Assembly (NCBI GenBank): GCA_019637895.1
Contig: JAHBUU010000006.1
Location: 1-40,282 of the forward strand
Direction of reading: 5' to 3'
Source of the DNA: Pseudobdellovibrionaceae bacterium
GTDB lineage: Bacteria > Bdellovibrionota > Bdellovibrionia > Bdellovibrionales > Bdellovibrionaceae
DNA: 40,282 nt
Below, piece by piece: positions 1-40,282 of the stretch. Below the pieces are notes generated by a model. The model saw only the letters and a list, made by a program, of their open reading frames with translations, did not search any database and was not told where the DNA came from. Each line of letters starts with the position of its first letter. Position 1 is the stretch's first letter. The position numbers and the translations under genes were made by a program.

Positions 1-242
1 GCAAGGGCCGATCGGTAGCTGTCACGGTCGCCTTTTTTGATTTCCAGAAGACCATCCACCAGTCCCGTTTTCACAAAGAAATCGCCCAGGCCCTTCCGAC
101 AAACCAAAAGAAGCTTTTCCTCTGGCCACAGGGATTTCATTTTTTTCATCAAGGGAATCGACAACAACAGATCGCCCAGAAAGGCGGTCTGGATCAGAAC
201 ATTGGCTTTCAGGTGAGCTCGGGTTGTTCCGGGTTGTGACAT
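1..242 (-). CDS. Glycosyltransferase family 9 (heptosyltransferase-like), 3' part cut by window edge
   Basis: Only the first 80 codons are in the window; the gene runs off the left edge. The start is the ATG at 242-240, 34 nt inside the end of the upstream GT9 gene, so the two are translationally coupled. The N-terminus reads VLIQTAFLGDLLLSIPLMKK followed by a P-E-E-K-L-L-L-V-C-R-K strand. This is the typical first beta-alpha-beta unit of GT-B fold GT9 enzymes (WaaC/WaaF/WaaQ type), which add heptose or related sugars to LPS core at the cytoplasmic face of the inner membrane. Family membership is based on this N-terminal motif only; donor and acceptor cannot be told. Its place at the end of a lipid A operon fits LPS core assembly. 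Confidence 0.75.
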   Translation of the reverse strand, partial: MSQPGTTRAHLKANVLIQTAFLGDLLLSIPLMKKMKSLWPEEKLLLVCRKGLGDFFVKTGLVDGLLEIKKGDRDSYRSAL

Positions 243-1363
243 GGGGCGGGTCTCTCCTGAAGGCCGAGAAGATCTCGCAAGGACTTTTCCACTTGCTGTA
301 AATCGATTCCATCGTAACACATGACGTCTTTCGAGCAAGTCCTCTTCCAGCATGGGGAACAGGACAGTCCCGATTTGATTTTGACTCCTCGTCCGTAGAT
401 TTCGATCTCTTGCTCGCAGGTTGGACCGAACCAGGCGATCACAGGGATTTTTTGCGATATCGCCAAGTGCATTCCCAAACTATCCCCCGTCACCACCAGA
501 TCACAAGCGGCAACACTGACCAAACCATCCCGGAGACCGCTCTCGGTCGGAGATTCGATCAGATCAAGCCCCTGTGCGATCTTTTGATTTCGCTGACTGT
601 CTTCGGGACCGCCCAGCAAAACGACACGAATTGCCGGGTCCTCTTGAAGCCGCCTCACCAACGCTCGATGAGTTTCGATCGTCCACTTTTTCGCGGCGAT
701 CACATTGCTGCATCCGGTATTGAGCCCCACCACCCGTCGAAGCCCTTGAGAGGACCAGGCATCATGTCGTTCGGCTCGCAAGAGTTCTTCGCTCGACGTC
801 AGAGGAAGATTGTATTCATCACGCTTCCAGGGACCGATTTCGAGCGCTTCGGTGACAAGCTGAATTTCCGATTTTTGATTTCTATGAAATTTCAACTGAT
901 CGTCCAAACCGATCTGCCAAAGTTCCTGGGCGGCCGGTGTCGCAGGACGAATCGCCCCAGTCCTCGGATCCGCAACAAACCCGTAAACCAGATCAGCCTT
1001 GGTCATTGCCAAAACCCCGCTGGCGGCCAACGACTTATCGATCACGAAAGCCGCATCGAAATCCAAGGCCCGTAACGACAACAGGTCCGCAGAATCCGTC
1101 GTCAACACGCGGTCAATCCCTGGATGAGAGCGTAAGAGCTGATCCGCTGGTTTCTGCGTCACCCAGGTCAGATGGGCTCGTGGGAATTTTCGGCGCAAAG
1201 GAGCAATCAAAGCTGTGCTTCGCACCACCGCCCCGAGGGCTCCCAAATGGATCAGTAAGATTCGATTGCTGACCGGGTCTTTGCGCGAACAGGCCTCGTC
1301 ACAACGGTCCGAAAGACCGCAGGGCTTGTATCCCGTAAAGTGCCGACAATCCAAAACCGCCAT
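209..1363 (-). CDS. Glycosyltransferase family 9 protein with two cysteine clusters
   Basis: This 384-aa protein has the GT9 fold signatures: the first-strand motif ILLIHLGALGAVVRSTAL (about residues 35-52), a sugar-nucleotide region with GLNTGCSN (213-220), and TGDSLGMHLA (292-301). GT9 enzymes transfer heptose-like sugars to LPS core. It carries an N-terminal extension before the fold with four Cys (C6, C15, C21, C25) in a DCRHF..Y.PC context, and a second cluster near the C-terminus (C335, C338, C343, C349). The C-terminal CxxC-type cluster is common in a GT9 subset; the N-terminal one resembles a short Cys motif seen ahead of some bacterial glycosyltransferases. It lies 91 nt downstream of the DUF3108 lipoprotein gene and overlaps the next GT9 gene by 34 nt. 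The acceptor is unknown. Confidence 0.85.
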   Translation of the reverse strand: MAVLDCRHFTGYKPCGLSDRCDEACSRKDPVSNRILLIHLGALGAVVRSTALIAPLRRKFPRAHLTWVTQKPADQLLRSHPGIDRVLTTDSADLLSLRALDFDAAFVIDKSLAASGVLAMTKADLVYGFVADPRTGAIRPATPAAQELWQIGLDDQLKFHRNQKSEIQLVTEALEIGPWKRDEYNLPLTSSEELLRAERHDAWSSQGLRRVVGLNTGCSNVIAAKKWTIETHRALVRRLQEDPAIRVVLLGGPEDSQRNQKIAQGLDLIESPTESGLRDGLVSVAACDLVVTGDSLGMHLAISQKIPVIAWFGPTCEQEIEIYGRGVKIKSGLSCSPCWKRTCSKDVMCYDGIDLQQVEKSLRDLLGLQERPAPCHNPEQPELT

Positions 1364-1454
1364 AAAGACAGTTTAACAGCGAGCGACCCGATTCAAAGTC
1401 CGGTTCAATTCAGAAGTCGGCTCCACCGCAGAGAGTGGTGAGGCCTGGCCCTTT

Positions 1455-2525
1455 CTAGGGGGCCTTACCTGGTTTCAACTCGACGATCTCCGAGACCAAG
1501 GTCCCGATCTTGATTTTGGATTCGATCCGCAGAATATGCTTCCGATCGTCATCGGAAAGCCAGATCAGGATGTCGCCGATGGGTTTGAAGTTCCCCTTCA
1601 GGATGATTTCCGGTTTCACGACCACCGCCTTGATCGGGCCCAGATCGGTGTTCAAAACCTCGCGACGAAGGGTCTTGCCTTTGAACACCAGATTCTCGCC
1701 ATCGTCGGCAACACGGAAGGCGTACTCTTTTCCGTCTTCCCAGGCGAAGAGCCGCATGTAAAAAGCGGCCGAGAAAACGTTCTGGGAATAAGGCAGGATC
1801 TCCCATTTCATCTTCTTTTCTTCGACACCGTTTTTCTTGGTGATCTTCTTTTCCCAAAAATTCGCTTCGTTTTTCTCAAAATCGAAAAACGATCTCACTT
1901 CGCGAGCTTGGTTCGATTCCTTCACAGTCATCGTGAAGACTCGTGGAATCAGTTGTTCAAAATCCAGCAAGGCAACAACCTTGTCATCCACGCCGTAAAC
2001 GAGCTTGGAAAAGGTGTCGTAGGTCTTGATGTGCGTGACCAAGTTGTAGGCTTTTTTTCCATTCACCTGCGCAAAGGGATCGACCCGCATCGTGAGGGAT
2101 CCGGCAGAGACTTTGAAATAGCTGACGTCATGAACGACGGTTTCACCGATCCAGAACGGATCCTTCAAGGGGCGACGCCCTTGGAAACCCTTGTCGTCTT
2201 CGAGGTCAGGCTCGCGACGAGCCGGAGCGACGGCTTTCTTGGAGGCCTTCGCCGGAGTTTTCTCGGCGGCCGCTTTCGCGGGAACCGTCTTTTTGGCGCC
2301 TTTCACTGTCTTGGCAGGAGCCGCAGGTTTTTCTTCGGCAGCAGGAGGCGCCGTCGCAATCAAGGCTTCCTCTGTTCCAGGTTCAGCCTCGGGCACCTCG
2401 ATGACCACCGCTCGCTCGAACTCTTTGTCTGGGCGAAGAACGTCCGGGTTCTCGACCTTCAAAAAAGTCGACGCGCAACCCGACAGAAAAATCCCCGCGA
2501 AAATTGCGGTCAATCCGTACTTCAT
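1455..2525 (-). CDS. DUF3108 family outer-membrane lipoprotein
   Basis: I start this 356-aa protein at the ATG at 2525-2523, which overlaps the stop of the acyltransferase gene (ATGA) and has GGAAGGAG about 9 nt upstream. A longer in-frame reading to 2954 exists but lies wholly inside the acyltransferase gene and is rejected. Residues 1-18 form a lipoprotein signal ending in a lipobox (FLSGC). Next comes an Ala/Lys/Pro/Glu-rich disordered linker (about 45-105), then a beta-rich DUF3108 domain from about 115 to the end. DUF3108 proteins are exported and of unknown function, often found beside LPS or cell-wall genes. Its fixed position after the lipid A acyltransferase suggests an envelope role, which is an inference. 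Confidence 0.85.
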   Translation of the reverse strand: MKYGLTAIFAGIFLSGCASTFLKVENPDVLRPDKEFERAVVIEVPEAEPGTEEALIATAPPAAEEKPAAPAKTVKGAKKTVPAKAAAEKTPAKASKKAVAPARREPDLEDDKGFQGRRPLKDPFWIGETVVHDVSYFKVSAGSLTMRVDPFAQVNGKKAYNLVTHIKTYDTFSKLVYGVDDKVVALLDFEQLIPRVFTMTVKESNQAREVRSFFDFEKNEANFWEKKITKKNGVEEKKMKWEILPYSQNVFSAAFYMRLFAWEDGKEYAFRVADDGENLVFKGKTLRREVLNTDLGPIKAVVVKPEIILKGNFKPIGDILIWLSDDDRKHILRIESKIKIGTLVSEIVELKPGKAP

Positions 2526-3409
2526 GGACCGAACTCCTTCCATCGTCGATGCACCCACATCCACTGCTCGGGATGTGATCGAACGATCTGCTCCAGCACA
2601 TTGTTGAAGAGCTGGGTCATTTCGGACATGGCCTCGTCCCGTTCTTTCCCCTCGAAGGGGGTCAGATTCAAAGGTTCCAGACAGCGCAGATGCAATCGGC
2701 CGTCTTCGCCTTCGAAGCTGTAAACGGGAATCACCGGAGCCTTGGTCTTGAGCGCAAAAAGGGCAAGCCCATAGGCCGTTCCCGTGCGCTTTCCGAAAAA
2801 GGTCGACGGGATCCCAAAGGGCCGTCCCATGTATTGATCCAGAACGAAAATCACCAGCGAGTTGCTCTTGAGACCTTTGAGAATTTCGAAAGGCGCCTTC
2901 TCTCCGTGAGGTTCGATGAAACGCATTCCCTGCGCCCCTCGGATCGAAAACCACAGATCATTGAACCATTTCGTTTTAAAAAACTTCGAGATCAAAAAAG
3001 CCGGATGTCCATGCATCGGCAAAAGGCTGGCCGCCACATCCGCCGCCCCCATGTGCAAGGTCAGAATCAAGGCTCCCTTGCCCTTTTCCCGAGCGACTCG
3101 CAGATGCTCTTCACCTTCGACCACGGCGTTCTTTGCGATCCACCGCTGATTCAAACTGGGCAAGGTGAACAGCTCGGCAAAATTGCTCCCAAGCGCGACC
3201 ACGGAACGACGACCGGTTCTGACTTTCCAAGCTGGGGACTTTTCAGGAAACGCGATCGACAGATTGCTCAGAACGATTTTCCGACGAAAGCGTAAAATAT
3301 CGAACCACAGAACTCCCAAGAGGCCGCCCATGAACCGAATCCACGAACGCGGAAACAGGGTCAGGAAGAAGCTAAGCCCTTTCGCGAAGGGATTGACGGA
3401 GGAATTCAT
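2522..3409 (-). CDS. Lipid A biosynthesis lauroyl/myristoyl acyltransferase family (LpxL/LpxM/HtrB)
   Basis: This 295-aa protein belongs to the LpxL/LpxM acyltransferase family, which adds secondary acyl chains from acyl-ACP to the lipid A precursor at the inner membrane. A hydrophobic N-terminal segment (about 10-38) is followed by the FRRKIVLSNL-type motif of the family. The catalytic HX4D box is HMGAAD (H119 to D124), and the C-terminus has the typical HPEQWMWVHRRWK. Length fits the family (about 300 aa). It overlaps lpxK by 38 nt and the DUF3108 gene by 4 nt, so it belongs to the lpx operon. Only one such enzyme is in the window, and whether it makes the LpxL-type or LpxM-type transfer cannot be decided from sequence. 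Confidence 0.93.
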   Translation of the reverse strand: MNSSVNPFAKGLSFFLTLFPRSWIRFMGGLLGVLWFDILRFRRKIVLSNLSIAFPEKSPAWKVRTGRRSVVALGSNFAELFTLPSLNQRWIAKNAVVEGEEHLRVAREKGKGALILTLHMGAADVAASLLPMHGHPAFLISKFFKTKWFNDLWFSIRGAQGMRFIEPHGEKAPFEILKGLKSNSLVIFVLDQYMGRPFGIPSTFFGKRTGTAYGLALFALKTKAPVIPVYSFEGEDGRLHLRCLEPLNLTPFEGKERDEAMSEMTQLFNNVLEQIVRSHPEQWMWVHRRWKEFGP

Positions 3410-4352
3410 AGAACGATTCTACGGATTCCCGCAGGCGAACTTCAAGGGGCAATGCAAGAAGAGGCTGTGAAGAGTCTTTCCACAACGGCCTCAGCTTGAC
3501 CTCGTCCTTTTCAGTGGTCAGCACGATGTCGGCACCGAAAGACTCGGCCCTGGACAGGATCTGACGGACGTCACCGGCCTGATAAGGGTGATGGTCGCGA
3601 AAAATCATCGTATCGAAGGCAAGGCCCGGCGACGAGGCCCGAACAAGGGCTTCAAAGCTCTCGGGGCGCGCAATCGCCGAAACCAAAAGCGCCTTTCCCG
3701 CCAAGCTCTTCGCCTCTAAGAAAGATTCAAAATGAAAAACGGGCTTGCCGACCGGAAGAACAAGGTTCGGCGCCTGACCCAGATTGCACTTGGTCCACAG
3801 AATCCCCTGCGCCCGTCCAAGACCGGCCCAACTCTCGCGGGCCCTCCCCAATGGCAAGGGACGATAGGCTTCTTCTGAATCCGTCGAGTCCAACAAGACA
3901 AGATCGAGATCGCGGTGAAGCGCCCGGTGCTGAAACCCATCATCCACCAAAAGCACATCAACCTGTTCGTGCTTCAGCATCTCTTGCGCCGTCTCGACCT
4001 TGCGGGGTCCAGACCAAACCGGGATCGAAGGATGGGTCTTGGCATACCAAACCGCTTCATCGCCGAAATCGGACTCTGGCGAAGACACCGACAGATCCAC
4101 CCGCCCCGGCTCTCGTCGCGAGGTGCGGTACGAGCGCACCACCAATCCAGGACGATGTCCCTTCGAGGCCAAAAGCGACAAACAAAAGGAGGTCACCGGA
4201 GTCTTGCCGGTTCCACCAACCGTCAGGTTCCCAACGGAAATCACAGGCACAGCCACTTTGGTGACGGACCGGGAACCCCGATCATAGAGGGAGTTATTCA
4301 GCCGGGCGACAGCCCCATAGAGAGAAGAAAGTCCCCCCAGCAGCTTTTTCAT
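3372..4352 (-). CDS. lpxK: Tetraacyldisaccharide 4'-kinase LpxK
   Basis: LpxK phosphorylates the 4' position of the lipid A disaccharide using ATP at the inner membrane. The 326-aa protein shows an N-terminal membrane-associating helix (LLGGLSSLYGAVARLNN), a complete Walker A loop GGTGKTP (46-52), and the family motif DDGFQHR (138-144). A late TTEKDEVKLRP segment is also typical. Length matches the family. It starts inside the lpxB stop (4-nt overlap) and overlaps the acyltransferase by 38 nt. The kinase motifs are intact, so 4'-phosphorylation is predicted. This is notable because the published lipid A of Bdellovibrio bacteriovorus lacks phosphate; a later phosphatase or sugar replacement would be needed if this organism is alike. 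Confidence 0.95.
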   Translation of the reverse strand: MKKLLGGLSSLYGAVARLNNSLYDRGSRSVTKVAVPVISVGNLTVGGTGKTPVTSFCLSLLASKGHRPGLVVRSYRTSRREPGRVDLSVSSPESDFGDEAVWYAKTHPSIPVWSGPRKVETAQEMLKHEQVDVLLVDDGFQHRALHRDLDLVLLDSTDSEEAYRPLPLGRARESWAGLGRAQGILWTKCNLGQAPNLVLPVGKPVFHFESFLEAKSLAGKALLVSAIARPESFEALVRASSPGLAFDTMIFRDHHPYQAGDVRQILSRAESFGADIVLTTEKDEVKLRPLWKDSSQPLLALPLEVRLRESVESFYEFLRQSLRERA

Positions 4353-5497
4353 TTCACAGGATCCAGATATTTTTTAAGAGCCGCCGCCACTCGTTTCGTG
4401 GCACCGCGGTTTCCAAGACGAGTCAAAACCTCGCCCAGACTGTCACGGGTTTTTCGATCATAATCAGGGTCCGACAGGTATCGGTCCATTTCCTGAAATG
4501 CCCGCTCGGGCGTGCAGTCCCATTGGAAAAGCTCGGGCACCACCGCTCGGCCCAAAATCAGATTTGGCAAGCCAAAGAATCCAGGAACGATCAGTCGACC
4601 GATCACGGCCGTCAGCCAGGTGACCTTGTACATGATGATCATCGGCTTTTTCAAAAGCCCAACGAACAAGGTCGCCGTTCCCGAAGTGGCCATCACATAA
4701 TCCGTGATCGCGATCATCTTGGCCGGATCATCTTTCATCACCACATAAGGAATGCGCACGTCCTCGAGATAGGGAAGCAGGTGATCACGCTCGATGGTCG
4801 GAGCGGTCAAAATCAGAATTTTGACTTTCGGATGTTTTCGGCAAAGCAGCTTTGCGGCTTCGAGCTGAATCGGAAAAACGTTTTTCAGCTCTTGGCGGCG
4901 ACTGCCCGGCATCAATCCAACGACGAGATCATCGTCCTGAAATCCGCATTGTTGCCGACGAAGAAGTCGCCATTTCGGATCCTCGAGTTCCAGACTGACC
5001 TCATCCAACAAAGGGTGTCCGATGAACTCGTGAGGAACATTGCGCTCTTTGTAGAAATCGACTTCGAAGGGAAAGAGCAGAAACACATTCTGACAGTATT
5101 TCTTGATTGTCTCGACACGTCCTTTGCGCCAAGCCCAAACCTGAGGCGAGACGTAGTAAACGACGGGAATCCCCATGGCATGCAGCTTTTTGGACAGCAT
5201 CAAATTGAACTCGGGATAATCCATGACGATGGCGACTTTGGGCTTTCGAAGTGCTGCTTCCGCCACGAGCTTGTCAAAAACGCTCTTCAGAAAACTGTAT
5301 TTGGAAACGATCTCGGTGATCCCGATGACCGCCATTTCTTCGGATTTTCCCAGGCGCTCGAAGCCGAGCTTTTCCATGTCCTGGGTCCCCACACCGAAAG
5401 CCTGAACGTCTTCGCCCTCGGCTTTCCAGTGTTCGAGGAGGCGCTGGGCAAACAGAGCGCTCGACGCCTCTGCGGCCACGATCATCACCGAGTTCAC
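4349..5497 (-). CDS. lpxB: Lipid-A-disaccharide synthase LpxB
   Basis: LpxB (GT19) condenses UDP-2,3-diacyl-glucosamine and lipid X into the lipid A disaccharide. The 382-aa length fits. Recognisable blocks are IVMDYPEFNLMLSKKLH, YYVSPQVWAWRKGR, FIGHPLLDEV, GLMPGSRRQE and ATSGTATLF, all standard for LpxB. The usual N-terminal GEASGD box is altered to AEASSAL (residues 9-15), so the second Gly and the Asp are missing (see findings). It overlaps the upstream oxidoreductase gene and the downstream lpxK by 4 nt each. Function as LpxB is very likely given context and core motifs; the changed N-terminal box may reflect an altered acceptor or donor such as a diamino sugar. Confidence 0.94.
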   Translation of the reverse strand: MNSVMIVAAEASSALFAQRLLEHWKAEGEDVQAFGVGTQDMEKLGFERLGKSEEMAVIGITEIVSKYSFLKSVFDKLVAEAALRKPKVAIVMDYPEFNLMLSKKLHAMGIPVVYYVSPQVWAWRKGRVETIKKYCQNVFLLFPFEVDFYKERNVPHEFIGHPLLDEVSLELEDPKWRLLRRQQCGFQDDDLVVGLMPGSRRQELKNVFPIQLEAAKLLCRKHPKVKILILTAPTIERDHLLPYLEDVRIPYVVMKDDPAKMIAITDYVMATSGTATLFVGLLKKPMIIMYKVTWLTAVIGRLIVPGFFGLPNLILGRAVVPELFQWDCTPERAFQEMDRYLSDPDYDRKTRDSLGEVLTRLGNRGATKRVAAALKKYLDPVK

Positions 5498-6420
5498 ACC
5501 GACCGTCCCTGAATGGCCTCGTCGATTTTGGTCACCAACTCAAGAGCGATCAAACCATCTTCGCCAGTCACCACCGGCGAAGCCTTGCCCATGACCGCAT
5601 TGACGAAGGCATCGGTTTCATCTTGAAGCGCATCCCTTTTCGCCACCTGCAAAGTTTCTGTGGCCAAAGGTTCTGCCGTCCCGCCGGAGGGCGTGACGAT
5701 TTCCATCGTCAGAGCACCCGAATCCACGGTGATCGAAGTGCCTTTTTCGAGGACCCGCACCATGCGCGCAGGACGATTCGAAACACGGCTGACACTGATT
5801 CGAGCCAGGGCACCGGTTGAAAGTTCCAACGACACTTCGGCCGCATCCCACGTGGGCTGCAAAACTTTTGAGCCAGAGGCCGTCAAGCTGGTCACCTTGC
5901 CACCCGTCAACCACAGCACCAGATCCAGGTCATGAATCATCAGATCATGAAGAACGCTGACGTCAGCGCCGCGAGCACGGAAGGCCGTGTGGCGAATCAG
6001 ATCGAAAGCCACAGGCTTTTTCAAAGTTTTTTTGAGTTCGATCAAAGACGGATTGAAGCGCTCGATATGTCCCGTGCAAAGCAGGGTTTGCTTTTTGGCA
6101 GCCAAATCCACCAGTTCACGGGCCTGCGGCAAAGTCGCCGCCAGGGGTTTTTCCAAATTGACCGGAATGCCGGCCTCGAGGAACAACCGACCCAATTCGT
6201 AATGAGCCTGGGTGCTGGCCGCGATGGTCACCGCATCGACCTGACCGATCAGATCCTGGGGTTTTTCAAACGCTTTGGTTTGTAATTCCCCGGCGACCAG
6301 TTTTGCATTCTCTGGATTGTGATCGCAGACGCCGACCAGCTCCACCGAGGGATTGTTCGAATACTTTTGCGCATGAAAGCGACCGAGATATCCGACACCA
6401 ATCACTGCGGCTTTGATCAT
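5494..6420 (-). CDS. Gfo/Idh/MocA oxidoreductase, probable GnnA-like UDP-GlcNAc 3-dehydrogenase
   Basis: This 308-aa protein has the Rossmann GxGxxG (VIGVGYLG, residues 6-13), a VCDHNPE strand end, and the EKP motif (90-92) of Gfo/Idh/MocA NAD(P)-dependent sugar dehydrogenases. It sits exactly between lpxA and lpxB with 4-nt overlaps on both sides. In other bacteria a gene of this family in this position (gnnA) oxidises the 3-OH of UDP-GlcNAc, so that an aminotransferase (GnnB) can make the 2,3-diamino sugar used for amide-linked lipid A. No GnnB-like aminotransferase is in the window, so it would have to be encoded elsewhere. The family is certain. The GnnA role is inferred from position and from the reported 2,3-diamino-2,3-dideoxyglucose lipid A of B. 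bacteriovorus. Confidence 0.85.
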   Translation of the reverse strand: MIKAAVIGVGYLGRFHAQKYSNNPSVELVGVCDHNPENAKLVAGELQTKAFEKPQDLIGQVDAVTIAASTQAHYELGRLFLEAGIPVNLEKPLAATLPQARELVDLAAKKQTLLCTGHIERFNPSLIELKKTLKKPVAFDLIRHTAFRARGADVSVLHDLMIHDLDLVLWLTGGKVTSLTASGSKVLQPTWDAAEVSLELSTGALARISVSRVSNRPARMVRVLEKGTSITVDSGALTMEIVTPSGGTAEPLATETLQVAKRDALQDETDAFVNAVMGKASPVVTGEDGLIALELVTKIDEAIQGRSV

Positions 6421-7232
6421 TCGTCGTCTCCCCGACCCGCATTCCGCGAGATCGCGATCCCGCGCTTGGAGGCACGGATGAAATTCACCAGCTCATCGAT
6501 CTGAGGGCTGGGCTGACATTCGTTTTGGATCCGTTCCAACGCACCGGCCACCGTTTCCGAACCCATAATGACGATACGAATGGCTTTGTGGATGTTCTGA
6601 ACTTCTTCACGCGTAAATCCACGGCGCAAAAGTCCCACCTTGTTGGTGGCACGAACCAGGGCCCAATTCCCCTGCGCCCGCGAGAACGGCAGGATGTCTT
6701 TGTTCACGATGGAGCTGCCCGCAATGAAGGCGCCCTTGCCGATCCGGGTGAATTGATTAAAGGCGCAGACGCCCCCGATCACGACACCGTCGTCGACTTC
6801 GCAATGACCCGCCAAATGGCTGTTGTTCGCGATGATGACGTTGTCACCGACGCGGCAATCGTGAGCAATGTGAGTATAAGCCATGAAGAAGCCATTGTTC
6901 CCAACGCGGGTGATGGCTTCGCCTTTGGCGGTGGCGATGTTCACTGTCGAAAACTCACGGAACTTGTTGTTGTTCCCGATAATGAGTTTTGTCGGTTCGC
7001 CTTTGTAAGAGATGTCCTGAGGAGGGCCGCCGATGACGGCGCCTGGAGAGATGTGATTGTTCTCGCCGATTTCGACCACCGAGGTTCGGCAGCCGACGGT
7101 GGCATGTCCTTCCACCACTGTGCCTCGGCCGATCTTCACTTTCCCCTGAATCAGACAATAAGGCCCGATCTCGACATCGGGCCCGATTTCCGCGTCGCCA
7201 GAGACGACGCTGGTGGGATGAATTTTGGCCAT
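6417..7232 (-). CDS. lpxA: Acyl-ACP--UDP-N-acetylglucosamine O-acyltransferase LpxA
   Basis: LpxA performs the first acylation in lipid A synthesis in the cytoplasm. The 271-aa protein is made of left-handed beta-helix hexapeptide repeats (IGPDVEIGPYCLI and so on) with the LpxA landmarks PQDISYKGEPTKL (71-83), REFSTVNIATAKGE, and YTHIAHDCRVG, where H124 aligns with the catalytic His125 of E. coli. A C-terminal helical region with LLRRGFTREEVQNIHKAIR follows. Length is normal. It starts 4 nt after the skp stop. If the neighbouring oxidoreductase is GnnA, the substrate here may be the 3-amino analogue UDP-GlcNAc3N, making an amide instead of an ester. The start is the ATG at 7232. Confidence 0.96.
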   Translation of the reverse strand: MAKIHPTSVVSGDAEIGPDVEIGPYCLIQGKVKIGRGTVVEGHATVGCRTSVVEIGENNHISPGAVIGGPPQDISYKGEPTKLIIGNNNKFREFSTVNIATAKGEAITRVGNNGFFMAYTHIAHDCRVGDNVIIANNSHLAGHCEVDDGVVIGGVCAFNQFTRIGKGAFIAGSSIVNKDILPFSRAQGNWALVRATNKVGLLRRGFTREEVQNIHKAIRIVIMGSETVAGALERIQNECQPSPQIDELVNFIRASKRGIAISRNAGRGDDE

Positions 7233-7236
7233 AGAC

Positions 7237-7737
7237 TCACTTTTCTTTTTCGAAAGCCTTGATCACGTCTTCGGTGAGGTCGTTCGTTTTTTGAGCGTAA
7301 AGAACCATCGCCGTGTTCTCGAGAACCATGTCGAAGCCTTTGTCCTTGGCCACTTTTTCGATCACACGACGCATTTTATCGAGGATCGGCTGAGTGAGGT
7401 CGCGGTCTTTCTTTTGGATCTCTTCTTGAGCCTTACCGACCTGTTGGCGGTACTTCATCATCTCCTCTTGCCACTCCATTTGTTTTTTCTGGAGCGCCTC
7501 TTCGGAGAGGACGGATTTTTTCTTTTCGAGGTCTTCGCCCATTTTTCTTAGGTCGGCCTCTTTCTTTTCCATTTCTTTTTTGCGTTTTGCGAACTCACCT
7601 TCGAGCTCGGACTTCGCTTTTTTACCGGCGGCCGTTGCTTGAACAGCTTTTTGCATATCGACGAAACCGATTTTGGATTCGGCTTGGGCGAAAGAAGCGG
7701 CCAAAACGAACGCGGCGAAAATCATGGTCTTTTTCAT
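7237..7737 (-). CDS. skp: OmpH/Skp family periplasmic chaperone
   Basis: Skp trimers hold unfolded outer-membrane proteins in the periplasm on the way to BamA. The 166-aa protein has a signal peptide (MKKTMIFAAFVLAASFAQA), the family motif KIGFVDMQKAVQATAAGKKA, and a long charged coiled-coil arm (about 45-115) rich in K/E. It returns to KVAKDKGFDMVLENTAMVLYA and the DLTEDVIKAF ending typical of OmpH. It lies 13 nt after bamA and 4 nt before lpxA, the normal bamA-skp-lpx order, but without lpxD and fabZ. The start is ATG at 7737 after AAGGGGTAGATTACA. Confidence 0.94.
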   Translation of the reverse strand: MKKTMIFAAFVLAASFAQAESKIGFVDMQKAVQATAAGKKAKSELEGEFAKRKKEMEKKEADLRKMGEDLEKKKSVLSEEALQKKQMEWQEEMMKYRQQVGKAQEEIQKKDRDLTQPILDKMRRVIEKVAKDKGFDMVLENTAMVLYAQKTNDLTEDVIKAFEKEK

Positions 7738-7750
7738 TGTAATCTACCCC

Positions 7751-10219
7751 TTAGAATGGTGTTCCGATTGAAAATTCGAACACTCCGTTTTCATGGTAAT
7801 ACGAAGTGCGCTTGAACGGAAAGCCCCATTCAAAACGCAACGGGCCAATCGGCGAGAACCAGCGGAGACCGAAGCCCCAGCTGCTATAGAAGCCGCCCTC
7901 GGTGATGGAGTCTTCGGCTTGGCCGATATCGTAGAAAACGACTCCGTACATTTCGGCTTCACGGATCATCGGGAATTGGAATTCCGTCTGCCATTGCAAC
8001 TGCTGCTCGCCACCCAGGAAGCGCAAAGCGCGATCTTCGGCGTCTTTGCTGCTGATTCCCCGAGTGACATAGGCATCATACAACATCTGCGAGCGCGCTT
8101 GTTTTCCGACCCGTCCGTAACGATAGCCACGGAGCGAGTAAGGTCCACCCAACAAGAATCGCTCGTTGAACGGGACAGCACGACCACTTTCCGTCGACCC
8201 GATCTGACCCCATTTCAGAGAGTTTCTCCAAACCACATCCCAGAAGAGATTGCGGAAGAACTGGAAATCGGCCCCAGCACGATAGTACTGGAGGTTTCCA
8301 CCGACCCAGCCCGTATTTCCCAAAGAAGTTCTCGCAAAAATCCCTTTGGACGGCTTGAAACGATCGTTTCTCGTATCGTACTCGATGGAGCCGGTCACGG
8401 TGCTCGCATCCCCGGACGCTGTTTCCAGAGGGAACAAGGCCGGATCCGTCACGCGAACCTTGTCGCCATTTCGGTCGGTCTCAAAGCGCTCGGACAAACG
8501 GGAGGCCGTGTAGCCATAACTCAAGAAGGCCCGGATGTTTTCACCGATCGGATGTCCCAAGCTGAGGGAAGCACCGGTTCGTTTCTCGTCATAATCCAAA
8601 CGGCCCGAGTTCGTGCTCTGGAAAGCTCGCACACCTGCGGACCAATCCGTATCCTGGAAGTAAGGATCCGTGAAGGACACATCGTAGACCTGATAGTCAC
8701 CAGCGATCGTCATCGACACGCCGAGGTTCTGTCCCCGACCCAGGAAGTTCGTCTGCTGGACCGATCCCCCGAACGTGAACTTGGTGGCCGTTCCGTAACC
8801 GGCGCTGACCTGAATCTGCCCCGTGTTCCGTTCCTTCACCACGATCTCGACATCCATCACATCCAGTTTTCCTGGCGGCGTGGATGTCTTGAAGTTCACC
8901 TCGTCGAAAAAGCCGAGACGCTGAACGTTCTCAAGGGACTGCCGACGACGAGTCTCGTTGTACAGTTCGCCTTCGCGGACTTTGAGTTCCCGACGCACGA
9001 CTTTGTCACGAGTCTTGGAGTTGCCGGTGACGTTGATTTTTCCGAAGTAAACCTTGTCACCTTTCGCGATATCGAAGACCACGTCGATCTTGCTTTCATC
9101 CTCGTGGAAAACCCAGCGCGGAATGACGTTCGCATAGGCGTATCCGAGATCCCCGTACTTCGCCTGCAATTCGCCCAGATCTTTTTGCAAGACATCGTAG
9201 GCAAACACATCGTTCTCGTCGATCTTGATCGCTTGGAACAATTCCTGACGGCTGAACAGCAGGTCCCCGGCAAAGTCGACTTCGCCCACCTTGTACTGTT
9301 TGCCCTCTTCGATCCGGAAGGTTAGGTAAATGCCTTTTTTATCCGGAGTGACGCTGACCTGCGGACGCTCGACCTTGGCTTGAATATAACCCAGGTTGTA
9401 ATAGCTGAATCGCAGCGCCATGATGTCGCGCTCGAAGACCTCTTGCTTGTAAGCACCCGATCCAGACAAGGCCGTGAAATACCCTTGCTCCTGGGTAAAG
9501 AGACGCCCCTTCAACAGTTCCGTCGACAGCTTTTCGTTCCCGATGAAGAGGATCTTTTTGACCTTTACCTTTTCGCCTTCTTCGACTTTGAAGACGACAT
9601 TCACGGTTTCGTCTTTTTTGACGTCCACCACTTCAAAATCGATTTTCGCCAGGAAGTAGCCCTTGTCCTCGTAAAGCTTTTGCAGCTTTTCGACGGCTTC
9701 ACGAACTTTGAACTGATTCAAAATTTCGTAGGCCTTGAGACCAGAGGCTTCCAGAAGTTCTTCGGCTTTCAGTTCCGAGTTTCCCTGAAAAAGGATTTCG
9801 GTGACCGAGGGCTTTTCGAGGATCTTGTAGGTCAAACGAACCGAACTTCCCGCGACTTGGCGGTCCACCTGAATGTCGTTGAAATATCCCAGGCGGAACA
9901 GATTCAGAACGTCTTCACGAATCGCTTCGTCCGTGGCCAGATCGCCCGGCTTCATTTTCAAACGAGCCAGGATCGCGTCCTTTTCCAATTTGCGCTGTCC
10001 TTCGACGACGATTTCAGAAACGGTGCGGGAAGACAGATTAGAGGCCGGAGTTGTTTTGGCCGCAGGAGAGGTTTTTTGACCAGTGCGAGTCGGAGTTTTG
10101 GCAGGCGCTTTTTTCGGCGCGGCAGCCTTGGGGCGGGTTTTGGTTTGGGCCTTTGCAAAGTGAGAATCCACTCCGCCGAAAGCCATCAAAAAAACCGGAA
10201 GAAGCAAATGAGCACGCAC
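7751..10219 (-). CDS. bamA: Outer-membrane protein assembly factor BamA
   Basis: BamA folds beta-barrel proteins into the outer membrane. With the GTG start at 10219 the protein has 822 aa and a clean signal peptide (RAHLLLPVFLMAFGG... to AKA-Q). An ATG at 10273 would add 18 residues that spoil the signal. After the signal comes a Lys/Pro/Ala-rich linker, then five POTRA repeats (about 45-410; e.g. VEGQRKLEKDAILARLKMKPGD and VTGNSKTRDKVVRRELKVREGELYN). The 16-strand barrel follows, with the loop-6 motif LRGYRYGR, and the chain ends EFSIGTPF with terminal Phe. It is the first gene of the skp-lpx operon. The Lys/Pro-rich linker before POTRA1 is not usual for BamA. Confidence 0.96.
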   Translation of the reverse strand: MRAHLLLPVFLMAFGGVDSHFAKAQTKTRPKAAAPKKAPAKTPTRTGQKTSPAAKTTPASNLSSRTVSEIVVEGQRKLEKDAILARLKMKPGDLATDEAIREDVLNLFRLGYFNDIQVDRQVAGSSVRLTYKILEKPSVTEILFQGNSELKAEELLEASGLKAYEILNQFKVREAVEKLQKLYEDKGYFLAKIDFEVVDVKKDETVNVVFKVEEGEKVKVKKILFIGNEKLSTELLKGRLFTQEQGYFTALSGSGAYKQEVFERDIMALRFSYYNLGYIQAKVERPQVSVTPDKKGIYLTFRIEEGKQYKVGEVDFAGDLLFSRQELFQAIKIDENDVFAYDVLQKDLGELQAKYGDLGYAYANVIPRWVFHEDESKIDVVFDIAKGDKVYFGKINVTGNSKTRDKVVRRELKVREGELYNETRRRQSLENVQRLGFFDEVNFKTSTPPGKLDVMDVEIVVKERNTGQIQVSAGYGTATKFTFGGSVQQTNFLGRGQNLGVSMTIAGDYQVYDVSFTDPYFQDTDWSAGVRAFQSTNSGRLDYDEKRTGASLSLGHPIGENIRAFLSYGYTASRLSERFETDRNGDKVRVTDPALFPLETASGDASTVTGSIEYDTRNDRFKPSKGIFARTSLGNTGWVGGNLQYYRAGADFQFFRNLFWDVVWRNSLKWGQIGSTESGRAVPFNERFLLGGPYSLRGYRYGRVGKQARSQMLYDAYVTRGISSKDAEDRALRFLGGEQQLQWQTEFQFPMIREAEMYGVVFYDIGQAEDSITEGGFYSSWGFGLRWFSPIGPLRFEWGFPFKRTSYYHENGVFEFSIGTPF

Positions 10220-10596
10220 GATGTTTGTTCCGCCCCGTTGACTTGGGGAACCGACACCAGGTCTCGGCTCCACGTTCCACCCCTCAAAATCGCAGTTTTA
10301 GTTCGTGATTATGAGGACTTAAATGCACCTCAGAAAAACGGAATCCCCGAGAGAAGTCGAGGAAAAACAGCCCACTTTAGCGGCGCATCATGTCCCAAGA
10401 GAGCCCCATTGTTGCCTTTTCCCCTCAGTCTCAAGCGTCTCGGTCCCAGAATGCCCAAAGAGCAAGCGACAGAACCTTCTTCGAAGCGCTTCCCTCTTCG
10501 ACAAGCTCGCTGCTCCGCGAAGGAGCCTTGGCGGAATCAGGATTTGTCGGAGATACTCCGAAAGATCTGCTTGCGCTCTCAACCGAAGGACTTTTC
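10220..10596. other. Divergent intergenic region between bamA and the AGE-family gene
   Basis: This 377-bp stretch lies between the two chosen starts. It must hold the bamA promoter on the minus strand; I see CATAAT near 10312-10317 (minus) but no convincing -35. Two small symmetric elements are visible: GAAGCGCTTC, a perfect 10-bp palindrome (10483-10492), and GCTCC-gcgaa-GGAGC (10512-10526). From 10390 it is also open in frame with the downstream gene, so the right half could be coding if the ATG at 10390 is used. The encoded Ser/Gln-rich peptide does not resemble the family. Confidence 0.4.
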
Positions 10597-11769
10597 GTGA
10601 ACCAAACAGCCACTCATCTGATTCAGAAATCCCAACAATGGCTCAAGGACGACGTCTTCCCGCTTTGGCTGGATCGAGGTGTCGATCGACAAAACGGTGG
10701 TTTCATTGAAAGCCTTTCGTTTTTCGGTCAACCCTCGGACGTTCCTCGCCGTGCGATGGTTCAAGCGCGCCAAATTTATTCTTTTGTCACCGCCGCAAAA
10801 CTGAAGAGCTGCGACTCCACAACCGCACTCGAGACCGCTCTTGAGGCCGCCCGCACTTTTCAAAAAAATTATCTGCTGGAATCCGGTGCCTGCCTTCATG
10901 CCACCCATGCCAACGGCCAACCGCAAAACACCTCCCATGAGTTGTACACACAGGCCTTTGCCCTTTTCGCTTTGGCCAATGCGTACGGCATCTCGAAAGA
11001 CGGCTCTTTCAAAAACAGCGCATTGAAACTTTTGGCTTACTTGGAACGCGAACGGGTCGCTCCGGCTGGCGGCTACACCGAAATCAAAGACGGAAAAACC
11101 CTGTATCAGTCCAATCCGCATATGCATTTGTTCGAAGCCGCCCTGGCCTGGATCGCTGTCGACCCCACCGAAAAAAGCTGGCAAGAACTCGCCCAAAAAC
11201 TGTTCACTCTGTGCACGACCAAATTCATCCAGCCCGAAACGGGCACTCTCGCCGAACACTTTACCGCCGACTGGAAGCCAGAGCTTCATGCCGGACGATT
11301 CCTTCTTGAGCCCGGCCATCATTTCGAATGGGCTTGGCTGCTGTCCGTCGATCAGGATCTTGGAGGCCCCGACAGCCACAAGATCCGCCATCGCCTGCGT
11401 GATATCGGCGAACGCGGCGTCGATGCAAACACCCATCTCGCCTACGATGAAATTTGGAATGATCTTTCGCCCAAGAAAAAGAGCTCGCGCTTTTGGCCCC
11501 ACTGCGAACGCATCAAGGCGGCTGTGAAACTGGGACTCGAAGTTCCTGCCGATCAGCAGGCGGCTTTCGCCTTGTCTGCCGATCAAGCCTTGGAGGCCCT
11601 GTTCGGATACTTCCAGACGTCAGTGAAGGGCTTGTGGCAAGATGCTCGTCAAGAGGATGGCTCATTCACAAAACAAGATCCCAAGGCGAGCTCGCTCTAT
11701 CACATCATCAATGCCATGGATGAGTATGTAAACCTACGACCGAAGCTCAACGACTCAGTCGAGAAATAA
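10597..11769 (+). CDS. AGE family sugar epimerase/isomerase (N-acylglucosamine 2-epimerase / mannose isomerase type)
   Basis: The protein belongs to the (alpha/alpha)6-barrel AGE superfamily, which interconverts GlcNAc/ManNAc or mannose (6-phosphate)/fructose. Key blocks are WLDRGVDRQNGGFIE near the N-terminus, RAMVQARQIYSF, NPHMHLFEAALAW, the hallmark EPGHHFEWAWLL (11308-11343), and SSLYHIINAMDEY at the end. I choose the GTG at 10597 because GAAGGA lies 6 nt upstream and the resulting 390 aa fit the family. An in-frame ATG at 10390 would add 69 Ser/Gln-rich residues with no Shine-Dalgarno. It is divergent from bamA and convergent with the glutaminyl cyclase gene. The substrate is not determined. 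Confidence 0.85.
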   Translation: MNQTATHLIQKSQQWLKDDVFPLWLDRGVDRQNGGFIESLSFFGQPSDVPRRAMVQARQIYSFVTAAKLKSCDSTTALETALEAARTFQKNYLLESGACLHATHANGQPQNTSHELYTQAFALFALANAYGISKDGSFKNSALKLLAYLERERVAPAGGYTEIKDGKTLYQSNPHMHLFEAALAWIAVDPTEKSWQELAQKLFTLCTTKFIQPETGTLAEHFTADWKPELHAGRFLLEPGHHFEWAWLLSVDQDLGGPDSHKIRHRLRDIGERGVDANTHLAYDEIWNDLSPKKKSSRFWPHCERIKAAVKLGLEVPADQQAAFALSADQALEALFGYFQTSVKGLWQDARQEDGSFTKQDPKASSLYHIINAMDEYVNLRPKLNDSVEK

Positions 11770-11780
11770 ATCCGGCCTTC

Positions 11781-11812
11781 CGGCATCTCGATGTTTTCGC
11801 ATCACGATGCCG
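11781..11812. terminator. Stem-loop between convergent genes, possible bidirectional terminator
   Basis: CGGCATC pairs with GATGCCG, and inside it GATG pairs with CATC around a TTTTCG loop, with a 2x2 internal mismatch. It lies 12 nt after the AGE gene stop and 8 nt past the stop of the convergent glutaminyl cyclase gene. There is no long T-run on either side, so it may be a terminator or simply an mRNA 3'-end stabiliser. Confidence 0.45.
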
Positions 11813-11819
11813 TGAAAAC

Positions 11820-12740
11820 TTATTTCTGAGTGGGGGCTCCGCAGGGGCCCTGACTTGGATTGCAACCGGTCCCGGGACTTCCGGGCCGAAGCTGCTGAAG
11901 ACCTGGAAGGCCCGGTAGACTCGGAGGTTTCGGCGCCGAACTTTTCACCATACGGGTTTTGAAAAGCACCGGCCAATTTTTACCGGTCAGATAGAACTTG
12001 TCGTTGTCTTTGTCGAAGGCGATCCCATTCAAAACAAAGTTGCGATCTGCCGCCAATGGATTTCCATGGGGTTTTGGAATCTGCTTCACCAGATTGGTCA
12101 TGTCGGCCCGGGCCTCGACACAACCCGTTTCAGGATTGATCCGAACGATTTCGTTGCTGCCAAAGATGTTCGCGTAGACTTTTCCATTCACGAACTCGAG
12201 TTCGTTCAAACCGGTCACCGGTCCGTTTTCATCGCGGACAGCGACCTTGGTGGATTTCTCCAGATTCTCGGGGTCGTGAAAACTCAACTGATGACTGCCA
12301 TCCGAAGAGATCAAACGCTTGCCGTCGTTCGCAAGCCCCCAGCCCTCTTTCAGCGGTGACGGCATCGTCTTGAGCAGTTTGCCGTTCATATCGTAAACAT
12401 AAGCGACTTTGTTTTTATAGGTGAGCTGATAAATCTTGCCGTTCAGGATGGTCATGCCTTCGCCGAAAATCTGCTGACCCGCTTCTTTTTTTTCGCCGTG
12501 ATCCACCAGGGTCTCAACCTTGCCGTCCATCGAGATGCGATTGATTTTCGTCGTGTCTTTGTAGGCGCCCGTGCTTTCGTAGAAAGCACCGTCATGAATC
12601 TCCAGGCCTTGAGTAAAACCGACCGGGTTTCTGGCGACAACGGATTCAACTTGGAAATCAATGTACTCAGGAGCCGGACACGCCGGAGCGGCAGAAGCTC
12701 CATTCACGAGAATCAGAAAAACGGCATTCAAGGCAATCAT
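11820..12740 (-). CDS. Secreted glutaminyl-peptide cyclotransferase (plant-type glutamine cyclotransferase)
   Basis: This 306-aa protein belongs to the five-bladed beta-propeller glutamine cyclotransferase family, which converts N-terminal Gln to pyroglutamate. The start is ATG at 12740 with GGGAGG 5 nt upstream; an in-frame ATG 21 nt earlier precedes the RBS and is rejected. It has a signal peptide (MIALNAVFLILVNGASA). Family motifs are NPVGFTQGLEI and YESTGAYKDTTKINRI at the front, EGWGLANDGKRLISSDGS in the middle, and LNELEFVNGKVYANIF. The C-terminal 45 residues are Pro/Gly-rich with two Cys and lie outside the propeller. It is 52 nt downstream of lolD. It probably acts in the periplasm or outside; the target is unknown. 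Confidence 0.9.
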   Translation of the reverse strand: MIALNAVFLILVNGASAAPACPAPEYIDFQVESVVARNPVGFTQGLEIHDGAFYESTGAYKDTTKINRISMDGKVETLVDHGEKKEAGQQIFGEGMTILNGKIYQLTYKNKVAYVYDMNGKLLKTMPSPLKEGWGLANDGKRLISSDGSHQLSFHDPENLEKSTKVAVRDENGPVTGLNELEFVNGKVYANIFGSNEIVRINPETGCVEARADMTNLVKQIPKPHGNPLAADRNFVLNGIAFDKDNDKFYLTGKNWPVLFKTRMVKSSAPKPPSLPGLPGLQQLRPGSPGTGCNPSQGPCGAPTQK

Positions 12741-12792
12741 AGGCCCTCCCGGTTCTTCCATTCTAAAGAAGAACCGAAGGGTTTCTCAACTT

Positions 12793-13494
12793 CTAAAATC
12801 GGCTATAGCCTAATCCTGTTTGCTTCCACTTGCCGTCGCTCATCTCTAGGACCCGTGGGAAGCGAGCGGCGAAGTCTCGATCATGGGTGACAACGACCAA
12901 GGTCAAGCCCAAGGTCTTTTTCAGCTCGAAAAAAAGATCCTGGATCTTCAGACTGTTCGCCGAATCCAAATTCCCCGTGGGCTCGTCTGCGAACAAAATG
13001 CGGGGACGACGGATCAAGGCTCTGGCGATGGCCACGCGCTGCAACTCGCCGCCCGACATCTGCGTCGGATAGTGTTCTTTGCGTGCCCCAAGTCCCAGTA
13101 GAGACAACAGTTCTTCGGACCGGTTTTTCAAAGGCCCCAGGGTCTCGCCAGCAATACGTCCTGGCAGCATGACATTTTCAAGAGCCGTGAGCTCGCTCAG
13201 AAGATGATGGAATTGAAAAACGAAGCCCATTTTTTCATTTCGGAATCGGGACAGCTCCTCGTCATTCATCTGCAGGAGTCCACGTCCCTCAAACCACAAT
13301 TCCCCTTCGGTGGGTTGATCCAAAGCTCCGATGATCTGCAACAGCGTGCTTTTGCCGGCTCCACTTGCGCCGATGATGCCCACCGCTTCGCCTTCGCGAA
13401 TCTCGATATCGATCCCCTTCAGGATCTCAAGCTGACCTTCGCCCTGATTGTAAACTTTCCGAAGCCCCTGAGCTTTCAAGAGAACATCAGACAT
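12793..13494 (-). CDS. lolD: Lipoprotein-releasing ABC transporter ATP-binding protein LolD
   Basis: LolD powers extraction of lipoproteins from the inner membrane for delivery to the outer membrane. The 233-aa protein has Walker A GASGAGKST (42-50), a Q-loop in VFQFHHLL, the ABC signature MSGGELQRVAIARAL, Walker B ILFADEPTGNLD and the switch-His motif VTHD. The FVFQFHHLLSELTALENVMLP block is typical of LolD/MacB-type ATPases. It overlaps the permease gene by 8 nt. The window contains several lipoproteins that would be clients (DUF3108, VWA protein, LptE). Confidence 0.93.
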   Translation of the reverse strand: MSDVLLKAQGLRKVYNQGEGQLEILKGIDIEIREGEAVGIIGASGAGKSTLLQIIGALDQPTEGELWFEGRGLLQMNDEELSRFRNEKMGFVFQFHHLLSELTALENVMLPGRIAGETLGPLKNRSEELLSLLGLGARKEHYPTQMSGGELQRVAIARALIRRPRILFADEPTGNLDSANSLKIQDLFFELKKTLGLTLVVVTHDRDFAARFPRVLEMSDGKWKQTGLGYSRF

Positions 13495-14716
13495 TTCGAA
13501 GTCCTTCCGTTGGATTCAATCGCGCCGCTCTCCAGGCAGGAGCCAGGGTCGCCAAGAAACAGACCATCACCGTGGCAAACCAAATGGCCAGGAGATCAAT
13601 GCCCCGAACCGAGGCTCGAACATTATCGACCTTATAGACCGCTCCCGACATCACCTGAAAATGGCTTTGCAGGAACTCGAAACCTTCGCACAGAACAAGC
13701 CCCAGCAGAGTGCCTCCGACGAAGCCAGCACAACCGATGACGATTCCCTGAGCGCTGAAAATCCTGAGCAAGGATTTTCGATTCAAGCCCAAAGCCTTCA
13801 TCAATGCGATATCATCCGTGCGTCGGAGAACATTCACGAACAGCGTACTCGTGACATTGAAGGCCGCGACCAAAACGATAATGAAGACGACAAAAAAGAT
13901 CACGACCCGTTCAAGACGAACGGCCTCGAACAAGTTCTGATTCAGCTCACGCCAATCCGCGACGTAGTAAGAAGCTCCCAAAGCCTGGCTCAGGTGAAAA
14001 GCCGAAGCCCTCGCCCGCTCAGCATCTTGAAACTTGAGCAGCAGGCCGAGATGGCGATCGCCGACCTCTGCCAAATCTTGCACCGGTTTCAGATCACCAA
14101 GCAGGAATCGTTCGTTCCAGTCATTTTTCCCCAGATCCAAGACACCACGAACAATGAAGGTTCCGACCTTGCGACGAAAACGCTCGGGATCGTAACCGTC
14201 GGAAATCGGCACGACGACACGGATTCGATCCCCGGCTTTCAGAGAGTGTCGTTTCGCCAGGCCCATTCCGATCATCACACCAGGAGTGTCACCGTCTGGC
14301 GCCGTCGAGACCTCTCCGTCTTTCAAACGGTTTTTAAGATTCATCACCTGGTCACGCCGATCGGCATCCACGGCCATCAAGACCGTTCCCGAGATTTTCC
14401 CTTGATGAACGAAGAGTCCTTCGACTTGAAAAAAACGAGTGGCGGCAACGAGCTCGGGCTCGAGATCCTTGATGCGGTTTTCAAGCAGGCGCCAGTCCTC
14501 AGCCCCGGCCCGCGATCTTTGGATGACCTGAACATGGCCACGAACATCCGACATGGCCTCGCGGAGCGTGCGTTCGAAGCCACTCATCACGGCCATCGAG
14601 GCCACCAGGCTTGCGACCCCCAAGCAAAGACCGATCAGGGACAGAAAAGCCGAACCTCCAAGGAAGGTCTTGCGGGAAAACAAAAGCTTCCAAGCGATCC
14701 AGGCTTCCAACTTCAT
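13487..14716 (-). CDS. lolC: Lipoprotein-releasing system permease LolC/LolE
   Basis: This 409-aa protein has the LolC/E layout: one N-terminal TM helix (about 15-45, FLSLIGLCLGVASLVASMAV), a large periplasmic domain (about 50-270), and three TM helices at the end making the FtsX domain (VVIFFVVFIIVLVAAFNVTSTL; GIVIGCAGFVGGTLLGLVL; IWFATVMVCFLATLAPAWRAARLNP). It has the family phrase MSGFERTLREAMSDVRGHVQV after TM1. Only one permease gene is present, so the transporter is probably a LolF-type homodimer, as in many bacteria with a single LolC/E. It overlaps prfB by 4 nt (ATGA) and lolD by 8 nt. Confidence 0.92.
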   Translation of the reverse strand: MKLEAWIAWKLLFSRKTFLGGSAFLSLIGLCLGVASLVASMAVMSGFERTLREAMSDVRGHVQVIQRSRAGAEDWRLLENRIKDLEPELVAATRFFQVEGLFVHQGKISGTVLMAVDADRRDQVMNLKNRLKDGEVSTAPDGDTPGVMIGMGLAKRHSLKAGDRIRVVVPISDGYDPERFRRKVGTFIVRGVLDLGKNDWNERFLLGDLKPVQDLAEVGDRHLGLLLKFQDAERARASAFHLSQALGASYYVADWRELNQNLFEAVRLERVVIFFVVFIIVLVAAFNVTSTLFVNVLRRTDDIALMKALGLNRKSLLRIFSAQGIVIGCAGFVGGTLLGLVLCEGFEFLQSHFQVMSGAVYKVDNVRASVRGIDLLAIWFATVMVCFLATLAPAWRAARLNPTEGLRNV

Positions 14717-15844
14717 TGAGCGGGAGCCTGATCCACGACGGTGGTTTTCAGGAAGGCCATGATGAAGGGCTCGACATCCCCATCCATGACGTCTTGAACC
14801 TGGCTGGTCTCATGATCGGTGCGATGATCTTTCACCATCTGATAAGGGTGCATGACGTAGGATCGGATCTGCGAACCCCACTCGATGTCTTTCTTGTTCG
14901 AGTTCATCGCGTCCTTTTCCTTGTTCCGCTTTTCGATTTCCTTTTCGTACAAGGCGGCTTTGAGCATCTTCAGGGCGCGTTCACGGTTCTGAATTTGAGA
15001 TCGCTGCGTCTGACAGGACACAATGATCCCCGACGGCAAGTGATACATCCGAACGGCCGAGTCCGTCTTGTTGACGTGCTGACCACCGGCGCCCGACGAA
15101 CGATAAGTTTCCACTTTCAGATCGGCCGGGTTGATTTCGATTTTGATGTCGTCGTCCACTTCCGCCCAAGCAAAGACCGACGCGAAAGACGTGTGCCGAC
15201 GAGCGTTCGAATCATAAGGAGAAATCCGCACCAAGCGATGAACCCCGCTCTCGGCCTTCATATAGCCGTAAGCATAGGGCCCTTCGATCAGCAGCGTGCA
15301 GGATTTGATGCCTGCGCCTTCGCCCTCGTTCACATCGAGAAGACTGACGGCAAAACCCTGCTTTTCGGCGTAGCGCATGTACATCCGCATCAGCATCGAG
15401 GCCCAATCGCAGGCTTCGGTCCCACCCGCTCCGGCGTTGATCGCCAGATAGGTGCTATTGGCATCGAGTTCGCCTGACAGCACCCGTTTCAGTTCAAGGC
15501 TCTTTCCGAGCTCGTCACAGGAGGCGAGCTCCTGCTTCACTTCGCTGAAGCTGTCCTCGTCCGAGGCCTCGACAGCCATTTCGAGCAAGACTTTGGCGTC
15601 TTCGAGTTTGGTCTGAAAGGTTTCGTATTCGTTCACTGCTTTTTCGAGCAGTGCTTTTTCCTGATTGAGCTTTTGCATTTCGGCGGGCTTTTCCCAGAGC
15701 GCGGGGTTTTCCGCCGACATCGCTAATTCATCGAGTCGCTTTTTTTTGCGATCGAGGTCAAAGATACCCCCGAAGTTCGGAGGACAATATTTCCAAATCG
15801 GAGATTCGCTTTTTTACTTCGTGAAGTTCTGCGGCCAAAGACAT
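14713..15844 (-). CDS. prfB: Peptide chain release factor 2, programmed +1 frameshift
   Basis: RF2 ends translation at UGA and UAA. The coding sequence is split: codons 1-28 run from the ATG at 15844 to 15761 and end in an in-frame TGA (15760-15758). A +1 slip on CTT then reads GAC from 15759 and continues to 14713, giving a 376-aa protein. The catalytic GGQ is at 253-255 in SGAGGQHVNKTDSAVR. The stop-recognition tripeptide is SPY at 208-210 rather than the usual SPF; the spacing of 45 residues to GGQ is that of E. coli RF2. It is followed directly by lolC (4-nt overlap). The downstream frame alone would lack the N-terminal helical segment. Confidence 0.96.
15757..15771 (-). promoter_or_regulatory. 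RF2 programmed +1 frameshift site
   Basis: On the minus strand the sequence reads GGGGG-TAT-CTT-TGA-C. The GGGGG (15771-15767) is the internal Shine-Dalgarno-like element, spaced 3 nt from the CTT slip codon. TGA followed by C is the poorly terminated stop. The arrangement is nearly base-for-base that of the E. coli prfB autoregulatory site. Low RF2 causes pausing at UGA and promotes the shift, so RF2 controls its own synthesis. Confidence 0.96.
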
Positions 15845-15932
15845 GAGATTCCTCGTTTTTTGATCTTCTGACTGTCCCAATGGACAACCAGCAAGTCAAG
15901 AACGAGGACAGCGGAATCATCTCGAGACGGTT

Positions 15933-15958
15933 TTGCCATGCGGCAGACCCGCAGGCAA
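15933..15958. other. Stem-loop between ybeY and prfB
   Basis: TTGCC-at-GCGG-cagac-CCGC-a-GGCAA forms a 9-bp stem with a small internal loop in the 149-bp gap between the ybeY stop and the prfB start. Neither side has a U-run, so it does not look like a classical terminator. It could be an mRNA processing or stability element. Confidence 0.35.
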
Positions 15959-15993
15959 CTCCTCGCCGAGATCAGAGATCTCTCTGAAGCGAA

Positions 15994-16605
15994 TCAGCGT
16001 TTCTTGGTTTTCTTTGCGGAGGCGGTCTTAGTTTTTCCGGCCGATTTCCCCTTGGCGGGCGCTGCTTTCGATGATGGTTTTTTCACCGAGCTCGTCTTGG
16101 GTTTCGTCGCCGCGGCTTTGGTTTTGACGGGTGCCGGTTTTTTTCCGACGGCCTTCTTCGTGACCACGGGCTTCGTGAGAAGCGCGAAGATCTCGTCCTG
16201 AAGGGACATCATCTCTTCGGCGTCCTCTTCGTCCTTTTCATGCTCATAACCCAACAGGTGCAAAATTCCGTGAAGGACCATATAGCCCGTTTCGTGATCG
16301 AAGCTCTGCTTGTGCTCGGTGGCTTGACGGCGCAAGACCGGCGCACACAGCACCAGCTCGCCCAGGCTCGCCGGATCGTCGGTCTCAAAACTCAGAACGT
16401 CCGTCGCGTAATCCTTTTGGCGGTAATTCCAGTTCAACTGCTTGGCGTCGTTTTCTTTCAGGAAAACCACCGAAAGCTCTAGAGCGTTTTTTTCCGAAGA
16501 CAGAATCTGACGCTTCAACAGCTCTTCGGAAACGGCTTTAACCCATTTCCCCAAAAAATCCTCGTTGAGTTCTTCGCCGGAATCATTGATGAACAGGAAA
16601 TTCAT
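15994..16605 (-). CDS. ybeY: Endoribonuclease YbeY with Lys/Ala-rich C-terminal tail
   Basis: YbeY is a zinc-dependent RNase for 16S rRNA 3'-end maturation and ribosome quality control. The zinc motif HGILHLLGYEH (H112, H116, H122) and the upstream LNWNYRQKDYATDVLSF block (about 57-73) identify it. The catalytic domain ends near residue 146. The remaining about 57 residues are a basic, low-complexity tail of Lys, Ala, Ser and Pro (about one third Lys), absent from ordinary 150-160-aa YbeY proteins. It overlaps the 7TM-HD gene by 4 nt, a very common ybeY neighbour. The tail is in the same frame with no stop or frameshift, so it is a true extension. Confidence 0.93.
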   Translation of the reverse strand: MNFLFINDSGEELNEDFLGKWVKAVSEELLKRQILSSEKNALELSVVFLKENDAKQLNWNYRQKDYATDVLSFETDDPASLGELVLCAPVLRRQATEHKQSFDHETGYMVLHGILHLLGYEHEKDEEDAEEMMSLQDEIFALLTKPVVTKKAVGKKPAPVKTKAAATKPKTSSVKKPSSKAAPAKGKSAGKTKTASAKKTKKR

Positions 16606-18965
16606 GCGCGTTCCTTGGGATAGTCGATCCGCTGGTGATAAATCCCGAGAAGGATGCGAACAAAGGCCCGCTCGATTCTCGCGATTTCTTTCAAGGTCAA
16701 ATTACATTCGTCCAACTGATGATCATTGAGCTTTTTTTGGATGATGTTCTTCACCAGGCCCTGCAAACGCGCCGGTGTCGGTTCATCCAAAGCCCTGGCC
16801 GCCGCTTCGATACTGTCGGCCAGCATGCACAACGCCGCTTCTTTGAACTGCGGCTTCGGTCCCGGATAGCGGAAATCCTCTTCGGAAACCTCGTCGAATT
16901 CGCCCTTTTGATCGAGCGCTTTGTTGTAAAAGTACGAGATCAACGTCGTCCCATGATGCTGAAGGATCCCATCGATGATCGGCTTGCCCAGCTTGTACCG
17001 CATCCCGAGTTCGACGCCGTCTTTCACGTGCGCGATCAGCAGGGTCTTACTCATGTACGGTGTGATCTGATCGTGGGGGTTGTGACCCGGTCGCTGGTTC
17101 TCGATGAAATAACTAGGGTGCCCGATCTTCCCGATGTCATGGTAATAGCACATGACTTTCCCGAGCAGCGGGTTCGCGCCGATCTCTTCGGCTGCGGCCT
17201 CGACCATGTTTCCGACCATGATCGAATGGTTGTAGGTCCCCGGGGCTTTGATGATCATTTCCTTCATCAGCGGGTGATTCAGATTCGACAGTTCAAGCAA
17301 ACGGACGTCGGTGGTGTAATTGAACATGTTCTCGAGGAGTGGAAGGATCATCATGGTGATGAAGCTCGACAAGATCCCACCCATGAAGCCGCCAGCGATC
17401 GTCAAAAGAACCATCACCACCGAGGTTTCCTGGTCCGACTTCATGATCAACTGCAAAGACGCCAACACGACGGCATTCACCGCCCCGGCTCTCAGCCCCG
17501 CTGTGTAGATATCGCTTCGCTGTTTGCAGTTGAAAACACCGCGAGCCCCGGCGATTCCACCGAAAAAGCACTGCAGGAAAAAGCCAAAGTGGAAATCCTC
17601 CATCATCCCCATGGAGACAGCCATGAAGGCCGTGAAGAACCACAGAACCTCACCCCGAGCGAGCAAAAGACCGACGAGCATCGGGGCCGCCGCCACCGGA
17701 GCCAGAGCCCGAACAAAGTCCGCAGAAATCCAGGCCGAGTGCCTCGACAGGAAAGCTGCATCCATGATGAACAGGAACAGCTTGGTAAAGAAAATCTGGC
17801 TGAGCGCGATCAACATCATGACGCTCAGGTCTTTGAACTCGAGCTGCAAACGCTGAACGCCGAAACGGCGCTGAAAACTGGCAAAAACCAAGATCGCCGT
17901 CGCCAGCAAAACAGCCAAAGCAATCGACATCAGCCCCTGACGTCTTTCCGCCTGCAGATGCTCGATGTGTTTCATCACCGCCATGTGGAACGGCTGAACA
18001 ATCGAGCCGCGACTGACGATGGGCTGATTCTTTTTGACCGAGATATTCACCGGCAAGACATCGTTCCTTGCCTTTTGCTTGCGCGCCTCTGTTTCGGCCT
18101 TGTTCAGCGTCAGATTGGGCTGCAACAAAGATCTGGAAAGCCGCAAGAGATGCGCACGATCGGCTTCATCGAAGCGCTCGACAGCTTCTTTGTCAGTCAG
18201 CAGAAATCCCTGGATATCGCGCAGATTCAGAAGATCCGCTCGTTCGACCTGGGTCTCGGGCCCCATTCCGGAATGCCCGAGTGTCCGAGCCGTCAGCTCC
18301 TCTTTCCCAGAGTTTTTGGCATCAGGGAGAGCCGCGATTTTTCGGATGTACCAATCTTCGAGAGTTCGGACCACGGCATTTTCGATGCGCGGGCTGAAAC
18401 GATTGTCGACCAACCACTCGTACAGATCCTCCGAGACGGTCGCCTGAAGTTCCTTTTCGAAAATCGCTTTTTGCGCCAAGAAAGGCTTGAGATCCTTTTG
18501 CCGACGAACAGTCGAAACCGGCCACTTCACTTCACGACCGAAGACACGCATATTCCGAAAGGACTTGTCGATATTGGAAACCACCCGACCAAAAACATCG
18601 GGATCGTAGTCGTAGACATCGGAAACGGCCACCTGAACCTTCATCCGTTTTTCTTCGGTGGTGACCTCGTCGATCATCTCGAAGGACAAAGGCGAAGAGA
18701 CATCCATTTTCGCGGTATCGCCGACTCGCAGATCAACCGGAACCCGCATGGGAAAAAACAGGAGGATCGCAAGGACCAGACAGAATCCAAAAACGAACAG
18801 CGCACGACGAAGCCCAAGGCGTTCTTCGAGATCGACGACGATCCGACCCAACATGGTCTTTTCCCAACCCTGTTTTTCCACCCAATCCAAGAATTGCGGA
18901 CGTGGGTCTTCCCAGTGGTCACGCGAAGGTGGATTGTCTTTCTTGCCGGGCTTGAGACGCTGCAT
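16602..18965 (-). CDS. 7TM-HD family membrane phosphohydrolase (PgpH-like)
   Basis: This 787-aa protein has the 7TMR-HDED/7TM-HD layout. One N-terminal TM helix (about 54-72, FVFGFCLVLAILLFFPM) is followed by a large extracytoplasmic 7TMR-HDED domain (about 75-330), then a cluster of TM helices (about 340-520). The C-terminal cytoplasmic HD domain contains GTYNHSIMVGNMVEAAA, YYHDIGKIGHP and ILQHHGTT. PgpH of Listeria degrades c-di-AMP, but no c-di-AMP cyclase is in the window, so the substrate here is uncertain. phoH, its usual upstream partner with ybeY, is not adjacent. The start is ATG at 18965 with a distant GAGGA. Confidence 0.92.
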   Translation of the reverse strand: MQRLKPGKKDNPPSRDHWEDPRPQFLDWVEKQGWEKTMLGRIVVDLEERLGLRRALFVFGFCLVLAILLFFPMRVPVDLRVGDTAKMDVSSPLSFEMIDEVTTEEKRMKVQVAVSDVYDYDPDVFGRVVSNIDKSFRNMRVFGREVKWPVSTVRRQKDLKPFLAQKAIFEKELQATVSEDLYEWLVDNRFSPRIENAVVRTLEDWYIRKIAALPDAKNSGKEELTARTLGHSGMGPETQVERADLLNLRDIQGFLLTDKEAVERFDEADRAHLLRLSRSLLQPNLTLNKAETEARKQKARNDVLPVNISVKKNQPIVSRGSIVQPFHMAVMKHIEHLQAERRQGLMSIALAVLLATAILVFASFQRRFGVQRLQLEFKDLSVMMLIALSQIFFTKLFLFIMDAAFLSRHSAWISADFVRALAPVAAAPMLVGLLLARGEVLWFFTAFMAVSMGMMEDFHFGFFLQCFFGGIAGARGVFNCKQRSDIYTAGLRAGAVNAVVLASLQLIMKSDQETSVVMVLLTIAGGFMGGILSSFITMMILPLLENMFNYTTDVRLLELSNLNHPLMKEMIIKAPGTYNHSIMVGNMVEAAAEEIGANPLLGKVMCYYHDIGKIGHPSYFIENQRPGHNPHDQITPYMSKTLLIAHVKDGVELGMRYKLGKPIIDGILQHHGTTLISYFYNKALDQKGEFDEVSEEDFRYPGPKPQFKEAALCMLADSIEAAARALDEPTPARLQGLVKNIIQKKLNDHQLDECNLTLKEIARIERAFVRILLGIYHQRIDYPKERA

Positions 18966-19044
18966 AATTTGAATTGAATCCTCTCATGAACTCTTCGGAA
19001 TTTTCATTCGAAAACTGCATTCTTATGTGCTACGACTTTGGTCT
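18966..19044. promoter_or_regulatory. Divergent promoter region for the 7TM-HD gene and mazG
   Basis: These 79 bp must serve both directions. The plus-strand gene lacks a clear Shine-Dalgarno sequence before its ATG, so mazG may have a very short leader. I cannot place -35 and -10 boxes with confidence. Confidence 0.3.
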
Positions 19045-19851
19045 ATGCCGCAACCGCCCAAAGACCTTCGAAATCTTGATTCCCTGATTCAAATCGTCGC
19101 CGACCTGAGAGGACCTCAGGGTTGTCCCTGGGACAAGGAGCAAACTCACCAAAGCCTCGCCCCTTACGCCGTCGAAGAGGTCGCTGAACTGGTCGAAGCG
19201 ATCGAATCAGGCGAAGACCGCCAGACGAAAGAAGAGCTGGGCGACGTTTTGTTCCAGGTGGTTCTGCACTCGCAGCTCGCCCAAGAGCGAGGAGCTTTCG
19301 GCTTTATGGATGTCTTGGAAACCCTGAATGAAAAAATGGTGCGCAGACATCCTCACGTTTTCAGCGATGTGATCGCGAAAGACACTCAGGAAGTCTGGAA
19401 AAACTGGGAAGAGCTCAAGAAAAAGGAAAAAGCCGAAAAGCCCGCGGCGAAAAGAATCCTGGATGCCCCCCTGCATCTCCCCGCCCTTCAGCGCGCCGCC
19501 AAGATCGGACATCGAACCAACAAACTGAAATTCGATTGGGAAAATGCGGAACAGGTTCTCGAGAAAGTCCGCGAAGAGTTCGACGAGCTCGACGAAGCGA
19601 TCGAGGAAAAATCAACCAAGGCACTGATCCATGAGATGGGCGATGTGCTCTTTTCGTTGGCGCAGCTCAGTCGGCACTTGGGACTTGATCCCGAACAATG
19701 CCTGCGCGAAGGCAATCGCCGTTTCGAAAATCGTTTTGAAACGATGATGACCCTGGCGAATGAAAAAAATCTGACCTGGAGCGAACTCGGCAACGATCAG
19801 AAAGAACTGCTCTGGCACGAAGCCAAACAACGAACAGCCAAGGACGAATAG
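19045..19851 (+). CDS. mazG: Nucleoside triphosphate pyrophosphohydrolase MazG
   Basis: MazG hydrolyses NTPs and dNTPs to monophosphates and can affect ppGpp pools. The 268-aa protein has two MazG domains. The first opens with GCPWDKEQTHQSLAPYAVEEVAEL and has the EELGDVLFQVVLHSQLA metal motif; the second has EFDELDEAIEEKSTKALIHEMGDVLFSLAQLSRH. I use the ATG at 19045; a GTG at 19027 would add six residues, and neither start has a good RBS. mgsA starts 8 nt after its stop, so the two are cotranscribed. Confidence 0.94.
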   Translation: MPQPPKDLRNLDSLIQIVADLRGPQGCPWDKEQTHQSLAPYAVEEVAELVEAIESGEDRQTKEELGDVLFQVVLHSQLAQERGAFGFMDVLETLNEKMVRRHPHVFSDVIAKDTQEVWKNWEELKKKEKAEKPAAKRILDAPLHLPALQRAAKIGHRTNKLKFDWENAEQVLEKVREEFDELDEAIEEKSTKALIHEMGDVLFSLAQLSRHLGLDPEQCLREGNRRFENRFETMMTLANEKNLTWSELGNDQKELLWHEAKQRTAKDE

Positions 19852-19859
19852 GTTTTCCG

Positions 19860-20234
19860 ATGAAAAAGAACGCAAAGACCATCGCGCTGATTGCCCACGA
19901 CGGAAAAAAAGCCGAGCTCATCGCTTTCGTGAAAGACCACATCGAGTTTTTCAAGGGGTTCAAACTCGTGGCGACGGGCACCACGGGTTCGCATGTTCAA
20001 CGCACCGGCCTCAAGGTCAAACGCCTGCTGTCGGGTCCCGTCGGCGGTGACGCACAGATCGCAAGCCTCGTTGCCACGGGAAAATGCCAGGCCGTGATTT
20101 TCATGCGCGACCCTCTCGGCATGCATCCTCACGAGCCAGACATTCACGGTCTTTTGCGCATTTGCGAAGTTCACGACGTGCCCTTGGCGACGAATCCCGC
20201 AACGGCCAAACTGCTCGTCAAAGGATTCCGATGA
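19860..20234 (+). CDS. mgsA: Methylglyoxal synthase MgsA
   Basis: MgsA converts dihydroxyacetone phosphate to methylglyoxal and phosphate, a bypass of lower glycolysis. In the 124-aa protein the phosphate-binding TGTTG (39-43), the catalytic Asp in GPVGGDAQI (D64, matching E. coli D71), and H91/D94 in HPHEPD (matching H98 and D101) are all present with E. coli spacing. The N-terminal IAHDGKK (H13) also fits. It is shorter than E. coli MgsA (152 aa), mainly at both ends, but within the family range. It lies 8 nt after mazG. Confidence 0.95.
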   Translation: MKKNAKTIALIAHDGKKAELIAFVKDHIEFFKGFKLVATGTTGSHVQRTGLKVKRLLSGPVGGDAQIASLVATGKCQAVIFMRDPLGMHPHEPDIHGLLRICEVHDVPLATNPATAKLLVKGFR

Positions 20235-20275
20235 CCCTGCCCCGACCGGGCGGCCTTTCCGATTCCCTTTGAAAC

Positions 20276-20452
20276 TCAGTTCGACTTTTTGCGTTTCTGA
20301 TTTTGAAGTCTGATTTTCGCATCCAGAAGGCCTTTCAAAAGAGGGCTCGTTCCCGATCTTAAATCCACCACCTCGGCCTCGTGGACTGGCGGCGGTTCAG
20401 GATCCAGCTGAGAAAGCGCCTTTTTGAGGGACGACGACGAGTTTTTCTTCAT
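20276..20452 (-). CDS. Small hypothetical protein, 58 aa
   Basis: A 58-codon frame runs from ATG at 20452 to TGA at 20276. The product begins MKKNSSSSLKKALSQLDPEP, has an acidic/proline middle, then DLRSGTSPLLKGLLDAKIRL and a basic tail (QKRKKSN). It is probably cytoplasmic and soluble, with two possible amphipathic helices. A GAGG lies 13 nt before the ATG, which is rather far. It is convergent with mgsA (41-bp gap). I do not recognise a family. Support is the lack of any other gene here and a plausible composition; it could still be chance. Confidence 0.45.
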   Translation of the reverse strand: MKKNSSSSLKKALSQLDPEPPPVHEAEVVDLRSGTSPLLKGLLDAKIRLQNQKRKKSN

Positions 20453-20818
20453 ATCACTAAAAGTACCTCAGAAAGAGGATCCCTCAAAGCCCACAGAGGG
20501 GTCCGTCTCCTTTTAGCAAATCATTGACACTTTTGTTGCAATTCTCAGATTGCAGCGGGACAGGCCTTATTTTCCCTCGATTTTCAGATGAAACTGCAAA
20601 GCCGCTTTTCACTCGTCATTATTTTTTTGATTGAATCACATTGGGAACACCGAAACATTTCAGCGTGTTAGCTCGCCCCAATCAGAGACGAATTCAAAAT
20701 CCCCAAGTCAGCACGCAGTCTTGCGGGCGATTTCCTCTTTCCTTCAAACCGGAGCATTCTGATCACGGATTCGCGGAGTCGGATCCTCACGGACGATGGA
20801 CCACAGGAGGTTGTCCCT
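20453..20818 (+). promoter_or_regulatory. Leader and promoter region of the 11-gene envelope motor operon
   Basis: This 366-bp gap precedes the gliding-type operon and holds no convincing gene. It contains a stem-loop at 20474-20508, a TTGACA hexamer at 20524-20529, and a perfect 6-6-6 inverted repeat TGCAAT-tctcag-ATTGCA at 20537-20554 just after it. At the usual 17-bp spacing the -10 would be AGATTG, which is weak and overlaps the repeat, as expected for a promoter needing or blocked by a regulator. The rest up to the GGAGG RBS (20808-20812) would be a long leader. Confidence 0.4.
20474..20514 (+). terminator. Possible intrinsic terminator or attenuator hairpin
   Basis: AGAGGATCCCTC pairs with GAGGGGTCC-g-TCT (one G-U pair and one bulged G) around a 10-nt loop, followed by CCTTTT. 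On the plus strand it could end mazG-mgsA transcripts about 240 nt after mgsA. On the minus strand it lies in the leader of the 58-aa ORF. Confidence 0.45.
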
Positions 20819-21949
20819 ATGAAAAACCGGTTGATCCCAGCAACGATCACCACTTTCGCCACCGCGGTGCTTTTGGCAGGATGCTCGAAGCCCGCGGACT
20901 CCTTCTCTCTCCTCTCGGATGAAGCGAGTTTCAAACAAGACGTGGCCTACGTTCAACGGAAAGTCGACATCCTCTGGGTGATCGATAACTCCGGCTCGAT
21001 GGACATCAGCCAGCAAAAACTGGCCAGTAACTTTCAATCATTCATCAACCGCTTTGAACAGCTCGGTTATGACTTCCAGATGGGCGTCGTCACCACGTTC
21101 GCCTATCAGGACTATTACTACGGAACGAAAGATCGCTCGCGCCTCAAGGACCGTGGCCGAGACACCAAGGGAACCGATACCTGCAATGACGATACAGATC
21201 GTTATACAGGCGTTCGAATCATGAACAAAAATACGCCGAACCTGAACCAAGTCTTCATGAGCAATATCATGCAAGGGATCTGCGGCGGTGGAGATGAACG
21301 GGGCCTTTCAAGTATCGAGATGGCTCTGTCAAATCCAGACAACCAGTCTCTGCTCCGACCCGGCGCTTTCCTGTCAATTATTGTCGTCAGTGACGAGCAC
21401 GACACGAGCTACGAAGACTGGCAAAACGGCATCTCCAGCTATGCGGCCTGGGACGGCTTTCCTTCATGGAATAAACCGACCTTGTTCCCGATCTCTCGCT
21501 TCGTGAACTTCTTGAACACGAAAACGAACTCGGTCACAGGTGGCATTCGTAACTGGTCCGTCAGCACCATCGCGGTGTTGGACAGTGCCTGCAAGACCCA
21601 GTTGGACAATGCGGACACGAGCGGATTCAAACGGACCTACGGAACACGTTACGCAGATATGGCCGATGCCTCACAAGGAACCAAAGGCTCCCTGTGCGAC
21701 AACTTCGGCGACACCCTCTCGACGATCTCTGACCAAGTCGTGAATCTGGCGAGCGTGTTCAAACTGAACCGTGAACCCATCGAATCCACGATCACCGTGC
21801 GCGTGAACGGAGTGGCGATCCCTAAAGATGCCACCAACGGTTGGACCTACGATGCGGCGACCATCGCGATCCACTTCCACGGCTCCGCGATCCCTGCGGC
21901 CGGCGCAGACGTGAGAATCGCCTTCGACCCTAAATCGGTGAAACTGTAA
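20819..21949 (+). CDS. VWA-domain lipoprotein, CglB-like adhesin candidate
   Basis: This 376-aa protein has a lipoprotein signal with lipobox LAGC (C22) and Ser at +2, so an outer-membrane destination is likely. From about residue 48 it has a von Willebrand A domain: strand VDILWVID followed by a full MIDAS DxSxS (D56, S58, S60), and a later Asp in IIVVSDEHD (D192). Four Cys (C122, C155, C258, C293) could form disulfides. The last about 70 residues look like a small beta-domain. In Myxococcus the gliding adhesin CglB is also a VWA-type outer-membrane lipoprotein, so the first gene of this motor operon is a good candidate for the surface adhesin. RBS is GGAGG 6 nt before the ATG. Confidence 0.9.
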   Translation: MKNRLIPATITTFATAVLLAGCSKPADSFSLLSDEASFKQDVAYVQRKVDILWVIDNSGSMDISQQKLASNFQSFINRFEQLGYDFQMGVVTTFAYQDYYYGTKDRSRLKDRGRDTKGTDTCNDDTDRYTGVRIMNKNTPNLNQVFMSNIMQGICGGGDERGLSSIEMALSNPDNQSLLRPGAFLSIIVVSDEHDTSYEDWQNGISSYAAWDGFPSWNKPTLFPISRFVNFLNTKTNSVTGGIRNWSVSTIAVLDSACKTQLDNADTSGFKRTYGTRYADMADASQGTKGSLCDNFGDTLSTISDQVVNLASVFKLNREPIESTITVRVNGVAIPKDATNGWTYDAATIAIHFHGSAIPAAGADVRIAFDPKSVKL

Positions 21950-21994
21950 GAGAGACTGCAAGCGAAGACAGACGGAAACAAGGACGGGACGGAT

Positions 21995-22585
21995 ATGTTA
22001 GCGAAAACAGACCCACGCAACCAATGGTACATCCTTCGAGGTGAGGACAAATACGGTCCCTTCGAATATATGTCCATGGTTCGCATGATGCAAAACAACG
22101 AGTTGTACGATTACAACTACGTTTGGGCTCCGCACCTCGAAAGCTGGACTCTTGCGGGCGAACTGGCCGACTTTTCCCAAGACCGCATGGCTCGTCTGAT
22201 CGAAAGCGGCGTGATCAAACCCACCGGCTCATTCATCGACCGTCAAGCGGACCGCGCCGATATCGTGGTTCCCGTTTATGGACATAACGGTCATATGTTC
22301 TTCGACGGCCAAAGCCTGAGCATCAGCGCCAACGGTTCGCTGCTGCTGTTGAATACTCCGCTCATGCTTCCGGGACAGGAATTCCACCTGCATTTCCGGA
22401 ACGGAGGAGCGAACAAAACCGCTTTCAACGTTCGAGCTCAAATTGTGCGAAAAAACTATACCCGAACCAGAATCAATGTGAAGTCCGGCCTGCACTATGC
22501 GGTCCGGTTTATCCAAATCTCCCGGACGGGAGAGGATGTTCTCAAAGAATTGGTGAAGGAACACTCTAAGGAGGCAAAGCAATGA
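21995..22585 (+). CDS. GYF-PilZ two-domain cytoplasmic regulator
   Basis: This 196-aa protein has no signal peptide. Residues 8-60 match a GYF_2 domain: QWYILRGEDKYGPFEY, then VWAPHLESWTLAGEL. Residues 80-180 look like a PilZ domain with the RxxxR arm (R83-x3-R87) and a SxSxxG turn (S109, S111, G114), close to the (D/N)xSxxG c-di-GMP consensus but with Ser in place of Asp/Asn. In Myxococcus a GYF domain is part of GltJ and is used for polarity control of the gliding motor; here it is separate and joined to PilZ. It overlaps the ExbB/TolQ gene by 4 nt. Role inferred: cytoplasmic control input to the motor. Confidence 0.85.
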   Translation: MLAKTDPRNQWYILRGEDKYGPFEYMSMVRMMQNNELYDYNYVWAPHLESWTLAGELADFSQDRMARLIESGVIKPTGSFIDRQADRADIVVPVYGHNGHMFFDGQSLSISANGSLLLLNTPLMLPGQEFHLHFRNGGANKTAFNVRAQIVRKNYTRTRINVKSGLHYAVRFIQISRTGEDVLKELVKEHSKEAKQ

Positions 22586-23292
22586 CTGCTTTTATCACTT
22601 TCATGAACGATTCAGGGGCCGTCGGTTGGTTCATTCTTTTGACCGGCGTCGGAACCATGGTTCTCGTGGTCGAACGGGCTCGTGCCCTGTTCCTCCATTA
22701 CGGAATGAACGCGGAAGAATTCATGAGCCGCATTCAAACCCTGGTCCTGTCCCGCAAGTTGGATGAAGCTCTCGTGCTCTGCTCTCAAATGGAAAAGAAA
22801 CCCCTCGCCAAAGCCTTCAAGACCATTCTTGAAAAGGCCGACCGCGATGACGAAACGATCTTCCAGGCACACGACATTGCGATGTCTGAAGCGGTTCCGC
22901 TTTACACTCGCCGTTTGCACTATTTGAGTATGCTTGCGAACGTGGCGACCCTCTTGGGTCTCTTGGGAACCATCCACGGTCTGATCATCTCGTTTAGCGC
23001 GGTCGCTCAGGCGGACCCGGCAGCGAAGCAGCATTTGCTCGCAAACGGGATCTCGGTCTCGATGTACACCACCGCTCTGGGTCTGGCCGTGGCGATCCCG
23101 GCGATGGTGTTCTACTCCTTCTTGGTCGCTCGACAGAACAGTCTTGTCGAACAGGCCACGGAAAAGTGCTCGAAACTGACGGAGCTTCTGACCAGTGCTC
23201 ATATTCCTTCGCTGAACAGACAGGCCGTTTTCCCGGATTCCATGGCGGCACCGGTGATTCAGCCTCCGAACCCGAACAGTAAGGTTTCCTAA
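22582..23292 (+). CDS. MotA/TolQ/ExbB proton channel protein (AglR-like)
   Basis: This 236-aa inner-membrane protein has three TM helices: about 15-32 (WFILLTGVGTMVLVVERA), about 115-137 and about 155-178. The cytoplasmic domain between TM1 and TM2 and the conserved LGLLGTIHGLI and TTALGLAVAIP segments are those of ExbB/TolQ/AglR. The conserved Thr residues in TM2 and TM3 are present. The C-terminal 35 residues are Pro-rich and disordered. It lies just before two ExbD/TolR-type genes, matching the AglRQS motor of Myxococcus (one TolQ-like, two TolR-like), which uses proton flow to drive gliding. RBS AAGGAGG. Confidence 0.93.
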   Translation: MTAFITFMNDSGAVGWFILLTGVGTMVLVVERARALFLHYGMNAEEFMSRIQTLVLSRKLDEALVLCSQMEKKPLAKAFKTILEKADRDDETIFQAHDIAMSEAVPLYTRRLHYLSMLANVATLLGLLGTIHGLIISFSAVAQADPAAKQHLLANGISVSMYTTALGLAVAIPAMVFYSFLVARQNSLVEQATEKCSKLTELLTSAHIPSLNRQAVFPDSMAAPVIQPPNPNSKVS

Positions 23293-23319
23293 GTAAAGCC
23301 CTCAAGGAGGAGGTGAACC

Positions 23320-23874
23320 ATGCGTGGACGGCGCTGGCTTAGTCACGATACGACAGGCGAATTCGAACTCGATCTGGCCCCACTTTTGGCAGTGATGGTG
23401 AAACTGGTTCCGGTTCTGCTCGTAAGCTCCGCTTTCGTGCAGCTCATGGTGGTGGAAACCGAACTGCCCCAGGTGGTCAAAGAAGCAGTTCAACAAAACA
23501 ACGACCCCAAAAACGACATCGCGAAAATTCGCCTTGTCGTCGATGGGAAAAACGGCATGAAAGTCGTCATCGCTCATCAGGGGAAGGAGCAGGAAACCGA
23601 CATTCCCCTGAAAGACGGTGCCTTCGACTTCCAGGGCTTGCACGAAAAGCTTGTCGCCATCAAACAGGCGAATCCGGCGGTCTTCAAGATCGACCTGATG
23701 CCCGGCGCAGGCGTCGAGTACGGCGACCTCATCAAAGTCATGGATGAGGCCCGGCGCAGCCGAGACAACCGAATCACCTTCCCCGTTTTCGATGCCCAGA
23801 AAAACGCAGAGACCCAGACTCCATTCATGTTCCCGGAAGTGGTCTTTGCCAACAGCTTGGAGACAGGCGCATGA
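23320..23874 (+). CDS. ExbD/TolR-family protein lacking the TM aspartate
   Basis: This 184-aa protein has a short cytoplasmic N-terminus, one TM helix (about 19-42) and a periplasmic ExbD/TolR domain. The family motif normally reads xxxTPLIDVM, where the Asp carries protons; here it is LAPLLAVMVKLVP, with Ala (A24) at the Asp position and a Lys (K28) one turn later. The periplasmic part (about 66-150) has the usual ExbD-like strands, followed by a C-terminal extension of about 30 residues. It overlaps the next exbD-like gene by 4 nt. It is probably a structural partner rather than the proton carrier in the stator. Confidence 0.88.
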   Translation: MRGRRWLSHDTTGEFELDLAPLLAVMVKLVPVLLVSSAFVQLMVVETELPQVVKEAVQQNNDPKNDIAKIRLVVDGKNGMKVVIAHQGKEQETDIPLKDGAFDFQGLHEKLVAIKQANPAVFKIDLMPGAGVEYGDLIKVMDEARRSRDNRITFPVFDAQKNAETQTPFMFPEVVFANSLETGA

Positions 23875-24365
23875 GCCGCAGAAAAAGACCCCACTTCGGA
23901 GTGAGCCGCAAGAGCACGTTCGCTCTCAATATCACGTCCCTCACGGACATGTTCACGATCATGCTGGTATTCCTGCTGCAGACCTTCGCGACGTCGGATG
24001 TGCAGCTCGAACCCGCCCAGGGCATCCGACTTCCGACATCGACATCGAACCTGAACCCGATCGAGGGTGTCAGATTGATTGTCACTAAAGACCAACTTCT
24101 CATCGGGGAACAAAAGATCGCGGATCTGAAAGACAAAAAGTTCGACGCTCATGACATAGATGGGGCAGATGCGAACTTCCTTCCGCTTCTTTTTAACGAG
24201 TTGGATAAACTCGCGAAAAATTCGACCGATGAGCATATCAAGGAAGGCCGGATCCTCCTCCAGGCGGACGCGTCCCTTCCTTACGACACTCTGAGAAAAG
24301 TACTTTATACCGCCTCGATGGCTGGCTTCCCTCAACTAAAAATGGTGGCCATGCTCGGCAACTGA
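23871..24365 (+). CDS. ExbD/TolR-family protein with conserved TM aspartate (AglQ/AglS-like)
   Basis: This 164-aa protein has a basic N-terminus, one TM helix (about 20-42, NITSLTDMFTIMLVFLLQTFA) with the proton-carrying Asp at D26, and a periplasmic domain with ExbD-like VRLIVTKDQLLIGEQKI and ILLQADASLPYDTLRKVLYTA. It is therefore the likely proton-translocating subunit of the stator formed with the ExbB/TolQ-like protein. It is translationally coupled (4-nt overlap) to the Asp-less paralogue. Confidence 0.92.
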   Translation: MSRRKRPHFGVSRKSTFALNITSLTDMFTIMLVFLLQTFATSDVQLEPAQGIRLPTSTSNLNPIEGVRLIVTKDQLLIGEQKIADLKDKKFDAHDIDGADANFLPLLFNELDKLAKNSTDEHIKEGRILLQADASLPYDTLRKVLYTASMAGFPQLKMVAMLGN

Positions 24366-24388
24366 GGATTTGAAAAAGGACGTGCGCC

Positions 24389-27300
24389 ATGAAGACGCAG
24401 ACATATCACTCAAGGACGAAGATCAACCCTCTGGCGCCGATCCTTTTCGGCGTCTTCCTGCTCTCGTTTCTATTCGCGGATGCCGCCAGTCCCCAGGACA
24501 ACCGCGGCCTGCTGCCCGAAGTTCGATTGAACTCTGGGAACGAGGACGAAAACGAGAAACGGTCACTGCAAACCGAGCTGTTGGTCACCCGCGCCGAAAC
24601 CAAAGCCATTGAGAGTCTGCAAAAAATCCTCAAAAAGAAAAAAGGCTCGCCTGACGAAGCCGACCTTCTGCACCGTCTCGCCGAGTTGTATATGCGTCGC
24701 TCACGCACGGGACGGTTCTTCGACCTGCATCAGGACTCGAAGACCATGAAGCTTTCGACCTTCCCAATGCCAACGGAAAAAGGCGCGGACTGGATCCGCA
24801 AAGCTGCCGCGACCTATACCGATGTGGAAAAACGTTTCCCCAAATACCATGACCTGGATTCGGTTATCTTCAACAATGCGTTTGCCAACCAGCAACTGAA
24901 CAATATTCGTCAGGCTGAAATCCTTTATCAACGTCTGATCGATCAAAAGCCGAACTCGCGATTGGTTCCTGACGCCGCCGTGGCCTTGGGAGAACTCGCC
25001 TATGACCAGCGCCGTTTCGCCTTGGCACTGGGACACTTCGCCGTGGCTGAAAAGTTCCCCGAATCCCGCGTCTATACCTACGCGCTCTACAAGTCCGCTT
25101 GGGCTCATTACAATATGAAAGACTCTGACCAAGGGGTGAAACGCCTGTTGGAAGTGGTCGAGGCCTGCCCTCCCGACTTCCAAGGTGATCAAGCCAAGAA
25201 CCGTCAGAACCTGCGTCGTGAGGCCCTGCGCGACCTGACGATCTTTGTCGGCGACTCCCGTACCGCCGCCGAACTCTATCCGTTCTTCAAAAAAATCACG
25301 ACCGAAGAGGAACTCGGCCAGTCGATGATGGATTTGTCCAAGCTGTACATGTCCCACAGTAAGTACAAAGACATGGACATCTTCCTCGGCGAGTTCATGA
25401 AGAAACACCCAAAAAACGCTTTCCGCGTGAAGGCCAACCTGAACTTGGTCGAAGCCAACGAAAACCTCAAAGCCCGGGAAAAAGTTCTTTCGAACCTCAG
25501 AAGCGCTGCCGAGCTCTGCCGTCCGGACTCTTCCTGGAGAGCCGCACAGCCCAATGAAATCGTCGAAGAATCCTGCTCGAAAATGTTCAAGTCGGAAACC
25601 AATGCCATCGCCGCCAAATGGTGGGAGATCTGGCAGAAGAACAAAAACCACAAGGAATTCTCGGGCCTCCTCGAGCAGGCATTGAAGGTCGTTCTCGATA
25701 ACGAGGACCCGAACTCTCCGGACCTGAACTCTCGCTTTGGTTATGCGGAACTCTTGTTCCAATTGCAGCGGTATGCAGAGGCCTCCGAGAACTATTCGAA
25801 GACCGCCGAGAGCATGACCATGCTGTCCTGGATTTCCCCGGACGAAAAATCAGTCAAGCCGACAACCGATGCCCAAGGTGTCGTCGTCATGAATCCCAAG
25901 GTGAAAGTCGCCCCTGAAGACGTGAAACGCCTTCACGACGCGGACTACGGCGCCCTCTTCTCTTTGGAAAAGTCGGTCGAGAAAAAGGCCAATGCAACCG
26001 TGGATGCCAAACGCAAATGGTTGGCCCAAACCTATCTGAGTCGCCACCCCAAAGGCGAACACGCTGGCGACGTGACCATGCGAATGGCCGTTTTGTTTTA
26101 CGAAGGACAGGACCTGGCCTCGGCAAAAAAATGGCTCGAGCCTCTGCTGGCTGGAAAACATGGTCGTACGCTCCAGGTCAAAGCCGAAGACCTCACCCTG
26201 GATATTCTGAACCTCGAAAAAAACTACCAAGGACTCGCTTCCCATTCGAAGGCCTTCCAGGCTCTCGAAAAAGATGAGACCCGCAAAAAATCTTTGAAGA
26301 AAATCGAAGTCGAAGCCGCCTATGCCGGTCTGCAAGAAGACATCAAGAAGCTCGACAAGGACCAAGCTGCCACCAAGCTGCGTGAGTTCTCGGAAGCTCA
26401 CAAGGGGATGAGCCTTTCTTCGGAAGCGCTCTTCCAGTCGGCTGCTTTGGATTTCGTGAACGGACGGGGCCTTGCCGCTGCCGATTCGATCAAGGCTTTC
26501 GCCGCCGTCGCTCCTGGTGACAAACGCGTGACCGATGCCCTGCGGGACTCGGCCCGAGCCAGTGCCGAAGCTGGTGAAATGACGAAAGCGGCCGAATTGC
26601 TGACTAAGCTCGCCGACCGCGATACCAAGAATCGTTCGACTCATCTGGAAAACGCGGCTGACTTTTTACTCATGGAAGGCCGAACCAAACAAGCTCGCGG
26701 GGTCTACAACCTGCTTCTGCCGAATGCCCCAACCGCAGATCGCGTTCGTCTGTATACAAAAGTTCTTGAAACCTTGAAAGACGATCCGAACTCTTCGGAA
26801 GCCCGAAAACTGGAGTCCCTGATTCTCAGTCAGAATCTGGAGCCTTTCGCCACCAAGATTCTGACGGAACGGGCCGAAGCCCTTTTCTCGAGTGGCAAAA
26901 AGCCCGAAGCCTTCGAGGCCGCCCGCAAAATCATGTCTCGCGAGGCCCCGGCCGATCTCCGTGCTCGCGCCCGCCTAATCCAAGCTCGAATTCTCGAAGG
27001 AGAATTTTTGCAACAGTCCGTGAAATCCTCGAGCGCCGAACGCTTCGGCATGGTGCTCGCGATGAAATTCGAAAAACTCGAAAAGGCGCAGACCGCCTTT
27101 CTTTCGGCTTCGAAGATGAGCCCCGAAGCGCAGATCCAAGCCGACGCCTTTGGTGGAATCGATCGCTGCTACAGCCATCTGGTCGATGCGATCGAGAGCA
27201 TTCAGATCCCGGCCGCACTGTCCCCTGCCGATCAGCAGGCCTTGAAAGCCGAGCTCGCGAACATGCTTGGCCCGCTCAAAGGAAAACGTGACGAGAACCG

Positions 27301-28195
27301 CAAACAGATCCGCAGCCTCGCCTCGGTGGCCGTGTCGAACGCCTCCGGTCAGCAATGGGCCGACCTCAGCGGCGACGCCAGCCCAGCGCCCCTGGTGGCC
27401 GGCCAATGGGCTTTCCTGAAGCCCTATGTTCCAGCCAACTGGCCAGAGAAAGCCTCTGGCTTCAGTCGCCAGGACATTTCGGACAAGAAGCCTTCTTGCG
27501 ACGAGAAAAAGCCCGAGTTCGCTCGCTGTTTCGCCGCCGGCAAAATCGAGACGGCTGAAAAAGTCGCCCGCGATATGACTCAGGACAAAGCCAACCGCAT
27601 TCGCGGATGGCATCACCTGGCACTGGTTGCGGACGCTCGTGGCCTCAAGACGAAGGCTTTGTGGCTTCTCCGATTGGCTGAAAAAGAGAATCCGCATCAT
27701 CCTCTCGTTCGCTACGAGAAAGGACGTTTGCTCTCTCAACTCGAAGACACCAACGCCGCGTCTGCGGATTTCGCCGAAGTTTTGAACTCGTCCATGAGTT
27801 CGACAGAAATCGAAATCTTGAAGGGTTTCAAGGCCTTCTCAGAGGGAGACGCAAAGACCGTTCAAACGATTTTTTCTGGATTTTCAAAAAAGGAGCTTTA
27901 TCATTTGAATCTAGGACCCGTGCTGAGCGAGAGCATCGCGCAGCTTGGAGACTCGGACAAGGCCCTGAAACTCATCTCTGAATTGGCGGCGATGGGTTCC
28001 GATGTTGAACTGCTGGTTCAACAAGGGCGATTGAACGAAGTTTACAAGTTCGCACCGGTGCCGGCCCTCGAGGCTTATGAAAAGGCTCGGAAGCTGGCAA
28101 AGGATCCCGCTCAGAGAGACTGGTTAGGACGGAAAACAGAATATTTGAAAGTCAACTTCAAGGTCGGACTGCACGTTACTCCCGAAGGCTTGTGA
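24389..28195 (+). CDS. Very large periplasmic TPR/alpha-solenoid protein (GltD/AgmU-like)
   Basis: This 1268-aa protein has an N-terminal hydrophobic segment (PLAPILFGVFLLSFLFADA, about 13-31) that is probably a signal peptide. Almost all the rest is alpha-helical with TPR-like pairs, for example ADLLHRLAELYMRRSRTG, EILYQRLIDQKPNSRLVPDAAVALGELAYDQ and ALWLLRLAEKENPHHPLVRYEKGRLL. In the gliding clusters of Myxococcus a TPR protein of similar size (AgmU/GltD, about 1200 aa) is essential and periplasmic. The match is on architecture, size and neighbours, not on a computed alignment. RBS AAGGA 8 nt before the ATG. Confidence 0.88.
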   Translation: MKTQTYHSRTKINPLAPILFGVFLLSFLFADAASPQDNRGLLPEVRLNSGNEDENEKRSLQTELLVTRAETKAIESLQKILKKKKGSPDEADLLHRLAELYMRRSRTGRFFDLHQDSKTMKLSTFPMPTEKGADWIRKAAATYTDVEKRFPKYHDLDSVIFNNAFANQQLNNIRQAEILYQRLIDQKPNSRLVPDAAVALGELAYDQRRFALALGHFAVAEKFPESRVYTYALYKSAWAHYNMKDSDQGVKRLLEVVEACPPDFQGDQAKNRQNLRREALRDLTIFVGDSRTAAELYPFFKKITTEEELGQSMMDLSKLYMSHSKYKDMDIFLGEFMKKHPKNAFRVKANLNLVEANENLKAREKVLSNLRSAAELCRPDSSWRAAQPNEIVEESCSKMFKSETNAIAAKWWEIWQKNKNHKEFSGLLEQALKVVLDNEDPNSPDLNSRFGYAELLFQLQRYAEASENYSKTAESMTMLSWISPDEKSVKPTTDAQGVVVMNPKVKVAPEDVKRLHDADYGALFSLEKSVEKKANATVDAKRKWLAQTYLSRHPKGEHAGDVTMRMAVLFYEGQDLASAKKWLEPLLAGKHGRTLQVKAEDLTLDILNLEKNYQGLASHSKAFQALEKDETRKKSLKKIEVEAAYAGLQEDIKKLDKDQAATKLREFSEAHKGMSLSSEALFQSAALDFVNGRGLAAADSIKAFAAVAPGDKRVTDALRDSARASAEAGEMTKAAELLTKLADRDTKNRSTHLENAADFLLMEGRTKQARGVYNLLLPNAPTADRVRLYTKVLETLKDDPNSSEARKLESLILSQNLEPFATKILTERAEALFSSGKKPEAFEAARKIMSREAPADLRARARLIQARILEGEFLQQSVKSSSAERFGMVLAMKFEKLEKAQTAFLSASKMSPEAQIQADAFGGIDRCYSHLVDAIESIQIPAALSPADQQALKAELANMLGPLKGKRDENRKQIRSLASVAVSNASGQQWADLSGDASPAPLVAGQWAFLKPYVPANWPEKASGFSRQDISDKKPSCDEKKPEFARCFAAGKIETAEKVARDMTQDKANRIRGWHHLALVADARGLKTKALWLLRLAEKENPHHPLVRYEKGRLLSQLEDTNAASADFAEVLNSSMSSTEIEILKGFKAFSEGDAKTVQTIFSGFSKKELYHLNLGPVLSESIAQLGDSDKALKLISELAAMGSDVELLVQQGRLNEVYKFAPVPALEAYEKARKLAKDPAQRDWLGRKTEYLKVNFKVGLHVTPEGL

Positions 28196-28222
28196 TGTTG
28201 ACACGGACAAGGACGGTTCACG

Positions 28223-28477
28223 ATGGGAACAAGGATTGTCGGTGTCATCACCTTTGTGGCGGCGTGTTTGATCGCGCTGCCGCTGGTGGCAGGCCCCAAA
28301 AAATCAGTTAGAAAAGTACAAGAGGTCAACTTCGCCGAGATGAGCCTGAAAGGGACCATTCGCAATCCGGATGGCGCCTACCTGGTTCAAAAGCGCGGTC
28401 TTCGTTTCATGCCTTTGCACGATGTGAAAAAGGATATGGACGCAAGAATCCGTGAAAGCTCTTTCTACGTGAAATAA
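28223..28477 (+). CDS. Small exported protein of the motor operon, 84 aa
   Basis: It starts at ATG 28223 after AAGGACGG, 27 nt after the giant TPR gene and 13 nt before the FHA/TonB-like gene. An N-terminal hydrophobic segment (about 4-23, IVGVITFVAACLIALPLVAG) is a signal peptide or membrane anchor. The mature part of about 60 residues is basic and contains MSLKGTIRNPDGAYLVQKRG and ends RESSFYVK. I do not know a family. Its position inside the operon argues for a periplasmic accessory subunit. Confidence 0.75.
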   Translation: MGTRIVGVITFVAACLIALPLVAGPKKSVRKVQEVNFAEMSLKGTIRNPDGAYLVQKRGLRFMPLHDVKKDMDARIRESSFYVK

Positions 28478-28490
28478 GGCGAGGCGCTTC

Positions 28491-29903
28491 ATGAGACATC
28501 TGATTGTACGACAAGAATTAAAAAACGGCGCCAACAGAACGTGGAGGCTTCGGGGATCCGATAAGCCGTCCACTCTGGGCACCTCCCGCTTGGCGGATCT
28601 TCCGTCGGCGGACTCTTCGATCCATGGGATCGAAGGCGCTTTCGAACAGCGCGCCGGTGAATGGTACTGGTTGAACTTCAATCCTTCGAAGGTCGACGAG
28701 CCAGCCGAAGTCCGCGTCGAAGAAGGTATGAAGTTGCTGGTCGGAGACTCCACTCTGATTTGCGCCTTCCATGAAAAAAACCACGATATCTATGGCAAGC
28801 TCGCCTCCTCGACCGCCTCCCAAGCCGGAGCCGGGACTTCGATGTATGAGATCGAAATCGTCAAATTCGGCGAACGCGTGCTTTCAACCAAGGTTCTGAA
28901 AAAAGGTGCGGCTGAATCCCGCGCCGCCAAAGATGCTCGCGCTCTCGCTGGCGACAAGGTCACGGTCATCCGTCGTGACATCCATCTGTCCTCGATCCGC
29001 GAGTTGGAAAAACTGTCCCCGCAAAAAGCCATGGATGCCGAAAGCCGTCGTGGCGCTCTCATCGTCGGGATCAGCACGGTGCTGTTTGCACTGGTTGCTC
29101 TCTTCGGTCCAAAGACGACCATCGAGCCGATGGCCGCCCTGCCGCCAATTCCTCAGAAAGTCACGGTCGCCATGGTGCCGATGAAAATGAAGAAAGGCAC
29201 CGTGGTCGAAAAGAAAATGAAGGAAATGGAAAAGCAGGCTCCTGCCGCCGGAACCGATGCCCCGAAAGGCGGAGGTCAGGTCGCCGGGATCATGAGAGCC
29301 GTGAACACAGGCCGCTTGTCACGACTCCTTGGCAAAGTTTCCGCCCAAGCCGCACGCTCGAAAGAAGTCATCGTGAGTGCGACCGGAGTCAAAGCCGGCG
29401 AAGGCATTTCCGGGACGGCTCTGGCCGCCATGGGAAAAGTCGATCAAAGCGGTGGTGACTGGAATGCTGCTGCCACCGGAACCGGCGTGACCGTTTCCAC
29501 GGCAGGTCGAGGCGGTGGACGAAGCACGGCGGGCCTCGGAGGTTTGAGTGCTGGAGGCACGGGCTCGGCCGGGGTCGGTCTGATCGAAGACGAATCGGAA
29601 AGTTCGGGTGGTTTGGATCGTGACGTCATTGCGGGCGTCATCAAAAGCTACCTTGGTCAGATTCTTTATTGCTACGAGCGACAGCTCTCTGCAAACCCGG
29701 ATCTTTTCGGAAAAGTGGCCGTCCGTTTCACGATCGGTCCCGCAGGATCGGTTGAAACTCAGGCCATCGGAGACACAACACTTAAAAATGCGACCGTCGA
29801 GGGATGTATTCTGAATAGAGTCGCTGGATGGAAGTTCCCTGCACCACTGGGTGGAACCAAGGTCATGGTGACCTATCCATTCTTGTTCAAGAGTACAAAC
29901 TAA
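28491..29903 (+). CDS. FHA-like / TM / TonB-like protein with AgmX/PglI C-terminal domain (GltG-like)
   Basis: This 470-aa inner-membrane protein has three parts. Residues 1-100 look like a degenerate FHA fold (STLGTSRLADLPSADSSIHG; the usual phosphothreonine-binding IGR is LGT). One TM helix lies at about 188-206. The periplasmic part has a KKMKEMEK helix, a Gly/Ala/Ser-rich linker (about 300-370), and a C-terminal domain (about 374-470) with LYCYERQLSANPDLFGKVAVRF and EGCILNRVAGWKFPAP, the hallmark of the AgmX/PglI C-terminal family. GltG of Myxococcus has the same FHA-TM-TonB-like order. It is the likely link between cytoplasmic control, the stator and the periplasmic/outer-membrane parts. 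Confidence 0.9.
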   Translation: MRHLIVRQELKNGANRTWRLRGSDKPSTLGTSRLADLPSADSSIHGIEGAFEQRAGEWYWLNFNPSKVDEPAEVRVEEGMKLLVGDSTLICAFHEKNHDIYGKLASSTASQAGAGTSMYEIEIVKFGERVLSTKVLKKGAAESRAAKDARALAGDKVTVIRRDIHLSSIRELEKLSPQKAMDAESRRGALIVGISTVLFALVALFGPKTTIEPMAALPPIPQKVTVAMVPMKMKKGTVVEKKMKEMEKQAPAAGTDAPKGGGQVAGIMRAVNTGRLSRLLGKVSAQAARSKEVIVSATGVKAGEGISGTALAAMGKVDQSGGDWNAAATGTGVTVSTAGRGGGRSTAGLGGLSAGGTGSAGVGLIEDESESSGGLDRDVIAGVIKSYLGQILYCYERQLSANPDLFGKVAVRFTIGPAGSVETQAIGDTTLKNATVEGCILNRVAGWKFPAPLGGTKVMVTYPFLFKSTN

Positions 29904-29920
29904 GGACGGAGGAAACGACA

Positions 29921-30667
29921 ATGAACATCAGGACGATGACGACGGCATGGAGCCTCATTGGATTGCTCGTAGGATTGACCCAACCCGCTTGGGCGCAACA
30001 ACGTGAGTCCGACAAACTCGATATCAAAAAACTCGAGGACAAATACTGGTCCGCAAAAGACGACGATTTTAGCGTCGTTCAAAACCGGGCTTTCCCGAAA
30101 GCCAAACGCTTTTACGGCTCTCTTCAATATGGGATGCCGGTGAACGACCCCTACTCGGACGGTTCGCTGACCGGTCTGTCCCTGGGATATCACTTTTCTG
30201 AGCGCTGGGGCTTGGAAGCGACCTTCCTCGTAGCAGACTATAAAAACAATGATGCCGTGAGCCAGTTCGTCAGCGATCACGGAACGACTCCGAACCACAA
30301 CACCCTGAAGTCCATGCGCGGCCTTCAGCTCAATTATGTTCCCTTGTATGCGAAGATGAGCTTCCTCGATAAGAAGATCATCTACTTCGACATGGGTGTC
30401 GGCTTGGGAATCGGTCAAACGGCCTTCACGCAAAACATCGTGACCGGCGACAAAGAAGTGACCGAACTCAACTATACCTTGAGTTTGTATCAGCACTTTT
30501 TCGTTTCGGAACACTTTGCGTTCAAGTTCGACTTCCGCAATACGTGGACGAACGAAGAACGTATGCGCTACAAGCTCCCCGGAGGAACGCCCGAATCCGA
30601 ACGTTCCCTCGGCAAGAAATCAATCAACGACACGATGTTGTTATTCGGAATCACGTTCTTCCTCTAA
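29921..30667 (+). CDS. Outer-membrane beta-barrel protein of the motor operon
   Basis: The start is ATG 29921 after GGACGGAGGAAAC; a frame open upstream to 29828 lies inside the previous gene and is rejected. The 248-aa product has a signal peptide ending AWA-Q, a short helical/charged segment (about 27-60), then alternating strands (FYGSLQYGMPVN, LTGLSLGYHFSERWGLEATFLVA, IIYFDMGVGLGIGQTAFT, YTLSLYQHFFVSEHFAFKFDFRNTW) and a C-terminal LLFGITFFL typical of barrel proteins. It resembles the small outer-membrane beta-barrel family found in deltaproteobacterial gliding clusters (GltA/GltB-type). It probably anchors the machine in the outer membrane. Confidence 0.87.
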   Translation: MNIRTMTTAWSLIGLLVGLTQPAWAQQRESDKLDIKKLEDKYWSAKDDDFSVVQNRAFPKAKRFYGSLQYGMPVNDPYSDGSLTGLSLGYHFSERWGLEATFLVADYKNNDAVSQFVSDHGTTPNHNTLKSMRGLQLNYVPLYAKMSFLDKKIIYFDMGVGLGIGQTAFTQNIVTGDKEVTELNYTLSLYQHFFVSEHFAFKFDFRNTWTNEERMRYKLPGGTPESERSLGKKSINDTMLLFGITFFL

Positions 30668-30691
30668 GCAGGGACGAATCACGGAGGATTT

Positions 30692-32761
30692 ATGTTACAC
30701 ATTGAAAAGCTCGCTCTCAGCCTTCTGATCGCCCTGACCGGAGCTTCCAGCGCCCACGCGCAGGAGCTCCTGAGCAAAAAAACCTCGGGACGTTCTTCGA
30801 AGGGTTTGAAAATGAAATCTTCGAAGGTTCCAACCTACGAGATCCATAAAGCCGGGAATGTCATTCCCCGCCTGGATCTGGGCGAAGAACCGATCTTGGA
30901 ATATCAAGAGCCCTCGGCGCTGGCGACGGTCATTCCTGGCTTGCAAATGAAGCCGCTGGAAAAGCGGATGTCCCCAGTGATCGTCAAAATGGACAAAAAA
31001 ACCTCGAACTCCCGCCAAGCCAAGGCATCCACCGTCAACAAAGTGGTGAGCGTCGGGAATGCCCCCGATGTTCCTGCCGAAAAAACCGTTGCGGATCCCG
31101 TGCTCGCCGAAAGCTCGGTCACCGCCCAAAAGCTGAACCCCTTGTCACCAGCGGAAAGCAAACTCTTGCAGGCACAGATTCTGCTCGAGTACCACGACAG
31201 CGCGGACATCGCCTTGGGTCTTCTGGTCGACCTTTTGGAAAACAAAGAGGTTCAGACCGAAGCCCGCTATACCTACGCTTTGGCCGCTCGCAAACTGGGA
31301 CTGCACTCCGAGTTCCGCTCGATTCTGATGAAGATCGCTCAGGAATCGAAATCGAAGGATTGGGCAAAGCTCGCCACCGAAGCCTTGGTTCGTGAGGTCG
31401 AAGCCCTGGATATTTCGGATATGAAGATCCTGAGTTCTCTAGTCGACCGTGATGGGATCGATACCGATAAAAACGACGCTTACAACTTTTATCGAGCGAA
31501 ATACTTCCTGGAAACGGGCGATCTGGGACAGGTCGAGGATGCTCTGAAATACATCCCGGAAAAGTCGAAGTATCGCGCCGATGCCATGCTGATCTCGGCC
31601 TTGTCCTCTTATCGGAGCGGCAACATCGACAAAGCAGCCGGAAACCTCGAGGACTTGCTGAAAAGCAATCCTTCGAACGTGACCCTGCGTTCGATCGGTG
31701 CCCTGACCCTGGCCCGTATCCATTTCCAGAAGAACCGCTACAAAGAAGCCTCGTCCGCATATTTGAAAGTGGATCGTCAAAGCCCCCTGTGGCTGCAGGC
31801 CATGACCGAACAGGCCTGGACACAGATCCTCCTCGAGGATCATGAAGGTGCTGCCGGAAATATGTTCTCTTTGCACACGGACTTTTTTAAGAACGCGTTC
31901 GCTCCGGAAACCTACACGGTTCGCTCGATCGCCTATCTGAACTTGTGTCAGTACGGTGACGGACTGCAGGTTCTTTCGAGCCTGCGGAAACGCTATGGCC
32001 CGATCCTGGGTCGTTTAGAAAAGTACCGCGCGACCAAAACGCAACCGTCCGACTATTATGAAACCGTTCGTTCCTGGCTCAGGAACTCGGATCAAAAAGA
32101 AGTCGACGGCCTGCCACGGTCCTTTATCGTCGAGTTCGCCCGCCACCCTTCGTTCATGAACGTCCAAGGACAGATCAACCAGTTCGAAGACGAGCTTGAG
32201 CATTTCAGCAAAGCGAACCTCGAGCTGATTCAGAAGGAAAAGGAACTCCTCAAGTTCCAAAACGAGGCGCAGGATCGACTGGCCAAGATGCGCGAATCTC
32301 ACAAACGCGGCGGAGGATCCGAAGCTCAGTTCAAAGTCGAAACGCAGGCTCTGGAGCGCCAGATCGCCGGTGTGAAAATGCGCTACGAACTGGCTCGTAA
32401 GGCACGCGGTTTCATCAAAGACGCCCGAGCCCGCTCGTTTGCCCGGATCGAAAAAGAGAAAGTCCAGCTGCGCGAAAAGGCTTCGAAAGCTTTGAAAGCC
32501 CGCTTGGGAACTCTGGTCGCGGAACTGACGCATGTTCTGGAACAGAACGACGTCCTTCAGTACGAAATTCTGGCTGGCGCGGGCGAACACTTGCGTTCGC
32601 AGTCGGCCGGTGCCGAAGCGAAAGAAGGAAAACGCCTGCCTTCGAACGAGAAGAGCGTTCGTTGGGATTTCAAAGGCGAGATCTGGGAAGACGAAGTGGG
32701 ACACTATCGTTCTTCGCTGAAAAACGTCTGCTCTTCGGACGACAAACTGGCTTCACATTAA
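30692..32761 (+). CDS. Periplasmic TPR protein with coiled-coil segment (GltC/GltE-like position)
   Basis: This 689-aa protein has a signal peptide (about 1-23, ending AHA-Q). A disordered basic region (25-145) is followed by a TPR/solenoid region (about 150-440: AESKLLQAQILLEYHDSADIALGLL, NIDKAAGNLEDLLKSNPSNVTLRSIGALTLARIHFQ, YKEASSAYLKV). A coiled coil follows (about 500-625, ELEHFSKANLELIQKEKELL). The C-terminal motif VRWDFKGEIWEDEVGHYRS is followed by a single Cys. In Myxococcus, barrels GltA/GltB are encoded next to the TPR protein GltC; here the barrel and TPR genes are adjacent too. The exact orthologue is not certain. RBS GGAGG before ATG 30692. Confidence 0.87.
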   Translation: MLHIEKLALSLLIALTGASSAHAQELLSKKTSGRSSKGLKMKSSKVPTYEIHKAGNVIPRLDLGEEPILEYQEPSALATVIPGLQMKPLEKRMSPVIVKMDKKTSNSRQAKASTVNKVVSVGNAPDVPAEKTVADPVLAESSVTAQKLNPLSPAESKLLQAQILLEYHDSADIALGLLVDLLENKEVQTEARYTYALAARKLGLHSEFRSILMKIAQESKSKDWAKLATEALVREVEALDISDMKILSSLVDRDGIDTDKNDAYNFYRAKYFLETGDLGQVEDALKYIPEKSKYRADAMLISALSSYRSGNIDKAAGNLEDLLKSNPSNVTLRSIGALTLARIHFQKNRYKEASSAYLKVDRQSPLWLQAMTEQAWTQILLEDHEGAAGNMFSLHTDFFKNAFAPETYTVRSIAYLNLCQYGDGLQVLSSLRKRYGPILGRLEKYRATKTQPSDYYETVRSWLRNSDQKEVDGLPRSFIVEFARHPSFMNVQGQINQFEDELEHFSKANLELIQKEKELLKFQNEAQDRLAKMRESHKRGGGSEAQFKVETQALERQIAGVKMRYELARKARGFIKDARARSFARIEKEKVQLREKASKALKARLGTLVAELTHVLEQNDVLQYEILAGAGEHLRSQSAGAEAKEGKRLPSNEKSVRWDFKGEIWEDEVGHYRSSLKNVCSSDDKLASH

Positions 32762-32793
32762 TTAAACGAATCGATTCACGGAGGATTGATCAT

Positions 32794-33441
32794 ATGAACT
32801 TGAAAGCACTCACCATCATCACACTGACCGCCACCCTCCCCCTGTTTGCGCACGGGAACGAAGCGGGCTCGAAGGCCGGATTTAAACGCCTTCAGTCCAA
32901 CATCGAAAATGCCAAGGGGAACCTGGACGACTACAAAAAGAATCTGACGATCGTCGAAGGGAACATCACAGAATCGTCCAAGGCGCGTTCTCAGGCCGAT
33001 CGACAAAAATCCGAGATCGCCTCTTTGGTCAAAGACAATAAAACGTCCTTGCAGAAAATCGAAAAGCAGGAAAAAGACCTGAACGACCTGATCAAAGATG
33101 AACAAGGCAAAATCACGGCCGAAGACAAAGAGCTGAAACAGCTCGAGGCCATGGTCGCCAAGATCAAGGAAAACCGCCAGATCCGCGATGCGAATATCCA
33201 AAACTATCAATCGCAGATCCAGCAAATGCAGGCCGAAAAACAAACATGGGTTCAGCGCGATCAGGCTCTCGGCGGTCAACAGGCCAAGGCCAACCAGCGC
33301 GCCAAAGAACTCGCCAGCACTGAAAACGAATGGAAGAACAAAAAGAAAGGTTACGAAGCCGAAATCTCTCGTTGGTCCAAAGAGCTCGACAAACAACAAA
33401 AGAGCCTGAGCCAGTACGAAACCTTGGCCGAGAAGAAATAA
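32794..33441 (+). CDS. Periplasmic coiled-coil protein, last gene of the motor operon
   Basis: The ATG at 32794 is preceded by GGAGG; a longer frame upstream overlaps the TPR gene and is rejected. The 215-aa product has a signal peptide (about 1-20, ending FAHG) and is then almost entirely a heptad-rich, highly charged coiled coil (FKRLQSNIENAKGNLDDYK ... LQKIEKQEKDLNDLIKDEQ ... WSKELDKQQKSLSQYE). One break occurs near the Gly-Gly around residue 161. If helical throughout, it would be of the order of 28 nm long, enough to cross the periplasm. No known family is recognised. A terminator follows within about 25 nt, so it closes the operon. Confidence 0.85.
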   Translation: MNLKALTIITLTATLPLFAHGNEAGSKAGFKRLQSNIENAKGNLDDYKKNLTIVEGNITESSKARSQADRQKSEIASLVKDNKTSLQKIEKQEKDLNDLIKDEQGKITAEDKELKQLEAMVAKIKENRQIRDANIQNYQSQIQQMQAEKQTWVQRDQALGGQQAKANQRAKELASTENEWKNKKKGYEAEISRWSKELDKQQKSLSQYETLAEKK

Positions 33442-33465
33442 GTTTCCGGTCTCTGACCTCAAATA

Positions 33466-33500
33466 AAAAAAGCCTTGAGAGCAATCTCAAGGCTTTTCAT
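33466..33500. terminator. Strong bidirectional intrinsic terminator
   Basis: AAAAGCCTTGAGA-gcaa-TCTCAAGGCTTTT is a perfect 13-bp stem with A-rich and T-rich flanks on opposite sides. It lies between the end of the 11-gene plus-strand operon and the convergent minus-strand gene at 33530-33877, and serves both. Confidence 0.92.
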
Positions 33501-33529
33501 TTTCCAGCGAGCAGCGATCGAAGAGCCGC

Positions 33530-33877
33530 TTATTTTCGCAAGAGGCAGTTCATTTGAAACTTTGGAGCTTGAGGGTACTTGTTCCGATTGCAAGAGAAGG
33601 CGGCGACACCCGACTCACGGTCACCCGAGATGTCGAATTTGATCGCGCAGTCGCGAGTCTTTCCGAAAATATATCCCGTCGGCAAAAAGTCATAGACCTT
33701 TTCCAGGGTGAAGACCTGATGAGCCGTCGGCGAAGTCAAAGCCGCTGTGCCTTCGCCAAGATCAATGATGATGAAGGTATTGAGGATCGCGTGATTCCGA
33801 CATTCAAAAAGAGCCGAATAAGCGGATGCGGTTTGGGACAAAAGCAAAGCGACGGCGAACAAGGACAGGCGTTTCAT
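33530..33877 (-). CDS. Small secreted protein of unknown function, 115 aa
   Basis: The product has a clear signal peptide (MKRLSLFAVALLLSQTASA) and a mature domain of about 95 residues with four Cys (in ALFECRNH, TRDCAIKF, FSCNRN and FQMNCLL), likely two disulfides, and many beta-prone stretches (NTFIIIDLGEG, HQVFTLEKVYDF). RBS AAGGAGCC precedes the ATG. It is convergent with the motor operon and lies 93 bp downstream of murJ. I do not recognise a family; it is probably periplasmic or secreted. Confidence 0.75.
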   Translation of the reverse strand: MKRLSLFAVALLLSQTASAYSALFECRNHAILNTFIIIDLGEGTAALTSPTAHQVFTLEKVYDFLPTGYIFGKTRDCAIKFDISGDRESGVAAFSCNRNKYPQAPKFQMNCLLRK

Positions 33878-33970
33878 CTTTCAAGGCTCCTTTGAAAAGC
33901 AACAGCGGTATAACCGGAGCCCTGGAAACTTCCAACAAAAGAAAATAAATCGACCTGACAACTCAACCCG

Positions 33971-35596
33971 TCAAACTCGGCGGCGAAGCTTTTTCAGAAC
34001 CCGTTCTGCGGTGGCATTCCATTCCTCGAGGCCCATCGTTCGGCTGGCAATCGCATAGGCCAGGGCCCCCGCGATCACAGCGACGCTCAAAGCCAGCACT
34101 TTCGAGGGGAAGGCCCCGCCCATCAGATCCCGAAGCGGTCCATGGATTTGTACGGCCCCGAAAAGAGCGGCCATGGGCACCAGATACTTCAAAGTCTGAA
34201 CGAGCAGTTTGCCATAGCCAAGAGGACCAATGAAGGCCCGATAGAACACGAACAACAAAAGGAAGTTCAACGACGAGCTCAACAGCGAGGACAGATTCAG
34301 TCCCGTCAACCCCATCGCTTCCATCAAGGGAGGCGCCACCAGAATATGCGCAACCAAACACACCCCCGAAACCAAGGGAGGGAACCAGGTGTTTTTAATC
34401 GCGTAATAGGCAGGAGCCAAGATCCTCAAGCAGGCCGTGGGAATCATGATCATCGCCCAGATCTGCACCACACCCGCCGTCGCGGCCGTATCCGCCGCGG
34501 TGAATTGCCCTCGTTGAAACAAAACCTCGACGATCGGATGAGCCAGTGCTGCGAGGCCCGTCGCCGCCGCGAAACAGACAAACAGATTCAACCGCAACAT
34601 GAAGTTCAAAGTTTCAGAGAGTCGATCCTTTTCACCTTTGGCCCAATGCCCTGCCAACGTCGGCAGCAAAGCCGTCCCCAAACTGACGGACACCAAAGAC
34701 AAGGGAAGCTCCAGCAAGCGATCCGCCCAAGCGATCCAGGAGATCGCCCCCTCACCCAAGCTACTGGCGAAACGCATATTGATCAGGGTTGTGACCTGCA
34801 GAAGTCCAAGACCGATCAGTCCCGGTCCCATATTGACCAATACCTGCGCCAAAGCACGGGACTTCCAACGGAAAGAAATCCTGGGCAGGTATCCCCGCTT
34901 GGCCAAGGCCGGAATCAGGATCACCATCTGCAGAAATCCACCGGCGATCACCCCCCAAGCAAGACCGTCACCGGGCCAAGGGAACCAAGCCGCAGGCAAC
35001 AAGGTCGCCGTGATCATCGCCACATTGAACAAGGTCGGCGCCATCGCTGGCAGCCCGTAAATCCCAAGCGCATTCAGAATCGCCATGAAAAAGGCGTAGA
35101 GACTCACCAAAAAAACAAAGCCGAACATGATTTGCGCCATCCGCACGGTCAGCAAAAACTTTTCAGTCTGAGCCACGTATTCCGGATCCAGCAAAAGACG
35201 CAAAATCGGCTCAGGGTACATCACCCCAAGAACCGTCAAAGTGGTCAGAATGACCAAAAGAAGCGTGAAACAAGAGTCCACCAGGGCCTTTGCCTGCGAA
35301 GAGCCTCCGCCAACCTCCCCGTCCTTGACCTGAGCTTGAATGAAAACCGGGATGAAGCTAACGGACAGGGATCCCTCTCCGAGCAGGCGGCGGAACATAT
35401 TGGGTAAGCGGAAGGCCGCCATCCAGGCATCCGTGATCGCCCGGTCGAAAAGGGCGGCAAAGGCCATCTCGCGGACCAACCCCAGGGAGCGGCTGGTCAG
35501 GGTGCCAAAAGCCATTCTAAGGGCAGAACGGACGACTCGGGTCCGTGACTCTTGAGCCGCTTCGATCTGGAGCGATTTATTTGGATCTGGGACCAA
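33971..35596 (-). CDS. murJ: Lipid II flippase MurJ (MviN)
   Basis: MurJ flips lipid II to the periplasmic face for peptidoglycan synthesis. The 541-aa protein has about 14 TM helices and the MOP-superfamily MurJ motifs: TLTSRSLGLVREMAFAALF at the start, LPNMFRRLLGEGSLSVSFIPVF, LPAMAPTLFNVAMI, and FQRGQFTAADTAATAGVV. The assigned start is TTG at 35596 with a weak GGGGG upstream; no ATG or GTG precedes the conserved SRSLG block at a better place. It is transcribed away from rpsT. Confidence 0.95.
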   Translation of the reverse strand: MVPDPNKSLQIEAAQESRTRVVRSALRMAFGTLTSRSLGLVREMAFAALFDRAITDAWMAAFRLPNMFRRLLGEGSLSVSFIPVFIQAQVKDGEVGGGSSQAKALVDSCFTLLLVILTTLTVLGVMYPEPILRLLLDPEYVAQTEKFLLTVRMAQIMFGFVFLVSLYAFFMAILNALGIYGLPAMAPTLFNVAMITATLLPAAWFPWPGDGLAWGVIAGGFLQMVILIPALAKRGYLPRISFRWKSRALAQVLVNMGPGLIGLGLLQVTTLINMRFASSLGEGAISWIAWADRLLELPLSLVSVSLGTALLPTLAGHWAKGEKDRLSETLNFMLRLNLFVCFAAATGLAALAHPIVEVLFQRGQFTAADTAATAGVVQIWAMIMIPTACLRILAPAYYAIKNTWFPPLVSGVCLVAHILVAPPLMEAMGLTGLNLSSLLSSSLNFLLLFVFYRAFIGPLGYGKLLVQTLKYLVPMAALFGAVQIHGPLRDLMGGAFPSKVLALSVAVIAGALAYAIASRTMGLEEWNATAERVLKKLRRRV

Positions 35597-35634
35597 GAAA
35601 CCCCCAAAAACCGAGCTTTCGGCCTTTGAAAGCC

Positions 35635-35662
35635 TTGCGTCAGCCCTGAGCCCGTGTTAAAC
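35635..35662 (+). promoter_or_regulatory. Candidate rpsT promoter
   Basis: TTGCGT (35635-35640) and TTAAAC (35657-35662) are 16 bp apart in the murJ-rpsT divergent gap, giving a start near 35669 and a short leader to the AGGAGG RBS. An inverted repeat GCTTTC-(7)-GAAAGC lies just upstream (35615-35633). Consensus match is only moderate. Confidence 0.4.
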
Positions 35663-35702
35663 CCTGTGCTTCTTTTTGAAAGAATAATCAGGAGGTTGAT
35701 CC

Positions 35703-35975
35703 TTGGCAAACCATAAGTCCGCAGCAAAACGTGCTCGTCAGTCTGTTAAACGCAAAGACGTAAACTCTCGTCGTAAGAGCACCGTCAAAACTCACGAAAA
35801 AAGTCTGGTCAAAGCTTTGGCTTCCAAAGACGTGAAGGCTCTCCCTGAGCTTCTGAAAAACCTCTCCAGCCAGTTCATGAAAGCGGCCAACAAAGGCGCT
35901 CTCCGGAAATCCACAGTTTCCCGCAAAATCGGTCGCCTTTCGGCCCGCGTTCAACAAGCGCTGTCCGGCAAATAA
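35703..35975 (+). CDS. rpsT: 30S ribosomal protein S20
   Basis: S20 binds 16S rRNA in the small subunit. The 90-aa, very basic product starts MANHKSAAKRARQSVKRKD and ends with RKIGRLSARVQQALSGK, both standard for S20. Translation starts at TTG (35703), set by AGGAGG with 8-nt spacing; TTG/GUG-type weak starts are common for rpsT and help autoregulation. It is a single-gene unit: divergent from murJ and followed by a strong terminator. Confidence 0.97.
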   Translation: MANHKSAAKRARQSVKRKDVNSRRKSTVKTHEKSLVKALASKDVKALPELLKNLSSQFMKAANKGALRKSTVSRKIGRLSARVQQALSGK

Positions 35976-36000
35976 GCGATTCGAATTCTTTCAAAGATGG

Positions 36001-36034
36001 AAAAAGCCCGCGTGAAGACGTGGGCTTTTTTATT
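36001..36034. terminator. Intrinsic terminator after rpsT
   Basis: AAAAAGCCCGCGT-gaag-ACGTGGGCTTTTT is a 13-bp stem with one G-U pair followed by TTTATTTT on the plus strand. It overlaps the end of the convergent gene at 36030-36461 and the A-rich left arm may serve it in the other direction. Confidence 0.92.
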
Positions 36035-36461
36035 TTGAGGGACGAACCTCAAGAATGACCTGAGCTTCTCGAATCCATTCGGTGATCCGTCTTTGCGCCA
36101 GAGCCGAGGTCGTATCGATGCAATAGATCGAGGACTTCCCCGCCTTTTCATAGGTCATCCGACCAGCACAGTCGCCGGTGCCCAGCAGAGGGATGTCTTT
36201 CTTGTTCTCTTCAAAAATTTTCGTCAGCTTGCCATCCAGGTCCTTGGCAACGGCCGCGGGCAAGGCCCGCTGATTCTTGAGCGCCCCAGCCACAGTATAG
36301 CGCCCCACCCAAGCCGAACGACCATTCAGCTTGCGTTGTTTCATCTCGACTTTCTCCATGACATGAGTCCCGAACGAGAAAGACCAGCTTGCGGTCTCAT
36401 TTTTTTTCGCCGGTGCCCCAGCCGCCATGGCCACAGAAAAGAGAAAAGAGATCATCATCAT
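36030..36461 (-). CDS. Small exported protein of unknown function, 143 aa
   Basis: The start is ATG at 36461, overlapping the stop of the metallopeptidase gene (ATGA) with AAAGGACGGA upstream. A longer in-frame reading lies inside that gene and is rejected. A short signal peptide (MMMISFLFSVAMAAGAPA) is followed by a domain of about 125 residues with two Cys (TGDCAGRM, SIYCIDTT), probably one disulfide, and an ending helix (RRITEWIREAQVILEV). No family is recognised. Tight coupling to the metallopeptidase suggests that it is a partner, inhibitor or co-secreted factor, which is an inference. Confidence 0.75.
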   Translation of the reverse strand: MMMISFLFSVAMAAGAPAKKNETASWSFSFGTHVMEKVEMKQRKLNGRSAWVGRYTVAGALKNQRALPAAVAKDLDGKLTKIFEENKKDIPLLGTGDCAGRMTYEKAGKSSIYCIDTTSALAQRRITEWIREAQVILEVRPSK

Positions 36462-38218
36462 TTTTGTCCGTCCTTTGCTGTTCCGGCTTCGACCTCGGCA
36501 CCAGTTCCATCCGTCGGAGTCTTCACCGTGCCCATGAACTTCAGGCAACGACTGTCCGGCGAGGATCCACAACCCAGCGCCTGACGCACTCGATGATCAG
36601 TGAACAGAATGCCATCGACTCGCTCTCTGGAATACGGATGCTCCCGCGCCGTCGTGTTTCGAGCGGAATTGACAGTTGGCTGGCACAATTCTCCGAAGGC
36701 GAGATGAACGGAAACGGTCCCGATTTTTTCTTCTAAGGATTTCGGAGGATTCTTTTCCAGGTAGCGTCCCAGGACCTTTGCTCCCCAAGCATCCGCCATC
36801 GCCTCACCGGCTTCGGAATACACATTGGAGGTCGAACGACAGGCCGGGTTGTCCTTCCGAGCCTCGATTTCCTGAATGATCTCTTTTTCGCTCCGAACCG
36901 GAGCACCTGACGAACTGCGTGCCGCTCGTTCTTTTTCACGGATTTCGAAAGCCAGCATTTCTGTTGTCACCGTGCGAAGGCCGATCTGCTTTTTGAGGCA
37001 AGAGAAGGTGACGTTTTGAGGATAGCGTCTCCAAGGAACCGGCGCCGCTTCTTCCTCGATCCATCCTTTTTCGATGGCCGCTGTCAGCATCGCAGGGTCA
37101 GCCGAGAACCGAGGGTTGTTTTCAAGAAACTCGATCATCCAGGCTTTGTCTTCAGGATTCTCGCCCTTGTCCTTGGCCACGGCTTCTTTTTTCACATGAT
37201 AGAAGCCATTCGAGCAACGGCAAGGATCGATCGCATGTCCCATCTCGTGAGCAATCACATACATCAGGGCCGAGTCGGGATATCCCGTGATTCCAGGGCA
37301 CAACGTAAAGGTATGCTCACCCGGCAGGTAGAAGGCATTGACGGCAAGACCAGAGCAGGCCGGGTTTCCAGCTGTTTTCGGATCCGTCGGAGGAACGTAC
37401 TTGATAGTATTGATCTTGTCGTAAAGAGCCTTCTGATCGCCAGTCAAACTGGCATAAGGTTTTCCCTGACTGATTTCGGACAGCAGAAGTTCCTTGCCCT
37501 CTTTCACCAGTTGATCCGCACGAGTGAGATTCTTTTTCAGTTGAGTCTGCTCAGCGAGGACTCCGGAACCGGCCGCGGACCCCGGTGCCTGACCTGGTCC
37601 CGACGGCTTGTCCAACCCTGCATTCCCGTTGCTGTAACCGGAACCAGAACCGGCGCCATATCCACCATAAGCCTCAGCCATGTTTTTCGACATCTGCTCG
37701 AAGCGGCCCAGCAACGTCTTTCTTTTTTCAGCAGGAAGCTGATCTAAAAATCCGGATTGAAACTCATCCCAGCTCACGGTTTTGACCGAGCTTCGGCCCT
37801 GTGATCTCTTGGGAGGCCAAGGCAACATCAGAGGAGATTTCATCCCCTTGATCCCCCCATCGATCGAAACCCCCGTCATCACGGAAGAGATCGCCAGCAA
37901 AAACTTAGTGTCGTACTCGCTCCCGAGGTCTTCGATGATGGCCTCTTGAAGCTCGAGATTTCGTTCGGTCATCTCTTCGATTTTTTTGGGATCCACTGGC
38001 TGCATCATAAAGGCCTGCTGCGCTTGGCTGGCTGGTTTCTGATACATCGGATTCGGGAACTTCTTCCCCTCGGGCAAGACGATCTCGGGCTTGTCTTTGT
38101 TTTTGCTGAAATATTCGCAGCCCTCGGTCAAACCGCCGAAGGTACAGGTGTCCGCCGCCCACGAAGACAAAGGAACCACAACCGCGAACATGGAAACCAT
38201 CAGAAAAAGCCTCATCAC
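36458..38218 (-). CDS. Secreted M13-like zinc metallopeptidase
   Basis: This 586-aa protein has a signal peptide (about 1-21, SSWA-A). The zinc site is HEMGHAID (H324, E325, H328, D331) with the third ligand in EAMAD (E472, D476), the HExxH...ExxxD pattern of neprilysin-type gluzincins. The C-terminus has REHPYSRERVDGILFTDHRVRQALGC: H527 and R533 are six apart, as are the substrate-stabilising His711 and Arg717 of neprilysin, and the Cys ending is also M13-like. The large M13 N-terminal cap is not recognisable; instead there is a helical region (75-185), a Gly/Ser linker (185-220) and another helix. It is coupled to the PilZ gene upstream and a small exported gene downstream. Confidence 0.87.
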   Translation of the reverse strand: MMRLFLMVSMFAVVVPLSSWAADTCTFGGLTEGCEYFSKNKDKPEIVLPEGKKFPNPMYQKPASQAQQAFMMQPVDPKKIEEMTERNLELQEAIIEDLGSEYDTKFLLAISSVMTGVSIDGGIKGMKSPLMLPWPPKRSQGRSSVKTVSWDEFQSGFLDQLPAEKRKTLLGRFEQMSKNMAEAYGGYGAGSGSGYSNGNAGLDKPSGPGQAPGSAAGSGVLAEQTQLKKNLTRADQLVKEGKELLLSEISQGKPYASLTGDQKALYDKINTIKYVPPTDPKTAGNPACSGLAVNAFYLPGEHTFTLCPGITGYPDSALMYVIAHEMGHAIDPCRCSNGFYHVKKEAVAKDKGENPEDKAWMIEFLENNPRFSADPAMLTAAIEKGWIEEEAAPVPWRRYPQNVTFSCLKKQIGLRTVTTEMLAFEIREKERAARSSSGAPVRSEKEIIQEIEARKDNPACRSTSNVYSEAGEAMADAWGAKVLGRYLEKNPPKSLEEKIGTVSVHLAFGELCQPTVNSARNTTAREHPYSRERVDGILFTDHRVRQALGCGSSPDSRCLKFMGTVKTPTDGTGAEVEAGTAKDGQK

Positions 38219-38571
38219 ATCCCCACCGACTCTCGCTCTGTTCGTTCGGAAACGAAACTTCGGATCTGCCGTTTATGAGTGAAGGCAATATGGGTGAAGG
38301 CCACGCCATGAATAAAGCCGCCCTGAGGCGAGGGCCTGGCCGCACGAACTTCCGCACGCAGACTGACAAAGTCCCCGTTTGGAATTCGAAAACTCGCGAC
38401 GATCAAAGTGTTCGGCGTCAGCTCTCGTCCGCACGAAAAGGACAAACCGCCTTCGCCGATCTCGATGCATTCCGAGATCAAAAACTGTCCACGATACAAA
38501 ATACCCGCTCCGCGCTTGAACGCACGACGTGGATACTTCCGTCGAAAGTGCCCATAATCTTGATAATTCAT
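38215..38571 (-). CDS. PilZ domain protein, 118 aa
   Basis: The product is a stand-alone PilZ domain. It has the RxxxR arm in YPRRAFKRGAG and the second motif position in ECIEIGEGGLSFSCGREL, where the usual (D/N)xSxxG is ExGxxG. The strands LIVASFRIPNGDFVSLRAEVRAARP and GGFIHGVAFTHI complete the barrel. Binding of c-di-GMP is possible but the second motif is altered. It lies 7 nt after holA and overlaps the metallopeptidase gene by 4 nt, so it is cotranscribed with it. Confidence 0.85.
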   Translation of the reverse strand: MNYQDYGHFRRKYPRRAFKRGAGILYRGQFLISECIEIGEGGLSFSCGRELTPNTLIVASFRIPNGDFVSLRAEVRAARPSPQGGFIHGVAFTHIAFTHKRQIRSFVSERTERESVGM

Positions 38572-38578
38572 GCTTTTC

Positions 38579-39613
38579 TTATCGGGCGAAGCCGCTCGCG
38601 ACTGGAGCGCTCGGAACAGAACAAGTCTTCAGAATCATGTTCTCGAGCCAAATATGGCTGGACGAAGGTGAGCTTTTCAAGGCCTTGTCCGTCTCGGCAA
38701 GAACGACCAAGGTCTGCTCGAGCTTTTTCATATTCCAAAGTTTGGCCTGACCAAGGTACTGATCCAAAAAGTACGGCGGAACCTGGGCATAGTTTGCGAG
38801 CTTGGCTCCGTAGAGGCCCTCGTCGAGACCTTTTTTGACCGTCATCAACAAGCGCACATGGCGGGCCACCATCGAAATGATCCCGATTTCGTTCTGCCCC
38901 TGATCCATCAACGAGACCAGCTGCTCGAGTGCTTTCACTCGGTCATTTTCACCGATGGCCCTGGCGAAATCGAAAACGTTTTCCTCTTTCGTGCGGGTCA
39001 CGGCAGCCGCGACATCCTGCACTTCCACCCGCTTGCGGGCTCCGACAAAATCCGCCAGCTTTCGCAGTTCGGCCTCGATTTCAAGCAGATGATGCCCCGT
39101 CAGCTTATGCAGCAAATGAACGGCCTCTTCCGAGATCTCAAGTTCCAAGGTTCCGGCGATATAACGAATCCAGGATGGAATCTGATTTTCATAAGGCTTT
39201 TTGAATTCGATCGTATCGGCTTTATCGAGCAGCAAACGCACGGATTTTTTTCGTTTGTCCACCCGACTCGCCATAATGACAAAGACGGTGCTTTCGACCG
39301 GGGACTGGATCACCGGCTCCAGTTCCGCCCACTCTTTATCGCTCAGCTCTTGAGCTTCACGCAGGATCACCAAGCGACGAGGAGCCATCATCGGCAGCAT
39401 TTCAACGCTGTCACGGACATGATGAATTTCGGCATCGGCCGCATAGTACTGATTGAAATTGAAATCCAGGGTCTCGGGATTCAGGACCGTGTATTTGAAA
39501 CGATCCATGCTTTGTCGGAGCAGATAGGGTTCTTCACCAAAGACGAAATAAAGCGGGCTCAGGCGGCCTTCTTCGAGGTCGCGGTAAAATTTCTGAGCCT
39601 CGATCATTGCCAC
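38579..39613 (-). CDS. holA: DNA polymerase III subunit delta
   Basis: HolA is the clamp-loader subunit that opens the beta clamp. The 344-aa protein begins with the delta-family PLYFVFGEEPYLLRQSMDRF, has ILREAQELSDKEWAELEPVI and FVIMASRVDKRKKSVRLL in the AAA+-like domain, and a C-terminal collar domain with NDRVKALEQLVSLMDQGQNEIGIISMVARHVRLL. The start is GTG at 39613, which overlaps the lptE TAG by 1 nt; an ATG two codons later (39607) is an alternative. lptE-holA is a common gene pair. Confidence 0.95.
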   Translation of the reverse strand: MAMIEAQKFYRDLEEGRLSPLYFVFGEEPYLLRQSMDRFKYTVLNPETLDFNFNQYYAADAEIHHVRDSVEMLPMMAPRRLVILREAQELSDKEWAELEPVIQSPVESTVFVIMASRVDKRKKSVRLLLDKADTIEFKKPYENQIPSWIRYIAGTLELEISEEAVHLLHKLTGHHLLEIEAELRKLADFVGARKRVEVQDVAAAVTRTKEENVFDFARAIGENDRVKALEQLVSLMDQGQNEIGIISMVARHVRLLMTVKKGLDEGLYGAKLANYAQVPPYFLDQYLGQAKLWNMKKLEQTLVVLAETDKALKSSPSSSHIWLENMILKTCSVPSAPVASGFAR

Positions 39614-40197
39614 TAAAAGTTCTCCGTCATTCGGCTGTGCGCTTCGATCATCATTTCCTGCGCAAGGACATCCAAGTTCTGCCGTCGGGCCGAGAGATTG
39701 TAAAGAGGATTCACCGAATTGACTCCGGCCATATGCACTTGCGGCGCCGCATAGGTGCGCTCTCCACGAAAGCTGCCTTCCCAGACAACTTCACTGTCAG
39801 ATCTGCGAACCACGCGCAAGCTGACATCCGTGAGAATCCGATACCGTGAAGCCAGGACCGCGCCTTTTGGCAAGAATCTTCCCGCCGGCGTATCTCGAGT
39901 CACCGGGCTCTCGGGAGTATAGGTGATCGACGTGATCTCCCCTTCGACGCGAACCTCGGCCTTGGGCTCATCCACCACTTGCCCAGCTTTTGAGCGCAAA
40001 AACTCTTGAAGCAAAGCATTGGTGAAACCGACCTCGATGCCGGTTTCCTGAGTTTTGTTTTTGAAAATCGGCACGGAAATCTGGGAATAGCCGCCCGGCA
40101 AGCTCCGAGTGCCACTGCCCAAACGATAAGCGCAGCCCGTGAACACCAAAGTCCCTGTCAGAGCCGCTAAGAGTGAAAATCTTTGTCCCGTCTTCAT
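39613..40197 (-). CDS. lptE: LPS-assembly lipoprotein LptE
   Basis: LptE plugs the LptD barrel that inserts LPS into the outer membrane. The 194-aa protein has a lipoprotein signal with lipobox VFTGC (C22), then CAYRLGSGTRSLPGGYSQISVPIFKNKTQE, the LptE opening, and the EVGFTNALLQEFLRSK helix and Ala/Ser-rich body typical of the family. It is translationally coupled to holA. leuS, a frequent upstream partner, is not visible in the short remaining sequence. Confidence 0.92.
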   Translation of the reverse strand: MKTGQRFSLLAALTGTLVFTGCAYRLGSGTRSLPGGYSQISVPIFKNKTQETGIEVGFTNALLQEFLRSKAGQVVDEPKAEVRVEGEITSITYTPESPVTRDTPAGRFLPKGAVLASRYRILTDVSLRVVRRSDSEVVWEGSFRGERTYAAPQVHMAGVNSVNPLYNLSARRQNLDVLAQEMMIEAHSRMTENF

Positions 40198-40225
40198 TGC
40201 GTCGATGGGGCCAGTGAATTACACT
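40197..40225 (+). promoter_or_regulatory. Candidate plus-strand promoter at the right edge
   Basis: TTGCGT (40197-40202) and TACACT (40220-40225) are 17 bp apart, a fair sigma-70-type match, pointing toward the possible gene at 40255. The lptE promoter on the other strand must lie in the same stretch. Confidence 0.35.
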
Positions 40226-40254
40226 CACAGCCAGGAATCAAGGAAAACACCACG

Positions 40255-40282
40255 ATGGCGCATGATGAGAGTCTTCTCGCAC
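40255..40282 (+). CDS. Possible start of a plus-strand gene, cut by window edge
   Basis: ATG at 40255 opens a frame (MAHDESLLA...) that runs to the window end. AAGGA lies about 11 nt upstream and a candidate promoter is 30 bp upstream. Only nine codons are visible, so no family can be given; minus-strand frames here do not look like the end of leuS. Confidence 0.3.

Follow-up and report, generated by a model that had tools for sequence, protein, structure and literature searches.

An eleven-gene Agl/Glt-type operon in a Pseudobdellovibrionaceae bacterium corresponds to Bd1473-Bd1483 of Bdellovibrio bacteriovorus and carries a putative GltD-GltE fusion and a GYF-PilZ protein

The window analysed here is a stretch of 40,282 nucleotides from a Pseudobdellovibrionaceae bacterium (contig JAHBUU010000006.1), in which eleven ORFs, all on the plus strand and all confirmed by an ORF check, occupy positions 20819-33441. 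The gaps from gene 1 to gene 11 are, in order, 45, -4, 27, -4, 23, 27, 13, 17, 24 and 32 nt, and from this spacing we infer that the genes are co-transcribed. The gene order and the close packing given in the initial annotation were borne out by the ORFs, the gaps (-4 to +45 nt) and the domain matches. Gene 9 most likely starts at ATG 29921, giving a signal peptide, instead of at 29828; gene 11 starts at ATG 32794 instead of TTG 32662. As for the proposed end terminator, a 14-pair hairpin (33467-33498, no strand assigned) does lie 3' of gene 11, between convergent genes, but the pattern scan scored it on the minus strand only, for the convergent gene at 33530-33877; it may be a bidirectional terminator serving both this gene and the operon. 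A methylglyoxal synthase is encoded just 5' of the operon (19860-20234).

Gene 1 (20819-21949, the position of Bd1483) encodes a MIDAS/VWA lipoprotein that is a candidate surface adhesin. It matches the NCBIfam models MIDASAdhsBdello (7e-19) and CglD (2e-12), and its Cys22 and DxSxS motif (D56, S58, S60) are invariant in an alignment of 13 sequences. A phmmer search of the PDB with this protein gave no match; its AlphaFold model (pLDDT 80) matched integrin beta-subunit headpieces in Foldseek with an E-value of 1e-8, at an overall TM of only about 0.4. The protein shares with the MIDAS adhesins Bd1483 and Bd0875 a lipobox, a MIDAS domain and a small beta-rich domain (for gene 1, in the predicted model), but differs in scoring 68.1 bits where the NCBIfam MIDAS family adhesin equivalog NF052240 has a cut-off of 700 bits, which it misses.

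Gene 2 (21995-22585, the position of Bd1482) encodes a GYF-PilZ protein, with Pfam matches to GYF_2 (2.7e-9) and PilZ (1.4e-9). The RxxxR and SxxG motifs of the PilZ domain are conserved, and the [D/N] place of [D/N]xSxxG is a serine in the window and variable in relatives. The predicted PilZ fold is nearest to those of MotI/DgrA and c-di-GMP-bound YcgR, which act on stators of the MotA type. Searched against PDB sequences, the gene 2 profile matches best to the GYF domain of Myxococcus xanthus GltJ/AgmX (7z3c, E 5e-5), a match that is weaker than it appears if, as may be the case, few bacterial GYF domains have been solved. That the GltJ GYF domain comes out best among solved structures suggests a c-di-GMP-responsive adaptor for AglR/GltG, and Bd1482 was earlier put forward as a protein that might receive c-di-GMP signals for gliding (PMC3271064).

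The next three genes encode the motor. Gene 3 (22582-23292, the position of Bd1481) specifies AglR, a MotA/TolQ/ExbB-type proton channel subunit (MotA_ExbB, 1e-25) that is 77% identical to its counterpart in B. bacteriovorus kdesi and 86% identical to that in the sister genome. It is followed by two AglQ/AglS-type ExbD subunits, gene 4 (23320-23874, the position of Bd1480; ExbD 5.5e-17) and gene 5 (23871-24365; ExbD 3.4e-15). By profile models, genes 3-5 thus hold in one cluster the AglR, AglQ and AglS homologues of the Agl/Glt core described by Luciano et al. in 2011. Against the TolQ and ExbB equivalogs gene 3 scores 59.6 and 44.5 bits, far under the respective cut-offs of 221 and 206, and membership of a Tol-Pal or TonB system was rejected on this basis.

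Gene 6 (24389-28195) encodes an exported protein previously described only as a giant TPR protein; TPR it is, but as a fusion of GltD-like and GltE-like parts that are split ORFs at the syntenic place elsewhere. The first ~930 positions of its profile align to separate ORFs of ~1000 aa in other lineages, and the remainder to lipoprotein ORFs of ~300 aa. The GltE name for these short ORFs is provisional, based on weak model hits (1e-10 to 0.018, with generic TPR models often outscoring GltE) and on gene order. The GltE model itself gives no match to the fused C-terminus of gene 6, and no GltD model matched this gene. By a simple pattern, a lipobox occurs in 22 of 28 split loci, in the short ORF and never in the long one, and in 0 of 29 fused loci. 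On a tree of four concatenated proteins, obtained by a quick search and with some long branches, the fused state requires two changes. At locus L140, GltD and GltE are fused within an otherwise split clade, in a second and apparently independent fusion. A partial literature search found no earlier report of a GltD-GltE fusion, and the joining of the two parts without the lipoprotein signal of GltE appears to be an unreported detail.

Gene 7 (28223-28477) encodes a small exported protein with a weak match to CglF, another name for GltF (5e-4 over 57 residues); its position between GltE and GltG is conserved. Gene 8 (28491-29903) encodes a GltG-like transducer (NCBIfam GltG, 8e-39; myxo_SS_tail, 1e-30, above cut-off), and its earlier description as an FHA-like protein with a transmembrane segment and an AgmX/PglI tail holds for the single TM and the TonB-like tail. 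Its N-terminus is, by sequence comparison, FHA-derived but degenerate, since Pfam FHA matches 4 of the 17 members aligned over this region and gives no match to the window gene itself; an intact FHA domain was accordingly rejected. Gene 9 (29921-30667) encodes an outer-membrane beta-barrel of the OMP_myx_plus type (TIGR04565, 1e-24, above cut-off; Pfam OMP_b-brl, 1e-8), and gene 10 (30692-32761) a GltC-like TPR/coiled-coil periplasmic protein (GltC, 8.8e-33, under the equivalog cut-off), the GltC model matching 0 of 14 control genomes. Gene 11 (32794-33441) encodes an exported coiled-coil protein of 215 aa with coiled-coil-type matches only, and adjoins gene 10 in all loci of the eleven-gene layout that reach that far.

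The matches to the NCBIfam GltG, GltC and CglF models, taken with the missed TolQ and ExbB cut-offs, support an Agl/Glt assignment at the level of homology rather than of equivalogs. The GltG and GltC homologues of the Luciano core are both present, both under their equivalog cut-offs, and no operon product reached the equivalog cut-off of any Glt model. The proposal that a single operon combines motor, GltG, GltC, barrel and VWA lipoprotein in a machine of Agl/Glt type is therefore sustained by the Pfam and NCBIfam matches, and the outcome that the initial annotation had named as contrary to it, a placement with Tol-Pal or TonB and no relation to Glt proteins, did not occur. The comparison with Myxococcus was made through NCBIfam models and the PDB GYF domain, in place of full-length M. 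xanthus Agl/Glt sequences. The operon shares with the M. xanthus machine the order of GltD-, GltE-, GltF- and GltG-like parts, an AglRQS-type motor, GltC and a VWA lipoprotein (CglB/CglD). In M. xanthus, however, the genes are spread over the G1, G2 and M1 clusters (PMC3169522), whereas here the set forms one operon, in which GltE is fused to GltD, a GYF domain is joined to PilZ, and GltI, GltJ and GltK were not identified. Genome-wide profile searches covered the tail, GltG and GltC; within the operon, where the GltI and GltK models were searched, neither matched, and the GltJ model matched only the tail shared with GltG.

The arrangement is widely conserved. A GltG relative was found in 40 of 40 genomes searched (the source genome and 39 relatives), and a scan of a genome collection gave 80 loci, none with a Myxococcota title. 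The synteny survey across Bdellovibrionota recommended by the initial annotation showed the complete gene 1-11 order in 22 named genomes among these loci, including B. bacteriovorus kdesi and Bdellovibrio sp. qaytius; many of the other loci end at contig ends or follow a second layout. Identical order in so many genomes indicates that the arrangement is more than chance. All eleven genes match those of kdesi in the same order at 40-77% protein identity, and those of the nearest relative, Bdellovibrionaceae ACE_BDE1, at 53-86%.

The operon is the counterpart of Bd1473-Bd1483 of B. bacteriovorus HD100, a cluster that also has eleven genes, with a MIDAS lipoprotein (Bd1483; PMC11003981), a PilZ protein at the 5' end of a gliding operon (Bd1482; PMC3271064), aglR (Bd1481; PMC2277423) and aglQ (Bd1480; PMC9140294) at the places of genes 1 to 4. 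The order typical of this cluster, with the MIDAS lipoprotein first and then PilZ, aglR and aglQ, was recovered using HD100 annotation and kdesi sequence. The two are not the same, in that the source is a different, undescribed species; the 40-77% identity refers to kdesi, and HD100 was compared by annotation. The united layout was thus already known: four agl operons including Bd1473-Bd1483 were listed for HD100 in 2010 (PMC2797640), and Luciano et al. described four expanded core complexes in Bdellovibrio in 2011, together with a single-locus set, Bd0828-0838 (PMC3169522). The system itself is not new, but two points in the joining of its parts, the GltD-GltE fusion and the GltJ-like GYF domain attached to PilZ, appear unreported.

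The source genome contains other loci of this kind. Contig C157 carries GltE, GltF, GltG, AglR and two ExbD genes, with GltD cut at the contig end, and contig C95 carries GltC, a barrel and a further portion of a GltD-like protein. Genes of this type lie together in ACE_BDE1 and, at least from GltC to the motor, in kdesi, so that assembly has probably split a single locus into C95 and C157. This set corresponds, by gene content only, to the Bd0828-0838 type, with which it shares homologues of GltC, GltD, GltF, GltG and AglRQS that form one locus in relatives. It differs from the window operon in having a separate lipoprotein GltE, a GltG of about 700 aa with an FHA region and, in the sister genome, a second barrel; no VWA or GYF-PilZ gene was seen in the C95/C157 stretch. 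Its scores against the Myxococcus models are higher (GltC 187 versus 101 bits, GltF 39.5 versus 20, total GltG 238 versus 134), and we rejected the window operon as the genome's closest relative of the Myxococcus set. With this second, more Myxococcus-like set, a single barrel and no GltI, GltJ or GltK identified, the operon does not merit the term "complete" given to it. A third locus, on contig C171 (L006, L007), has AglR, ExbD, TPR, GltG, barrel and GltC-like genes and a VWA lipoprotein gene at its 3' end. The same genome encodes a small GTPase (L175, 540-1133) that matches only small_GTP in NCBIfam and that we take to be MglA-like.

We consider it probable (roughly 0.7) that the operon specifies one of the trans-envelope machines of Agl/Glt type found in Bdellovibrionales, the Bd1473-Bd1483 counterpart, and serves surface gliding. 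AglR and the two ExbD proteins would form a proton-driven stator in the inner membrane and move the GltG-like protein, whose TonB-like tail would project into the periplasm. Force would cross this compartment by way of the fused GltD-GltE protein, GltF, GltC and the coiled-coil protein and so reach the outer-membrane barrel, and the surface MIDAS lipoprotein could then grip the substratum or the prey cell, turning motor strokes into gliding. On the cytoplasmic side, gating of the motor by a cyclic dinucleotide probably runs through the GYF-PilZ protein. In a more specific and distinctly tentative form of this scheme, gene 2 would be a cyclic-dinucleotide clutch whose GltJ-like GYF domain docks on the motor or on proteins that partner it and whose PilZ domain engages AglR in the way that MotI or YcgR engages MotA, which would put the gliding motor under the direct control of second messengers, while the joining of GltE to GltD would remove the lipid anchor of GltE from the force path.

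The gliding reading is favoured by the gene-for-gene match to kdesi, the gene order shared by 22 named genomes, the HD100 annotation, the Glt-model, myxo_SS_tail and OMP_myx_plus matches and the MglA-like GTPase gene. It is also favoured by published data, including indirect genetic support from B. bacteriovorus: biofilm predation was weaker with transposon insertions attributed to bd1481 and bd1483 (PMC2277423), bd1480 is surface-induced in the wild type and has lower expression in the bd0367 mutants (PMC9140294), a non-gliding class (PMC3271064), and AglR interacts with GltG in Myxococcus (PMC3169522). Against it count the normal prey invasion of a bd1483 deletion (PMC11003981), the choice by Luciano et al. 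of Bd0828-0838, not Bd1473-1483, as the best gliding candidate (PMC3169522), the C95/C157 scores, the lack of any Glt equivalog cut-off reached, and a 2026 review that regards the Bdellovibrio gliding machinery as unidentified and its motor, adhesins and force path as a major open challenge (PMC13104615). A gliding function is thus likely, with the other clusters remaining candidates.

The strongest competitor, though an unlikely one, is that the machine drives movement during predation (on entering the prey, inside the bdelloplast or at exit) and that a C95/C157-type cluster is responsible for gliding. The latter set is nearer the Myxococcus Glt models, and the four HD100 clusters differ in timing, with Bd0412-0420 up early in predation, Bd2368-2377 up at exit and Bd1476-1481 down on entry; the surface induction of bd1480, its lowering in the non-gliding bd0367 mutants and the unimpaired invasion without bd1483 argue the other way. 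We give very little weight to a role in moving or depositing a surface polymer or coat instead of the cell, on the pattern of the Myxococcus Nfs system. Nfs, the system most closely related to Glt, lacks gltI, J and K (PMC3169522), none of which was identified in the operon, but it works in sporulation, and the linked MIDAS lipoprotein, GYF-PilZ protein and surface-induced bd1480 fit more readily with adhesion and motility. That the system is an ordinary Tol-Pal or TonB energiser with gained neighbours is scarcely credible: among solved structures, those nearest to the ExbB-like subunit are indeed TolQ and ExbB, but the equivalog scores are far too low and GltG-, GltC- and GltF-like partners keep a fixed order across many genomes.

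The strictness with which Bdellovibrionales keep this eleven-gene order leaves fewer candidates for the gliding machine, and concrete points for testing are provided by the GYF-PilZ protein and the GltD-GltE fusion. Among the scanned loci, nine (L135, L137, L139, L142, L144, L145, L150, L152 and L154) show a stripped layout, in which GYF-PilZ, AglR, two ExbD and GltG follow one another and no GltC, GltD or barrel match lies alongside. One further locus (L115, CALQIT020000055.1), which contains a portion of the Bdellovibrionales operon, has a record title, Streptomyces griseus, that is probably wrong.
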